A stretch of DNA of 64,000 nucleotides from Desulfonauticus submarinus (GTDB lineage: Bacteria > Desulfobacterota > Desulfovibrionia > Desulfovibrionales > Desulfonatronovibrionaceae): the NCBI RefSeq assembly GCF_900104045.1, contig NZ_FNIN01000006.1:1-64000 (forward strand). Direction: 5' to 3'. A program made the translations under genes and the position numbers. Shown here one piece after another: positions 1-64,000 of this stretch (position 1 is the stretch's first letter; each line of letters opens with the position of its first letter). Under the pieces are notes generated by a model that was not told the DNA's origin, did no database searches, and was given only the letters and a program-made list of their open reading frames with translations.

Positions 1-387
1 CTTATTTTAAATGATTTTGTGGTTTCTACTTTATCTTATTTTGATGCCAAAGGAAAAGACCCTGAAAATGTCTATCTTGGCTTTATTGCTGGAATGTTAA
101 TTGGACTGGAGCCAGAATATAAAGTTACCACTAACAGAGAAAGTGGGTATGGCAGATATGATGTAATGGTAAAACCAAAAGACAAACAAAAACCAGCCTT
201 TATTTTAGAGCTTAAGAGTTTAAACAAAACCAAACACAAAGATCCTAAAAAAGCCATTCAAGAAGCCTTAAAGCAAATAAATGACAGAGGCTATGAAAAG
301 GAACTCTTAGCCCAAGGTTATAACAACATCACCAAACTCGCCATTGTCTCTGATGGAAAAGAAGTCTGGGTTAAGGAAGATGAATAA
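1..387 (+). CDS. C-terminal part of AAA-ATPase-like / PD-(D/E)XK nuclease domain protein (partial)
   Basis: The reading frame is open from base 1, so the true start lies outside the window and only about 128 C-terminal residues are seen. They resemble the PDDEXK_9 domain that ends DUF1703/AAA-ATPase-like proteins. The nuclease-like core is visible as an Asp in GRYDVMV, followed after a short loop by the ELK triad in FILELKSL. Full-length relatives carry an N-terminal P-loop ATPase domain; these proteins are common, often multicopy, and of uncertain role. It converges on the HAD gene with a 14-bp gap and is probably unrelated to the osmolyte genes that follow. Confidence 0.75.
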   Translation, partial: LILNDFVVSTLSYFDAKGKDPENVYLGFIAGMLIGLEPEYKVTTNRESGYGRYDVMVKPKDKQKPAFILELKSLNKTKHKDPKKAIQEALKQINDRGYEKELLAQGYNNITKLAIVSDGKEVWVKEDE

Positions 388-401
388 CTATCCAACCAAA
401 T

Positions 402-1271
402 CTACAAAATACTTTTAATTTGAGATAGTTTTAAAATAAGTCCATTTGGTCTGCAATTAGCAAGTTTTTTTAAGTTACCTCTCCATCTAAAAGAACGTTT
501 ATCTCCTGCAAACAAAATTGTCTTCCAGCCCCTTAAAAAAGCAGGCCAAATATCTTTTAACCTATCATTACCAATATATAAAATTTCTTCTGGAGAACAA
601 TTATCAAGCACCTTTTCTAATTTTTCAAAAAGAAAAATATCTGGCTTTGCCCTGCCTTCTAAGTAAGACCAAACGCACATATCCAAACTAAAGCCCAAGG
701 ACTGTAAGTCCTTGCCCAAAAGTGTCTCTAAAATCAGTGGGGTATAAAACTGAGCATTTGAAATAATACCTAAACGAATTCCTTTTTGTTTTAACCAAAT
801 CAACACATCTATTAAATCTGGCATTGGCCAGCAAGGATTTACAGCTAATTCATAATATAGAGTAAATTTTTGTATTTCTTTTCTATTTAGTTGGATACTT
901 ATTCTATCTAAAAATAATTCCCAAATCTCCAAAATATTTACTTCGGGATATAAAATTCCTTTTTCTTTTTTTTGTTGATGGTCATTTAAAATAATATCAT
1001 AAAATATATTCCATAATTTTTCTTTAGTAAAAGATATATTTTTTATTTTAAAAAATTTAAAAGTATTATAAAGAGCATCTACACACTTTACTTCACAACC
1101 TATATCTCCTGCTCCTGAAATTAAAATAGTTCCATAAACATCAAAAATTACAGCTTTAATACCTTTGAAATTAATTTGTTGAATGTCGGGTAATAAACTT
1201 GAGTCTACTTTTAAAGGAATAAGCGGCTTGCTATTTTTTAAAATCAAATCTTTTAAAGAATTTATTTCCAT
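402..1271 (-). CDS. HAD-superfamily hydrolase, possible phosphatase of the glucosylglycerate cluster
   Basis: This is a 289-residue HAD-fold protein. Motif I is FDVYGT near residue 44, motif II the Ser in IISNAQ, motif III the Lys in GRAKPD, and motif IV IGNDRLKD. The residue two positions after the nucleophilic Asp is Tyr, whereas classical HAD phosphatases have Asp there; DxYGT is typical of haloacid-dehalogenase-like members and of some phosphatases. It is the last gene of the leftward cluster, 45 bp after a GT4 glycosyltransferase. From context I infer that it could dephosphorylate glucosyl- or mannosylglucosyl-3-phosphoglycerate, but the sequence alone does not show the substrate. Confidence 0.7.
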   Translation of the reverse strand: MEINSLKDLILKNSKPLIPLKVDSSLLPDIQQINFKGIKAVIFDVYGTILISGAGDIGCEVKCVDALYNTFKFFKIKNISFTKEKLWNIFYDIILNDHQQKKEKGILYPEVNILEIWELFLDRISIQLNRKEIQKFTLYYELAVNPCWPMPDLIDVLIWLKQKGIRLGIISNAQFYTPLILETLLGKDLQSLGFSLDMCVWSYLEGRAKPDIFLFEKLEKVLDNCSPEEILYIGNDRLKDIWPAFLRGWKTILFAGDKRSFRWRGNLKKLANCRPNGLILKLSQIKSIL

Positions 1272-1316
1272 AAATTACCATTTAATATTTAATTTACATA
1301 TCTAAAAAATAAAAAA

Positions 1317-2750
1317 TCAATGTATTATTAAAAGCTTAAATCTTTGAGGCGATAAAAATAATTTTAACAAAACCATACCATCTAAAGATGATAAAGAAGA
1401 AGCTGACGACAATCCTACTTTATTATAAATTGTACATAGACGCTTTTTATAAGATAGATAACCAAACTTTTTTTCTATATATCTTTTATTTTCTTCAATT
1501 TTATCTTGTCTTAATTCCAAAGAAAACAAAAGCCTATTTGTTTTATCCTTTAAAATACTTTTTAAAACATATTCTTGAAGATCTTCATCTAAACAACCAA
1601 AATCTATTTTATTATCTTTTACCCAAGAAGACCAAGTCAAATCAAAGTCGTCCTTTTTAGGAGTTAAGCCATAAGCCCTAAAACTGTATTGAAGACCCTT
1701 TTGTAATTTTTCCCAAATCAAATTAGAATCTAACCATTCTAAAGGAATATCTAGTCTTTGATAAAGATTTTCTAAAAAAACACCTTTTTGTTTAAAATCT
1801 AAAGTTATTTCAGGCAAATCTCGACCTGCCAGAGGCTTATTTTTCAGCCATGGCTCTAAAAATACTAAACCAAAGCCTTCGCTTACACTAGTTGTAAGTA
1901 ATACATCTGCACTATTTAATACATTTTCAAAACCATACTTAGCAGCTAACTCAAAATAAACATTTTTTATATTTTTTGTGTGAACAAATTTTTTCCATCT
2001 CAAAAAAAATGGCCAAAATCTAGGGTTTTCAGGCACTCTTGTAGTAGCAAAAATATCATCTTGATAAATAATTGCCCAAAAAATAAATTCGCCTATATTT
2101 TTTCTTCTAATTGCCCTTGTAGGATACAACCAAAAACGCTTATTGGGAAAAATCTCTTTTTTAGACCTAGGGGTAAAAGAATTAAAAGCAACAGGATTGG
2201 GCAAAAAATGAACATTTTTTTCAGGCGCGCCAGCTCTTTGCAAAAAATGAACATCTCTTTGATTTAATAGGGCATAATGAATGTGTTCTCCAATAGGATA
2301 CAAAAATTTAGCCAAAAGCTCCCTCTTATTTTCTCCTATTTTATCAAGCATTGCTTGATAGTTATTTGCCCTACCATCTTCTGGAAAATCATGCACTTGC
2401 AAAAGCAAAGGGTATCCTTTTTGAGCCAATTTCCAAACTACTTTAGGAACTAGCAAATTTTTACCTAAGCAGTGATTGTGAAAATGCCAAAGGTCTGGCA
2501 ATGTCCCAAAAAAATCTTTACAAGCTTGTTCCATCTGAGACACCAAATTAGACACTGAAATATCTGGTCTTTTATCTTCATAAGCAAGACCAGGGATTTC
2601 TATCCAGTTACTAGAAACAGGGACTTCTGGCCGTTCTCCAACTAAAATTAAAAATTTTACCTCAGAAGAACATGAAAGAAGAGTATTTAAAATAACAGAA
2701 GTGACTCCTCCCTTTTTTAAATGATAGTGAACAATTGCTACTTTCATCAT
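1317..2750 (-). CDS. GT4-like glycosyltransferase of the osmolyte cluster
   Basis: A 477-residue protein with a GT-B pattern. The N-terminus (VAIVHYHLKKGGVTSV) has the Gly-Gly loop of GT4 enzymes. The C-terminal half has the acidic donor-site motif as SVSEGFGLVFLEP, with E and G residues placed as in EX7E retaining glycosyltransferases. It begins 8 bp after the GpgS-like gene, which suggests co-transcription. The length and the C-terminal tail of about 120 residues are unusual for a simple GT4. The acceptor and donor are unknown; a sugar-glycerate acceptor is an inference from context. ATG ATG gives two adjacent start choices, with no strong ribosome site visible. Confidence 0.7.
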   Translation of the reverse strand: MMKVAIVHYHLKKGGVTSVILNTLLSCSSEVKFLILVGERPEVPVSSNWIEIPGLAYEDKRPDISVSNLVSQMEQACKDFFGTLPDLWHFHNHCLGKNLLVPKVVWKLAQKGYPLLLQVHDFPEDGRANNYQAMLDKIGENKRELLAKFLYPIGEHIHYALLNQRDVHFLQRAGAPEKNVHFLPNPVAFNSFTPRSKKEIFPNKRFWLYPTRAIRRKNIGEFIFWAIIYQDDIFATTRVPENPRFWPFFLRWKKFVHTKNIKNVYFELAAKYGFENVLNSADVLLTTSVSEGFGLVFLEPWLKNKPLAGRDLPEITLDFKQKGVFLENLYQRLDIPLEWLDSNLIWEKLQKGLQYSFRAYGLTPKKDDFDLTWSSWVKDNKIDFGCLDEDLQEYVLKSILKDKTNRLLFSLELRQDKIEENKRYIEKKFGYLSYKKRLCTIYNKVGLSSASSLSSLDGMVLLKLFLSPQRFKLLIIH

Positions 2751-2758
2751 TTAAAAAA

Positions 2759-3739
2759 CTATTTTTGGGAATTTCTTTTTTTTTGATAAGCTTCTAACTC
2801 TATCATAGGAGGTCTTTCTTCTTCAAATATCTCATAAACAACCTGTTCATATTGTTCACCTCTAGCCTGAAATTGCCTAAATAACGTAGGTAAATGTGGC
2901 AAACAATCTAAATTTTTGGTATGCTTCAAACGATTAAAAAATACCCTTAAAATACCAAACGCCATTTTACCTAAATCTCTTGTATCTTGGTGTCTATGGA
3001 CTCTTCTATTTAAATCTGTTTGAGCTAAAGCTTCTAATCCCCATTTGGAATAAACATCTATTAAATGAGAGGTTTCTACTCCATAACCTATAGGAAAAGG
3101 AATGCTCTCCAAAATTTCTCGTCTTGCCGCATATTCTCCTGATAAAGGTTGAATTAATGCTGTTAACTCAGGGAAAAATAGAGAAAATAAAGGCCGAATC
3201 AAAATCTCTGTAACTCGTCCTCCTCCTGAGGGCCTTACCTGGCCAGACAAAGCCAAGGGTCTATCATAAAACGCTTTTACATATTTTATTTCAGGTCTAA
3301 AAATTAAAGGAGCCACCAAACCATACACAAATCTAGGATGAATATTTTTTATATCCGCATCTACATAAACAATAATATCTCCTTTTAACTGATAAATAGC
3401 TTTCCATAAATTCTCACCCTTCCCTCTTTTAGCCCCCATTTCTGGCAAAATATCTGCAGAAAGATATACATCTGCACCAAACGAAGCTGCTACCTCTAAA
3501 GTTCTATCTGTAGAGCCAGAATCTATAACAGCTAACTCATCAATTAAAGGATATCTATCCATTAGTTCAGATTTAAAAATCACCACTTCTTTTCCAATGG
3601 TCTTTTCTTCATTTAAAGTGGGAATACAAACAGAAATAGTAATATTTTGTTTCTCTTTTTCCTGTACAAGTCTAGCAACGTCCTTAAATTGACTATGGTG
3701 AAAGGTATTAGATTCTAACCACGCGTTGATGTTTTGCAC
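2759..3739 (-). CDS. gpgS: glucosyl-3-phosphoglycerate synthase-like GT2 (GpgS)
   Basis: A 326-residue inverting-fold (GT-A) nucleotide-sugar transferase of the GpgS/MpgS-like group. It shows the N-terminal CIPTLNEEKTIG strand, the IDSGSTDRT nucleotide site, the metal-binding YVDADI motif, then GGRVTE, QPLSGEYA and a late HRHQDT segment, all as in glucosyl-3-phosphoglycerate synthases. That family transfers glucose from an NDP-glucose to 3-phosphoglycerate, the first step to glucosylglycerate. The start is GTG, supported by a GGAGG site six bases upstream. The gene overlaps the end of the peptidase gene by 25 bp, so translation is probably coupled. Confidence 0.85.
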   Translation of the reverse strand: MQNINAWLESNTFHHSQFKDVARLVQEKEKQNITISVCIPTLNEEKTIGKEVVIFKSELMDRYPLIDELAVIDSGSTDRTLEVAASFGADVYLSADILPEMGAKRGKGENLWKAIYQLKGDIIVYVDADIKNIHPRFVYGLVAPLIFRPEIKYVKAFYDRPLALSGQVRPSGGGRVTEILIRPLFSLFFPELTALIQPLSGEYAARREILESIPFPIGYGVETSHLIDVYSKWGLEALAQTDLNRRVHRHQDTRDLGKMAFGILRVFFNRLKHTKNLDCLPHLPTLFRQFQARGEQYEQVVYEIFEEERPPMIELEAYQKKRNSQK

Positions 3740-4884
3740 TGTCTTCCTCCATCTATTGCCATTAAAATTCCAATAAGCTGAGCAATACCTACTATAAGAG
3801 GTTCTATTTCTATAAATTCATCTTCATAATTAACGTTTTCTGCCTCAGTAAGACCAATACACAAGGCAGGTATTTTATGTTCCACAAAGGCAGATACTGC
3901 TGGACTGTATATACTATCTTGCGGCGTAATTTTTAAAACTTCGTGAATTTTTCGAGCACATAAGACCAAAGGGTGATTAGAATCAACCCCCCCACACTTA
4001 GAACTAGCTATTTGTCTAAAATGTGCTGAAACTCCAGGTTGTTGAGATATATTGTCCAGAAGATTATAAATAATCCCTGTTATCTCTTTTATCGTATCAT
4101 CTGAACTGCTACGTACCTGAAATTGCAACCTTCCATGTCTTGCAGGATATTTATAAGAAACACCTGCCTGTATAGCACCCAAGGTTAAGAAAGTATGGGT
4201 TTCTTGAGGCAGAGGGATAGAATTTAAACTAGAAATAACCTGACACAAAATTTTTATAGCACTTTCTTGACTAATACGTCTATTAATTTGACATGATACC
4301 AATCCACCCAAAGAGGCAATAGATTTAAAATTTAATCTACCTAATGGAGCTCCTTCTAAAACAATTCCCACATCTATAGGCTGCTTGCTGTTTGCTAAAA
4401 AAAACTTCAATCCTTCTTGATTCCCTTGATTCAAATTTCTAACAGAGGTTAGTAAAAGAAGATTACTTTCTAACTGAATTTTTAACTTATCCAATAAAAA
4501 AGGCAAAGAGGTCAATACAGCTACCCCTAAACTATTATCTGCCACTCCTGGCCCATGAACTTCTGTTGAATTGACACTAAAAGTATGGTCAACATTAGCT
4601 GGAAAAGGTGTATCTGCATGAGCCACAATTAAAATGGTTTGTTTTCCCTTACGACCAGGAAGAAAAGCTAATCCATTGCCAAGTTCATCTGTAGCACACA
4701 TTTCTACCCCATACTCTACCATTCTCTCCATTACAAAAGAAATCCGCTGTTGCTCTTCTCCTGTAGGAGCAGGAATCTCTCCAATTAAAACTAAATTAGC
4801 CAATACTATTTCTTTTAGCTTCTCTAATTCCAAAGGAAAAGTTCTCACCTCTTCCAAAATTTTACTCATTTGGCTATCAATCAT
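3715..4884 (-). CDS. M20/M28-type metallopeptidase
   Basis: A 389-residue zinc-hydrolase fold. Metal ligands are visible as His and Asp in VAHADTPF and the bridging Asp in GPGVADNSLG; Glu in VLEGAPLG and a C-terminal GLTEAEN segment recall the peptidase T/M20 group. No signal peptide is seen, so it is probably cytoplasmic. It sits inside the sugar-glycerate cluster between the cupin and GpgS genes, overlapping GpgS, so it is probably co-transcribed with them. Its substrate is unknown; a deacylase or dipeptidase role is as likely as any link to the osmolyte. Confidence 0.75.
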   Translation of the reverse strand: MIDSQMSKILEEVRTFPLELEKLKEIVLANLVLIGEIPAPTGEEQQRISFVMERMVEYGVEMCATDELGNGLAFLPGRKGKQTILIVAHADTPFPANVDHTFSVNSTEVHGPGVADNSLGVAVLTSLPFLLDKLKIQLESNLLLLTSVRNLNQGNQEGLKFFLANSKQPIDVGIVLEGAPLGRLNFKSIASLGGLVSCQINRRISQESAIKILCQVISSLNSIPLPQETHTFLTLGAIQAGVSYKYPARHGRLQFQVRSSSDDTIKEITGIIYNLLDNISQQPGVSAHFRQIASSKCGGVDSNHPLVLCARKIHEVLKITPQDSIYSPAVSAFVEHKIPALCIGLTEAENVNYEDEFIEIEPLIVGIAQLIGILMAIDGGRQCKTSTRG

Positions 4885-4917
4885 AGGAAAACCCTCTAAG
4901 ATTTATAAAAATTTAAC

Positions 4918-5301
4918 TTATTTTTCCTCAATCCTTCCATAATCATCTTCTAAACGCTCTATATCGTCTTCGCCAAAATAGTCTCCTAGCTGAACTTCAA
5001 TAAATACTACAGGCTTTTTACCTTTATTCTCTACTCTATGAACTTGTCCCCTTGCTATATCAACAGATTCTCCTTTTTTTAAGGTTATTTTTTGATTATC
5101 TAATGTTACTAACGCTTCTCCACTAATTATTATCCAATGTTCCTGTCTATATTTGTGCCTTTGTAAAGATAAACGCTGCCCAGGATTTACCTCTATGCGC
5201 TTTACTTTATGATCATCTTCATCAGCTAAAATAGTAAAACTACCCCACGGACGATATTCTGTAAGTTGTTCAAAAACTTTTTTTTCTATTTTTGCAGTCA
5301 T
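4918..5301 (-). CDS. mannose-6-phosphate isomerase, type II cupin domain, stand-alone
   Basis: A 127-residue single cupin matching the C-terminal isomerase domain of bifunctional ManC/AlgA. It contains the RPWGS entry motif, the metal-site segment LQRHKYRQEHW, an internal GESVDI turn and the second His in GQVHRVEN, and ends with the QLGDYFGEDDIERL block. It should interconvert fructose-6-P and mannose-6-P, which would feed GDP-mannose synthesis for a mannosyl step. An AGGAGG site precedes the ATG by about five bases. Its position between the phosphorylase and the peptidase supports a mannose-containing product of this cluster. Confidence 0.82.
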   Translation of the reverse strand: MTAKIEKKVFEQLTEYRPWGSFTILADEDDHKVKRIEVNPGQRLSLQRHKYRQEHWIIISGEALVTLDNQKITLKKGESVDIARGQVHRVENKGKKPVVFIEVQLGDYFGEDDIERLEDDYGRIEEK

Positions 5302-5333
5302 ATTTTCCTCCTATTTTAAAAATTATAAAAATA

Positions 5334-7061
5334 TCAGCACTTAATCCAACAACATTGATAAGGCTCTAAAAAAACATTATTTGATTCTATCTTTAACTCA
5401 TGACCACATATCCCACCAAGTAAATCTTGAATATTCTTTACCTCTCCAGGTAAAGCAAACTTCTGGGGCTTAGAAGAAATATTATGAACACAATAAATGC
5501 GTTCTTTCTTATTTAAAGAAGTACGCTCAAAAGCAAAAATACTCTCATTAGAATCCAATACTCTTTGAAATGAATCTGGATGAAATGCTGTATGTTCTCT
5601 TCTTATTTTTAAAAGCTGTTTATATGCATTAAAAACTTTCCATTCCTTTGTTTCTGCATTATTTAAACTTTCTCTTAAATATCTATCATCCAGTCTAGCT
5701 CTATTAATAGAACGATTTTGTCCTGTTTTTTGAACACCTTCATAATTATTTGAACTACCAATAAGACTATGAAAATATATAGCTGGAACTCCTTTTAAAC
5801 CTAACATTATAATTTGAGAACATAAAAACCTTTTAATCTGCCACTGCAAATCCTCTGGTTTTTGAGGATCCTTTAAGGCATCAAAATAAGTTATATTTAA
5901 TTCATAGGGTTTAGCACCTGTAGGGGTTTGGCGAAAAGATACCAGCCCTCCTAAGGTATGAACAATATTCACTAATTCTTCTATTTCTGAATTATCTACT
6001 AAAGATTCTAAGGGTCTAACACCTATTCCATCATGAGAGGCTGTAAAATTCAAAAAAGTACAATTCTTAGGACAAATACTTACTGTTTTAGCCCAATTAG
6101 TAAGCACTGCTGCATTTTCTTTATGGATAGTATATAACAGCAAAGGAGGAAGAGCAAATTGATATACCATATGAGCTTCATCTCCCTCTCCAAAATAACT
6201 AACATTTTCATGGTGAGGGAGGTTAGTTTCAGTAAGTAAAATTACCCCTGGAGCTAAATATTCTATAATATCGCGAAAAAGTTTAACAACTTCATGAGTT
6301 TCTGGTAAATTTAAACAAGTTGTTCCTATTTTCTTCCATAAATAGGCAATAGCATCTAAACGAATAATTCTAGCTCCCTTGGAAATATAAAAAAGCAAAA
6401 TTTCTAACATTTCCATTAATAAATCAGGATGTGAATAATTTAAATCAACCTGATCTGGACTAAAAGTAGTCCAAACATAACGTTCACCAAAAACTGTTTT
6501 TACTTTTGTTAGCAAAGGAGAAGTCCTCGGACGAATTACCATTGATAGATCTGTTTTTGGATCTATTTCAATAAAATAATTAATACTTGGCGCTATCCCA
6601 CTTAAATAATCCTGAAACCAAGTAGAGCACCTAGAAACATGATTCAACACTAAATCAACCATTAATCGAAACTTTTTAGCAATATTCTCAATATCTTCCC
6701 ACTCCCCACAGTCTGGATTAACCCGCTTATAATCGATCACAGAAAAACCTTCATCCGAACTATATGGAAAAAATGGTAATATATGCACTCCCTCTACTAC
6801 ATCTTGTAAAAAATCTGTCAAAAATCTATCCAAAGTAACTAAAGGCTTTTCTCCAGGTAAACTAATCATATCAGGATAAGTTATAATTAAAGTAGTATGT
6901 TCATCCCATAAATGACAACACTTTATTCTTTCTTTTAAATCATGATATCTTGAGGCCAAAAGACCTAACCTCTCTAAGAGTCTATTAACCCTTTTTTCAC
7001 CATAAAGAAAACTTAATCTATTTTTTACTCTGTTCCGAAAAGAATAAGATAACCTCCACAT
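5334..7061 (-). CDS. GH13_18 sugar phosphorylase, probable glucosylglycerate phosphorylase
   Basis: A 575-residue (beta/alpha)8 enzyme of the sucrose-phosphorylase subfamily. The catalytic Asp is in IIRLDAIAYLWKK, the acid/base Glu in LLTETNLPHHEN and the third carboxylate in FTASHDGIGVRP. The family includes sucrose phosphorylase and glucosylglycerate phosphorylase, which cleaves glucosylglycerate with phosphate to glucose-1-P and glycerate. The flanking GpgS-like gene and glycerate kinase favour the glucosylglycerate specificity. An AGGGG site lies about six bases before the ATG. A sequence read cannot separate the specificities with certainty. Confidence 0.82.
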   Translation of the reverse strand: MWRLSYSFRNRVKNRLSFLYGEKRVNRLLERLGLLASRYHDLKERIKCCHLWDEHTTLIITYPDMISLPGEKPLVTLDRFLTDFLQDVVEGVHILPFFPYSSDEGFSVIDYKRVNPDCGEWEDIENIAKKFRLMVDLVLNHVSRCSTWFQDYLSGIAPSINYFIEIDPKTDLSMVIRPRTSPLLTKVKTVFGERYVWTTFSPDQVDLNYSHPDLLMEMLEILLFYISKGARIIRLDAIAYLWKKIGTTCLNLPETHEVVKLFRDIIEYLAPGVILLTETNLPHHENVSYFGEGDEAHMVYQFALPPLLLYTIHKENAAVLTNWAKTVSICPKNCTFLNFTASHDGIGVRPLESLVDNSEIEELVNIVHTLGGLVSFRQTPTGAKPYELNITYFDALKDPQKPEDLQWQIKRFLCSQIIMLGLKGVPAIYFHSLIGSSNNYEGVQKTGQNRSINRARLDDRYLRESLNNAETKEWKVFNAYKQLLKIRREHTAFHPDSFQRVLDSNESIFAFERTSLNKKERIYCVHNISSKPQKFALPGEVKNIQDLLGGICGHELKIESNNVFLEPYQCCWIKC

Positions 7062-7408
7062 ACTAAACCCCTTTTAACTATTATTTTTAGCCATTAATTA
7101 AACTCATTTTTAATCAAAAAAGCAAGAAAAAAATAAAAATTTTATCTATTTTTTACTTAAAATATTAAATGGAATATTTATCTACGTTTAACTATATTAA
7201 CTAAATGTAGCCATTTAAGAAAAAATTAAAAAAATAACATCTTTTTGAATTTAAAAGTGTTACACTACTTATCTAAGCTAAACAATAAATGATATCTAAA
7301 TTAAAAAGGAAAGGAATAAATTTATGGGATTAAAGATAAATAAAGCACTTAATTAATAAGCTATCTGTTAAAATAAAAAGAAAAAGAAATGATTAAAATA
7401 ATTACTTA
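7062..7408. other. 347-bp AT-rich intergenic region, probable promoter region of the leftward phosphorylase operon
   Basis: No open frame of note and no RNA gene was recognised. It separates the phosphorylase gene from the upstream GT4 gene on the same strand, so it probably carries the start of the phosphorylase-to-HAD transcript. One imperfect inverted repeat is seen (separate entry). I found no convincing -35/-10 pair. Confidence 0.5.
7182..7210. repeat. imperfect inverted repeat, possible operator
   Basis: The arms CTACGTTTA and TAAATGTAG pair at 8 of 9 positions around an 11-bp AT-rich centre. It lies about 120-150 bp upstream of the phosphorylase start codon. Binding by a regulator is only an inference from placement. 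Confidence 0.3.
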
Positions 7409-8680
7409 TTATACTTGGTGGTAAATATTTTGAATTAAAGTATTTAAACCATATCTTAAGATTGTATAACTATAATAACGCTCTGCTAGATTAAAATTAT
7501 AATTTGTTATTTTTTGACAATATTCTTTGTCGTATAACAACTTCTTTGCTTCTTTTAAAACATAATCTGTTATAAATCCATCCATTACAGGAACTTTGAA
7601 TCCTTTTGGTTCAATATCCCTAACCCATACAGGATATCTATTTACAATAATCGGAACTTTATAATAAAAGGCTTCTAATAAAGCATTGCCAAATCCTTCA
7701 TAAATACTTGGATAAATAACTAAATCTGCTTGCTGATATATATCTGAAAGAATATAAATCTTTTTACCATAACAATTAACATGCCGTTTATAATTTACTC
7801 TATCTCCAAAAAAACGAATATCTACCCCAACTGATTTAGCTAATTCTAACAGTTGGAATTGATATTCACTTCCCTCATCTCCTGCAGGATGCGAAACAAT
7901 TAACTTACAATGAGGGTCTTTTAAGCGCTGAAGTAAATTTATACTATGTTCTATACCTTTTCTTGGTACTACCCTTGTTGGTTGTAAAATGAGTTTATCT
8001 TCTGGTTCTAAACCTATTTCTTGTCTAATGTCTGAAGCGTACTCATCAGGAGGAGACGGTGGTTTATGAAAATTAATCACATTTGGAATTAAAAGAGAAG
8101 AAACTCCTTTACGTAAAGCCAATTCTTCTCTTGCTGTCTGATTAATAACTACATGTTGAAGATATAAATCTCTAGGGGGAAAGGCCATATCTAAAAAATC
8201 TGGTACACAGTTTACCTGAAACCTACTTCTTTCCCAATAAAAATCATGATGGTGGGCAATTGCTGGCATAACTGTTTCAGAGAGAAATTCTGTAATGGCA
8301 AGACCCAAGGGAAGATGCATAGGTATAGTTAGAGCATTTTCAATAATTAATAAATCTATATCAAATTCTTTTACAAAGTCATAAAGCGTATGTTTTAAAT
8401 ATTCTGCCAAATCATGAATCCTACGAGTAACATTACTTGTTCTATGGGTGTGTCCCCAAATTTTTTGATTAATCCATTCATTTTCTGGATGTTTAAAATA
8501 TGCTTCTGGTACGCACATATAGATGCCTTTTTCTTTTTCTAAAAGGCCTGCATACCAAAAACATTCATACCCTTCTTGTGTGAGCACTTCTGCCCACTTT
8601 GCAGCTTCTAAAGAAACCCCATCTGTTCCCGCAAAGCGAGTTGAAACAAATCCTATTTTAGAAACAAGTTCTCTTCTCAT
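7409..8680 (-). CDS. GT4 glycosyltransferase resembling mannosylglucosylglycerate synthase
   Basis: A 423-residue retaining GT-B enzyme. The N-terminus VSTRFAGTDGVSLEAAKWA has the Gly-rich acceptor loop I associate with mannosylglucosylglycerate synthases. The donor side shows QPTRVVPRKGIEH and the EX7E-type motif YPSIYEGFGNALLEAF. The expected reaction is transfer of mannose from GDP-mannose to glucosylglycerate. It lies upstream of the phosphorylase and diverges from glycerate kinase across 95 bp. The assignment rests on recalled family resemblance plus the mannose isomerase and GpgS neighbours, so the acceptor remains tentative. Confidence 0.68.
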   Translation of the reverse strand: MRRELVSKIGFVSTRFAGTDGVSLEAAKWAEVLTQEGYECFWYAGLLEKEKGIYMCVPEAYFKHPENEWINQKIWGHTHRTSNVTRRIHDLAEYLKHTLYDFVKEFDIDLLIIENALTIPMHLPLGLAITEFLSETVMPAIAHHHDFYWERSRFQVNCVPDFLDMAFPPRDLYLQHVVINQTAREELALRKGVSSLLIPNVINFHKPPSPPDEYASDIRQEIGLEPEDKLILQPTRVVPRKGIEHSINLLQRLKDPHCKLIVSHPAGDEGSEYQFQLLELAKSVGVDIRFFGDRVNYKRHVNCYGKKIYILSDIYQQADLVIYPSIYEGFGNALLEAFYYKVPIIVNRYPVWVRDIEPKGFKVPVMDGFITDYVLKEAKKLLYDKEYCQKITNYNFNLAERYYSYTILRYGLNTLIQNIYHQV

Positions 8681-8695
8681 ATTTTCATCTTTTAG

Positions 8696-8725
8696 TTGAC
8701 ATTTATCGTGAATGCTAAATATTCT
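8696..8725 (+). promoter_or_regulatory. candidate sigma-70 promoter for glycerate kinase-hldA
   Basis: TTGACA (8696-8701) is followed after 18 bp by TATTCT (8720-8725), about 50 bp before the glycerate kinase ATG, in the 95-bp divergent gap. Predicted from consensus only. Confidence 0.4.
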
Positions 8726-8775
8726 TATGCAAGTTTTGCCTAGTCAAGTATTTTATATTATGTCAAGCAAATGAA

Positions 8776-10122
8776 ATGCCAAATCAAAAAAAAATTAAAA
8801 AACACCTTCTAGAGATTTTTCATACAGGTCTTGAAGCTGTCAAGCCCACCACGATTATTCCTAGCAGCATCAATTTTAACTACCCCTTATTAAAAATAGA
8901 ACAACAAACTTTTGACTTGTCTCTTTTCAAACACATTGTTGTGCTAGGTGCAGGCAAAGCAAGTGCACTTATGGCCCAAAGCCTAGAAAATATTTTAGAA
9001 GGATTTATTACCAAAGGCCTTATAAGTACAAAATATGGACATAGCTGCAATTTAAAAAAAATTGAAATCATTGAAGCTGGTCATCCTGTTCCTGATCAAA
9101 ATAGTCTTTTAGCTGGACAAAAAATCCTAAAACTTATCAATCAATATCGTTCAAAACATACCCTTTTTATTTTTTTGCTTTCAGGAGGAGCCAGTTCTCT
9201 TATGGTTCTTCCCCAAAAAAACATATCCTTGAAAGAAAAACAATTAATTACTTCTCTACTACTAGAATCTGGAGCTAATATTAATGAAATTAACGCTATT
9301 CGCAAACATTTAAGCGCTATAAAAGGAGGACACTTAGCTAAAGCTATCTACCCCTCTACTCTTGTCTCACTAATTATCAGTGATGTAATAGGTGATAAAT
9401 TAGATGTAATAGGCTCTGGACCTACTACTGCTGACTCTTCTACTTGGCAAGATTGTGCCTTTATTTTAGATAAATACTCTCTTTGGGATAAGCTTTCTTC
9501 TTCTTTAAAATCCTACTTTCAAGAAGCTCTTAAAGGCCACCTATCAGAAACCCCAAAATCAACAGATAAATGTTTTCAAAAAGTAAAAAATATTATTTTA
9601 GCATCTAATCTAAAAGCTCTTTTAAAGGCAGCCCATAAAGCAAAGCAGTTAGGATACAAAACCATTATTTTAACTTCTTCCTTACAAGGGGAAGCAAAAG
9701 AAGCAGGAAAATTTTTAGCAAGCATTGCTAAAGAAACACTTAAAAGTAATCATCCTCTTGCGCCTCCATGTTGTCTTCTTTGCGGAGGAGAAACAACTGT
9801 CCATCTAACCCAAAAACACGGAAAAGGTGGGAGAAATCAAGAATTAGCACTTGCTTTTGCTCTAGAAATTCAAAATTTAGATCATCTCTATCTTCTTTCT
9901 GCTGGAACAGATGGTACAGATGGACCAACTGATGCTGCTGGAGCAATAGTAGATGGTACTACTATACCTTACGCTTCTCAAAAAAATATTGATGGAAAAA
10001 AGTTTTTAGAATTACACGATAGTTATAATTTTTTTAAAGCTATTAATACATTATTAATTACTGGACCTACCTTTACCAATGTAATGGATATGCAGATTAT
10101 TATTTCTACAAAGGAAGATTAA
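8776..10122 (+). CDS. glycerate 2-kinase (MOFRL family)
   Basis: A 448-residue class II glycerate kinase, producing 2-phosphoglycerate from glycerate and ATP. The N-terminal half shows VLGAGKASALMA, GHPVPDQNS and LLSGGASSLM. The C-terminal MOFRL domain shows CGGETTV, GKGGRNQELALA and the AGTDGTDGPTDAAGA signature. It is divergent from the mannosyltransferase-like gene and in the same block as the glucosylglycerate phosphorylase, whose product glycerate it would return to glycolysis. It abuts hldA: its TAA is directly followed by that gene's ATG. Glycerate may also come from serine or photorespiration-like routes, so the link is contextual. Confidence 0.9.
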   Translation: MPNQKKIKKHLLEIFHTGLEAVKPTTIIPSSINFNYPLLKIEQQTFDLSLFKHIVVLGAGKASALMAQSLENILEGFITKGLISTKYGHSCNLKKIEIIEAGHPVPDQNSLLAGQKILKLINQYRSKHTLFIFLLSGGASSLMVLPQKNISLKEKQLITSLLLESGANINEINAIRKHLSAIKGGHLAKAIYPSTLVSLIISDVIGDKLDVIGSGPTTADSSTWQDCAFILDKYSLWDKLSSSLKSYFQEALKGHLSETPKSTDKCFQKVKNIILASNLKALLKAAHKAKQLGYKTIILTSSLQGEAKEAGKFLASIAKETLKSNHPLAPPCCLLCGGETTVHLTQKHGKGGRNQELALAFALEIQNLDHLYLLSAGTDGTDGPTDAAGAIVDGTTIPYASQKNIDGKKFLELHDSYNFFKAINTLLITGPTFTNVMDMQIIISTKED

Positions 10123-11103
10123 ATGCACAAAAAAGACATCTTAGAAAAATTAAATAAAATAAAAAAAGTTCATATTCCAATTATAGGAGATATAATGTTA
10201 GATCATTATAGCTGGGGAGAAGTTGAGCGTATATCTCCTGAAGCACCTGTTCCTGTTGTTAAAATAATAAAAGATGAATTTATGCTTGGAGGAGCAGGAA
10301 ATGTAGCTTGTAATATTAAATCATTATCCTCTAGTCCTATTCTGTTTAGTATTATTGGTAAAGATGACTATGGTCAAAAAATAAAACAACTATTAAAACA
10401 TAATAATATAAAATTTTTTTTACATCAATCTTTACAAAGAAGCACTACATTAAAAACAAGGGTGTTGGCTCAAAACCAACAAATGATTAGAATTGATAGA
10501 GAATCTGATTCCTATCTAACTTCTGAAGAGTTATTGGCAATAAAACAACAAATAGATAAAATACAACAACAATATATAATAATATCAGATTATGGAAAAG
10601 GATGTATTTGTCCAGAAATATTAGAAATGCTTCAGACGAAAAAACTTATTGTGGATCCAAAAGCCAAAAACTATCCCTTTTATAAAGGATTCTATTTATT
10701 AACTCCAAATAAAAAAGAAGCAGAACAAGCCGCTAATTTAAAAATTACAGATACTAATACGTTAATCAAAGCCGGCAAAATAATTATTTCCAAATTTGAT
10801 CTAGAAAATCTTATTATTACTTTGGGTCCGCAAGGCATGGCAATTTTTCAAAAAAATGAACCAATTTATCATCTACCAACATGCGCTCAAAAAGTTTTTG
10901 ATGTTACAGGGGCTGGAGATACTGTAATAGCTGTTTTAGCAATTGGCTTAGCTAATAATTTAGATTTAATTTCTTCCGCTATTTTAGCCAATTATGCTGC
11001 TGGATTAGTAGTAGCGCAAGTGGGAACTGCTACTACATCTCTTCAAGCAATAAAAAAACACATTCAAAACAGTCCTAAAATTAAACTAACAAAACTTAAT
11101 TAA
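10123..11103 (+). CDS. hldA: D-glycero-beta-D-manno-heptose-7-phosphate kinase
   Basis: A 326-residue PfkB-family sugar kinase matching the HldA/RfaE1 domain. It has GDIMLDHYSWGEVERISPEAP near the N-terminus, LGGAGNVA in the substrate lid, and the C-terminal PfkB signature VFDVTGAGDTV with the catalytic Asp. It phosphorylates heptose-7-P at C1 for ADP-heptose and hence the LPS inner core. The cytidylyltransferase domain found in fused HldE is absent, so a separate HldC-like enzyme is expected elsewhere. The ATG directly follows the glycerate kinase stop. Its 3' end converges on the next gene with only 8 bp between. Confidence 0.9.
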   Translation: MHKKDILEKLNKIKKVHIPIIGDIMLDHYSWGEVERISPEAPVPVVKIIKDEFMLGGAGNVACNIKSLSSSPILFSIIGKDDYGQKIKQLLKHNNIKFFLHQSLQRSTTLKTRVLAQNQQMIRIDRESDSYLTSEELLAIKQQIDKIQQQYIIISDYGKGCICPEILEMLQTKKLIVDPKAKNYPFYKGFYLLTPNKKEAEQAANLKITDTNTLIKAGKIIISKFDLENLIITLGPQGMAIFQKNEPIYHLPTCAQKVFDVTGAGDTVIAVLAIGLANNLDLISSAILANYAAGLVVAQVGTATTSLQAIKKHIQNSPKIKLTKLN

Positions 11104-11111
11104 AGGTACAT

Positions 11112-11663
11112 CTATTTATCGCACGTTCCTGTAGCAGAACAGCACGGACCACTTAAGGCAAAATAAGCATGAGCAAGGCAAGTTTCTGCTTTTTTCTTTT
11201 TCTCATCTAAAGAAAAAGAAGGAGCTTTTTTTGCTAATTCCTTTAGTTCTTGATAGGTTGGAATGCCAAAATATCCTCTTTGTAAAACCTTTTTATCTCC
11301 ACTCTGAATTAAATAAGCATCTTTTGTATCTGTTAGTAAAATTAAGGGAATAAAAGGAACATGGAGGCGAGCAACAGCTATATATTGACGAACAAAAGAA
11401 GCTATTTCACCAAAACAAAATGCCAAAAGTAAAAGAGGATTTTTTTGCTCATCATATACCACAAAATCTAAAGTAATAGGAAATATTTCATCCTCTAAAA
11501 TCAATTCTATCTGTTCTTTTGGAACAATATATTCTTTAGGATAACCTTTTTCCTCTACTAACATCTTAGCTAGGGCTTGCCTAATATCCTCAAAAGTCGT
11601 TAGTTCTATCTCTTTGCCTGTCAAATAATCTTTAATAGTTTGATTTAAACTCACTTCATGCAT
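11112..11663 (-). CDS. small HsdR N-terminal-like protein with degenerate nuclease core
   Basis: 183 residues related to the type I restriction HSDR_N/HSDR_N_2 domain, here as an isolated protein with no HsdM, HsdS or helicase partner nearby. The fold is suggested by the N-terminal IRQALAKMLVEEKGYP helix and the ITLDFVVYD strand carrying the Asp. The usual E-x-K strand is replaced by LLLLAFCFGE, so the catalytic Lys is missing and nuclease activity is doubtful. The C-terminus holds a Cys-rich tail (CC and C within the last 12 residues) that could bind metal. It starts 3 bp after a FeoA-like gene and probably shares its transcript. Confidence 0.65.
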   Translation of the reverse strand: MHEVSLNQTIKDYLTGKEIELTTFEDIRQALAKMLVEEKGYPKEYIVPKEQIELILEDEIFPITLDFVVYDEQKNPLLLLAFCFGEIASFVRQYIAVARLHVPFIPLILLTDTKDAYLIQSGDKKVLQRGYFGIPTYQELKELAKKAPSFSLDEKKKKAETCLAHAYFALSGPCCSATGTCDK

Positions 11664-11666
11664 AAA

Positions 11667-11897
11667 TTACTCCTCAATAGGTATACCTAAAATCTTTTCT
11701 CCTGCTCCTTTACCTAAAAGTAAAGTACTATCTTTTACTTTTATTTGTAAAGGACACGACCTACTCACTTCTATCTCTACTCCAGGGAAAATACCTAGAG
11801 CACACATTCTTCCCCGTAATCTACATCCACCACAAAAACTAACTATCTTTACTTTTGTTCCTGGAGGAAATTTGGATAATGGCTTAGGACTCATCAT
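11667..11897 (-). CDS. FeoA-family SH3-like protein
   Basis: A 76-residue FeoA domain protein with the usual pattern: a basic KVKIVSF strand, RGRMCALGIFPGVEIEV turn, and GKGAGEKILGI end. FeoA-type domains act with FeoB in ferrous-iron uptake or as the C-terminal SH3-like domain of iron regulators. No feoB is in the window. Extra Cys residues (CGGC, and Cys in RSCPL) are present, which is not general in FeoA. It is followed by the HsdR_N-like gene on the same strand. Confidence 0.82.
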   Translation of the reverse strand: MMSPKPLSKFPPGTKVKIVSFCGGCRLRGRMCALGIFPGVEIEVSRSCPLQIKVKDSTLLLGKGAGEKILGIPIEE

Positions 11898-11945
11898 TTT
11901 ACACCTAAAAATTTGTTAAAACTAACTTAAATCTAAAGTTAGAGA

Positions 11946-11974
11946 TTGACCCTGTCAAGTTATCAAACTACATT
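11946..11974 (+). promoter_or_regulatory. candidate sigma-70 promoter for carB
   Basis: TTGACC and TACATT are separated by 17 bp, 63 bp before the carB ATG in the 140-bp divergent gap. Predicted from consensus only. No pyrimidine-attenuation structure was recognised. Confidence 0.4.
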
Positions 11975-12037
11975 ACTCTTTTCAGGTGTGGCGAGAAATT
12001 TTAAATTAACCTGAAAAACAGAATCTTAGGGGAAAAT

Positions 12038-15000
12038 ATGCCTAAAAGAACAGACCTGAAAAAAATTTTATTAATTGGCTCTGGTCCCATTGTAATAGGC
12101 CAAGCGTGTGAATTTGATTACTCTGGAACCCAAGCAGTGAAAGCCTTAAAAGAAGAAGGCTATGAAGTTATTTTAATAAATTCCAATCCTGCAACTATTA
12201 TGACAGATCCTGAACTTGCTGATTCTACTTATATTGAACCCCTTGTACCTGAAATTGTTGCTAAAATTATTGCCAAAGAAAAACCAGATGCACTTCTACC
12301 AACTCTAGGAGGACAAACAGGCTTAAATGTTTCTGTTGCCTTAGCAGAACAAGGAATTTTAGAAGAATATAATGTGGAGCTCATTGGAGCATCTTTAGAT
12401 GCTATAAAAAAAGCAGAAAGTAGAGAACTATTTAAAGCTGCTATGGATAAAATAGGGCTTAAAGTGCCTAAAAGTGGCATTGCTCGTTCTATGGAAGAAG
12501 TCTTACATCTGGCAGAAAAAATTCCTTTTCCTATTATTGTAAGACCAGCCTTTACTTTAGGTGGCACAGGAGGAGGTATTGCCTATAACCTAGAAGAATT
12601 AAAGAATATTGCCTCTCATGGACTAGCTGTGAGTATGAAACATGAAGTTATGTTAGAAGAATCTGTCTTGGGCTGGAAAGAGTTTGAATTAGAAGTAATG
12701 CGAGATAAAAAAGACAATTGCGTAATTGTATGCTCTATTGAAAATATCGACCCAATGGGAGTCCATACAGGAGATTCTATCACTGTAGCCCCAGCCCAAA
12801 CTTTGACTGATAAAGAATATCAACAAATGCGAGACGCTGCTTTTGCCATTATGCGAGAAATTGGTGTAGAAACAGGTGGTTCAAATGTTCAGTTTGCTAT
12901 TAATCCTACAAATGGCGAGATGGTAGTTATTGAAATGAATCCTAGAGTTTCACGGTCTTCTGCTCTAGCTTCAAAAGCAACTGGTTTTCCTATAGCTAAA
13001 ATAGCTGCTAAACTAGCTATAGGATATACCTTAGATGAAATTCCAAACGATATAACTAAAGAAACTGTAGCATCTTTTGAACCAACTATTGACTATTGTG
13101 TAGTAAAAATACCTCGTTTCACTTTTGAAAAATTTCCTGGGTCTAAAGATGAATTAAATACTGCAATGAAAAGTGTAGGGGAAACAATGGCCATTGGGCG
13201 TACTTTTAAAGAGGCCCTTCAAAAAGGATTTCGCTCTTTAGAGGTCGGACTTGATGGATATGAGCAACCTAAAAAGGCCATAGATAACGAAGAATTAAAA
13301 ATATTATTAAGAAACCCCCATTCAAATAGATTGCTTTATCTTAAAGAAGGTCTAGAAAAATTTTCCATTCAAGAAGTATATAAATTAACGAAAATAGACC
13401 CCTGGTTTTTAAACCAAATCAAAGAAATTATTTCTTTAGAAAATAAATTAAGACAAATTAACTATGAAGTTATTCAAAAAGACTTAAACCTATTAAAAAA
13501 GGCAAAAGAATATGGATTTTCAGATAAACAACTAGCTACTATATTCAAGCAAAAGCAATCAGAAATCCGTAATCTTAGAAAAGCAAATCAAATAGAACCT
13601 ACTTATTATTTAGTAGATACTTGCGCAGCTGAGTTCGAAGCTTATACTCCTTATTTTTATTCAACATACGAACAAGGAAGAGAAGTAAAACCCTTAAAAG
13701 GGAAAAAAGTAATAATCTTAGGAGGAGGACCAAATAGGATCGGCCAAGGTATAGAATTTGACTATTGTTGTGTCCACGCCTCTTTTGCCCTAAAAGAAAT
13801 GGGGATTAAATCCATTATGGTTAATTCCAATCCAGAAACAGTAAGCACAGATTATGACACTTCAGATAGACTCTATTTTGAACCACTTACCTTTGAAGAT
13901 GTTTTAAATATTATTGAGTTTGAAAATCCTGATGGAGTAATTGTTCAATTCGGTGGACAAACACCCTTAAATTTAGCTCTTCCTCTCCTAGAAGCAGGTG
14001 TACCAATTTTAGGTACATCCCCAAAAAGTATTGACCGCGCAGAAGATAGAGAACTTTTCAAACAAATGCTTGAAAAATTAAATTTAAAACAACCAGCAAA
14101 TGGTACTGCTTTTTCTTTAGAAGATGCATTAAATATTGCTAAAAATATTGGATACCCTATAGTAGTTAGGCCTTCTTATGTACTTGGCGGACGGGCAATG
14201 GAAATTGTATATGATGAATGTGATTTAAAAAATTATTTCCAAAAAGCTATTTGTGTGTCTAGTAAACATCCTGTTTTAATAGATAAATTTTTAGAAAATG
14301 CAATAGAAGTAGATGTAGATGCATTAAGTGATGGAATAAATACATATATTGGTGGTATTATGGAGCATATAGAAGAAGCAGGAGTTCATTCAGGAGATTC
14401 AGCATGTGTATTACCACCTCATACCCTATCAGTAGATATTATAAAAGAAATTCAGAGACAAACAATTCTTTTAGCTAAAGAATTAAATGTAATTGGTCTT
14501 ATGAATATCCAATTTGCTGTAAAAGATAATGAAATCTATATTTTAGAAGTAAACCCAAGAGCTTCTAGAACAGTTCCTTTTGTGAGCAAAGCAACAGGAG
14601 TTCCTCTTGCAAAACTAGCTACCAAAGTAATGTGTGGCGAAAAATTAGATAATCTCAAGGATTATTTAAAGCCTAGTACTGGGTATTTTGCAGTAAAAGA
14701 AGCAGTTCTACCATTTAATCGCTTCCCAGGAGTTGATGTTATTTTAGGTCCAGAAATGCGTTCTACAGGCGAAGTAATGGGCATTGATAAACATGTAGGC
14801 TTAAGTTATTTAAAAGCTCAAATGGCAGCAGGACAAAATTTGCCCTTAAAGGGGAATGTATTTATATCTGTAAATGATAGAGATAAACCTTTTAGTGTAG
14901 AGGTGGCTAAAATTTTTTATAAACTAGGTTTTAATATCATTGCTACCAGAGGTACTGGAGAATTTTTAGAAAAAAATAATATTCCTGTTCAGATCGTAAA

Positions 15001-15247
15001 TAAAGTATACGAAGGTCGACCAAATGCGATAGATTATATAAAAAATGGATATATAGATTTACTTATAAACACCTCTTCGGGCAAAAAAACGGTAAGAGAC
15101 TCTTCTTCTTTAAGACAAACAGCCTTGCTTTATGAAATCCCATACACAACCACTATTTCAGCAGCTAAGGCTATGGCGCTGGCTATTCAAGAAAGACTTG
15201 AAAAAAAGATTCATATTAAAAGTATTCAAGAATATTATAAAAATTAA
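12038..15247 (+). CDS. carB: carbamoyl-phosphate synthase large subunit
   Basis: At 1069 residues it has the full bacterial length. It has two homologous ATP-grasp halves beginning [17 protein letters not shown] and [16 protein letters not shown], each with a carbamate/phosphate site ([18 protein letters not shown] and [18 protein letters not shown]). The last 130 residues form the MGS-like allosteric domain. With CarA it makes carbamoyl phosphate for pyrimidines and arginine. CarA is not in the window. An AGGGG site lies about six bases before the ATG. purF follows after 14 bp, so the two nucleotide genes probably form one transcript. Confidence 0.97.
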
Positions 15248-15261
15248 AAAGGTTTAAAACA

Positions 15262-16644
15262 ATGAAAAAAGAAAGTTGCGGATTATTTGGCATCTATGGA
15301 CATAAAGATGCGGCTAGGATGACCTATTTTGGCCTTTATGCTCTTCAACATCGAGGACAAGAAAGTGCTGGCATTGTAACTTTTGATGGACAAAAAACTT
15401 TTGAGCACAAGGGAATGGGACTTGTTCCTGATGTATTCCAAGAAAACGATCTTAAAAAACTACTCGGACACATTGCTATTGGACATGTACGCTATTCTAC
15501 AACAGGAGCATCGCAATTACGGAACGCTCAACCTTTTTTAGTTCATTTTAAAGATTTACAAATAGCTATTGGACATAATGGTAACTTAATCAATACATGG
15601 GAACTCAGACAAGAATTAGAAAATGAAGGTATTATTTTTCAAACTACAATGGATAGTGAAGTAATAGTCCACCTTCTAGCAAAATATTTAAATGGCAATT
15701 CACTAGAAAATGCCCTTGCTAAAGCTTTAAATAAAATCAAAGGAGCTTATAGTTTACTTCTTTTAGTTAACAATAAACTTATAGCCCTACGCGATCCTTT
15801 TGGATTTAGACCTCTATCTATTGGGAAAATGGGCTCTTCTTATGTCTTTGCCTCTGAAACGTGCGCGTTTGACCTTTTAGAAGCAGAATATATTAGATGT
15901 ATACGACCAGGAGAAATGATTGTTATTGAAAATGACAGAATGAGTAGTTTTCAATTTGCAGAACCCGAAAAACCAGCACCTTGTGTTTTTGAATTAATCT
16001 ACTTTGCTAGACCAGACTCTATTATTTTTGATAAACCTGTATATTTAGCTAGGAAAAAGATGGGAGAAATTCTTGCCCAAGAATCTCCAATAGAAGCAGA
16101 TTTTGTAATGCCATTTCCAGATTCTGGAGTATATGCAGCTATTGGTTATGCCCAAGAATCTAAACTTCCATTTGAAATGGCAATGATTCGAAATCACTAT
16201 GTTGGAAGAACGTTTATTCAACCATCTCAAGATATGAGAGATTTTGGGGTAAGAGTAAAATTAAATCCTGTTGCCAGCATGATAAAAAACAAAAAAATTA
16301 TCATAGTTGAAGATTCTATTGTTAGAGGAACAACTATAAGAACAAGAGTAAAAAAATTAAGAGAACTTGGGGCACGAGAAATCCATATGCGAGTAAGTTG
16401 TCCTCCTATTCGCTATCCTTGTTTTTTTGGAATTGATTTTTCATCTAAAGGAGAATTGATTGCTAGCAGTCAAAGAATTGATGAAATAGCCAGATTTATA
16501 GGTTTAGATAGTTTACATTACTTAACAATAGAAGGATTAAAAAAGTCTATTGAATGGCAAGATAACTTTTGTATGGCTTGTTTTAATGAGGAATATCCCC
16601 TAAAACCAGGTCAAAAATGTGGTAAATTTTGCATAGAATGGTAA
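15262..16644 (+). CDS. purF: amidophosphoribosyltransferase
   Basis: 460 residues. A five-residue propeptide precedes Cys6, the Ntn glutaminase nucleophile (CGLFGIYGH). The glutaminase part shows GHVRYSTTG and HNGNL, and the PRTase part has the PRPP loop VEDSIVRGTT. Cys residues in the middle and at the C-terminus (PAPCVFE, the RYPCFFG region, CMACFNEEYP) match the [4Fe-4S]-type Bacillus-like PurF, where the cluster makes the enzyme oxygen-sensitive, fitting an anaerobe. It catalyses the first committed purine step from PRPP and glutamine. The gene lies between carB and kdsD. Confidence 0.96.
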   Translation: MKKESCGLFGIYGHKDAARMTYFGLYALQHRGQESAGIVTFDGQKTFEHKGMGLVPDVFQENDLKKLLGHIAIGHVRYSTTGASQLRNAQPFLVHFKDLQIAIGHNGNLINTWELRQELENEGIIFQTTMDSEVIVHLLAKYLNGNSLENALAKALNKIKGAYSLLLLVNNKLIALRDPFGFRPLSIGKMGSSYVFASETCAFDLLEAEYIRCIRPGEMIVIENDRMSSFQFAEPEKPAPCVFELIYFARPDSIIFDKPVYLARKKMGEILAQESPIEADFVMPFPDSGVYAAIGYAQESKLPFEMAMIRNHYVGRTFIQPSQDMRDFGVRVKLNPVASMIKNKKIIIVEDSIVRGTTIRTRVKKLRELGAREIHMRVSCPPIRYPCFFGIDFSSKGELIASSQRIDEIARFIGLDSLHYLTIEGLKKSIEWQDNFCMACFNEEYPLKPGQKCGKFCIEW

Positions 16645-16649
16645 AAAAT

Positions 16650-17627
16650 ATGAGTAAATGGAGTGAAATAGCAAAACAAGTCTTTGAGATCGAAATAGAA
16701 GGTCTAAAAAAAGTTCAACTAGATTTAAATTCAAACTTTGATTTAGCAATAGATTATCTGGCAAACTGCAAAGGAAGAGTTGTTGTTACAGGAATTGGTA
16801 AATCTGGCTTAGTAGGCCGAAAAATTGCTGCTACTTTAAGTAGTACAGGTACTCCTGCGTTTTTTCTTCATCCTGTAGAAGGAGCTCACGGTGATTTAGG
16901 AATGCTGAGGCCAGAAGATATTATTTTAGCAATTTCTAATAGTGGAGAAACAGATGAATTAAATGCTATTTTACCAAGCTTAAAATCCCTTGGACTCAAA
17001 ATAATAGGAATTACCTCAAACCCTAATTCTACTTTAGGAAAATTATGTAATTTAGTATTAAAAGTAAAAGTTCCTAGAGAAGCATGCCCTCTTAATCTTG
17101 CTCCAACATCAAGTACTACTGCTACATTGGTGATTGGAGATGCCCTTGCAGCCTGTCTTGTTCAAAAAAAAGAATTTAAAGAAAAAGATTTTAAACGCTA
17201 TCATCCAGGAGGATTTTTAGGACAAAGATTAGCTGAAAATATTACAACTTTAATGCATACAAATATTCCATTAATAGAAGAAACTAAATCTCTTGAAGAA
17301 GCACTTAAAATTATGAATCAAGCTAACTTAGGGATTGTAATTATAGCAAATAAACATAAACAATTGAAAGGTGTTTTTACTGATGGAGACCTAAGAAGAT
17401 TTGCTGCTCAAGGAAAATTAAATTTTCATTCAAATATATCTCTTTTTATGACAAAAAATCCAAAATTTATTGTATCAACAGAAAAAGCAGCAAAAGCTTT
17501 AGATATTATGGAAGAAAAACAAATAACTGTACTTCCTGTAATAAATAACGATAAAGATAAAATTCTATTAGGAATTATACATTTACATGATTTATTAGGA
17601 AAAGGAAAGTTAAAATTTAGTTTATAA
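16650..17627 (+). CDS. kdsD: arabinose-5-phosphate isomerase (KdsD/KpsF type)
   Basis: A 325-residue enzyme with an N-terminal SIS domain (TGIGKSGLVGRKIAATLSS, then HPVEGAHGDLG and NSGETDELN) and two C-terminal CBS motifs. It interconverts ribulose-5-P and arabinose-5-P for Kdo in LPS. The frame extends upstream to a TTG within purF, but ATG at 16650 (MSKWSE), five bases after the purF stop, is the simpler start; ATG at 16638 is also possible. Together with hldA this supports an LPS-bearing outer membrane. Confidence 0.92.
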   Translation: MSKWSEIAKQVFEIEIEGLKKVQLDLNSNFDLAIDYLANCKGRVVVTGIGKSGLVGRKIAATLSSTGTPAFFLHPVEGAHGDLGMLRPEDIILAISNSGETDELNAILPSLKSLGLKIIGITSNPNSTLGKLCNLVLKVKVPREACPLNLAPTSSTTATLVIGDALAACLVQKKEFKEKDFKRYHPGGFLGQRLAENITTLMHTNIPLIEETKSLEEALKIMNQANLGIVIIANKHKQLKGVFTDGDLRRFAAQGKLNFHSNISLFMTKNPKFIVSTEKAAKALDIMEEKQITVLPVINNDKDKILLGIIHLHDLLGKGKLKFSL

Positions 17628-17647
17628 TAAAATTTTAATAAAAATAA

Positions 17648-18202
17648 ATGGATGAAAATATATGCACTAAATGTGCTAAAACAAATTTAACATGTTGTTC
17701 TATAACTAATAGAGGAAATAATATTCTATTTTCTCTTAGTAAAAAAGAAATTAACAAAATACAAACGTATATTAAAAATAATAATTTTTTTAATATACAA
17801 GAAAATAATTATCTTTTTATTTCTAAACTTATCAATCTATTTCCAACAGAGAAAAAAAATATTCTAAAAAAATTTAAAATAAAAAATAATTTAAATAATC
17901 AAAAACAACAAAAGGAAAATTTTCAATTTTATCACTTTACCTTAAAACTAAAACAAGATAGGTGTTACTTCCTGAGTAAGCAAGGATGTTCATTGCCACG
18001 AAAAATAAGGCCTTTTTTTTGTCAAATTTATCCCTTTTGGGTAATTGAAAACAAAATAATAATTTTTAATGATATGGATTGTCTTGCTATAAAAAAATAT
18101 AAAAGTATATCTAAATTATTAAAAGTATTTAAAACATCACAAGATGAAATACTTTTTCTATATCAACAATATAAAAACAATCTTTTAGAAGAAGTAGGGT
18201 GA
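17648..18202 (+). CDS. YkgJ-family cysteine-cluster protein
   Basis: A 184-residue protein of the CxxCxxCC (UPF0153/YkgJ) family, proposed to bind zinc or iron. The N-terminal CTKCAKTNLTCC supplies the first cysteines and the C-terminal half has CYFL...GCSLPRKIRPFFCQIYPF, the usual second cluster. The middle is Lys/Asn-rich low-complexity sequence, reflecting the AT-rich genome. It overlaps or abuts the PBP1A gene, so it is probably in the kdsD-pbp1A transcript. The function of the family is not established. Confidence 0.82.
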   Translation: MDENICTKCAKTNLTCCSITNRGNNILFSLSKKEINKIQTYIKNNNFFNIQENNYLFISKLINLFPTEKKNILKKFKIKNNLNNQKQQKENFQFYHFTLKLKQDRCYFLSKQGCSLPRKIRPFFCQIYPFWVIENKIIIFNDMDCLAIKKYKSISKLLKVFKTSQDEILFLYQQYKNNLLEEVG

Positions 18203-18207
18203 TAAAT

Positions 18208-20544
18208 ATGAAATCATTAAAAATTTTTATTATAATTTCATTAATTTTATTATTCATAGGTATTAGTGGTATTTTATTTATTTATTTTTGGGCTCAAAAA
18301 GATTTACCAAATTTTAAAAAAATAACAGACTATAATCCACCATTAGTAACAACGGTTTATACTAAAAATGGTCATGTTCTTGGATATTTTTATAAAGAAA
18401 AAAGATTTTTAGTATCATTAAAAGAAATATCTCCATGGGTTATTAAATCTTTTCTAGCAGCAGAAGATTCTCACTTTTATGAACATGAAGGAGTAGATAT
18501 TGTCGGAATAATTAGAGCAGCAATAAAAAATATAGAAGCAGGAACGATAGTGCAAGGTGGAAGTACAATAACACAACAAATCATCAAATCATTACTTTTA
18601 AGTCCAGAAAGAAGTTATAAAAGAAAATTAAAAGAAATCATTTTAGCTTATCGTTTAGAAAAATATTTAAATAAAAATGAAATTTTAACTATTTATTTAA
18701 ATCAAATATATTTAGGACATGGAGCCTATGGAATAGAGGCTGCAGCAAGAACTTATTTTGGAAAACATGCTAAAGATTTGAATTTAGCAGAAGCAGCAAT
18801 GTTAGCTGGCTTACCTAAAGCTCCTTCAAAATATAATCCTTATAACCATTTTGAATTAGCTAAAAAAAGACAGAGATATGTTTTAAAAAGATTAAAAGAA
18901 TTAAAATGGATATCTAAAAAACAATATGATGAAGCTTTAAATTATCATCTTATTTTAAAATCATCTGGTGATCCTTCATGGCAACAAGGTGCTTATTATT
19001 TAGAAGAAGTTAGACGGTGGCTTATCAATAAATTCGGAGAAGAAAAAGTTTACAAAGGAGGTCTTATTGTTCAAACATGTGCTGATTTAGAGCATCTTAA
19101 TGCTGCTAAAAATGCACTTCGCAAAGGACTTATTGCTTCAACTAAAAGAAGAGGATTTAGAGGACCTCTAAAACATCTCTCTCCAACAGAATATAGTAAT
19201 TTTTTATCAAAACAAATTATTCAGCCAGAATTATTAATACCACAAAGCGGAGAATGGTTAAAAGTTTTAGTTATAAAAGTAAAACCAAAAGGAGCGTGGG
19301 TCAAATTTGGACAAGAACAAGGTTTTATTCCTGTAGAGAGTATGGCTTGGGCGAGAACACCAGATATTTCAAAAGCACCTGAAGATGTTCCTAGAATAAA
19401 AGATGCTACCAAAGTTTTAAAAGCAGGAGATATTGTTTATGCATCTATACAAGAAAAAAAAGATAATCTTTGGATATTATCTCTCGAACAGGAGCCTGAA
19501 GTAGAAGGAGCTATTTTTTCATTAGACCCACGAACAGGAGAAGTTTTAGCTTTAGTTGGAGGATACGATTTTTTTAAATCACAATTCAATAGAGTCACTC
19601 AAGCAAAAAGACAACCAGGATCTGCTTTTAAACCAATTGTATATTCTGTAGCAATAGATAAAGGATTCACTCCTGCTTCTATTATTTTAGACGCACCCAT
19701 AGTTTATGAAGATAAAACAACAAACTCTACTTGGAAACCAGAAAATTTTGAGGGAATATTTTTTGGACCAACTTTATTAAGAACAGCATTGGTAAAATCA
19801 AGAAATTTAGTTACTATTAGAATTGCATCTAAAATAGGAATTAAAAATATTATTAAAAGAGCAAAACTTTTAGGTATTGAAGAAAATTTTCCAAGTGATT
19901 TATCCATTTGCTTAGGTTCTGTTCCTGTAACACCTTGGGAACTTTGTAGAGCTTATACAGCATTTGCACGTCTTGGAACTTATATTGAACCATATTTAGT
20001 AAAAGAAGTAAAAAATTCTTGGGGAGATATATTATATCAAGTAACTCCACAAATAAAAGAAGCTTTATCTCCAGACACAGCCTACATTATAACTTATCTT
20101 TTACAACAAGTAGTCAAATATGGAACTGGCTGGAGGGCAAAAGTATTAAAAAGACCAGTTGCAGGTAAAACAGGCACAACTAATAATGAACAAGATGCAT
20201 GGTTTATAGGTTTTACACCTTATTTACTTACAGGCGTATATGTTGGTTTTGATCAAGTAAAGCCAATGGGTAAATATGAAACAGGCTCAAGAGCTGCTTC
20301 TCCTATTTGGGTAAATTATAGACTTGCAGTAGAACCTAATTATCCTATTCAAGATTTTCCAAAACCAGATAATATTGTAATGCTTAAAATAGACGGTCAA
20401 ACAGGAAAACTAGCTAGTCCTATAAGTAAAGAAGTTTATTTATTGCCCTTTAAAAAAGGAACAGAACCCAAAGAAATAAGCAATATACCAGACGAATTTA
20501 ATTCTAACCAAAATAAAGAAAATATATTAAAAAATATATTTTAG
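18208..20544 (+). CDS. mrcA: penicillin-binding protein 1A, bifunctional transglycosylase/transpeptidase
   Basis: About 778 residues. One N-terminal membrane anchor is followed by a GT51 transglycosylase with the catalytic Glu in AAEDSHFYEHEG and with GGSTITQQ. An OB-like insert comes next, then a transpeptidase with SxxK at Ser472 (PGSAFKP), an SxN motif (KSRN) and KTG at Lys654. It polymerises and cross-links periplasmic peptidoglycan. ATG at 18208 has an AGGG site eight bases upstream; a GTG at 18199 overlapping the previous stop is an alternative. The next gene follows after 3 bp. Confidence 0.94.
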   Translation: MKSLKIFIIISLILLFIGISGILFIYFWAQKDLPNFKKITDYNPPLVTTVYTKNGHVLGYFYKEKRFLVSLKEISPWVIKSFLAAEDSHFYEHEGVDIVGIIRAAIKNIEAGTIVQGGSTITQQIIKSLLLSPERSYKRKLKEIILAYRLEKYLNKNEILTIYLNQIYLGHGAYGIEAAARTYFGKHAKDLNLAEAAMLAGLPKAPSKYNPYNHFELAKKRQRYVLKRLKELKWISKKQYDEALNYHLILKSSGDPSWQQGAYYLEEVRRWLINKFGEEKVYKGGLIVQTCADLEHLNAAKNALRKGLIASTKRRGFRGPLKHLSPTEYSNFLSKQIIQPELLIPQSGEWLKVLVIKVKPKGAWVKFGQEQGFIPVESMAWARTPDISKAPEDVPRIKDATKVLKAGDIVYASIQEKKDNLWILSLEQEPEVEGAIFSLDPRTGEVLALVGGYDFFKSQFNRVTQAKRQPGSAFKPIVYSVAIDKGFTPASIILDAPIVYEDKTTNSTWKPENFEGIFFGPTLLRTALVKSRNLVTIRIASKIGIKNIIKRAKLLGIEENFPSDLSICLGSVPVTPWELCRAYTAFARLGTYIEPYLVKEVKNSWGDILYQVTPQIKEALSPDTAYIITYLLQQVVKYGTGWRAKVLKRPVAGKTGTTNNEQDAWFIGFTPYLLTGVYVGFDQVKPMGKYETGSRAASPIWVNYRLAVEPNYPIQDFPKPDNIVMLKIDGQTGKLASPISKEVYLLPFKKGTEPKEISNIPDEFNSNQNKENILKNIF

Positions 20545-20547
20545 AAT

Positions 20548-21489
20548 ATGTTTATATTAATAAAAAATAACTTAAAAAAATCCTTTACAACATGGATTTA
20601 TCTTTTAAAAATTATGATACCTATCATTATTATATTAAAAATATTAGAATATTTTAATATAATACCAATTATAGGAAAAATATTAAAACCTATTATGAAT
20701 TTATTGGGATTACCAGGAAGCATGGGTATAGTTTGGGCTACCGCAATGATAAATAATATTTATTCTGGAATTATAGTCTTAACTTCTTTACCAGAAAGTC
20801 AAAATTTGACTATTGCTCAAATGACAGTATTAGCAACTATTATTTTAATAGCTCACTCTTTACCTATAGAATTAAAAATTGTACAAAAATCAGGTCCAAA
20901 AATGTTATTCCAATTTTTTTGTAGATTTTTCAGTGCTTTAATAATAGGATTCTTTTTAAACTATATTTATCGTAATTTTAATTTATTACAAGATAAAGCA
21001 AATATAATATTATCAATTAGTCATAACGATGATTTATTTATATGGTCTATAAATCAAATAAAAAATTTGTTTTATATATTTTTTATAATATTTATTTTAA
21101 TATTAATTATAGATTTTATCGAAAAAACAAAACTATTAAATATATTTAATAAACTATTAAAACCAATTTTAAATTTATTAGATATAAAAGATAAAGGACT
21201 TATATTAACTATGGTTGGTTTAACCATGGGATTATCTTATGGTGGAGGAATTCTAATAGAAGAAAGTAAATCTGGCACAATACCGAAAGAAGAAATTTTT
21301 ACATCATTAACTTTAATGGGTTTATCTCATAGTATAATAGAAGACACTATTTTAATGCTATTTATAGGAGCACATTTATCAGGTATACTTTTTATACGAG
21401 TCATAATGTCTATTTTAATAGTATCTATTATAGTTAGAATAATGAAAATTTTACCTCTCAATTTAAAAGAAAAAATTTTATATGCTTAA
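20548..21489 (+). CDS. nucleoside-recognition (gate) domain integral membrane protein
   Basis: A 313-residue, very hydrophobic protein with two gate-type halves (GLPGSMGIVWATAMINNIYSG and GLTMGLSYGGGILIEES) and a conserved GLSHSIIEDT segment. It resembles nucleoside-recognition domain proteins related to SpmA/SpmB and the FeoB/concentrative transporter gate region. The transported substrate is unknown. It starts 3 bp after the PBP1A stop, suggesting an envelope role, but that is inference. Confidence 0.75.
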   Translation: MFILIKNNLKKSFTTWIYLLKIMIPIIIILKILEYFNIIPIIGKILKPIMNLLGLPGSMGIVWATAMINNIYSGIIVLTSLPESQNLTIAQMTVLATIILIAHSLPIELKIVQKSGPKMLFQFFCRFFSALIIGFFLNYIYRNFNLLQDKANIILSISHNDDLFIWSINQIKNLFYIFFIIFILILIIDFIEKTKLLNIFNKLLKPILNLLDIKDKGLILTMVGLTMGLSYGGGILIEESKSGTIPKEEIFTSLTLMGLSHSIIEDTILMLFIGAHLSGILFIRVIMSILIVSIIVRIMKILPLNLKEKILYA

Positions 21490-21503
21490 AGGAGGAATAG
21501 TTT

Positions 21504-21698
21504 ATGGCCATTAATAAAGAACTGCTAAATATCTTAGCTTGTCCTAAATGCAAAAATGAACTTAAATTAACTCAAAAAGAAAACGGTCTCATTTGTGAGA
21601 AGTGTAAAAAAGTATATCCGATAAAAGAAGATATTCCTATTCTTTTAATAGAAGAAGCAATTGATTTAGATAAATTTGAACAAAATGGTGAAAATTAA
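21504..21698 (+). CDS. Trm112-family zinc-ribbon protein
   Basis: A 64-residue protein of the Trm112/UPF0434 (YcaR) type: LLNILACPKCKNEL, then CEKCKKVYPIKEDIPILL. Two CxxC pairs form the zinc ribbon. Eukaryotic and archaeal Trm112 activates methyltransferases; bacterial roles are less clear. An AAAGGAGG site lies just before the ATG. The stop is followed directly by the tatD ATG. Confidence 0.9.
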   Translation: MAINKELLNILACPKCKNELKLTQKENGLICEKCKKVYPIKEDIPILLIEEAIDLDKFEQNGEN

Positions 21699-22508
21699 AT
21701 GTCTAAAAAAAGTAAAATAGATCCTGAAGATATTTCTCTACCCCTAGAAGGAATAGATACACACGCCCATCTAAGTTTAAAACATTTTCAAAATGATCTT
21801 GAAAATGTTATTCAAAAAGCAAAAAAATGTGGAATTAAATATATTGGAAATGTCTTTTTATCTTCAGAAGAATTTTTTAACAATATAGATAGATTACAAA
21901 ATAATAAAAATATATTTTATATCTTAGGTATTCACCCACATGATGCTGAAAAATTAGGAAACATAAAAGAAATAAAGAAAATAAAAGATATTTGTTCAAA
22001 ATATAATATTAAAGCAATTGGTGAAATAGGTCTAGATTACCATTACAATTTCTCAAAACCAAAATTTCAAAAAGAAATTTTTGAACAACAAATAGATTTA
22101 GCATTATCTCTAAATAAACCAATCGTAATTCATTCAAGAGAAGCAAAGGAAGATACATTTTCTATCTTAAATAACTTTAAAATAAAAAAATGTCTTTTTC
22201 ATTGTTTTAGTTATGATAAAGAAGCACTTGATAAAATTTTAGAAAATGAATGGTATATATCTTTACCTGGAACGATTACTTTTAAAAAATCTAAACAAAT
22301 TCAGGATATTGCTAAATACACTCCTTTAAATCGTATTATGTTAGAAACCGATTCACCTTACTTAACTCCAGAACCTTATAGAGGTAAAAGAAATGAACCT
22401 GCTTTTATAGTATTTTCTGCTTATAAATTAGCTGAAATTAAGCAAAAAGATGTTCTTGAAATATGGAAGCAAACAGCTATAAATGCAAAATTTTTTTTTG
22501 ATATTTAA
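21699..22508 (+). CDS. tatD: TatD-family metal-dependent hydrolase
   Basis: A 269-residue TIM-barrel amidohydrolase with IDTHAHLS (metal His pair), AIGEIGLDYHY (Glu), VIHSREA and FHCFS His positions, and the ETDSPYLTPEPYRGKRNEP terminal signature with the metal Asp. The family acts as a 3'-5' exonuclease/DNase and possibly in D-amino-acid or RNA turnover. It abuts the Trm112 gene and its last 4 bp overlap a convergent small gene. Confidence 0.92.
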   Translation: MSKKSKIDPEDISLPLEGIDTHAHLSLKHFQNDLENVIQKAKKCGIKYIGNVFLSSEEFFNNIDRLQNNKNIFYILGIHPHDAEKLGNIKEIKKIKDICSKYNIKAIGEIGLDYHYNFSKPKFQKEIFEQQIDLALSLNKPIVIHSREAKEDTFSILNNFKIKKCLFHCFSYDKEALDKILENEWYISLPGTITFKKSKQIQDIAKYTPLNRIMLETDSPYLTPEPYRGKRNEPAFIVFSAYKLAEIKQKDVLEIWKQTAINAKFFFDI

Positions 22509-22912
22509 TAAATAAAAATTATTTTTTTTAAATTTTCTGATTTAATTTTTAAATTTCCCCATTTAGTTCGTCCAAAAAATAAAATATCTTTTTTTATAAA
22601 AAAAGAAGAAACTTCTCCATCTTTAAAAAAAACCTTAACTTTTATATTTTTATCCTGAAGATAAAAAAGAACCTTTTTTATTTTTGCAAAATCAAGGCTA
22701 ATATCAGTTTTACCTAATTGAACAGGTAAATAAGTTAATCCATTTACTGAAAAATCAGTTACTACTATCATATTTTCATCAACATCAAATATTTTTACTT
22801 TAAAATTTCTATCTGGTTTAGGTATTTTAGTAACAACTCCTTGATTTGATCCCATTGCATACAAAAATAAAGATAAAATAAAAATAATAATAATTTTTAA
22901 GTTAAATCTCAT
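22505..22912 (-). CDS. small exported protein of unknown function
   Basis: 135 residues, not recognised. An N-terminal stretch of about 20 hydrophobic residues after a Lys/Arg start (MRFNLK, then IIIIFILSLFLYAMG) looks like a signal peptide or anchor. The rest is beta-strand-rich with alternating hydrophobic and Lys residues and no Cys. It is downstream of, and two bases from, a DUF4911 gene on the same strand, and convergent with tatD with a 4-bp overlap. It probably belongs to the same transcript as DUF4911 and the M24 peptidase. Confidence 0.6.
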   Translation of the reverse strand: MRFNLKIIIIFILSLFLYAMGSNQGVVTKIPKPDRNFKVKIFDVDENMIVVTDFSVNGLTYLPVQLGKTDISLDFAKIKKVLFYLQDKNIKVKVFFKDGEVSSFFIKKDILFFGRTKWGNLKIKSENLKKIIFIY

Positions 22913-22914
22913 AT

Positions 22915-23142
22915 TTATATCTCCTCTTTAACATAAATTATATCTATATTTAATTCTGAATTTATTTTTTTTAGAAAAAATAATACTTGTTGCAAATAAT
23001 CTTTTGAACAAACTAACTGCACAACAGCCTTATACTTATCAATAACCGTAAAGTAAGCTAAATTATCCCATCCTTCAATTAAAAACTTTAAATAGGCTAT
23101 TTCAGAGCGTGGAATCTTAAGATAAATTCTACACGAAAACAT
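22915..23142 (-). CDS. DUF4911-like small protein
   Basis: 75 residues matching the pattern of DUF4911 proteins, found mainly in delta-proteobacteria and Firmicutes: an IYLKIPRSEIAYLKFLIEGWDNLA core, followed by alternating strands. No catalytic motif is evident. It is packed two bases from both neighbours and probably in one transcript with the M24 peptidase upstream. Function unknown. Confidence 0.7.
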   Translation of the reverse strand: MFSCRIYLKIPRSEIAYLKFLIEGWDNLAYFTVIDKYKAVVQLVCSKDYLQQVLFFLKKINSELNIDIIYVKEEI

Positions 23143-23144
23143 TT

Positions 23145-24209
23145 TTAAAGAATTTCTACGCCATTTTTAGTGACAAGAATCATATGCTCCCACCTAATTC
23201 CTCCCCATTCAGGATAATATAATCCAGGTTCAACAGTGATAACCATTCCAGTTTCAAAAAGATCTTCATTAGTAAAATTTATTCCAGGAATTTCATGAGT
23301 ATCTAACCCAATTCCATGACCTAAAGCATGAGTAAAATAATTATCTACCCCATATTTTCTAAAAAAATCTTTTACTAACAAATAAGCATCTTTTATTTTT
23401 ACTCCTGGTTTAATAAATTCTATAGCTTTTCTCTGAGCTTCCTTTACTAATTCTAAATTTTTTAAAAATTCAGATGAAGGATTATCTCCAAACCAAAAAG
23501 TTCTTGTTTGATCTGAACAATAATCTAAAAAACGACAACCTATATCTATTAATACTACGTCATTAAAAGAAAGTTTTTTATCAGAAGGAGATGCATGAGG
23601 TTTTGCAGCATTTTTACCAAAAGCAACAATTGGAGAAAACGCATTTTCTCTAGCACCATGTTCTTTAAAAAACTTTTCTATAAACCACGCAATTTCTTTT
23701 TCTGTCTGACCTACTTTAAAATATTTAGGTAATATTTTAAAAACTTCATAAACTAGTTGATTTGATTTTTTAATGTGTTCTACCTCTATTTCATCCTTTA
23801 TTTTTCTTAAATTTTCAACGACATTTTTAAAAGGTATTAATTCAAAATTTTTATTTAAATTAATAAAAAATTCATAATTAAAAAAATTATATTCAAAACC
23901 TATTTTTTTTATATTAAGTCTATTTTTTAATATATCGATAATAAACTTAAATTTATCACCTGAGTAAATAAAAATATTATCACTAAAAATATCTTTAGCC
24001 TCTTCTATATAACGAGGATCTGTAAATAGAAAAAAATCATTAGAAGTAATAATTAAAAAACCAGCACTTTCATTATATTGAACATCTTTTAATTCAAAAC
24101 CAGATAAATAATAACGATTAGTAGGATTTAATATTAAAAAGCAATCTATTTTTTTTTGTAAAATAAATTGTTGAATCTTTTTAATTCTTGAAAAATGAAA
24201 TTTATTCAT
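23145..24209 (-). CDS. M24-family Xaa-Pro aminopeptidase
   Basis: 354 residues: a creatinase-like N-terminal domain and a C-terminal pita-bread domain. Metal ligands are visible: Asp in VLIDIGCRF and in SDQTRTFW, His in HALGHGIGLDTHE, Glu in VITVEPGLYY and the last Glu in IRWEHMIL. It releases N-terminal residues preceding proline from peptides in the cytoplasm. It precedes the DUF4911 gene by two bases and lies 15 bp after the homocysteine gene. Confidence 0.92.
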   Translation of the reverse strand: MNKFHFSRIKKIQQFILQKKIDCFLILNPTNRYYLSGFELKDVQYNESAGFLIITSNDFFLFTDPRYIEEAKDIFSDNIFIYSGDKFKFIIDILKNRLNIKKIGFEYNFFNYEFFINLNKNFELIPFKNVVENLRKIKDEIEVEHIKKSNQLVYEVFKILPKYFKVGQTEKEIAWFIEKFFKEHGARENAFSPIVAFGKNAAKPHASPSDKKLSFNDVVLIDIGCRFLDYCSDQTRTFWFGDNPSSEFLKNLELVKEAQRKAIEFIKPGVKIKDAYLLVKDFFRKYGVDNYFTHALGHGIGLDTHEIPGINFTNEDLFETGMVITVEPGLYYPEWGGIRWEHMILVTKNGVEIL

Positions 24210-24224
24210 ATCATATTATCCTAA

Positions 24225-25382
24225 TTAAATAAAAAACTCTTGAGGTTCAGTTAATAAAAAATCTCCTTTTTCAATCCACTTTTTTAAAGTATCTGCTATT
24301 TCCAAAGAAAGTGAATAACTAGTAACAGGTACTGTAAGTATCTTCTTTCCTTCAAACTCAATACTTCCAGATAATAATTCAGAATAATTAACATATTTTA
24401 AAGGTTTTGCTTTTCCTTGCCCATATTCTTCCCCATAATCTATAAGTGGCATTTGAATGTCTTCATCACTTACGCCAGTAAACCACGCCATTTCTTCATC
24501 AAGAATAGGAATAGGGATTCCAACTCCTACACAAATAGAACAACCATATCCGATAATACTTAATCCTCTAATATACTTAGGATCCATTTGTTTTAAATCA
24601 CCCTTTAACATTAAAGTGGCAGCAGGTTTTAACGGTAACCCTCGTTGATTTCTAGGAGGAGAAGGATTATGTTGAGTACCATGTCCTATAACATATCCTA
24701 CTCCTCCTCCTAAAAATATTTTAGTACCTGTACCTATTGTTCTTAAATAAGGATCATTAAATAAAGGACTTAAACAACCTGAGGTAGCAAAATTAACGTT
24801 AGCCCCATGAGGACGAAGAGGGCCCATATAAGTATATTTTATTTTAGAACTCAAATTTAAAGCACAGTTGTAATTTTGATAACAATTACGCGGATTTAAT
24901 AAAATAGCGTCATTTAATTCTCCTAAAGTAATATCTTTTTCTAAATATTTTCGAGGATAACAATCTGTACCATAAGCTTTAGCTCTTAAATGAACAGAAC
25001 GACCTCTTAATAAATCCTCAATAACATGCCCACCACCATATTTAAATTGTCCTGGAAATACTCTATTTAAAGGATCGTCTTCAGTAGGCTCTGTTGCTCC
25101 TAAATAAGCATCTACAGCAGCTAGTCCAGCATAAGCAGGAACTCCATTTAACCAAACCTTTGAGGCTTTTATCAAAGGTGGGTATTGTTTAAAATTAAAA
25201 AGAAGTCCAGAGGAACACATAGGAGAAAAAGTACCAGTAGTTACAACATCTACTTCTGCTGCTGCCTTTTTTTTACCTACATTTTTCACTAACTCAGCCA
25301 TTTCTTTAGCATTTAAAATAACTGCTTTCCCTTTCTTAATCTTTTCATTAATTTCCTGAATAGTCTTTTTTATTGTAGCCAT
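24225..25382 (-). CDS. homocysteine biosynthesis protein (DUF39/HcyBio)
   Basis: A 385-residue COG1900/DUF39 protein. This family takes part in making homocysteine from aspartate semialdehyde and sulfide in methanogens and sulfate reducers, in place of the transsulfuration or O-acylhomoserine routes. Cys56 (TFSPMCSSG) and Cys141 (YGTDCYPR) sit where the family has conserved cysteines. GGGVGYVIGHGTQHNPSPP and YGCSICVGVGIPIP are also typical. Here there are no fused CBS or ferredoxin domains; the NIL-ferredoxin partner type is at 51.2 kb. A GGAG site lies five bases before the ATG. Confidence 0.88.
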   Translation of the reverse strand: MATIKKTIQEINEKIKKGKAVILNAKEMAELVKNVGKKKAAAEVDVVTTGTFSPMCSSGLLFNFKQYPPLIKASKVWLNGVPAYAGLAAVDAYLGATEPTEDDPLNRVFPGQFKYGGGHVIEDLLRGRSVHLRAKAYGTDCYPRKYLEKDITLGELNDAILLNPRNCYQNYNCALNLSSKIKYTYMGPLRPHGANVNFATSGCLSPLFNDPYLRTIGTGTKIFLGGGVGYVIGHGTQHNPSPPRNQRGLPLKPAATLMLKGDLKQMDPKYIRGLSIIGYGCSICVGVGIPIPILDEEMAWFTGVSDEDIQMPLIDYGEEYGQGKAKPLKYVNYSELLSGSIEFEGKKILTVPVTSYSLSLEIADTLKKWIEKGDFLLTEPQEFFI

Positions 25383-25432
25383 ATTTTCTCCATTTTTTTA
25401 ATCATCCCAACAAGTTATAATAACCCATTTAT

Positions 25433-25461
25433 TTGCAATTAAAGAAAAAATCAGTTATATT
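25433..25461 (+). promoter_or_regulatory. dnaN: candidate promoter for dnaN
   Basis: TTGCAA and TATATT are separated by 17 bp. The ATG is 220 bp downstream, which would leave a long leader spanning the TTAAGAAC repeats. Consensus match only. Confidence 0.3.
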
Positions 25462-25506
25462 TTTTACTTCTTAGTCAAGGCTAAATTATTAGTCAATAAA
25501 CTCAAA

Positions 25507-25596
25507 TTAAGAACAATATTGTTCTAAAGTTAAAATTTAAGAACAAATATTTTTTTTATAAAAAAAAAGAAACAAAAAAATAAAAAAAGTTCTTAA
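25507..25596. repeat. TTAAGAAC repeats with 16-bp palindrome
   Basis: TTAAGAAC occurs at 25507-25514 and 25537-25544, and inverted (GTTCTTAA) at 25589-25596. The first copy forms the perfect palindrome AGAACAATATTGTTCT at 25510-25525. A fifth weaker GAAC half-site is at about 25643. Likely protein-binding sites for a repressor or initiator. Confidence 0.6.
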
Positions 25597-25681
25597 ATAA
25601 ATTTTAAAAAATTTTTTATTTTCAACAAGTTAAAAGAATTACGAACAAAATAACACTCTTAATAATAAAAAGGAGAAAAAG

Positions 25682-29193
<3,512 letters not shown>

Positions 29194-29208
29194 TAGGAGA
29201 TATAAGAA

Positions 29209-31626
29209 GTGATTAATTATATTAATATAGAAGATGAGCTAAAAAAGTCTTATTTAGAATATTCACTTAGTGTTATAGTAGGTAGAGCACTTCCAGATGT
29301 TAGAGATGGTTTAAAACCAGTTCATCGCCGTATTTTATATGCTATGCATGAGTTAGGTAATACCTATAATAAACCTTTTAAAAAATCTGCAAGAATTGTT
29401 GGTGATGTTATTGGTAAATATCATCCTCATGGAGATGCTGCTGTATATGATGCATTAGTGCGCATGGCTCAAAATTTTAATATGAGAGAGCCTCTTATAG
29501 AGGGACAAGGTAATTTTGGCTCTATTGATGGAGATTCTGCTGCTGCTATGCGTTATACTGAAGTAAGATTAGCAAAAATTACGTCAGAGTTTTTAACAGA
29601 TATAGATAAAGATACTGTTGATTTTAGACCTAATTATGACAATACTCTAAAAGAACCAGAAGTATTGCCAACAAAGATACCAAATTTAATTATAAATGGA
29701 TCTTCAGGTATTGCTGTTGGAATGGCTACGAATATTCCTCCTCATAATTTAAAAGAAGTAATTGAGGCTACTTTATATCTTTTAGATAATCCAAATTGTT
29801 GTGTTTCTGATTTAATGAATTTTATTAAAGGACCTGATTTTCCAACAGGTGCTTTTGTATATGGACAAGAAGGATTAAAATCTGCATATGAAACTGGTAG
29901 GGGAAGTATAAAGATACGTTCAAAAATAGAAATAGAAGAAGGAAAAAATAAATCTATTGTTATTAAAGAAATACCATATGCAGTTAATAAATCAAATTTG
30001 GTAGAAAAAATTGCTCAACTTATAAATGAAAATAAAATTGAAGGTATTGCTGATCTTAGAGATGAATCAGATAGAAATGGTATTAGAATAGTTATAGAGT
30101 TAAAAAAAGGTGTTTATGAAGATATAATTATAAATAAATTATATAAGTTTTCTGGATTGGAACAATCTTATGGTATTAATATAATGGCTGTTGTTAATAA
30201 TCGGCCAAAATTATTAACTTTAAAAGAAGTTTTAGAGTGTTTTTTAGAACATCGAAGAGTAGTTGTCTTACGAAGAACAAAATTTGAATTAAATAAAGCA
30301 GAAGCAAGAGCTCATATTTTAGAAGGTCTTAAAAAAGCATTAGATATTATTGATGAAATAATAAAAACTATTAAACAATCAAAAACTCCTTCTGAAGCAA
30401 AGAAAAATTTGATTAGAAATTATGATTTTTCAGAGATACAGGCTCAAGCAATTTTAGATATGAAGTTACAGCGTCTTACAAATTTAGAGAAACAAAAATT
30501 AATTGAAGAATATAATGAGTTAATTAAGACTATTGAATATTTAAATTCAATTTTAAATAATAAGGAAGTTTTAAAGACAGTAATAAAAGAAGAATTAATA
30601 AAAATAAAACAAGATTACTCTTCGGAAAGAAAAACTATTATTTTAGATTATGATCCAGATAATATTAATGTAGAAGATATTATTCCTGACAGTGAAGTTG
30701 TTGTTACTTTAACAAAAAATGGATATATTAAAAGAACTTCTCTTAGTAATTATAATCAACAAAAAAGAGGAGGAAAAGGGATTGTTGGAGCAAATGTATC
30801 AAAAAATGATTTTGTTATAGACTTAGTAACTACTTCTAATCACCAGGATCTTTATTTATTTTCAAATCAAGGAAAATGTTATAAAATAAAAGTTTATGAT
30901 ATACCAGAAGCTAGCAGAATTGCTAAGGGTATACATATTAAAAATATTATTCCATTAGCCCAAGAAGAATTTATTGCAAAATTGGTTTCTCAACGTAATT
31001 TAACTATAAATGACTATTTCTTTTTTGTAACTAAAAGGGGATTAGTTAAAAAAACATCTACATCTTTATTTAAAAATATTAGACAAACTGGTATTATAGC
31101 TATTAATTTGAAAGATGGTGATGAACTAATTGATGTTAAACTTATTCATCATGATTCTGAAATTATGTTGATAACAAAAAGTGGATATTGTATCCGTTTT
31201 AATACAAATGAGATTAGGCCAATAGGTAGAAATGCAATGGGAGTTAAAGGAGTTGCTTTAAGAGAAGGAGATAAAGTCGTATCAGCAGTAGAAATAAATG
31301 GTGATGACAGAAAAGAACTTTTAACTATTTCTGAAAAAGGATTTGGTAAAAGAACATCATTAGATATGTATAGAGTACAATCTAGAGGAGGAAAAGGAAT
31401 TAAAAATATGAAAGTTAATAATAAAACAGGATCTGTGTGTGGATCTGTTTTGGTAAATGAAAAAGATGAAATTATTATCTTAAATTCTTTAAATAAAATT
31501 ATTAGAATTGGTGTTAAAGATATAAGAAAAGCTGGAAGAGATACTATGGGAGTTAAGTTAATTAATATTGAAGATGGACAGAGAATTGTTTGTTTTGATA
31601 GAGTTATTAAAGAAGAAAATTTATAA
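29209..31626 (+). CDS. gyrA: DNA gyrase subunit A
   Basis: 805 residues. The start is GTG with an AGGAG site about nine bases upstream. The catalytic Tyr116 is in MRYTEVRL. The quinolone-region segment reads [10 protein letters not shown], with Ala77 where E. coli has Ser83, and the following Asp81 is kept. The C-terminal half contains beta-pinwheel repeats with the GyrA-box-like QQKRGGKGI. It forms the A2B2 gyrase. It converges on holB with a 4-bp gap. Confidence 0.97.
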
Positions 31627-31630
31627 CTTT

Positions 31631-32431
31631 TTAGGTAATATCTTTAGAATGAAGAATTAGAAATATTTTTACAACAAACCATTCTAAAACTAGGTTTGGA
31701 GATACTTTACTATTTAAAGACTGTTGAGCAATATTTAATGTATTTACTATTTTGAAGAATTGGTGAGGAGAAATATTGTTTAAGAAAAGAGAATTGTTAT
31801 TATTTTTTAAGTAAGATAAGATTAATTCTTGTTGAAAAAATTTAATTAAATTTTTAATTTCAATTATTGAAAATTTTTCTTTTTTATTTAATTTAAAAAA
31901 ATTTTTACCAGTATAAATAAATTTAATAGCACTTTGAAATTCATCTTTTATTTTAATTTTTTCTTTATAAAAAGATAAATTAAATACAAAACTTCTTGAA
32001 AGAATTGTTGTTAAAAGACTTTCTCTTTGAGAAACAAGAAAAACAAATATATTATTTTTAGGAGGTTCTTCTAAAACTTTTAATAGAGAGTTTAAGCAGT
32101 TAATATTTAAATCATGAGCTTCTTTAAAACAAATAAACCTATAATTATTATTTGGAAGATTTGAGAGAACTTGTTTTAATTCTCTAATATTTTCTATTTT
32201 TGTTTCATTACTTTCAAAAATAATAATATCTCTACACTCAAAATTATCTATTGATTTACAAATATTACATATATTACATCCGTTTTGACTACAATTTAAT
32301 ATTTTTACTAAAATTTTAAATACATCTAATCTAAATTGATTACTCCCACCTTCTAATATTATACTAGAAGGTGGATTTTTTTTTAATTTTATAAAAAGAT
32401 TTTTTAATAAAATATTTTTTTTTTCTAACAT
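31631..32431 (-). CDS. holB: DNA polymerase III delta-prime subunit
   Basis: 266 residues of the clamp-loader AAA+ fold. It lacks a true Walker A lysine (GGSNQFRLD where GxxxxGK would be), as expected for delta-prime. A Cys4 zinc motif is present (CSQNGCNICNIC). The EEPPKNNIFV sensor region and an SRS motif where SRC is usual are visible. It helps open and load the DnaN clamp. It follows purA by 18 bp on the same strand and converges on gyrA. Low GC and many Asn/Lys/Ile residues make it diverged. Confidence 0.85.
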   Translation of the reverse strand: MLEKKNILLKNLFIKLKKNPPSSIILEGGSNQFRLDVFKILVKILNCSQNGCNICNICKSIDNFECRDIIIFESNETKIENIRELKQVLSNLPNNNYRFICFKEAHDLNINCLNSLLKVLEEPPKNNIFVFLVSQRESLLTTILSRSFVFNLSFYKEKIKIKDEFQSAIKFIYTGKNFFKLNKKEKFSIIEIKNLIKFFQQELILSYLKNNNNSLFLNNISPHQFFKIVNTLNIAQQSLNSKVSPNLVLEWFVVKIFLILHSKDIT

Positions 32432-32449
32432 TTAATTAACATAATAAAA

Positions 32450-33877
<1,428 letters not shown>

Positions 33878-33910
33878 GAGTTCTATTTCACCAAAACTCA
33901 AGGTAGGAAA

Positions 33911-35305
33911 ATGTTTGATAGTTTATCTGAACGTTTAGATAGTGTTTTTAAAAAAATAAAGGGCAGAGGCCGTTTAGATGAAGCAAGTATTGAGGAGGGT
34001 CTTCGAGAAGTAAGGCTCGCCCTTTTAGAAGCTGATGTAAATTATAAAGTTGTTAAAGATTTTACTCGTAAAGTTAAGGAAAAGGCTTTAGGTAAAGAGG
34101 TTTTAAAAAGTCTTACTCCTGGGCAGCAAGTTGTTAAAATAGTTCATGAAGAACTGATAGAGCTGCTTGGTGGAAAAAATGTAGGCTTAGAATTAAAAGG
34201 TAAAAAGCCTTATATTATTATGTTAGTGGGTCTTCAAGGCTCAGGTAAAACCACCTCTGCTGCCAAACTTGCCTTATTTTTACGTCGTAAAAAGTTTTCT
34301 CCTTTACTTGTTCCTGCAGACGTATATCGCCCTGCTGCTATTGAGCAATTACAAAAATTGGCTTCAGAGATTAATATTCCCTCTTTTGGTTCTTCTTCTA
34401 ATATGAAACCAGTAGATATTGCCTTACAAGCACGAGAAGAAGCCATAGAAAAAGGTTATGATATTTTAATTTTAGATACAGCGGGTCGTTTACACATAGA
34501 TGAAGTTTTAATGAATGAATTAGTAGAAATAAAGCAAGCATGCTCGCCTCAAGAGATTTTATTTGTTGCAGATGCAATGACTGGGCAAGATGCAGTTAAT
34601 GTTGCTTCTAGATTCGATGAATTATTGGATATTACTGGTGTTATTTTAACAAAGATGGAAGGTGATGCTAGAGGTGGAGCAGCTCTTTCTATTAAATCTG
34701 TTACTGGTAAGCCTATAAAATTTATTGGAGTAGGAGAGAAATTAAAGGATCTAGAAGTTTTTCATCCAGATCGTATTGCTTCTCGTATTTTAGGGATGGG
34801 CGATATTTTAACTTTAATTGAAAAGGCCCAATCCAGTATTGATGAAAAAGAAGCTCTTAAATTAGAAGAAAAGTTAAAAACAGCTAAATTTGACTTAGAA
34901 GATTTTCGTACTCAAATGAAAAGAATCAAAAAACTTGGTTCTATAGAGGGTTTACTAAAGTTAATTCCTGGCATGGGAAAACTTAGAGATCAGTTAAAAA
35001 ATGTAAAAATTCCAGAAAAAGAAATGGCAAAATTAGAAGCCATTATTAATTCTATGACCAAAGAAGAAAGAAAAAATCCCAAAATAATAAATGCTAGTCG
35101 TAAAGAAAGAATTGCAAAAGGAAGTGGAACTACAGTTCAAGATGTAAATAATTTACTTAAAAATTTTGAACAAATGCGTAAGATGATGCAGCAAATGATG
35201 GGACAGATGGGTGGTGGAAGAAGATTGGGAATGAAAAATAAAAAAGTAGATCGTAAAAAGTTAAAGGCAAAACGTAAAAAATTAAAGAAAAAAAAGAAAA
35301 AGTAA
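33911..35305 (+). CDS. ffh: signal recognition particle protein Ffh
   Basis: 464 residues in the order N, G and M domains. The GTPase motifs are GLQGSGKTTSAAKLA (P-loop), DTAGRLHID, TKMEGDARGG and the GVGEKLKDLEVFHPDRIASRILGMGD closing block. The M domain has the Met-rich EQMRKMMQQMMGQM and a Lys-rich tail ending in a run of lysines. It binds signal sequences and 4.5S RNA for co-translational targeting. It opens the rightward ribosome-related gene run. The gene for 4.5S RNA was not recognised in the window. Confidence 0.97.
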   Translation: MFDSLSERLDSVFKKIKGRGRLDEASIEEGLREVRLALLEADVNYKVVKDFTRKVKEKALGKEVLKSLTPGQQVVKIVHEELIELLGGKNVGLELKGKKPYIIMLVGLQGSGKTTSAAKLALFLRRKKFSPLLVPADVYRPAAIEQLQKLASEINIPSFGSSSNMKPVDIALQAREEAIEKGYDILILDTAGRLHIDEVLMNELVEIKQACSPQEILFVADAMTGQDAVNVASRFDELLDITGVILTKMEGDARGGAALSIKSVTGKPIKFIGVGEKLKDLEVFHPDRIASRILGMGDILTLIEKAQSSIDEKEALKLEEKLKTAKFDLEDFRTQMKRIKKLGSIEGLLKLIPGMGKLRDQLKNVKIPEKEMAKLEAIINSMTKEERKNPKIINASRKERIAKGSGTTVQDVNNLLKNFEQMRKMMQQMMGQMGGGRRLGMKNKKVDRKKLKAKRKKLKKKKKK

Positions 35306-35403
35306 AAAAACAATATTTTTTTACTAGACAAAGTTGTTTTTTGATTTTATTTTTTAATTATTCTTAAAGGAAAATAGACTTAATTTTATGGGGGTTTAAG
35401 GAA

Positions 35404-35643
35404 ATGGCATTGAAATTGCGACTGACCAGGATGGGTTCGAAAAAAAGACCTTTTTATCGTATTGTGGCTATTAATAGTGCTACGAGAAGAGATGGAAGAG
35501 CGTTAGAAATTATTGGATATTATAATCCAATGACTGAACCACCTGATATTAAAATTGATCCAGAAAAGTTAAAAAAGTGGATGGACAGAGGAGCTAAACC
35601 TTCTAATACTGTTCGTTCACTTTTAAAAAAAGCTGGCTTATAG
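35404..35643 (+). CDS. rpsP: 30S ribosomal protein S16
   Basis: 79 residues with the S16 signature [21 protein letters not shown] and the [11 protein letters not shown] segment. A Gly-rich start region and a ribosome site (TTTAAGGAA) precede the ATG. It sits 98 bp after ffh and 65 bp before the KH gene, in the classic rpsP-khpA-rimM-trmD-rplS order. Confidence 0.96.
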
Positions 35644-35708
35644 CCTGTGGGCCTGAAGTTGTTGTAGGTCCGGAAACTAAAGAACTGTAGTTAAAAGCGG
35701 AGGTGCCT

Positions 35709-35942
35709 ATGTTGAAGGATTTGATTGAGTACATTGCCAAGTCTTTGGTAGACAATCCAGATGCAGTAAAGGTTTCAGAGATTGAAGGTGAGCAAACCTC
35801 AGTAATCGAGCTGAAGGTTGCAAAGGAAGATCTAGGTAAAGTAATTGGAAAACAGGGCAGAACTGCCAGGGCTATGCGTACTATTTTGAGCGCAGCCTCT
35901 ACTAAAGCCAAGAAAAGGGCAGTCTTGGAAATTATAGAGTAG
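35709..35942 (+). CDS. khpA: KH-domain RNA-binding protein KhpA
   Basis: 77 residues from ATG at 35709, preceded at five bases by GGAGG; a GTG at 35703 overlaps that site and is unlikely. It has the family start [17 protein letters not shown] and the KH GxxG motif as [14 protein letters not shown]. Members bind RNA, often as a complex with KhpB, and affect ribosome or cell-wall gene expression. rimM begins six bases after the stop. Confidence 0.92.
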
Positions 35943-35948
35943 AAAAAA

Positions 35949-36479
35949 ATGGCTAGCAACCTAGTTCTTTGTGGAAGGGTTGTAAAGCCACATGGCCTGA
36001 AAGGGGAGTTGAGTATAGAACTTTTTGCTCACTCCCCATTTTTTTTAGATAATTTTGAATATATTTATTTAAAACTAGGATTTAAAAGGCCTGTGGCATT
36101 TAAAATTATTTCGTGGCGTCCTCATCAAAAAAGAATTTTACTAACAGTTGAAAACATACTTGATAGGACTGAAGCAGAAAAATGGCGAGGAGCAGAAATT
36201 TATTTTCCGGAAGATAAATTTCCTTCCAAAGAGGAAGGAGAATATTATCTTTATGAATTAATTGGATGGAGAGTTTATTTAGACGAAGGATCATATTTAG
36301 GAGAAATAAAGGATATTAAGTTAATAGGAGATAGTGAAATTTGGGAAATAGAGACTTTAGATGGTCAAGAAGTTTTATTTCCAGCTACAGAAGATTTTAT
36401 TATAGATATGATAGGTGAAAAGAAAAAGGCAATAATTGCACCCCCAGAAGGACTTTTAGAAATTTATTTACAAAAATAG
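35949..36479 (+). CDS. rimM: ribosome maturation factor RimM
   Basis: 176 residues: an N-terminal RimM beta-barrel (GRVVKPHGLKGEL) and a C-terminal PRC-barrel (YLYELIGWRVYLDEG, with EVLFPATEDFI). It assists assembly of the 30S head around S19 and S13. It is translationally packed behind khpA. Confidence 0.94.
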   Translation: MASNLVLCGRVVKPHGLKGELSIELFAHSPFFLDNFEYIYLKLGFKRPVAFKIISWRPHQKRILLTVENILDRTEAEKWRGAEIYFPEDKFPSKEEGEYYLYELIGWRVYLDEGSYLGEIKDIKLIGDSEIWEIETLDGQEVLFPATEDFIIDMIGEKKKAIIAPPEGLLEIYLQK

Positions 36480-36518
36480 ATATAGAGTTCTTATAGTTAA
36501 AGATTAAAAGAGTTTAAT

Positions 36519-37793
36519 ATGACATTTTATATTATTACCCTTTTTCCAGAATATTTTGCGTCTGCTTTAAATTGTGGTCAATTAAAAAAAGCTCGCGAAA
36601 AAGGACTAATTAAATTTATTTTTATAAACCCACGGGATTTTACTGAAGATAAGCATAAGACAGTTGATGATAAGCCCTATGGTGGGGGAGCAGGTATGGT
36701 AATGATGTTGCCTCCTTTAGATAGGGCTTTGCAACAAACACCTCAAAATAGTTATAAAATACTTCTTTCTCCTAAAGGTAAATTATTTTCTCAAGAAAAA
36801 GCAAAAATTTTAGCTAAACAAAAAGATATAGTACTTATTTGTGGACGTTACGAAGGGATAGATGCTCGGCTTGAAGAGATGTATTCTTTAGATGTGCTTT
36901 CGGTTGGAGATTATGTTTTAAATGGAGGAGAAAGTGCTGCTTTAAATATTATTGAGGCCATATCTAGATTATTACCTGGATTTATGAGTAAAGAAGAGTC
37001 TTTTAAAGAGGATAGTTTTTTTAATGATATTTTAGAATATCCTCATTACACAAGGCCAGAGGAATATAAAGGATATAAGGTGCCTCAAGTATTGTTATCT
37101 GGTCATCATTCTAAAATTTTAAAATGGAAACGGCAAAAATCATTAGAAATAACATTAAAAAATCGGCCAGAGTTACTAATAAAAACTTATTTAAACCAAG
37201 AAGATAGAGAATTTTTAAAAAAATTGCCTAAAAGAGAATTAGGTAAAAATTTATATTTAACACTTCTTCATTATCCTGTTTTAGACAAATTTAAAAAAGT
37301 TAGTACAACTTCTTTGACAAATCTTGATATTCACGATATTAGTCGCGTTTCTTGTACGTACGGGTTAGGGGGTTATTTTTTAGTAACTCCATTACAAGAT
37401 CAGCAAAAACTAGCTAAACGCTTACTTGAACATTGGACAAAAGGTCCTAGTTCTAAGCTAAATACAGATAGAGCAAGGGCGTTAGAATTAGTAGAAGTTG
37501 CTGCCAACTTAGATGAAGTTGTTGAAAAAATAAAATTAAAAACAGGCCAGCCACCTGTTTTAATTGCTACAAGTGCTAGAGAAGGTGAAATTTCTTTTTT
37601 AAAAATTAGGAAGTTGTTAGAAAGTAAGCCTGTTTTATTGATTTTAGGCACAGGGCACGGGTTAGCAAAAGAAATTTTAAAAAAGGCAGATTTTATAATA
37701 CAGCCAATTTGTTTTGGCCGTAAATATAACCATCTTTCGGTGCGTTCAGCAGCCGCAATAATGGTAGATCGTATTTTAGGAGAATTCTGGTAA
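36519..37793 (+). CDS. trmD: tRNA (guanine-N1)-methyltransferase TrmD fused to a second SAM-dependent RNA methyltransferase-like domain
   Basis: 424 residues. The first 235 or so are Trm[46 protein letters not shown] and [11 protein letters not shown], forming the SAM-binding trefoil knot. It makes m1G37 in tRNAs. Residues from about 245 to the end resemble the SAM-dependent RNA methyltransferase family PF09936, with [18 protein letters not shown], a SAREGEISF segment and a LGTGHGL loop. This fusion is known from Desulfovibrio-type bacteria, which supports the lineage guess. It precedes rplS by 11 bp. Confidence 0.94.
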
Positions 37794-37804
37794 GGAGTGG
37801 AGCT

Positions 37805-38155
37805 ATGAACATTATTCAAAACATTGAAAGAGAACAAATGCGTATGGACTTGCCTAAATTTAAGGCAGGAGATACTGTAAAAGTTCATGTACGAATTATT
37901 GAGGGTGAAAAAGAAAGGATCCAGGTTTTTCAAGGAACTGTTATTAGGGTGAAGCGTGGCACTACTAATAGTACTTTTATAGTACGTAAAATTAGTGGTG
38001 GTATAGGAGTAGAAAGGGTTTTCCCATTGCATTCTCCCTTTATTGAAAAGATAGAGGTCATTGCTGAAGGTAAGGTACGTCAGGGTAGAATTTACTATTT
38101 GCGTAACTTAAAGGGTAAAGCAGCTAGAATTAAGCCCAAGGAAACTTGGAATTAA
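37805..38155 (+). CDS. rplS: 50S ribosomal protein L19
   Basis: 116 residues with the L19 signature: [29 protein letters not shown] and the [20 protein letters not shown] core. It lies at the interface between the 50S and 30S subunits. A GGAG site is located before the ATG and rnhB follows after 9 bp. Confidence 0.97.
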
Positions 38156-38164
38156 AATTAAAAT

Positions 38165-38749
38165 GTGCAAGAATTAATTGCAGGTGTTGATGAAGTAGGC
38201 AGAGGTTGTTTAGCTGGGCCAGTAGTGGCAGCAGCAGTTATTTTGCCTAATGATTTTTATTTAAGAGATTTAACAGATTCTAAAAAGTTAACTGTTAAGA
38301 AAAGAGAATTATTAGCTAAGCAAATTAAAGCCCAAGCAATTGCTTGGGCTTTTGGTTTTTCTTGGCCTAGGGAAATAGAAAGAATTAATATATTGCAAGC
38401 TAGTTTAAAGGCTATGTATAGGGCTGTTTTGAATTTAAAATTAAGGCCAACATTGGTTTTAGTAGATGGTAATCAAAAAATTCCTTTTAACTTACCTCAG
38501 CAAACTATTATTAAAGGAGATAGTTTAATACCCCAAATTTCAGCAGCTTCTATTTTGGCTAAAACTATTAGAGATAAGGTTATGTTTCATTTGGATAAAC
38601 GCTATCCTGGTTATGGTTTGGCAAAGCATAAAGGTTATGCTACTAAAGAACACTTAAGAGCACTTGCTTCTTTAGGACCTAGTGTGATTCATAGATTAAC
38701 TTTTAAAGGTGTAAGAGAAAAAGGTAAAAATTGGTTGCCAGGCATTTAG
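38165..38749 (+). CDS. rnhB: ribonuclease HII
   Basis: 194 residues. The DEDD acids are visible in AGVDEVGRG (Asp8, Glu9), LVDGNQ, and the later Asp of IRDKV in SILAKTIRD. It removes RNA from RNA/DNA hybrids in the cytoplasm. The start is GTG at 38165, the only option because an in-frame TAA lies two codons upstream. The yraN frame overlaps its last 19 bases. Confidence 0.94.
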
Positions 38750-39132
38750 AAACAGGCTTAAATGGAGAAAAAATTGCTAAAGAGTATCTTATTGCTAGAG
38801 GATATAAGATTTTAGAGACAAATTTTCGCTCTAAATATGGAGAGATTGATATTATTTGTGAGTTGGATAAAGAAATTATATTTGTCGAAGTAAGAGTTAG
38901 AAATAAGAAAAGTCAAGTAAATCCTATTGAAACTATTAATAAAAATAAATTTAAAAAACTTTATAAAACAGCTTCTATTTATTTAAGTCAGAATAAGTTT
39001 TGGCAAAGACCTTGTAGATTTGATTTTATAGGTATTCTTGTTGAAAAGAATAAATGGAGAATTAAACATGTCCAGAACGTCTGGCAAGGGGAGACTTTTT
39101 ATTGTAGCAACTCCTCTTGGCAACCTTGGTGA
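38731..39132 (+). CDS. yraN: YraN-family endonuclease-like protein (UPF0102)
   Basis: 133 residues of the UPF0102 family: [31 protein letters not shown] and the PD-(D/E)XK-like acids in FVEVRVR. It starts with TTG inside the rnhB end, with an AAGGT ribosome-site-like sequence about six bases upstream. Its C-terminus overlaps the rsmI start by 65 bases. Members are predicted nucleases with poorly known function. Confidence 0.88.
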
Positions 39133-39910
39133 TATTACTTTTCGAGCAATAGATGTTTTAAAAAATGTAGATAAAGTCTTAGCTGAAGATACAAGGTCTG
39201 CTAAAAAGCTTTTTCACGCCTTAAAGATTCCTCTACCCTCTATAGAAAGCTTTTTTGATCAAAATGAAAAACAAAAACTCTCTTTGGTAAAAGCGTGGCT
39301 AAAGAATGGATTAGATATAGCTCTTATTTCCGAAGCAGGTACTCCTTTAATTTCTGATCCTGGTTTTTTATTAATTAAAAAGTTAAGAGAAGATGGCTTT
39401 CCCATTATTCCAATTCCTGGTCCTAGTGCTCCTATTACAGCTTTGATAGTTTCTGGATTTCCTCCTTTACCCCATACCTTTCTTGGTTTTTTGCCACGCA
39501 AGGCAGGAGAGATAAGAAAAATTTTTGCTAATTTCATGACTTTACCTTGTACTTTAATTTTTTTTGAACGCAAAAATAGAGTTTTAAGAACTCTTAAAAT
39601 AGCTTATGAGGTTTTGGGTAAAAGAGAATTTTGTCTGGCTAGAGAACTTACAAAAATTCATGAAGAAGTAATATATGGGAGACTAGATGATATTAATTTA
39701 GATGAAAGTTGCCTGAGGGGGGAAATTACTGTTTTAATTGCTCCTCCAACAGATTTTAAGACATCCTTAGATAAAGTAAAAGAAAAGATTTATTTCTTTA
39801 AGGAAAGTAATCTAAAAGCAAAAGATATTATCAAAATTATGCAACAAGAAGTAATAGGATGGTCTAATAAAGAATTATATGAACTTATTATAAGCGAATT
39901 AAAACATTAA
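39068..39910 (+). CDS. rsmI: 16S rRNA (cytidine-1402-2'-O)-methyltransferase RsmI
   Basis: 280 residues from ATG at 39068, chosen for its GGAG site eight bases upstream and the family-typical start; an earlier in-frame start at 39038 is less likely. Motifs: [40 protein letters not shown] and PGPSAPITAL. It methylates C1402 of 16S rRNA in the decoding centre using SAM. Its N-terminal coding part lies inside yraN. Confidence 0.95.
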   Translation: MSRTSGKGRLFIVATPLGNLGDITFRAIDVLKNVDKVLAEDTRSAKKLFHALKIPLPSIESFFDQNEKQKLSLVKAWLKNGLDIALISEAGTPLISDPGFLLIKKLREDGFPIIPIPGPSAPITALIVSGFPPLPHTFLGFLPRKAGEIRKIFANFMTLPCTLIFFERKNRVLRTLKIAYEVLGKREFCLARELTKIHEEVIYGRLDDINLDESCLRGEITVLIAPPTDFKTSLDKVKEKIYFFKESNLKAKDIIKIMQQEVIGWSNKELYELIISELKH

Positions 39911-39931
39911 AAAAATTTTATAGGTTATTAG

Positions 39932-40675
39932 ATGCTTAAAATTAAAGATCTTCTACAATGTTTTCTTAGAACATACTTTATTGGAAGTGTTTTTAATACA
40001 CGAGGATTGCAAAATATAGGTCTAGCCTATGCTTTAGATCCAGCCCTTAGAGTTTTTTATAAAGAAGATCTAAAGTCTTTACGCAAAGCGAGAATGCGTT
40101 ATTTAAGAAAGGTGTATAATTGTCATCCTTTTTGGTCACCTTTTTTAGTGGGAATTTTTTTGTCTTTAGAGCAAAAGATTATAAAAAAGGAGTTAGAACT
40201 TAAAGATTATCAAAAGTTTCGACCTACCATTGTATATACTTTTTCAGCAATAGGAGATTCTTTTTTTGGAGGAAGTTTACTTCCTAATTGGGCTCTTTTT
40301 ACTTCTATTTTTATTATTTTGGGTTGGTATAAAACAGCATTTTTTGTAAGTTTGATATTATTTCTAGGTTTACAAATTTTTAAAATATATACATTTATTT
40401 TAGGTTATAAAAAAGGAGTTCTTGCTTTACAAACTTTAGGAAAATGGAATCTTATTGATGTTGGTCAATATATTAAACTGATTAATACTGGATTAATTTT
40501 AATATTTATTGACCTTAATTGGATTGAAAATATTCATTTTTTATGGAATTTTATTTTTTTATATTTTATTTTTGGTTTTGTCTTATTTTTTAAAAAGTTT
40601 ATGAAAATACGAGAGCTTATTTTGATCTTTTTATTTATCTTTATTTGTTTTCTGGATAAATTTTTATTGTCATAA
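39932..40675 (+). CDS. PTS mannose/fructose/sorbose-type EIID membrane component
   Basis: 247 residues of the mannose-family EIID type: an N-terminal RTYFIGSVFNTRGLQNIGLAY amphipathic start, then several membrane segments, ending in four very hydrophobic helices. EIID works with EIIC as the sugar permease of the Man-type PTS. Here it is alone: no EIIA, EIIB or EIIC gene is visible in the window. HPr and enzyme I follow directly (24-bp gap to HPr). Partners may be elsewhere in the genome, or the protein may have a regulatory use. Confidence 0.85.
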   Translation: MLKIKDLLQCFLRTYFIGSVFNTRGLQNIGLAYALDPALRVFYKEDLKSLRKARMRYLRKVYNCHPFWSPFLVGIFLSLEQKIIKKELELKDYQKFRPTIVYTFSAIGDSFFGGSLLPNWALFTSIFIILGWYKTAFFVSLILFLGLQIFKIYTFILGYKKGVLALQTLGKWNLIDVGQYIKLINTGLILIFIDLNWIENIHFLWNFIFLYFIFGFVLFFKKFMKIRELILIFLFIFICFLDKFLLS

Positions 40676-40699
40676 TGCTATAGTAGAAGGGAGATATAT

Positions 40700-40975
40700 A
40701 TGGAGGAAGTAATAAAAGACGTTGTGGTAAAAAATGCTTTGGGCTTACATGCAAGGCCTGCCGCAAAACTTTCTCAAGAGGCAATGAAATTTCAAGCAGA
40801 AATAAAGTTATGTTATAAAGAAGTAGAAGTAAATGCAAAGAGCATTTTAGATATTTTAACTTTAGCAGTTCCAATGGGAGAGGTTTTGACTTTAAGAGCA
40901 AAAGGTGATGACGCAATTCAAGCCATAAAACAGTTAGAATGGCTGTTTGAAAATCGTTTTGGAGAAGAGAAATAA
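40700..40975 (+). CDS. ptsH: phosphocarrier protein HPr
   Basis: 91 residues. The phosphorylated His17 is in NALGLHARPAA, and the regulatory Ser48 in NAKSILDIL matches Ser46 of other HPr proteins. It relays phosphate from enzyme I to EIIA components. A Ser-kinase site is present, but no hprK was recognised in the window. Its TAA overlaps the first base of ptsI. Confidence 0.94.
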   Translation: MEEVIKDVVVKNALGLHARPAAKLSQEAMKFQAEIKLCYKEVEVNAKSILDILTLAVPMGEVLTLRAKGDDAIQAIKQLEWLFENRFGEEK

Positions 40976-42756
40976 TGGCTAGAAAAATTATAGGTGGCAT
41001 TCCTGTTTCTAGTGGAGTAGCAATTGGTAAGGCGTTTTTTTTAAATAGAAGAAAAGGAAGCATAAAACCCCGTTTAGCAATTTTTGACGCTGAGGTTTCT
41101 AAAGAGATTGAGAGACTTGAACATGCTATTTTAGTGGTGCGTCAAGAGATGGAAGAGGTAAAGTCTAAGATACCTCCAGAGTTAAAAGAGCATGAAGCTA
41201 TTTTAAATTCACATTTAATGATTTTACAAGATGAGAAATTATTTGGCAGAGCAAAGAAGATTATTCAAAAGCAACATATAAATGCAGAATGGGCAATAGA
41301 AAAATCTGTTTTTGAATTGGAAAAAATTTTTAATGCTTTAGATAATGAATATATTAAACAAAGAATACAAGATATTCATTTAGTTGCTGAAAAAGTATGT
41401 GCAGTGTTAATTGGGTCTCAAAAAACTATTCCTAAAATTTCAGAAAGAGTAATTTTACTTGCCCATGATCTTTCTCCTACAGATACAGTTCTTTTAGAAG
41501 TAGATAAAATTATGGCATTTGCTACTGCGTTAGGAGGCAAAACATCTCATGCAGGGATTATGGCTCGTTCTCTCCAGATTCCAGCAGTAGTTGGTGTTGA
41601 AGAATTAGAGGAAAATATTTTTGATGGGGAATTGATTATTTTAGATGGATTTGAAGGAAAAATTTTAATTGATCCTTCAGAAGAAGAGCTTACTAAATAT
41701 ACAGACTTAAAATATCAATTTGAATCTTATCAGGCACTAATTACTCGTTATTGTCATTTACCTGCTGAGACAATTGATGGTTATCAAATAAGAGTTTTTG
41801 CAAATATAGAGCTTTTTGAAGAGGTTACTTCTGTTATTGATAATGGAGGTGAAGGCATAGGTTTATATAGAACAGAATATAGCTTTTTAAATAGAACAGA
41901 TTTGCCAGATGAAGATGAGTTGTTTGAGGAATATCGTGACCTTGCTTCTATTATGTATCCTAAACCAGTGATCATTCGGACTTTAGATATAGGAGCGGAC
42001 AAGGTAGATAATTTATTTGGCCAAATGGAAGAAGCTAATCCTGCCTTAGGATTACGTGGAATTAGATTTTGTCAAAAATATAAGAATATTTTTCGGACAC
42101 AGCTTAGAGCAATTTTAAGAGCAGGTGTTGTAGGAAATCTTTCTATAATGTTTCCTATGATCTCAGGACTTCATGAGTTACAAGAAGTAAAAAAATTTTA
42201 TAGACAAATCCAAGATGAATTAGCAAAGGAAGGACTTGATTTTAATCCAGATATTCCTTTAGGGATAATGATAGAATTGCCAGCTGCTGTTTTAATTGCA
42301 GATCTTTTGGCTAGGGAAGTGGATTTTTTTAGTATAGGTACAAATGATCTTATTCAATATGCTCTTGGTATTGATAGGACAAATAAACATGTTTCTTATT
42401 TGTATCAACCTCTACATCCGGCGGTAATAAGAAGTATTAAGCATGTAGTTGATGCAGGACATAAGGCTGGTATAGAGGTAAGTTTATGTGGAGAAGTTGC
42501 TTCAGATCCTTTTTGTGTTCCTATTTTAATGGGTATGGAAGTAGATAGTATTAGTTTAACTCCTAGATCTATTCCTGGGATTAAAAGAATTATTAGGCAA
42601 GCTAGTATGGAAGAGTGTAAAGAATTATTAAATAAAGTTTTAAATTCCCATGATGTTTTTGAAAGTAATAAGATAGTACGCGATATGATTTTTAGTCGCT
42701 TTCCAGAAGAATTAACTTTTTATACTTCTTTAGTGGATGATAAAAACAATGAGTAA
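40975..42756 (+). CDS. ptsI: phosphoenolpyruvate-protein phosphotransferase (enzyme I)
   Basis: 593 residues. The N-terminal HPr-binding and swivel region carries the phosphorylated His192 in GGKTSHAGIMARS. The C-terminal PEP barrel has GIGLYRTEY, LDIGADK, NPALGLRG and SIGTNDLIQY with SLCGEVASDP. It transfers phosphate from PEP to HPr. Its first base overlaps ptsH and its last 8 bases overlap smpB. Confidence 0.96.
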   Translation: MARKIIGGIPVSSGVAIGKAFFLNRRKGSIKPRLAIFDAEVSKEIERLEHAILVVRQEMEEVKSKIPPELKEHEAILNSHLMILQDEKLFGRAKKIIQKQHINAEWAIEKSVFELEKIFNALDNEYIKQRIQDIHLVAEKVCAVLIGSQKTIPKISERVILLAHDLSPTDTVLLEVDKIMAFATALGGKTSHAGIMARSLQIPAVVGVEELEENIFDGELIILDGFEGKILIDPSEEELTKYTDLKYQFESYQALITRYCHLPAETIDGYQIRVFANIELFEEVTSVIDNGGEGIGLYRTEYSFLNRTDLPDEDELFEEYRDLASIMYPKPVIIRTLDIGADKVDNLFGQMEEANPALGLRGIRFCQKYKNIFRTQLRAILRAGVVGNLSIMFPMISGLHELQEVKKFYRQIQDELAKEGLDFNPDIPLGIMIELPAAVLIADLLAREVDFFSIGTNDLIQYALGIDRTNKHVSYLYQPLHPAVIRSIKHVVDAGHKAGIEVSLCGEVASDPFCVPILMGMEVDSISLTPRSIPGIKRIIRQASMEECKELLNKVLNSHDVFESNKIVRDMIFSRFPEELTFYTSLVDDKNNE

Positions 42757-43216
42757 AAAAAATTTAGGCATGAAAATTATTGGTGTTAATAAAAGAGCAA
42801 AGCGAGAATACGAGATACTAGAAACTTTTGAGGCAGGTTTAGTGCTTCAGGGCTCAGAGGTTAAGTCTTTGAGATTAGGGCGAATTAGCTTTAAAGATGG
42901 ATATGTTCGGTTTCATAATGAAGAAGCCTTTTTAGTGGGAGTACATATTGCTCCTTATGAAAATGCTGGTTATGCTCAACACGATCCAGAGAGAGAACGA
43001 AAACTTCTTTTACATAAAAGAGAGATAAGAAGCTTAATGGGTAAGGTAGAACAAAAAGGACTTACGGTAATACCTTTGAAGGTATATTTTAAAAATGGTA
43101 AAGCTAAAGTAGAGCTAGGATTGGCTAAAGGTAAAAAGTTGCACGATGTTCGAGAAGAATTAAAACGGAGAACTATTGCCAGAGAAATGGCTAGGGAAAT
43201 GGCTAGATTTAAGTAA
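42749..43216 (+). CDS. smpB: tmRNA-binding protein SmpB
   Basis: 155 residues from ATG at 42749, overlapping the ptsI stop; an upstream in-frame ATG at 42737 is possible. Motifs: NKRAKREYEILETFEAGLVL, GSEVKSLRLGRISFKDGYV and the C-terminal GLAKGKKLHDVREELKRR. It delivers tmRNA to stalled ribosomes. tmRNA (ssrA) was not recognised next to it. Confidence 0.96.
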   Translation: MSKKNLGMKIIGVNKRAKREYEILETFEAGLVLQGSEVKSLRLGRISFKDGYVRFHNEEAFLVGVHIAPYENAGYAQHDPERERKLLLHKREIRSLMGKVEQKGLTVIPLKVYFKNGKAKVELGLAKGKKLHDVREELKRRTIAREMAREMARFK

Positions 43217-43253
43217 TTTTTTAAATAAAAAATTTTAAACTGTAGATTAACAA

Positions 43254-44621
43254 TTGTTAACTTCTAAGCAAAAAAAGTTTTTAAATTCCATTTTTAATCC
43301 CAAAGAGATTATTTGGGAAAAGGCTAGTTTATTTGCTTATGGCGTAGATAGTAGTTCTTTACATGGCGAGCCAGAAGTAGTTGTATTGCCTTCCAAAGTC
43401 GATCAAATTCAAAAATTGCTTTTTTTTGCCCAAAACGAAGGTATTCATATTGTCCCTAGAGGAAGGGGTACAGGAAGAGCTGGAGCATGTGTGCCAAAAA
43501 AAGGCATAGTAGTTTCTTTATTAAAATTAAATCATATTATAGAGATAAGAAAGAATGATTTTGTTGTGATTGTAGAACCAGGAGTTATTACTTATAATTT
43601 ACAACAAGAGTTAAAAAAATATAATTTGTTTTATCCTCCTGATCCTGCATCTGTAAAATTTTCTACTATTGGAGGAAATGTAGCAACAAATGCAGGAGGA
43701 ATGCAAGCTTTGAAATATGGAGTAACAGGAGATTATGTCTTAGGTTTGGAAGTTGTTTTAGCAGACGGAACGTTGTTGAATCTTAAAAATTTTTGTCATA
43801 AAAACGTATGCGGTCTTAATTTAGCAAAACTTTTTGTTGGTTCAGAAGGTACTTTAGGTATAATTTCAAAAATTTACTTAAAAGTTTTACCTTTACCAAA
43901 CTATTCTGTCTCTATTTTATTTGGATTTAAATCTCTTGATAAAGCAATTTCAAATATCCTTAATTTATTTAAGGAAGGTTTTTTGCCATGTGCATTAGAG
44001 ATTATAGATAAAAATTGTTTAAATGCCATTTCAAAAGTAGATAGCTTGCCGTGGGAAAAAGATTTAAATATTCAAACAGTTTTAATTGTAAAGTTTGATG
44101 GAACAGAGAATAGTGTAAAAGAAGATATTAACAGAGTGTTATCTTTATTTTCTGCAGATGTGAGTATTGTAGGCAAAACAGAAGAGGAACAAGAAAAAAT
44201 TTGGGAACTTAGAAGAAAAATAAGTCCAGCTGCTTATAGGTTAAAACCAGCTAAGCTTAGCGAAGATTTTACTGTTCCAAGAGGTAAAATAGGTGAATTT
44301 TTAAGAGCAGGAGAGAGATTATCCAACCAGTATGATTTGCCTGTATTGACGTTTGGCCATGTGGGGGATGGAAATATTCATACTAATATTATGTATGATC
44401 CAGAAAAGATAGAGGATAGAAAAAAGGCCGATAAGATTCATAGGTTATTATTAGAGAAAACTTTAGAATTGGAAGGCACTATTACAGGAGAGCATGGTAT
44501 TGGTCTTCTTAAAAAGAAGTATATAGGATTACAATTAGATTCCAATACCTTGCAAATAATGAATGCTATAAAATGTACTTTAGATCCTAATAATATTTTA
44601 AATCCTGGAAAAGCCTTTTAG
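43254..44621 (+). CDS. FAD-linked oxidoreductase, glycolate oxidase GlcD / D-lactate dehydrogenase type
   Basis: 455 residues of the vanillyl-alcohol-oxidase FAD fold. The flavin site appears in PRGRGTGRAGACVP and FSTIGGNVATNAGG. The C-terminal FAD-oxidase part has FGHVGDGNIHTNI with metal His residues and EHGIGLLKKK. It oxidises a 2-hydroxy acid such as D-lactate or glycolate. The start is TTG at 43254, because an in-frame TAA lies just upstream; no clear ribosome site is seen. No Fe-S partner (GlcF-like) or LutABC is adjacent. Its 3' end faces the YihY gene. Confidence 0.88.
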   Translation: MLTSKQKKFLNSIFNPKEIIWEKASLFAYGVDSSSLHGEPEVVVLPSKVDQIQKLLFFAQNEGIHIVPRGRGTGRAGACVPKKGIVVSLLKLNHIIEIRKNDFVVIVEPGVITYNLQQELKKYNLFYPPDPASVKFSTIGGNVATNAGGMQALKYGVTGDYVLGLEVVLADGTLLNLKNFCHKNVCGLNLAKLFVGSEGTLGIISKIYLKVLPLPNYSVSILFGFKSLDKAISNILNLFKEGFLPCALEIIDKNCLNAISKVDSLPWEKDLNIQTVLIVKFDGTENSVKEDINRVLSLFSADVSIVGKTEEEQEKIWELRRKISPAAYRLKPAKLSEDFTVPRGKIGEFLRAGERLSNQYDLPVLTFGHVGDGNIHTNIMYDPEKIEDRKKADKIHRLLLEKTLELEGTITGEHGIGLLKKKYIGLQLDSNTLQIMNAIKCTLDPNNILNPGKAF

Positions 44622-44679
44622 GTTAGTATTTTTAATGGTTTTTTAAACAAATTATTTTTCAAATAAAATCAATTATTTT

Positions 44680-45465
44680 TTATTTATTTTTTGTCCAGTA
44701 TAATAGAAAATAAGCTCCCCATAAGATTAAAATCATATTTGCATTTAGCCACAGCAAAAATAGAACAATAGAAGATAATGTTCCATATACTAGGCTATAA
44801 TTTGGTTGATTCCATAATATGTGGCTGAAGAATTTAGTAATTATTTCATTTATAAATGATATACACAGAGATAAATAGATACTTGGCCAAAAAGGTTGTT
44901 TTTCAGCTGGTAATACTTGGTATAGTAAAAAAATTATTGTTCCCATGCCAAGTATAGTCCAAATGTCTGGTGCTATAGAAGGTAAAAATTTGTTTGGAAT
45001 ATGTTTTAAAATTTGCATTATAAACATTAGAGCAAGTAAACTTATACTTATTAAAGGACCAATAAGCCACGGTAAAGGCAAGTGCCAATATTTCTTTTTT
45101 AAAGACTTTTGATAGATAAAATTAAAAGTAGTTTGGAGAGCACTGAAAAATAGGCCAGATGTCCAAAAAATAAAAATAAAGCTAAGCCCACTAAAACTAG
45201 GCGCGGATTGTAAAAAGTTATTTAATTGGTTTAAAACTAACTTTTTAGCCCAAGGCAAGATAGCTAGTTTTGTTTGAATAAATTGTTGGACAAGTAGAGT
45301 ATCTCCCCAGAATAACCCTGCTAAGGATAAAAATAGGCAAATCAACGGGATAAAAGAAAGCAGAGCATAAAATGTAAGGCCAGCAGAGTATAGAAATCCC
45401 TGCTGACGTAAAAATGCTTTTGTACTTTGCCAAATGGTTTTTAAGAGATGTTTGATAAAGCTCAT
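44680..45465 (-). CDS. YihY/BrkB-family integral membrane protein
   Basis: 261 residues with about six membrane helices, matching the YihY/virulence factor BrkB family: GFLYSAGLTFYALLSFIP, a central WTSGLFFSALQTTFNFIY and a C-terminal YGTLSSIVLFLLWLNANM. These inner-membrane proteins have no well-established function despite the historical RNase BN name. It is convergent with the FAD-linked dehydrogenase and has no operon partner. Confidence 0.86.
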   Translation of the reverse strand: MSFIKHLLKTIWQSTKAFLRQQGFLYSAGLTFYALLSFIPLICLFLSLAGLFWGDTLLVQQFIQTKLAILPWAKKLVLNQLNNFLQSAPSFSGLSFIFIFWTSGLFFSALQTTFNFIYQKSLKKKYWHLPLPWLIGPLISISLLALMFIMQILKHIPNKFLPSIAPDIWTILGMGTIIFLLYQVLPAEKQPFWPSIYLSLCISFINEIITKFFSHILWNQPNYSLVYGTLSSIVLFLLWLNANMILILWGAYFLLYWTKNK

Positions 45466-45712
45466 AAATCTTTTTTAAGATTATTTTTATTTAAGTAAAG
45501 AAGTTGTTTTGATTTTGCTTAAGAGACTAGTTTGGGTTTTTGTTTTTAGCAAGTAATTAAAAACGACATGGTAAAAATATGCTTAGGAAGTTAAAATATT
45601 ACTGGAATTAGGCCACGTGTTGATTAATGATTGTAAGAGCTAATCTTAGTAAAGTTTATTGAATGTTATCTAGGTTGCTTTTGAGTATATTTTTTTTTAT
45701 GTGTTTTTTAAA
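45466..45712. other. 247-bp AT-rich gap upstream of tRNA-Ala
   Basis: No gene was recognised. It would hold promoters for the leftward YihY gene and the tRNA. I see only weak -35/-10-like pairs, none convincing, and no sign of an attachment duplication. Confidence 0.4.
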
Positions 45713-45788
45713 GGGGGCGTAGCTCAATTGGGAGAGCGCAGGCATCGCAAGCCTGAGGTCGGGGGTTCGATTCCCCTCGCCTCCACCA
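45713..45788 (+). tRNA. tRNA-Ala (CGC)
   Basis: A 76-base cloverleaf with encoded CCA. The acceptor GGGGGCG pairs with CGCCTCC (one G-U). The D arm is GCTC/GAGC, the anticodon stem CAGGC/GCCTG with loop ATCGCAA, giving anticodon CGC at 45746-45748. The T arm contains GGTTCGATTCC. It reads the GCG alanine codon, rare in such an AT-rich genome. It is a single tRNA between the YihY gene and ileS. The ileS gene lies downstream but the 183-bp gap argues against a joint unit. Confidence 0.95.
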
Positions 45789-45914
45789 TTTTTTGTTTTA
45801 TAACAATTTCAACATTATTTACACCCTACCTGTTAGTTTGAAAATTGTTTTTTATTTTTAAGAAAGAGCTTTTCCTTGACTTGTTATTTACTCTATTTCA
45901 AACTAAACCAATTT

Positions 45915-45920
45915 TATAAT
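45915..45920 (+). promoter_or_regulatory. ileS: candidate -10 element for ileS
   Basis: A perfect TATAAT occurs 51 bp before the ileS ATG, but the expected -35 position has only a poor match, so this is tentative. No T-box-like leader was recognised in the 183-bp gap. Confidence 0.3.
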
Positions 45921-45971
45921 CTAAAGCAAGAATATCTTTAAGGATAATTTTTAAAAGGAGGCCTTTGCGCA

Positions 45972-48782
45972 ATGAGTGATTATAAAGATACTTTAAATTT
46001 GCCTAAAACTTCATTTCCTATGCGTGCAAATTTAGTTAAAAATGAGCCTAAGATGTTGGAATTTTGGCAAAAAATAGATGTATATCAACAAATGATTTCT
46101 AAACAAGATAAAAAGCATCGCTATACTTTACATGATGGTCCACCTTATGCCAATGGCCATATTCATTTAGGTACTTCTTTAAATAAAATATTAAAAGACA
46201 TTATTATTAAGTTTAAAAATTTATCAGGAATAAGAGCTGAATATGTTCCTGGGTGGGATTGTCATGGTTTACCGATTGAGCTTAAGGTAGAACAGAGTTT
46301 AGGAAAAGATAAAAAAAGTTTGCCTCTAACAGAAATTAGAGAAAAATGTAGGGAGTATGCTTTAAAATATTTAGATATTCAGAGGGAAGAGTTTAAAAGA
46401 CTTGGTGTATTTGGTTTATGGGATAAACCTTATCTTACCATGAGTCCAGATTATGAGGCAGCTACTGCTAGAGAGTTAGCAAGGTTTATGAAGAGGGGAG
46501 GGGTTAGGAGAGCTAAAAAACCAATTTATTGGTGTATTTCTTGTAAAACAGCTTTAGCTGAAGCAGAAGTAGAATATTATGATCATACTTCTCCTTCTAT
46601 TTATGTTCGTTTCCCTATAAGTAATGAAAATTTAAAAGACAAATTTCCTCAGATAACAGGACCTGCTTATGTTGTAATTTGGACTACCACTCCTTGGACT
46701 CTTCCTGATAACATGGCCATTGCTGTACATCCTGAGTTTGATTATGTATGGGTGAAGGTGGGAAATGAATTTTATTTATTGGCAGAAAGGTTGTTAGCCA
46801 TATGTTCTGAAATTTTTGGTTGGAGCGAGATAGTTAAGATAGCAACTGTTACTGGTAAAGATTTAGAGGGGTTAGAATCCAGACATCCTTTTTATGATAG
46901 AGTTTCACCTTTAGTTTTGGCAGATTATGTGACGTTGGAAAGTGGTACAGGTTGTGTGCATACTGCTCCAGGACATGGGCAAGAAGACTATGAAACAGGT
47001 TTGCGTTATGGTCTAGATATTTTATCTCCTTTAGATGATAGTGGAAGATTTTTGCCAGAAGTAGAGTTTTTTGCTGGTTTAGATGTTTTTAGTGCTAATC
47101 CAAAAGTTGTTGAAAAATTAAAAGAAGTAGGACATCTTTTAGCTCAAACTGATATTTCCCATTCTTATCCTCATTGTTGGCGTTGTAAGAAGCCTGTTAT
47201 TTTTAGAGCTACTACCCAATGGTTTATTTCTATGGAAAAAAATAATCTGCGACAAAAAGCATTAAAAGCAATTCAAGAAGATGTAAGGTGGATTCCTTCT
47301 TGGGGTAAGGATAGAATTTATAATATGGTAGAGCAAAGGCCAGATTGGTGTATTTCTAGGCAAAGGGCTTGGGGAGTCCCTATTTTAGCTCTTATTTGTA
47401 AGTCTTGTGGAGAGGCTTGGTTTGATGGTGAGTGGGCAATGGATATAGTAAATAGGTTTGAGAGTCATCCAAAGGGAGCAGATTATTGGTTTGAAGCTCC
47501 AATAGAAGAGCTTGTGCCAGAAGGTTTAAAGTGTCCTCATTGTGGAAAATCAGATTTTGAACGAGAAGATGATATTTTAGATGTGTGGTTTGATTCTGGG
47601 ACAAGTTTTGCCGCAGTAGTAGAAAAAAGAGAAGAGTGTGATTTCCCTGCAGACTTATATTTAGAAGGCTCGGATCAGCATCGTGGATGGTTTCATTCTT
47701 CCTTATTAGCTTGTGTAGGTACTAGAGATGTTCCTCCCTATAAAGCTGTGTTAACCCATGGTTATGTAGTAGACGGTAAAGGTCGTAAGATGTCGAAATC
47801 TATTGGAAATGTGATTGCACCTGAAGAGATTATTAAAAAATATGGAGCTGAGATTTTACGTTTATGGGTTTCTTCTGTGAATTATCAAGAAGATGTACGT
47901 ATTTCTGATGAAATTTTAAAACGTTTAGTAGATGCTTATAGAAGAATAAGAAATACTTGCCGCTTTATTTTAGGTAATTTAGTTGATTTTAATCCAGCTA
48001 CAGATTTGGTTCCTTTTGAATCTATGTTATCTTTAGATAGATATGGACTGTCTTTAGCCTTAAATGCGCATTCTAGAGTCCAGAAGGCTTATGCTAATTT
48101 TGAATTTCATAAAGTTTTTCATACTGTTCATAATTTATGCGTAACAGATTTGTCAGCATTTTATTTAGATATTTTAAAAGATAGGTTATATGTAAGTGAA
48201 AAAGAGAGTAATGAGCGGCGTTCAGCTCAAACTGCATTGTACTATATTCTATTTTTGCTTTTAAGTGATATTGCTCCTATCTTAAGTTTTACAGCTGAAG
48301 AAGTATTTCAACATTTGCCAGAAAAATTAAGATTAAATGAACCCACTGTTTTTGGGGCTAATTTGCCTAAACCAGATTTTCAAATAGAAGAACAAGAAAA
48401 ACATTTTTGGGAATTGATTTATTTATTGAGAGAAGAGGTTACCAAGGCCATAGAACCTAAAAGAAAACAAGGAGTAGTTGGGCATTCTTTAGAGTGTAAA
48501 GTTGTTTTATATTTACCAGAACAGTTAAAAGATGAATTAAAAGGACAAGAAACATTACTTAGAGAAGTTTTTATTGTCTCTCAGGTTGTTTTTGAACCAG
48601 AAGAGAATGCATTAGATGATGCTTATGTTAGTACAGAAGTAGATGGTTTAAAGATTCAGGTTAATAAAGCAGATGGAAAAAAGTGTCAGCGTTGTTGGGT
48701 ATATCATCCAGATACAGGTAAAAATGAAAAATATCCGGATGTGTGTCCAAGATGTGCCGCAGTTCTAGAAAAAATGGCCTAA
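45972..48782 (+). CDS. ileS: isoleucyl-tRNA synthetase
   Basis: 936 residues, bacterial-type class I. The HIGH motif appears as [11 protein letters not shown], the editing domain has the [13 protein letters not shown] segment, and the KMSKS motif is [10 protein letters not shown]. The C-terminal zinc finger is CQRCWVYHP with a second CPRC pair. A strong AGGAGG site precedes the ATG. It charges tRNA-Ile. lspA follows 92 bp later, the common ileS-lspA pairing. Confidence 0.97.
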
Positions 48783-48874
48783 GAATTTTTAAACAAATTT
48801 TAGAAAAGTTTAAATTGAGAAGTTAGTTTTTAGATATAGTTAAAACTTAAAGAGTGTAACAAGCAGGTAAAAGA

Positions 48875-49372
48875 ATGGGTAAATTTAAGTATAAGTTATG
48901 TTTTGGGTTAGCAGCCATTATTTTGGTTTTGGATCAAATTAGCAAATTGTGGATAGAAAAAACAATTCCTTTATGGTCAGAAAGAGTTGTTGTTCCTGGC
49001 TTTTTTAATTTGGTTCATATTTTAAATAAAGGAGCAGCATTTGGTTTTTTAAATAGGGCTGATATATCGTGGCAAACTTATTTTTTTATAGGTGCTTCTG
49101 CTTTAGCAATAGTACTTATTATTCATCTTTTAAAAACAGTCGATAGAAAAGATTATTATTTATTTACAGGTCTTGGTCTTATTTTAGGTGGAGCTTTGGG
49201 TAATTTAATTGATAGAATAAGGCTTGGAAAAGTGATTGATTTCTTAGATTTTTATATAAAAAGTTATCATTGGCCTGCGTTTAATGTAGCAGATATTGCG
49301 ATTTTTTGTGGCACTGTTTGTCTGCTTTTATCATTTTACAAAAGGAAAAAAAATGCATCCAATTTTAATTAA
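48875..49372 (+). CDS. lspA: lipoprotein signal peptidase (signal peptidase II)
   Basis: 165 residues with four membrane segments. The catalytic Asp pair is in GNLIDRIRLG and NVADIAIFCG. The HILNKGAAFGFL segment is also typical. It cleaves the signal peptide of prolipoproteins in the inner membrane. Its end overlaps the lgt start by 20 bases, and the two act in the same pathway; the CpoB-like lipoprotein nearby is a likely substrate. Confidence 0.95.
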   Translation: MGKFKYKLCFGLAAIILVLDQISKLWIEKTIPLWSERVVVPGFFNLVHILNKGAAFGFLNRADISWQTYFFIGASALAIVLIIHLLKTVDRKDYYLFTGLGLILGGALGNLIDRIRLGKVIDFLDFYIKSYHWPAFNVADIAIFCGTVCLLLSFYKRKKNASNFN

Positions 49373-50099
49373 ATTAGGTCCGATTACAATTTATACGTAT
49401 GGTTTTTTTATTGCAGCTGCTATTTTACTAGGGCTAGCTATAACTTCTATAGAAGCTAAGAAAAAAGGGCTTAACAATCAGTTGGTATCTGAGCTTGGTT
49501 TTTATCTTGTTTTAGGGGCCTTGATAGGAGCAAGGATTTTTTTTGTAATTATAAGTTGGGACTATTTTTTAAAACACCCATTAGAAATTTTTATGTTTTG
49601 GAAGGGAGGATTAGTTTTTTTAGGTGGGGCGATAGGTGCTGCTTTGGCAAGTATCGTTTTCTTTAAAAAATTTAAACAACCTTTTTGGCCTTGGGTTGAT
49701 AGTATGGCTCCTGGGGTGGCAATTGGTCAAGCCATAGGAAGAATTGGTTGTTTGTGTGCAGGATGTTGTTATGGTAAGCCTACAAGTTTGCCTTGGGCTA
49801 TTACCTTTACTAATCCAGATTCTTTAGCTCCCTTGTTTGTGCCTCTTCATCCTACACAAATTTATCATTCTTTAGCAGGGTTAACTACTTTTTTGATTTT
49901 AATATTTGTTAAAAAGAAATTAAAGAGTGGTCAGCTTTTTGGTTTGCTTTTAATTTTATATGCTGTTTTTAGATTTAATATAGAATTTTTTAGAGGAGAC
50001 TATAGAGGGACTATTGGTTTTTTAAGTGCCACTCAAGTAGTAGCTATTGTTGTTTTTTGTTTGGGTATTATAATTTTCTGGAAGAGAAGAGCAAAGTGA
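49353..50099 (+). CDS. lgt: prolipoprotein diacylglyceryl transferase
   Basis: 248 residues from ATG at 49353, with an AAAGGA-type ribosome site; the frame upstream to 49296 lies inside lspA. Motifs: a GLVFLGGAIGA segment and GRIGCLCAGCCYGKPT, with a Cys-rich variant of the Lgt signature, and the HPTQIYHSLAG block. It adds diacylglycerol to lipobox cysteines. It has about six or seven membrane helices. Confidence 0.92.
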   Translation: MHPILIKLGPITIYTYGFFIAAAILLGLAITSIEAKKKGLNNQLVSELGFYLVLGALIGARIFFVIISWDYFLKHPLEIFMFWKGGLVFLGGAIGAALASIVFFKKFKQPFWPWVDSMAPGVAIGQAIGRIGCLCAGCCYGKPTSLPWAITFTNPDSLAPLFVPLHPTQIYHSLAGLTTFLILIFVKKKLKSGQLFGLLLILYAVFRFNIEFFRGDYRGTIGFLSATQVVAIVVFCLGIIIFWKRRAK

Positions 50100-50123
50100 T
50101 TTTATAAGGAGGAAAAAAGGTTT

Positions 50124-50336
50124 ATGTTTGGAATTCCTGGAGATAAACTTGTTTATATTCTACCATTACTTATTTTACCTATTTTACCAAATTTATGGGC
50201 TATTGTTCATATTTTTAAAAGAGATTTTAATACACCTCAAGAAAAAATGATTTGGTTAGGATTAGCTGTTTTTGTGCCAGTTATAGGAGGTTTGGCTTAT
50301 GTTTTTGTGGGGAGAAAAAGGGCAAAACGCTGTTAG
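50124..50336 (+). CDS. PLDc_N-type small membrane protein
   Basis: 70 residues with two membrane helices matching the phospholipase-D-nuclease N-terminal (PLDc_N) module: LPNLWAIVHIFKRDF, then WLGLAVFVPVIGGLAYVFVGRKR. Short proteins consisting of only this module are widespread and of unknown role. A strong GGAGG site precedes it. The CpoB-like gene begins inside its last 38 bases. Confidence 0.78.
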   Translation: MFGIPGDKLVYILPLLILPILPNLWAIVHIFKRDFNTPQEKMIWLGLAVFVPVIGGLAYVFVGRKRAKRC

Positions 50337-51198
50337 ATTTTGGTTATATTTAAGTGTTGTGGGAATAGTATGTTTAGGGGGCTGTGCAAGTAAACAAGAT
50401 GTGGATGCATTGCGTTATGAAGTATATTCTACACAATCTAATTTTGTTCAAGAAAATAAAGCACTTAAGCAAGAGTTAGTTGTTCTTAAAAAGCAAATTA
50501 AAGATCTTAAAGTTCAATTAGAAAAAACTTCTACACCCGTTAGAGCTACTCAGGCTAATTTATGGGCAGAAGTGGAGAGTTTGCGGGTTCAGGTGGCATC
50601 TTTAAGTGGAAAAATAGATACAATTTTACGAGAGCAAGCAGCAACACAAAATGCTACTAATAACGCTACTAAGAGCGTTGATGAGCTTACTCATAAAGTA
50701 GAGGCTCTTGAAGGTAAGTTGACTGCATTAAGTAGTAGATTAGGTATAGATTTGGAAGAAAGCCTAGATAAACCTCAAGATCAGGCAATAAAGAAAAAGC
50801 CTATTATAGAACCAGATAATCCAGAGGATCTTTATAAAAAAGCTTTAGATTCTTTTTATAAAAGAAAATATGATCTTGCTCAGACTTTGTGGGATGAGTT
50901 TGTTCGAGAATATCCTAAGCATAAATTAGTTCCTAACGCATATTTTTGGCAAGGAGAATGTTTTTTTCAAATGGAAGACTATAAACGAGCAATTTTAGCT
51001 TATCAAAAAGTAATAGAAAGATTTCCAAAGTCGAGTAAAATAGCGCCTTCTCTCTTAAAACAGGCTATTTCTTTTGCAAAAATAAAGAAAAATAAGGCGG
51101 CTATTTTATTGTTAAAAGATGTTATAAAAAAATTTCCAAAAACTATAGAAGCTAGGCGAGCCAAGGCATTTTTAAGTAAATTGGAAGGAGCTAAGTAG
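50299..51198 (+). CDS. YbgF/CpoB-like TPR lipoprotein
   Basis: 299 residues. A short N-terminal hydrophobic segment ends in an LGGC lipobox with Cys29, so it is likely lipid-anchored. A coiled-coil region (about 35-150) is followed by TPR-type repeats in the last 130 residues (EDLYKKALDSFYKRKYDLAQ, NAYFWQGECFF, YKRAILAYQKVI), the arrangement of CpoB/YbgF and BamD-like proteins. The start is supported by AGGAGG at 50285-50290 inside the previous gene, eight bases from ATG. The likely role is outer-membrane or Tol-Pal related, but tolB and pal are not in the window. Confidence 0.8.
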   Translation: MFLWGEKGQNAVRFWLYLSVVGIVCLGGCASKQDVDALRYEVYSTQSNFVQENKALKQELVVLKKQIKDLKVQLEKTSTPVRATQANLWAEVESLRVQVASLSGKIDTILREQAATQNATNNATKSVDELTHKVEALEGKLTALSSRLGIDLEESLDKPQDQAIKKKPIIEPDNPEDLYKKALDSFYKRKYDLAQTLWDEFVREYPKHKLVPNAYFWQGECFFQMEDYKRAILAYQKVIERFPKSSKIAPSLLKQAISFAKIKKNKAAILLLKDVIKKFPKTIEARRAKAFLSKLEGAK

Positions 51199-51633
51199 AT
51201 GAATAAAAAATATCCCTCTAAAATTATTGCTTTACATTTTGCCTCAGGTGTATCCCGACAACCTATGATGTGTAATTTAGCAAGAAAATTTGATTTAACG
51301 TTTAATATTTTAAAAGCCAGGATTACTCCAAAAGAAGAAGGACATATGATTATTGAGCTCACGGGTCCAGAAGAGGATTTTCAAAAAGGTCTTTCTTATT
51401 TACAAGAAAATGGTGTTTCTATTCAAGAAGTAGCTCAAAATATCGCTAGAGATGAAAATTTGTGTATGCATTGTGGAATTTGTTTAAGTTTGTGTCTTAC
51501 TGGTGCTTTATCTTTAAATCCAAAAACTAGGCTTATAGAGTTTAATCCTGAAAAGTGCACTGCATGTGGAAGATGCACAAAAATTTGTCCTGTGAAGGCC
51601 ATGCAGGTCCAAATTGACACTAATGGTGAATAA
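51199..51633 (+). CDS. NIL-domain 2[4Fe-4S] ferredoxin
   Basis: 144 residues. An N-terminal NIL domain (about residues 5-75) is followed by two ferredoxin motifs: CMHCGICLSLC and CTACGRCTKICPVKA. This is the architecture of the small protein that works with DUF39/HcyBio proteins in sulfide-dependent homocysteine synthesis in methanogens and Desulfovibrio. The HcyBio protein is 26 kb away at 24.2-25.4 kb. The NIL domain is also found on methionine-related ABC transporters. It directly follows the CpoB-like gene. Confidence 0.88.
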   Translation: MNKKYPSKIIALHFASGVSRQPMMCNLARKFDLTFNILKARITPKEEGHMIIELTGPEEDFQKGLSYLQENGVSIQEVAQNIARDENLCMHCGICLSLCLTGALSLNPKTRLIEFNPEKCTACGRCTKICPVKAMQVQIDTNGE

Positions 51634-51684
51634 TCGTATATAGGATAGTAGTATGGACATTTATGAGAAAGAGAAGATGTTGTT

Positions 51685-52209
51685 ATGAACCAAGAGAGTA
51701 GAACTTTTTCTAGGGTTAAAACCCGTTTGAAGATGTATTTTAGGCCAACTTCTAAAGATGCAAGGCCATTGTTTTTAGGGTGCGTTGGTTGTGAGAGTCA
51801 ATCCACAGGATTTGAAGACTTCCATTCTCCCCACCTTCCAAAAGAGTTTTTTGATTTTTTGCTTAACTTAGACAATAAGCTAAATATGATTTTAAATTTT
51901 TTAAGCCAAAAAACTTTAAGTCAGGAATATCCATACCAAGGAGAAGTTATTGAAATAAGTGGGGCAGGTTTTAAATTTATTTCCTCTACTCCTGTGAAGG
52001 TCGGAGATTTTATAGAAGCAGCTGTTGCGTTGTCTTCTGTGCCTCCTGTATTGATAGGCGTGGTAGGTGAAGTTATTCGAGAAGAAATTATTCATGATCA
52101 AAAAATATATGCTTTTAAATATGTTCACATTAGGGAATCTGATAGAGAACAAATCGTACAATTTGTTTTTAAAGAACAAAGGGAGATTCTACGTGAACAA
52201 CGGCTTTAA
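51685..52209 (+). CDS. PilZ-domain protein
   Basis: 174 residues. The PilZ c-di-GMP motif is present near the N-terminus as R-x-x-x-R (RVKTR), with the second element EISGAG, where Asp/Asn is replaced by Glu. Two beta-strand blocks flank a long variable loop with a Cys pair (CVGC). It is the first gene of a tight module with the histidine-kinase-like gene and cheZ, overlapping the next gene by 17 bases. It may link c-di-GMP to motility control. Confidence 0.82.
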   Translation: MNQESRTFSRVKTRLKMYFRPTSKDARPLFLGCVGCESQSTGFEDFHSPHLPKEFFDFLLNLDNKLNMILNFLSQKTLSQEYPYQGEVIEISGAGFKFISSTPVKVGDFIEAAVALSSVPPVLIGVVGEVIREEIIHDQKIYAFKYVHIRESDREQIVQFVFKEQREILREQRL

Positions 52210-52909
52210 TTTAGATTCGCTAGAAGAGATTAACAAGTTGGTTTTTTTATATCTTCAAGCTAGAGGAGGGAAGAGCTTTCCAGGATTTATTCACAATTTG
52301 AATAATTATTTGCATCTTTTAAAGATGCAGCACTCTCTTTTAGAAAAAAAGATTCAAAAAGAAACATTAGAAGATATTCCTGTGTATTTTGAGCGCTTTG
52401 CTCAAGCTTTTAGCGGAGTAGATAGATTAGTTAGCTTAGCTGGTGAAAGAGATTTTTATTTAAGTAAAGAAATAGAACGTTTTAGTATAAATAGTTTTAT
52501 AGAGTGGTTTAAAGATTTTTGGGTTAATGATTTGTTTTTTAAACATCAGATAAAATTAAATATTTGTTTAAATATAGATTCTCCTTTGCAACTTGCACCT
52601 TATATTTTAACTTTTTGTTTGGAAGAAGGGCTGTTTAATATATTAGAAGAATTACAGGACAAAGAAGGAACCTTTGATCTTTCTTTAAATGTGAATAAAG
52701 TAGAACAAGATATAATATTTGAGCTTATCTCTCCTACTGTATTAAAGGTAAAGAATCCCTTTGATCCTTTTGTTTCCACTAAGAAAAAACATTTAGGCTT
52801 AGGTCTTTTTTTAGGGGCTAAACTACTTTCTACTTGTAAAGGGAGTTTAGATTTATTTGCTAAAAATGACTTAACTATTTATCAAATAATTATTCCTATA
52901 AAAAATTAG
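52193..52909 (+). CDS. histidine-kinase-like protein with degenerate ATPase site
   Basis: 238 residues from GTG at 52193, with GGGAG seven bases upstream. The N-terminal helix FIHNLNNYLHLLKMQHSLL resembles the H-box helix of DHp domains. The C-terminal half has the G2 box GLGLFLGAKLL of HATPase_c. The N-box position reads EEGLFNILEE, in which the usual ATP-binding Asn arrangement is altered, and no clear G1 box is visible, so it may be catalytically weak. It lies between PilZ and CheZ genes, overlapping PilZ. Confidence 0.65.
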   Translation: MNNGFNLDSLEEINKLVFLYLQARGGKSFPGFIHNLNNYLHLLKMQHSLLEKKIQKETLEDIPVYFERFAQAFSGVDRLVSLAGERDFYLSKEIERFSINSFIEWFKDFWVNDLFFKHQIKLNICLNIDSPLQLAPYILTFCLEEGLFNILEELQDKEGTFDLSLNVNKVEQDIIFELISPTVLKVKNPFDPFVSTKKKHLGLGLFLGAKLLSTCKGSLDLFAKNDLTIYQIIIPIKN

Positions 52910-52919
52910 GAGGCACTTT

Positions 52920-53627
52920 TTGAAAGACTTAAGTCAAGAAATATTGGATAATTTGAGCTCTAAGTTGGAAGTATCTTTAAAAGATGTTATAGCAGAGGTT
53001 TTAGAAAAGGAGGTTAGCAAAGCCTTAGCTAAGACCTTAATGGAAAGTGAATTTTATCGAAATTTAAGTGAGGAACTTCGTTCAGGTTTAAAAAATATTT
53101 ATAGTAATATTGAGGAAACAAAAAAAACAGGTCTTTCTCAAAAAGAAACAGAATATTTATTAAATGAAACTTCTGATCAACTTGATGCTATTTTACGAAC
53201 CACTGAGCAAGCCACAATGGAAATAATGGGCTTAGTGGAAAAACATTTAGATCAGATGCCTCAAATAGAGGAGATTTGTCAGAGAGTAAAGAAAGGTCAG
53301 GTTTGTCCAGAAGATGGGTTTACTCTTTTGGCTTGGCAAAAAAGCTTAAATCAAGACCTTTTATCTATTATGACTAGTCTTAGTTTTCAGGATTTGACAG
53401 GGCAACGAATTAAAAAGATTATTGATGCCTTACGTCAAATAGAAGAACAAGTGTTTCAACTTTATGTATCTTCTAGTCTTAGTTTAAAAGTAAAAGAAAA
53501 AAATCCTGATAAAGATTTTGAAGAAATAAAACAAGAAGCCCAAGCTAAAATGTCGGAATTAAAAGGACCTCAAGAAAAGGTAAAGCAGGAAGATGTAGAT
53601 GAACTCTTAGCTGAGCTGGGGTTGTAG
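52920..53627 (+). CDS. cheZ: CheY-P phosphatase CheZ
   Basis: 235 residues, long helices throughout. The catalytic motif SFQDLTGQRIKKI gives Asp158 and Gln162, the pair used for CheY-P hydrolysis. The C-terminal DVDELLAELGL matches the CheY-binding tail of CheZ. A TTG start has a strong AGGAGG six bases upstream. It resets the flagellar switch. No other che gene is adjacent, though a chemoreceptor lies 8.7 kb away. Confidence 0.92.
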   Translation: MKDLSQEILDNLSSKLEVSLKDVIAEVLEKEVSKALAKTLMESEFYRNLSEELRSGLKNIYSNIEETKKTGLSQKETEYLLNETSDQLDAILRTTEQATMEIMGLVEKHLDQMPQIEEICQRVKKGQVCPEDGFTLLAWQKSLNQDLLSIMTSLSFQDLTGQRIKKIIDALRQIEEQVFQLYVSSSLSLKVKEKNPDKDFEEIKQEAQAKMSELKGPQEKVKQEDVDELLAELGL

Positions 53628-53660
53628 GTTTCTACTATCTATCGGTCTTTCTCATTTCTA

Positions 53661-54566
53661 TTATTTTTTAATATCTGGCTCAAAAAATATCCATTTTACT
53701 TGAGGGAAATGTTTTTTTAATATTTGTTCGCATTGATTAATATCATTAACTAGTTCTAGTGCTGATTTTTTTAAATTCATTTTTGCTTTGACAGCCACCA
53801 TAACATTAGGTCCTAGTTGAAGAGTAATAAGATTTAAAACTTGTTTTATTTCAGGTTGTTTTTCCAAAAGCTCAATTATTTTTTCTTTTATTTCTGGTTC
53901 TACTCCTTGTCCTATTAGTAGTTCGTAAACTTCACTTCCAATTGCTAAGGCGATTACAATAAGTAAAATCCCTATCAAAATACTTCCTAAGGCATCATAA
54001 AAAGGATTTTGGGTAATGATACTTAAAACTATAGCTAAAAATGCAAATGTTAAACCTATAATTGCTGCACTATCTTCTCCAAATACTACCAGGAGTTCGC
54101 TTTGACGTGTTTTTTTAAACCAGGTCAATAGAGTTTGATTTTTACGTACTTTATTGATTTCTTTAAGGCATCCAATAAGAGATATGCCCTCTGCTAAAAG
54201 TGAGAATAGAAGCACTCCTAGAGCTAAAAATGGGTAAGAAATTGTTTTTGGATGTTTTAGTTTATAAAAGCCTTCGTAAATAGAAAACATTCCTCCCATA
54301 GAAAATAAAAGCAAAGCAACAATAAAAGACCAAAAAAAGATCGCTTTACCGTGCCCTAAAGGATGTTTTGGAGTAGGAGGGCGACGTGATAACTTTAATC
54401 CCCATAAAAGCAAGAGTTGATTTCCTGTATCTGCTAAGGAATGGATAGCTTCTGCAAGTAATGATCCTGAACCAGTAAAGAGTGCTGCTCCTAGTTTGGC
54501 AATAAAAATTGCTAAATTTGCTCCTAAGGCAAAAAAAATGGATTTTAAAGAATTGGGTTTGGGCAT
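53661..54566 (-). CDS. cation diffusion facilitator family transporter
   Basis: 301 residues with about six membrane helices and a cytoplasmic ZT-dimer tail. The metal-site helix reads SLLAEAIHSLADTGNQ, followed by HPLGHGKAIFFWSF, as in the SLC30A9/YdbO-like CDF branch. The C-terminal GSILIGILLI and LQLGPNVMVAVKAKM segments fit the family. It exports divalent cations such as zinc or iron from the cytoplasm. Convergent with cheZ. Confidence 0.9.
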   Translation of the reverse strand: MPKPNSLKSIFFALGANLAIFIAKLGAALFTGSGSLLAEAIHSLADTGNQLLLLWGLKLSRRPPTPKHPLGHGKAIFFWSFIVALLLFSMGGMFSIYEGFYKLKHPKTISYPFLALGVLLFSLLAEGISLIGCLKEINKVRKNQTLLTWFKKTRQSELLVVFGEDSAAIIGLTFAFLAIVLSIITQNPFYDALGSILIGILLIVIALAIGSEVYELLIGQGVEPEIKEKIIELLEKQPEIKQVLNLITLQLGPNVMVAVKAKMNLKKSALELVNDINQCEQILKKHFPQVKWIFFEPDIKK

Positions 54567-54589
54567 GACTCGTTTGTAATGGTGTTATG

Positions 54590-55858
54590 TTAATTACCTA
54601 TTTTAATGAATTTAGCGCCAAAAAAATATTCTTTTTCTGTTTGGAAATTTGGTTTAATTATGCATTCTAATTTAACTTTAGAGGAATATTTTTCAAGTAA
54701 AAAATTTACTTGTTCCTCATTTTCTTTTTTGGTGACTGTGCAAGTAAGATATAAAAGCACTCCTCCTTTAGGAAGTACTTGAAAAGTATTGGAGAGGAGT
54801 TTTTGTTGAATAGCGGATAATTGCTTAATATCTTTTAAACTGCGTTTCCATTTTATGTCAGGACGTTTTGCTAAAACTCCAAGCCCAGAACAAGGTGCAT
54901 CTAATAAGATAGTTGTTACTTTTTTAAAAGGAGGTTGTTTGGCATCTGCTCTAAAGATTTTTGGTTTAAGATTCCAAACATGAAGTTGTTGTTTTAAAAA
55001 GAGTAGTCTTTTTAGATTAATATCACTAGCAAAAGGCTTAAACCCAAGCCTATAAAGAACAAAAGATTTGCCCCCACTTCCAGCACATGCATCCCAAATA
55101 GGTTCTTTTATTTGGGAGATTAATTTTAAAAGTATTTGTTGGCTAGCAAGACTTTGGGGATAATAAGGAATATTATTTTTTTTAAAAAAGGAGAAAATTT
55201 TTTCTTCCCACTTGGGTTTTATACTAAATCCACAAGGTGTTTCTTGTAAAATCCCTGGTTTTAGCTCTTTAGGAATGGTTATAGGTTTTAAGAGTAAAAG
55301 GGATGTTGGAGGTCGTTTAAGAGAAGATTTTAAGAAATTCTCCACATCGGTTTTGTTTTGTTCTTTTAAAAGCAGTTCTACTATCCAAAAAGGCATTGAG
55401 TATTTTCTAGACAAAAATGTAGCCAGGGATGGATTGTCTTGTTTAAAGATAGTATCTGTTAGATCTATTTGTGTGCATTTTCTTAAAACTGCATTTACTA
55501 ATCCGCCAAGTTTGGCATTATATTTGTTTTTAATAAGGTTTACACTCCAAGATAAAGTGGCATAGGCTGGGATTTTAGATAAATAATAAAGTTCATAACA
55601 ACTTAAGCCCAACACAATTTTTATATCCAAGGGAAGTTTATTCCATTTAGGTAAAAATAAAGTCTTTAAGAGATATTCTAATTGTCTTTTATATCGAAAA
55701 TATCCATAGCAGAGTTCTGTAAGTAATGCTTTGTCTTGTTGATTTTCTAATTGGTTTAGGGATTGATTAAGTACAGCTTGTAAATCTTGGCCATTGAGAG
55801 TTTTTTTTACTATTTGTAATGATGTTGATCTAATAGGATCAATTTTTTGTTTTTTCAT
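54590..55858 (-). CDS. rsmB: RsmB-type 16S rRNA m5C methyltransferase
   Basis: 422 residues: an N-terminal NusB-like helical domain (about 1-140) and a C-terminal SAM Rossmann domain. The catalytic Cys residues are in LLDAPCSGLG and YLTCTVTKKENEEQV. It methylates C967 of 16S rRNA. It directly overlaps the DUF116 gene by 4 bp. Usually it lies beside fmt and def, as here with DUF116 in between. Confidence 0.88.
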   Translation of the reverse strand: MKKQKIDPIRSTSLQIVKKTLNGQDLQAVLNQSLNQLENQQDKALLTELCYGYFRYKRQLEYLLKTLFLPKWNKLPLDIKIVLGLSCYELYYLSKIPAYATLSWSVNLIKNKYNAKLGGLVNAVLRKCTQIDLTDTIFKQDNPSLATFLSRKYSMPFWIVELLLKEQNKTDVENFLKSSLKRPPTSLLLLKPITIPKELKPGILQETPCGFSIKPKWEEKIFSFFKKNNIPYYPQSLASQQILLKLISQIKEPIWDACAGSGGKSFVLYRLGFKPFASDINLKRLLFLKQQLHVWNLKPKIFRADAKQPPFKKVTTILLDAPCSGLGVLAKRPDIKWKRSLKDIKQLSAIQQKLLSNTFQVLPKGGVLLYLTCTVTKKENEEQVNFLLEKYSSKVKLECIIKPNFQTEKEYFFGAKFIKIGN

Positions 55859-56649
55859 TTTTGGATTACAAAGTGTCCCAAAGCTTTTTCTACTTGCTCA
55901 ATAGGTACTAGAGTATCTAGGCAAGGCCCTTTAGGTCGTTGGTTTAAAATTCCATAGACAGGTAGCGGATAGGTATCTTGTATTCCACTGGCTAGGTCTC
56001 GTTCACAAGCTACAGCGATAATCATTTTAGGTCTTGTCTGGACTACAATGCGTCTAGCAATAGTACCTCCAGTGGCTATGGCCATATGTACTCCAAATTT
56101 TTTATGTAATTTAATAAGGTCAGCAATAGGGCATTTTCCACATAGTTTGCAGTTGTAGATATTGTAAGTAAGGCGTCTTGAACATCGACTATTTTGTAAA
56201 CAATGAGGTAAAAGAAGCAGTACTTCATTTGGAGAATATTTTTTATATTCACTTAAGACTAGTTCGTTATTTACTTTAATAAAAGATGCTCGTACTTTTT
56301 GTTTTGAGATGTCAAAAAGTTTCCCTACTAAAACCATAAGAGGTAGGAAAAATTTAATAGTAAGCCCTCTAATTTTGTGGGCAAATAAAATATTTCGTTT
56401 CCAAAGAATACTTAATACTAATCCTAATGATGACCACGCAATAAATAAAATAAGCACAATAATAATAAAGCCTAGAATATAAGGAGCAAAAGGATGGATG
56501 GACTTTAAGCCTATGTAAGGAATAAGCCAAAGTAGAATTAAAAACAGAGAGAGTAAAACAGAGGTAAGCGTAATTAAACCAATAAATAATCGTTTTTTAG
56601 CCGGAATGGAGTCAGATATTTCTTCTAAAAGAGATTTATATTTGTTCAC
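55855..56649 (-). CDS. DUF116-domain membrane protein
   Basis: 264 residues. Two N-terminal membrane segments are followed by the DUF116 domain with many cysteines: LLPHCLQNSRCSRR, YNCKLCGKCPIADL and IAVACERDLASGIQD. These Cys residues probably bind metal or an Fe-S cluster. Known from Desulfovibrio-type and Firmicutes genomes; function not established. It overlaps rsmB and fmt by 4 bp each, so expression is coupled with translation genes. Confidence 0.82.
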   Translation of the reverse strand: MNKYKSLLEEISDSIPAKKRLFIGLITLTSVLLSLFLILLWLIPYIGLKSIHPFAPYILGFIIIVLILFIAWSSLGLVLSILWKRNILFAHKIRGLTIKFFLPLMVLVGKLFDISKQKVRASFIKVNNELVLSEYKKYSPNEVLLLLPHCLQNSRCSRRLTYNIYNCKLCGKCPIADLIKLHKKFGVHMAIATGGTIARRIVVQTRPKMIIAVACERDLASGIQDTYPLPVYGILNQRPKGPCLDTLVPIEQVEKALGHFVIQK

Positions 56650-57620
56650 TTTTTTGGTGCTGTTTTACATTTACTTAAAAATCCACAGAAAAATGCCGTA
56701 GCATCCATTATTTTACTATTTGCAGGTTTTAATTTTGATACTAAATAAAATCTGTCTTTACAAACAAAAAAAAGAGTATTGTCTTCTATTTTAGCAATTT
56801 GACCTGGTTTAAAGTTGTGATTTTTAGGTAGCTGGTCGCCTACTTTTCCTGGGAAAAGTTGTACTTGAATATTTTTCCCATCTGCTTTGGTAAAATAAAA
56901 AAAAGCTCCAGGCCAGGGATAGAGCCCACGAATTTGATTGTGAACCTCTAGGGCTGATTTGTTAAAGTCTATTAATCCTTCTTCTTTACAAAGTTTTGGA
57001 GCATAAGAGGCTCTTTCTTCTGGTTGAGGAAGAGGGGTTAATTTTCCTTGGCTCATTTTGGTAAGAGCTTCTACAATGAGCTCTCCGCCTAAGTTAGCCA
57101 ATTCATCATGGAGAGAAGCAGCAGTATCATCAATTCCAATGGCAAGGGCTCTTTGCAGTAAAATTGGCCCTGTATCCATGCCTTCATCCATAAGCATAAT
57201 AGTAATTCCTGTTACTTTTTCGCCATTTAAGATAGCTCTTTGAATGGGAGCCGCTCCTCTATATTTAGGCAATAATGATGCGTGTACGTTTAAAGGAGCT
57301 ATTTTGGGAATTTCTAAAACACTTTTAGGTAGAATAAGTCCATATGCAGCTACAACTAAAAAATCTGGATCTAAAGACTTTAAGGTTTCTATAGCTGCTG
57401 GCTCTTTAAAAGTTTTAGGTTGAAAAATAGGTAGGCCGTGTTTTTGGGCTAGTTCCTTTACAGGGCTACACTTTATTTTTCTACCTCGTCCACATGGTCT
57501 ATCAGGTTGGGTATATATTCCAACAATATCTCCTTGCGGCCATTTTAAGATATATTTTAAAATAGTAGCCGCAAACTCAGGAGTGCCCATGAAAACTATT
57601 TTTTTCTTTGTTTGAGCCAT
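56646..57620 (-). CDS. fmt: methionyl-tRNA formyltransferase
   Basis: 324 residues. The formyl-THF site is visible in VFMGTPEFAATIL and HASLLPKYRGAAPIQRAI, followed by the GxTIM segment (GITIMLMDEGMDTGPI). It formylates Met-tRNAi. It overlaps def by 25 bases on the same strand, the classic def-fmt pair. The gene order def-fmt-DUF116-rsmB suggests one transcript. Confidence 0.95.
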   Translation of the reverse strand: MAQTKKKIVFMGTPEFAATILKYILKWPQGDIVGIYTQPDRPCGRGRKIKCSPVKELAQKHGLPIFQPKTFKEPAAIETLKSLDPDFLVVAAYGLILPKSVLEIPKIAPLNVHASLLPKYRGAAPIQRAILNGEKVTGITIMLMDEGMDTGPILLQRALAIGIDDTAASLHDELANLGGELIVEALTKMSQGKLTPLPQPEERASYAPKLCKEEGLIDFNKSALEVHNQIRGLYPWPGAFFYFTKADGKNIQVQLFPGKVGDQLPKNHNFKPGQIAKIEDNTLFFVCKDRFYLVSKLKPANSKIMDATAFFCGFLSKCKTAPKK

Positions 57621-58111
57621 TTTTTTAGCCTTTTATCATAAAGATTACGTTTTAGCCTGCTGATGCGATCAATAAACAAGATTCCTTCTAAGTGATCTAT
57701 TTCGTGTTGGAGACAAATCGCCAGTAATTCTTCAGCTTCTAACTCTATTTTTTCTTTGTCTAAATTTGTAGCAACTACTTTTACCTTGGCTGCTCTTTTA
57801 ACTTTTGCTCTATAACCAATAACACTTAAACATCCTTCTTCGCTTTCTATTTCACCTTCTCGATAGATAATTTCAGGATTAATCAAGGTTAAAAGAGATT
57901 CTCTTTTTTTAGGTCCAGAGATGTCCACAGTTATTAAGCGAATATTTTGGCCTATCTGGGGAGCAGCTAAACCAATTCCGTCATTTTCATACATGGTAAG
58001 GGCCATATTTTGGGCCAATGTTTTTATTTCTTCATCTATGGTTTCAATGGGTATAGATTTGCGGGTCAAAATTTCATTAGGATAGGTAATAATTTTTAAA
58101 ACTTCGCTCAT
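57596..58111 (-). CDS. def: peptide deformylase
   Basis: 171 residues. The three family motifs are seen: GIGLAAPQIG, EEGCLSV (metal Cys) and LQHEIDHLEG (metal His pair and catalytic Glu). It removes formyl groups from nascent proteins. The C-terminal tail is Lys-rich. It follows aspS by 59 bp. Confidence 0.95.
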   Translation of the reverse strand: MSEVLKIITYPNEILTRKSIPIETIDEEIKTLAQNMALTMYENDGIGLAAPQIGQNIRLITVDISGPKKRESLLTLINPEIIYREGEIESEEGCLSVIGYRAKVKRAAKVKVVATNLDKEKIELEAEELLAICLQHEIDHLEGILFIDRISRLKRNLYDKRLKKWLKQRKK

Positions 58112-58170
58112 TATCTTTTAAACCTCTTTTAACACTATTGTTTTGTGAGAAAATTTGTAACATGCTTAGC

Positions 58171-59964
58171 TTATTTTTTTTCTTTTACTTTAAGCCCCAA
58201 CTCTCTTAATTGTCTTGAGCTTACTTTTGACGGAGCTTCTGTTAGTAAACAAGTTGCTTTCTGAGTTTTTGGAAAAGCAATAACATCTCTAATTGATTTT
58301 GCCTTTGTCATAAGCATAATAATACGATCAAAACCAAAGGCAATACCTCCATGAGGAGGAGTCCCATATTTTAAGGCTTCAAGTAAAAAACCAAATTTTT
58401 CTTCTGCTTCTTGGGAATCAATGCCAAGTACTTTAAACATTTTATTTTGAAGGTCTTGAGTATGAATACGAATAGAGCCACCGCCAATTTCATGACCGTT
58501 TAAAACTAGATCATAGGCTCTGGCGAGGACCTTTTCAGGTTCTTTTTCAAGTAAAGCTAAATGTTCTGGTTTAGGTGCTGTAAATGGATGGTGTCTGGCT
58601 ACCCAACGTTTTTCTTCTTCATCCCATTCTAGAAGAGGAAAATCAACAACCCAGGTAAAGGCATAAGTGTCTTTTGGAATTAGATTAAACATTTCAGCTA
58701 ATTTTATTCTTAAATAACCTAGGGCTGTATTTACTATCTCAGGATTTCCTGCTTGGAAAAAGACAATATCCCCTACTTTTAGATCTAGAGCATTAGTTAT
58801 TCCTTGTTTTTCTTCTTCACTTAAAAATTTAGCAATAGGAGATTGCCATTCATTATCCTTGATTTTTATCCAAGCCAGCCCACCAGCTCCATATATTTTC
58901 ACTAATTCTGTTAAATCATCGATTTCTTTTCGGGATAATTTAGCTCCTTGGGGTAATTTTAAGGCCTTTACTAAAGAGGCTTGTTTAAATAATCTAAATT
59001 CAGAATTTTGAACAATATGGGTAATATCTTTTAACTTTAGATCAAATCTAATATCTGGCTTATCTAAACCATATTCTTCAATAGCTTGGGCATAACTTAG
59101 TCTTGGAAAAGGCAAGTTGACCTCTATATTTAGAATATCTTTAAATAGCTTGGCAATAAGTCCTTCTGCCATTTGAATTACATCTTCTTCTTCTACAAAA
59201 GACATTTCTATATCAATTTGAGTAAATTCTGGTTGTCTATCTGCTCGTAAGTCTTCGTCTCTAAAACATTTAACAATTTGGTAATACTTATCAAAACCAG
59301 AAAACATTAAGAGCTGTTTAAAAAGTTGTGGTGATTGTGGAAGTGCATAGAAACTTCCTTGGTTTAATCTACTTGGGACTAAAAAATCTCGAGCCCCTTC
59401 AGGAGTTGATTTAGTTAAAATGGGTGTTTCTATTTCTAAAAAACCACATTCATTGAGGTATGAACGGACGCTTTGGGCGGCTTTGCTGCGTGTAATAATA
59501 TTTTTGGTCATATAAGGCCGTCTTAGGTCGAGATAGCGATATTTTAAACGAAGATTTTCCGAAACTTCTGCTCTGTCTTCAATAAGAAATGGAGGAGTTT
59601 TAGAATTGTTTAATATCTTAAAATCCTTAACAACAACTTCTATTTCTCCTGTTTTTAATTTTGGATTAATCATGTCCTTAGGCCGAGGTCTAACTAGACC
59701 TTTAATAGCAATAACATCTTCACTTCGTAAGATATGAGCTTTTTCTAAAGCATCTTTGTTTACTTCTGGAGCAAATACTACTTGAGTAAGGCCTTCTCTG
59801 TCTCGTAGATCAATAAAAATAAGTCCACCATGGTCTCTTCTAAATTGAACCCATCCCATAAGACAAACTTCTTGGCCATCATTTTGCAAAGTTAACTCTG
59901 CGCAGTGGTGGGTTCGTTTCCAACCGTTTAGTTCATCTAAAATAACTTTTCTTTGTGTTTCCAT
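58171..59964 (-). CDS. aspS: aspartyl-tRNA synthetase, possibly non-discriminating
   Basis: 597 residues, bacterial type with the OB anticodon domain, class II catalytic domain (motif 2 FRDEDLRADRQPEFTQID, motif 3 GIAFGFDRIIML) and a GAD-type insertion around residues 300-430. The anticodon-binding segment reads FRRDHGG with His45, the residue found in non-discriminating AspRS, where Asp-specific enzymes usually have Leu. It would also charge tRNA-Asn with Asp if GatCAB is present. The gene is 55 bp after hisS, a common pairing. Confidence 0.95.
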   Translation of the reverse strand: METQRKVILDELNGWKRTHHCAELTLQNDGQEVCLMGWVQFRRDHGGLIFIDLRDREGLTQVVFAPEVNKDALEKAHILRSEDVIAIKGLVRPRPKDMINPKLKTGEIEVVVKDFKILNNSKTPPFLIEDRAEVSENLRLKYRYLDLRRPYMTKNIITRSKAAQSVRSYLNECGFLEIETPILTKSTPEGARDFLVPSRLNQGSFYALPQSPQLFKQLLMFSGFDKYYQIVKCFRDEDLRADRQPEFTQIDIEMSFVEEEDVIQMAEGLIAKLFKDILNIEVNLPFPRLSYAQAIEEYGLDKPDIRFDLKLKDITHIVQNSEFRLFKQASLVKALKLPQGAKLSRKEIDDLTELVKIYGAGGLAWIKIKDNEWQSPIAKFLSEEEKQGITNALDLKVGDIVFFQAGNPEIVNTALGYLRIKLAEMFNLIPKDTYAFTWVVDFPLLEWDEEEKRWVARHHPFTAPKPEHLALLEKEPEKVLARAYDLVLNGHEIGGGSIRIHTQDLQNKMFKVLGIDSQEAEEKFGFLLEALKYGTPPHGGIAFGFDRIIMLMTKAKSIRDVIAFPKTQKATCLLTEAPSKVSSRQLRELGLKVKEKK

Positions 59965-60019
59965 ATTTATCCCCTTTTAAGCTATAGTGCGTAAAATTAT
60001 ATAATTAAGAAGAGTAATC

Positions 60020-61273
60020 TTAAAAATTAATGCCTAGAGCTTGTTCTATATCTTCTAGAGCAATGGTTTGTTGAAGACCTGTTTCCATGTTCTTTGCCTG
60101 AATTACTCCTGAGGATAATTCATCTTCCCCTAGAATAAGGCAAGTTTTAACCTCTTTTTTGTGAGCGTATCGTAGTTGGCTTTTTAGACTTTTAGCCTCA
60201 AAACTTACCTCGCCTTTAAAACCTTTATTTCTAAGTTTTTGGGCAAGTAAAATTGCCTGATTAAGGGCTTTATCAGAAAGCACAGCTAGAAAAAAATCTT
60301 GTTTAAAGTTGTTTTGTTTGTCTAGCAAAAGGGCAATACGCTCCATGCCACAGGCAAAACCTAGACCTGGAATATCAGGTCCACCTAAATTTTTAACTAA
60401 CCCATCATATCTACCGCCCCCTGCAATAGCGCTTTGAGACCCTATATTAGGATTTTCTGCAATTATTTCAAAAGTGGTTCTTTGATAATAATCTAAACCT
60501 CGAACTAGGAGGTGGTTTAATGTATAATTGAGCCCAGCTTTATCTAAAATAGCAAGAACATCTTTAAAATGTTTTTGACATTCTAAACAGAGAGAGTCTA
60601 TTATTTTTGGTGCAGACGCAACCATTTCTTTGCAGGTAGAGACCTTACAATCTAATACTCGTAAAGGATTGGTTTGTTTCCTTCGTTTACAATCAGCACA
60701 TAACTTTGATTCATCAATATGTTGAAGAAAAGATAAAAGTTTTTGTTTAAACTGTGGCCTACATTTGGGACATCCCAAAGAATTTATTTCTAAATGAAAA
60801 TTATCTAATTTGAGGGCAGTAAGATAATGCCATAACATAAGAATTAACTCACCATCAGCCTGAGGAGTAGTAGGCCCAAAAAATTCTACATCGATTTGAT
60901 GAAATTGTCGCATGCGCCCTTTTTGAGGACGTTCATACCGAAACATAGGCCCAAGGGTAAAATATTTGGCTATACTTCCTTGGGAAGGGCCTGATTCGAT
61001 AAAAGCTCTTACCATTCCTGCTGTTGCCTCTGGACGCAAAGTGAGACTTCTGCCCTTACGATCTTGGAAAGTATACATTTCTTTTTGAACAATGTCTGTT
61101 TCTCCGCCAATAGTTCTAGCAAAAAGCTCTGTTTTTTCTACAATAGGAATACGGACTTCATTACAGCCATAAGCACTAAAAACTTGTCTTGCTGTTTCTT
61201 CCATTTGCACATACACAGTGCTTTCAGGTGGAAATAGATCTGCAAAGCCTTTGATTTTAGTTATTTTGTTCAT
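60020..61273 (-). CDS. hisS: histidyl-tRNA synthetase
   Basis: 417 residues, class II. The start MNKITKIKGFADLFP, motif 2 RYERPQKGRMRQFHQ, the histidine A loop LVRGLDYYQRTTFEI, and GGGRYDGLV with GFACGMERI are all visible, followed by an anticodon-binding domain. An internal Cys-rich stretch (CPKCRPQF, CADCKRR, CLEC) may bind zinc. It charges tRNA-His. It lies upstream of aspS and diverges from the MobB-like gene. Confidence 0.96.
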   Translation of the reverse strand: MNKITKIKGFADLFPPESTVYVQMEETARQVFSAYGCNEVRIPIVEKTELFARTIGGETDIVQKEMYTFQDRKGRSLTLRPEATAGMVRAFIESGPSQGSIAKYFTLGPMFRYERPQKGRMRQFHQIDVEFFGPTTPQADGELILMLWHYLTALKLDNFHLEINSLGCPKCRPQFKQKLLSFLQHIDESKLCADCKRRKQTNPLRVLDCKVSTCKEMVASAPKIIDSLCLECQKHFKDVLAILDKAGLNYTLNHLLVRGLDYYQRTTFEIIAENPNIGSQSAIAGGGRYDGLVKNLGGPDIPGLGFACGMERIALLLDKQNNFKQDFFLAVLSDKALNQAILLAQKLRNKGFKGEVSFEAKSLKSQLRYAHKKEVKTCLILGEDELSSGVIQAKNMETGLQQTIALEDIEQALGINF

Positions 61274-61383
61274 TTGTTTACCTTTAAGATTATAATAATT
61301 GCTTTGTATTAAATTTTTTCTTAAGAAACTGATTTTTGTAGTGCAAATAAGGTAGACTTGTCAAAGTTTTAAAGGGAGTGGAT

Positions 61384-62100
61384 ATGAAGGGTGAGTTAAA
61401 GGCTCTTGGTTTTGTAGGATATAAAAATTCAGGGAAGACTTCTTTAATTGTAGAAGTGGCTAAAACCTTAACAGCTCAAAAATATAAGGTAGTGATGGCA
61501 AAATTTTCTCATCATGACTTTGATCGTGAGGATACAGATACAAAGAAATTTAAAAAATGTGGGTGTATAAGCATAGGATTAAGTGAAAATGAAACGTTTA
61601 TAAGTTGGCCTTTTTTTAAGTCCTTAACAGATATTTTGCCATTGTTAGACGCAGATGTTTTACTAGTAGAGGGCGGAAAAGATTTAGGATGGCTTCCGCG
61701 TATAGTTTTGCCTAAAGACGAAGAAGATTTTGATAAATTGGATAATGGTTTAGTGTTGGGTTATTATCACAATTCGCTTAAATTTAAGTATAAACAATTT
61801 AAAAATCCTGCAGAAGTAGCTTCTTTAGTTTTAGAAAAAGGTTTTGCTTTGCCTGGTTTAAACTGCGGAGCCTGTGGATTTGAAGATTGTTCTGGACTTG
61901 GAAAAGCTATTGTTCAAAACAAAGCAGATATTTCTTTTTGTAAGATATTAAATAATAGTGAGACTATCGTAAAAGTAGATAATAAGAGGATTTTACTAAA
62001 TCCTTTTGTAGAACGAGTATTAAAAAATAATATTTTAGCTGTTTTAACAGAGTTAAAGGGTTTTAAAAAAGGCAAAATTGAGGTTAAATTTACAGTATAG
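61384..62100 (+). CDS. MobB-like P-loop protein with C-terminal Fe-S motif
   Basis: 238 residues from ATG at 61384 with GGGAG five bases upstream; a GTG at 61378 overlaps that site. The N-terminus is MobB-like: P-loop GYKNSGKTS (Gly12-Thr19), HHDFDREDTDTKKF and a LLVEGGKDLG strand, as in molybdopterin-guanine dinucleotide biosynthesis. The C-terminal third has NCGACGFEDCSGLGKAIV with a later Cys, a spacing like the four-Cys Fe-S domains of RnfB or CFeSP. The N-terminal half suggests a GTP-dependent cofactor step; the Fe-S part is an unusual addition. Confidence 0.8.
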   Translation: MKGELKALGFVGYKNSGKTSLIVEVAKTLTAQKYKVVMAKFSHHDFDREDTDTKKFKKCGCISIGLSENETFISWPFFKSLTDILPLLDADVLLVEGGKDLGWLPRIVLPKDEEDFDKLDNGLVLGYYHNSLKFKYKQFKNPAEVASLVLEKGFALPGLNCGACGFEDCSGLGKAIVQNKADISFCKILNNSETIVKVDNKRILLNPFVERVLKNNILAVLTELKGFKKGKIEVKFTV

Positions 62101-62342
62101 ATTTTATTTTTCCACCTTTATTTTCATATTTTTTTGTCTAATTAGAATTGTTAAATTAGTCGTTTTTTATTTTTGGTTAAGATTTTTTGAATCATTTCTT
62201 TAAGTCTAATTAAATATTTTCTTTTAATAAAATAATAAAAATATGAGAACATAAATTCCTTCCCGATTTGTATCTTTTGTTGACATAAAATAATTTTTTT
62301 CTTTAAGATAATAAAGACAAATTAATTTTTAGGAGGAGAGAG
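62101..62342. other. 242-bp AT-rich gap before the chemoreceptor
   Basis: No gene was recognised. It contains long T tracts after the MobB-like stop but no convincing hairpin terminator. Near its end there is a promoter-like pair (separate entry) and an AGGAGG site before the receptor ATG. Confidence 0.5.
62280..62309 (+). promoter_or_regulatory. candidate sigma-70 promoter for the chemoreceptor
   Basis: TTGACA (62280-62285) is followed by an 18-bp spacer and TAAGAT (62304-62309), about 33 bp before the ATG. No flagellar sigma-28 box (TAAA-N15-GCCGATAA) was found. Confidence 0.4.
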
Positions 62343-64000
62343 ATGCGAGTATCCCTTAAAGTGAAATTATTGTTTTTGATTTTAGGCGGGGTGTTGTTTT
62401 CTGGGGTGATAAGCTTTGGAATTTTCGGCTATTATATAAAAGATATATCTCTCTCTTCTTTTCAGGATTCGATTCAGAAATATTTAAATCAATTTGACCG
62501 CAGTATTAATATATTTATTAACGAGTCCAAAGCCAATGTAGATGCTATTACTAAATTTTATTTAGTAAAAAAAATAGACGATAGTCTTACTTCTCATATA
62601 GATACCAATGAAGCTACCAAGACCATTCCGCGGGAAGATGATAAGTTAGGCCAGAAAATAGTTTTATTTATGAAAGCAATTCAACAAAGTCATCCTAATT
62701 ATTTAGATGTGTATATAGGAACAAAGTATGGAGGATTTTTATTAGCTAGGGTAGATACTCTTCCTGCCCATTATGATCCGCGTAAAAGACCTTGGTATAA
62801 AGAAGCTGTCCAGCAAGCAGGAAAAATTATTATATCTAAAGCCTATACTTCTACTACAGGAGATGCAACCATAAGTATTGCCAAAACCATTTCTAAAAAT
62901 GGAGAAATTTTAGGAGTTGCTGCTATAGATATTTCTTTAAAACTGCTTACCGAAATGGTAAAAAAAGCAAAGATAGGGCATGCAGGTTATATGTTGTTGA
63001 TTCAAGATGATGGAGTAATTTTAGCTGACTCTAAAGATCCTCAGAATAATTTTAAAAAAATTAATGAAGTTAAACCGATTTATTCTAATTTATTTCAGTA
63101 TGATAATACTTTTAAAGAAGTAAATATAGATGGAGTTAACTATTATGTTCAAGTTAAGACTTCAAAAATAGGTTGGAAGTTTTTTGTCTTTATCCCAGAA
63201 TCTGAAATTATGCAAAATGTGTATAACTCTATTACTACAGCTACAATTTACTCAGGTATAGTATTAGTAATTATTGTAGCTGTCATTTTGTTAGTAACTC
63301 AGTTTAATATTTTGAAACCTCTTAGTAAAACAGTTGCTTTTTCTCAAGAAATTGCAAATGGAAATTTAAATGCAAAAATTAGCTTAAAAAATAGAGATGA
63401 GCTTGGAGATTTGGCAAATGCTTTGAATAATATGGGAGAAAGACTTAAAAGTATGTTTAGAATAGATGAGCTTAGAGAACTTACAGAAGTCCTTACTCGT
63501 TCTTCAGGATCAATGAATGAAATGTCAGATGAATATGCAAAACGAGCAGAAAGTATTGCAAGTAGAGCAAACACTGTTGCTGTTGCTGCCGAAGAAATGA
63601 GTGTAAATATGAGTAATGTAGCTCAAGTTATGGAAAGGTCGGCAGAATCGAGTAATACAGTGGCAACAGCTTCAGAAGAAATGAGTGCTACTATTGCTGA
63701 AATATCTAATAATACAGAAAAAGCAAAATCAATGACCACTGAAGCAGTAGGCAAAGCCCAGAATACTTCTGAACGAGTAAATAATTTAGGTGAGGCTGCT
63801 AAGGAAATTTCAAAAGTCACAGAAACTATTACAGCTATATCCTCGCAAACTAATCTTTTAGCTTTAAATGCCACCATTGAGGCAGCCAGAGCTGGGGAAG
63901 CTGGAAAAGGGTTTGCTGTAGTGGCTAATGAAATTAAAGAATTAGCCCAACAAACAGCAAATGCTACAGAAGAGATTAGGCAAAAAATTGACAATATTCA
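62343..64000 (+). CDS. methyl-accepting chemotaxis protein with dCache sensor domain (truncated by window end)
   Basis: About 552 residues are visible and the frame is open at the window end. Order: short cytoplasmic start and first membrane helix (residues 5-33), periplasmic dCache-type sensor (about 35-295), second helix, HAMP (about 320-370) with [11 protein letters not shown], then the start of the MCP signalling domain, including the [23 protein letters not shown] hairpin region at the end. The sensor has RPWYKEA, then a Tyr in KAYTSTTGD and an Asp in AIDISL, the pattern of amine/amino-acid-binding dCache domains. An AGGAGG site lies upstream of the ATG. Confidence 0.9.

Follow-up and report, generated by a model that had tools for sequence, protein, structure and literature searches.

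A PilZ, histidine-kinase-like and CheZ gene set in Desulfonauticus submarinus as a candidate c-di-GMP-linked control of flagellar switching

Spo0B is a small protein made of a DHp hairpin and a non-catalytic ATPase-like domain. In HisKA kinases, the residues one and four positions after the phospho-acceptor histidine (H+1 and H+4) were the subject of a study reportedly authored by Willett and Kirby. The accessible part of that study (PMC3510030) states that the H+1 acid is required for kinase activity and dispensable for phosphatase activity, and that the H+4 threonine or asparagine is required for phosphatase activity and dispensable for kinase activity. ChpT, according to the available portion of its description (PMC3433190), is a dimer with the fold of a kinase, has an atypical ATPase domain and is unable to autophosphorylate. 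Among PilZ proteins, XCC6012 retains only SxxG, and calorimetry gave no reliable c-di-GMP binding in the accessible text of PMC3131395. MapZ and HapZ of Pseudomonas aeruginosa are listed in the available section of a review (PMC12564702) as PilZ adaptors for CheR1 and for the kinase SagS, respectively.

A locus that combines a PilZ protein, a kinase-like protein and CheZ is found in the window, the whole stretch of 64,000 nucleotides of D. submarinus (order Desulfovibrionales) that was analyzed. Five genes are considered:

50299..51198, + strand, YbgF/CpoB-like TPR lipoprotein (NCBIfam TIGR02795, 1.7e-30, above its cut-off)
51199..51633, + strand, NIL-domain 2[4Fe-4S] protein (Pfam NIL 1.7e-18, and Fer4), directly upstream of the PilZ gene
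51685..52209, + strand, PilZ protein of 174 aa, ATG start (Pfam PilZ, E 3.7e-8)
52193..52909, + strand, sensorless histidine-kinase-like protein (HKL) of 238 aa, GTG start at 52193
52920..53627, + strand, CheZ of 235 aa, TTG start (Pfam CheZ, E 1.5e-16)

The original prediction described a compact module made of the last three genes, and their open reading frames are present on the + strand, with the claimed 17-bp overlap between pilZ and hkl and the claimed 10-bp gap between hkl and cheZ. An AGGGAG stretch resembling a ribosome-binding site is found at 52180-52185, ahead of the HKL start, and an AGGAGG stretch ahead of the CheZ start overlies the HKL stop codon. The ybgF-like and NIL genes are separated by 0 bp, and the NIL gene and pilZ by 51 bp. 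Because these gaps are short and the strand is common, a single transcript for ybgF, the NIL-ferredoxin gene, pilZ, hkl and cheZ is plausible. Scans for promoters and terminators gave counts close to the shuffle mean.

The PilZ match lies above the curated Pfam cut-off. The protein has RTFSR (RxxxR) at residues 7-11, a motif kept in 25/29 distinct PilZ sequences of the order with a readable region. At the place of the canonical D/NxSxxG motif it reads EISGAG, so the canonical form is absent; across the order the first position of this motif is Glu in 26 of 30 sequences, Asp in two, Asn in one and Gln in one. The predicted structure (pLDDT 78.7) has a strand at residues 10-21, a long helix at 53-81 and the next strand at 84-92. 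Its best fold match is the tetrameric PilZ protein XCC6012 (3rqa and 3ph1; E 2e-5 for 3rqa), followed by MotI, and the model contains the helical insert after strand 1 that is typical of XCC6012. The two proteins differ in their motifs, SxxG alone in XCC6012 and RxxxR plus ExSxxG in the window PilZ, and the comparison concerns a predicted monomer fold. RxxxR speaks for c-di-GMP binding by the window PilZ, and ExSxxG and the behavior of XCC6012 speak against it; binding is plausible, and the protein is a putative c-di-GMP sensor.

The CheZ match is also above the curated cut-off and is the sole one in the genome, whose chemotaxis and flagellar set further includes two CheA, one CheX and FliM. 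The protein resembles E. coli CheZ (1kmi) in its DxxxQ active site, FQDLTGQ, which aligns with residues 141-147 of the E. coli protein, and in a C-terminal tail, VDELLAELGL, that looks like a CheY-binding sequence. The difference concerns gene order, as cheZ genes of the order usually follow a PilZ gene and, in four genomes, an HKL gene.

Elsewhere in the genome, a chemotaxis cluster on another contig (C3; locus L219, 156000-170000) encodes REC-HD-GYP, CheB, a HEAT-repeat protein, CheR, PilZ, a ParA-like ATPase, CheW, a CheY-like receiver and CheA, without an HKL. Its PilZ protein, of 132 aa, is a second link between PilZ and chemotaxis in this genome. Further downstream, some 14 kb from the module and beyond the end of the window, lies the gene for a stand-alone HD-GYP-type protein of 229 aa (contig C6, 67880-68326; L220, 3775-4464).

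The HKL protein has no Pfam match, and NCBIfam returned kinase matches below cut-off only (the best, TtrS, at 4e-5 over residues 31-222). Among its relatives, 7/23 match HisKA and 6/23 match HATPase_c at E <= 0.01. A model predicted from 23 sequences (pLDDT 94.5) shows the DHp-CA fold of histidine kinases, with a DHp hairpin and a Bergerat CA domain. Its best Foldseek match is HK853 (E 6.2e-12), and the best VIA-align match is ThkA, on which the CA domain was superposed with Z 19.2 and rmsd 1.7 over 142 aligned positions. The 50 best matches listed in each structure comparison were other kinase folds, and neither ChpT nor Spo0B was among these 50. With 238 aa, the protein has no room for a sensor domain.

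The motifs of the window HKL are an HNLNN H-box (His34), FFKH (Lys117, His118), an N-box (Asn149) and a G2 lid, HLGLGL. In the alignment of HKLs of the order, from which one protein with a shortened N-terminus (L093) was left out to give 23 of 24 sequences for the H-box counts, the invariant residues are G26, G31, H34, N35, W105, K117 and H118. The putative phospho-acceptor His34, to which the original prediction did not refer, aligns with the histidine of ZraS and is kept in 23/23. The H-box falls on HEIRN of ZraS, with the acid replaced and Asn38 matching the ZraS asparagine: H+1 is Asn in all 23 sequences, and at H+4, 22 of them have Asn and one has Thr. No HKL of the order has a G1 box (DxGxG) where the alignment would place it: neither the adenine-site Asp nor either of the G1 glycines is there, and the DSGKG region of ZraS aligns to gaps and non-Asp residues. 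G2 is lost in 7/24 HKLs, all from Desulfonatronum-type genomes, and is unrecognizable in one locus (L092). Thus, the degenerate ATP site claimed in the original prediction is real as far as G1 is concerned, with the N-box Asn and the G2 lid remaining. The window HKL resembles the HisKA kinases HK853, ThkA and ZraS in its DHp-CA fold, phospho-acceptor His, N-box and G2 lid, and differs from them in having neither sensor domain nor G1 box and in carrying Asn instead of the post-His acid.

From these residues, HKLs of the order appear to combine two kinase lesions with a retained phosphatase residue. The window protein looks kinase-dead, and it is probably not an autokinase. The idea that it still works as a histidine kinase, by means of an unusual ATP site, draws on Asn149, the lid and G2, all kept, and on several relatives outside the order that keep a DTG-like G1. 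However, the loss of the adenine-site Asp and of both G1 glycines, together with Asn at the position where HisKA kinases require an acid (PMC3510030, accessible part), makes this idea very improbable.

If HKL does not phosphorylate itself, it may still handle phosphate or may simply bind partners. One proposal is that it is a histidine phosphotransferase of the ChpT or Spo0B kind, in which His34 would relay phosphate between receivers (for instance, from REC-HD-GYP to CheY) and the dead ATPase domain would help docking. HKL is built like ChpT, with a small DHp hairpin and a non-catalytic ATPase-like domain (PMC3433190, available portion); the histidine is kept in every aligned HKL of the order while G2 is not, and receiver genes adjoin HKL in the wider family. 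Against it, no upstream hybrid kinase was identified, and the window HKL, unlike ChpT as far as the accessible text describes it, still keeps most of its ATP lid and G2; linkage to PilZ, CheZ and HD-GYP genes is a further difference from ChpT and Spo0B. We consider this relay unlikely.

A second proposal, made in the original prediction, is that the middle protein acts as an adaptor rather than as a kinase. The part of the claim that denies autokinase activity probably stands, given the missing G1 box and H+1 acid. As a pure adaptor without catalysis, HKL would dock PilZ to CheZ, CheY or REC-HD-GYP; the same losses, extended to G2 in Desulfonatronum-type genomes, agree with such a role, the KH pair of the FxKH motif, which is invariant, might serve for binding, and the MapZ-CheR1 and HapZ-SagS pairs are precedents for PilZ adaptors (PMC12564702, available section). 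Those pairs resemble the present case in that a PilZ protein acts on a chemotaxis enzyme or a histidine kinase; the partners are different, as gene linkage here joins PilZ to a seemingly kinase-dead relative and to CheZ. Conservation of His34, Asn35 and Asn/Thr38 in 23/23 sequences would, however, be unneeded in a mere scaffold. Because these residues form a phosphatase- or phosphotransfer-like signature, the pure adaptor is not favored and strikes us as an unlikely explanation. The best reading of the sequence is that HKL, rather than being a bare adaptor, may act on receiver domains as a phosphatase or phosphotransferase controlled by PilZ.

Gene order was compared in 150 genomes of the order, 137 FliM-positive and 13 FliM-negative, using E <= 1e-12 for PilZ and E < 1e-20 for HKL (weaker HKL matches were taken as ordinary kinases). 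CheZ was found in 107 genomes, PilZ in 90 and HKL in 24. PilZ is present in 90/137 FliM-positive genomes, and neither PilZ nor CheZ is found in any of the 13 FliM-negative ones; two of the latter still have FlhA, and FliM-negative genomes are therefore not strictly non-flagellated. PilZ and CheZ co-occur in 76 genomes, and in 68 of them the two genes adjoin on one strand with PilZ upstream, an order that is therefore beyond chance. PilZ and HKL co-occur in 20 genomes and are adjacent in all 20 (gaps of -13 to 346 bp between the matched stretches). The gene after PilZ is CheZ in 64 cases, HKL in 16, HKL followed by CheZ in 4 and neither in 6 (n = 90), so that one of the three arrangements lies directly downstream in 84/90. 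These counts indicate that PilZ-CheZ and PilZ-HKL are conserved pairs and that the triple is a rare combination.

The link of PilZ and CheZ with flagella that was originally predicted is thus borne out by occurrence and adjacency, and the check on neighborhood conservation upholds both pairs. The compact triple is not conserved as a unit: it occurs in only 4/150 genomes of the order and, elsewhere, in five loci that all belong to a single genus; HKL can also be found where CheZ is absent. A special attachment of HKL to the PilZ-CheZ pair was likewise rejected, as 20/24 HKLs follow PilZ and only 4 precede CheZ.

It is as if HKL and CheZ filled the same slot after PilZ, and their alternation suggests related outputs. 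In FliM-positive genomes they are negatively associated: CheZ is present in 12/22 genomes with HKL vs. 95/115 without it (Fisher p 0.009, kinship ignored). They are not mutually exclusive, however, since 8 genomes contain PilZ and CheZ in non-adjacent positions and HKL follows PilZ in all 8. In the family of D. submarinus, CheZ is missing in 7/11 genomes with a strong FliM match, and all 11 flagellated genomes have CheX. CheC matches were excluded because they were weak and, in the genomes examined, fell partly in the same places as CheX. The possibility that HKL replaces a missing phosphatase is weakened by the general presence of CheX: HKL need not replace CheZ.

No association between HKL and FliM was detected over the whole order (22/137 vs. 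2/13). Within the family, HKL is found in 11/11 genomes with strong FliM and in 0/7 without FlhA, counts that ignore kinship and include two FlhA-less genomes with a weak FliM match; FlhA was looked for in 1 of the 11. HKL is present in a second genome of the same genus (G022) and in Desulfonauticus sp. 38_4375, which may be the same one. One genome (G002) has HKL in the absence of FliM, FlhA, CheZ and PilZ matches, and another, 77% complete (G078), has HKL without FliM or FlhA. A PilZ match is lacking in 4/24 HKL-bearing genomes, G006 and G054 among them. In G002 and G006 (loci L091 and L089), HKL comes directly after the YbgF or the NIL gene, and no PilZ match separates them. The NIL-domain ferredoxin (51199-51633 in the window) is a very constant upstream neighbor of PilZ across the order and lies beside it in most loci; a YbgF-like gene is found upstream in many.

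HKL was also sought across the phylum, in a sample of 297 genomes. Matches at E <= 1e-12 were found in 71 genomes at 73 places, of which 60 were retained after removing the window's own and 12 long frames (357-868 aa) taken as ordinary or multi-domain kinases. Both the HN H-box and the KH motif are present in 54/60; the six others have HE (L160, L164, L175), HQ (L170), HH with KY (L173) or a truncated sequence (L165). An HD-GYP gene lies within 1.2 kb upstream on the same strand in 30/54 of the HN and KH loci, and the four HD-GYP neighbors scanned with Pfam all have an N-terminal receiver. PilZ is upstream in 16/54, with one locus (L134) counted by hand because its ORFs overlap. A receiver without HD-GYP is found in 4/54 loci, beside FliS and, in three of them, FliD as well. 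CheZ directly follows HKL in 5/54, all from one genus (g53) and in the order PilZ-HKL-CheZ. At least one of the neighbors sought was found in 37/54 loci and none in 17/54.

In one locus (L216), HKL is followed by an unassigned ORF and by CheR, CheD, CheX, CheD, CheB, a CheY-like receiver, CheA and CheZ; an overlapping stretch (L159) shows an HD-GYP gene directly upstream of that HKL. Two loci (L128 and L148) contain, one after another, REC-HD-GYP, PilZ, HKL, a HEAT-repeat protein, a single-domain receiver and a receiver-TPR protein. The g53 loci (L127, L142, L169, L174 and L180) encode a protein of about 860-880 aa after PilZ-HKL-CheZ, and the copy in L127 has HDOD, GAF, PAS and histidine-kinase domains. 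In the contigs of named genomes, a search with the window HKL alone gave no match, and one with the 23-row HKL alignment gave 27 loci. A search of plasmid records gave no HKL.

On a FastTree tree, the HKLs of the order group as a single clade of 23 members (support 0.957); therefore, the PilZ-HKL-CheZ arrangement of g53 is distant from that of the window's family. Of the 54 wider-family sequences, 33 have Gly at H+4, 10 have Ser, 9 have Thr and 2 have Asn. A DxG near an intact G2 is found in 32/34 by a loose regular expression. A DxG expression that scans the whole C-terminal 110 residues also gave some false matches, for example in L089, L091, L095 and L097, as judged by alignment. As H+4 is Gly or Ser in 43/54 and DxG occurs in 32/34, the phosphatase reading fits the order better than the family as a whole.

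One may ask if PilZ, HKL and CheZ are neighbors without a joint function, with an ordinary stable order and a shared promoter that is incidental. The upstream ybgF and NIL genes, for which no flagellar role is known to us, are likewise widely conserved at this place, and HKL persists in the four genomes that lack a PilZ match. On the other hand, neither PilZ nor CheZ occurs outside FliM-positive genomes, PilZ-HKL recurs at unrelated loci outside the order beside HD-GYP genes, and HKL heads a chemotaxis cluster in L216. Mere neighborhood seems to us quite improbable. Because relatives of the set recur beside flagellar and chemotaxis genes, the three genes probably tune swimming direction.

The best explanation, which we hold tentatively and at somewhat less than even confidence, is that a PilZ-gated HKL devoid of autokinase activity drains receiver phosphate alongside CheZ in flagellar switching. 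Under this explanation, the last three genes of the co-directional string ybgF, NIL-ferredoxin, pilZ, hkl and cheZ would act in flagellar switching. The PilZ protein would sense c-di-GMP, directly or through a partner. HKL would be a dimeric, sensorless kinase core that has lost autokinase activity and has kept the His of the active site and the Asn at H+4. It might dock to a receiver, either CheY or the REC-HD-GYP phosphodiesterase encoded in the chemotaxis cluster, and take phosphate from it, acting as a phosphatase or as a sink, with PilZ gating this action. CheZ would dephosphorylate CheY in parallel, and receiver phosphorylation would thus be subjected to two brakes and one c-di-GMP input. 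Several observations speak against this explanation: CheX occurs as well, one of the genomes with HKL (G002) seems to lack flagella, and HKLs of the wider family keep more of the ATP site.

A bolder proposal concerns the family. In the order, a phylum-wide, kinase-derived family with HN and FxKH motifs may have become a dedicated receiver phosphatase, gated by a PilZ sensor of the tetrameric type and interchangeable with CheZ after pilZ, in other words, a c-di-GMP-controlled second brake on CheY. We regard this proposal as possible but doubtful.

No description of the PilZ-CheZ pair or of HKL was seen in listings of open-access papers with the openings of their abstracts, or in the accessible part of PMC12579266. 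Nor was a link of this kind between c-di-GMP and the phosphorylation of CheY or REC-HD-GYP found in the open-access literature searched. If the explanation is true, c-di-GMP would directly influence, in sulfate reducers, how far CheY or a REC-HD-GYP phosphodiesterase is phosphorylated. If true, it would also offer a natural case for asking whether a dedicated phosphatase can arise from a histidine kinase, a question on which the H+1 and H+4 residues give separable predictions.
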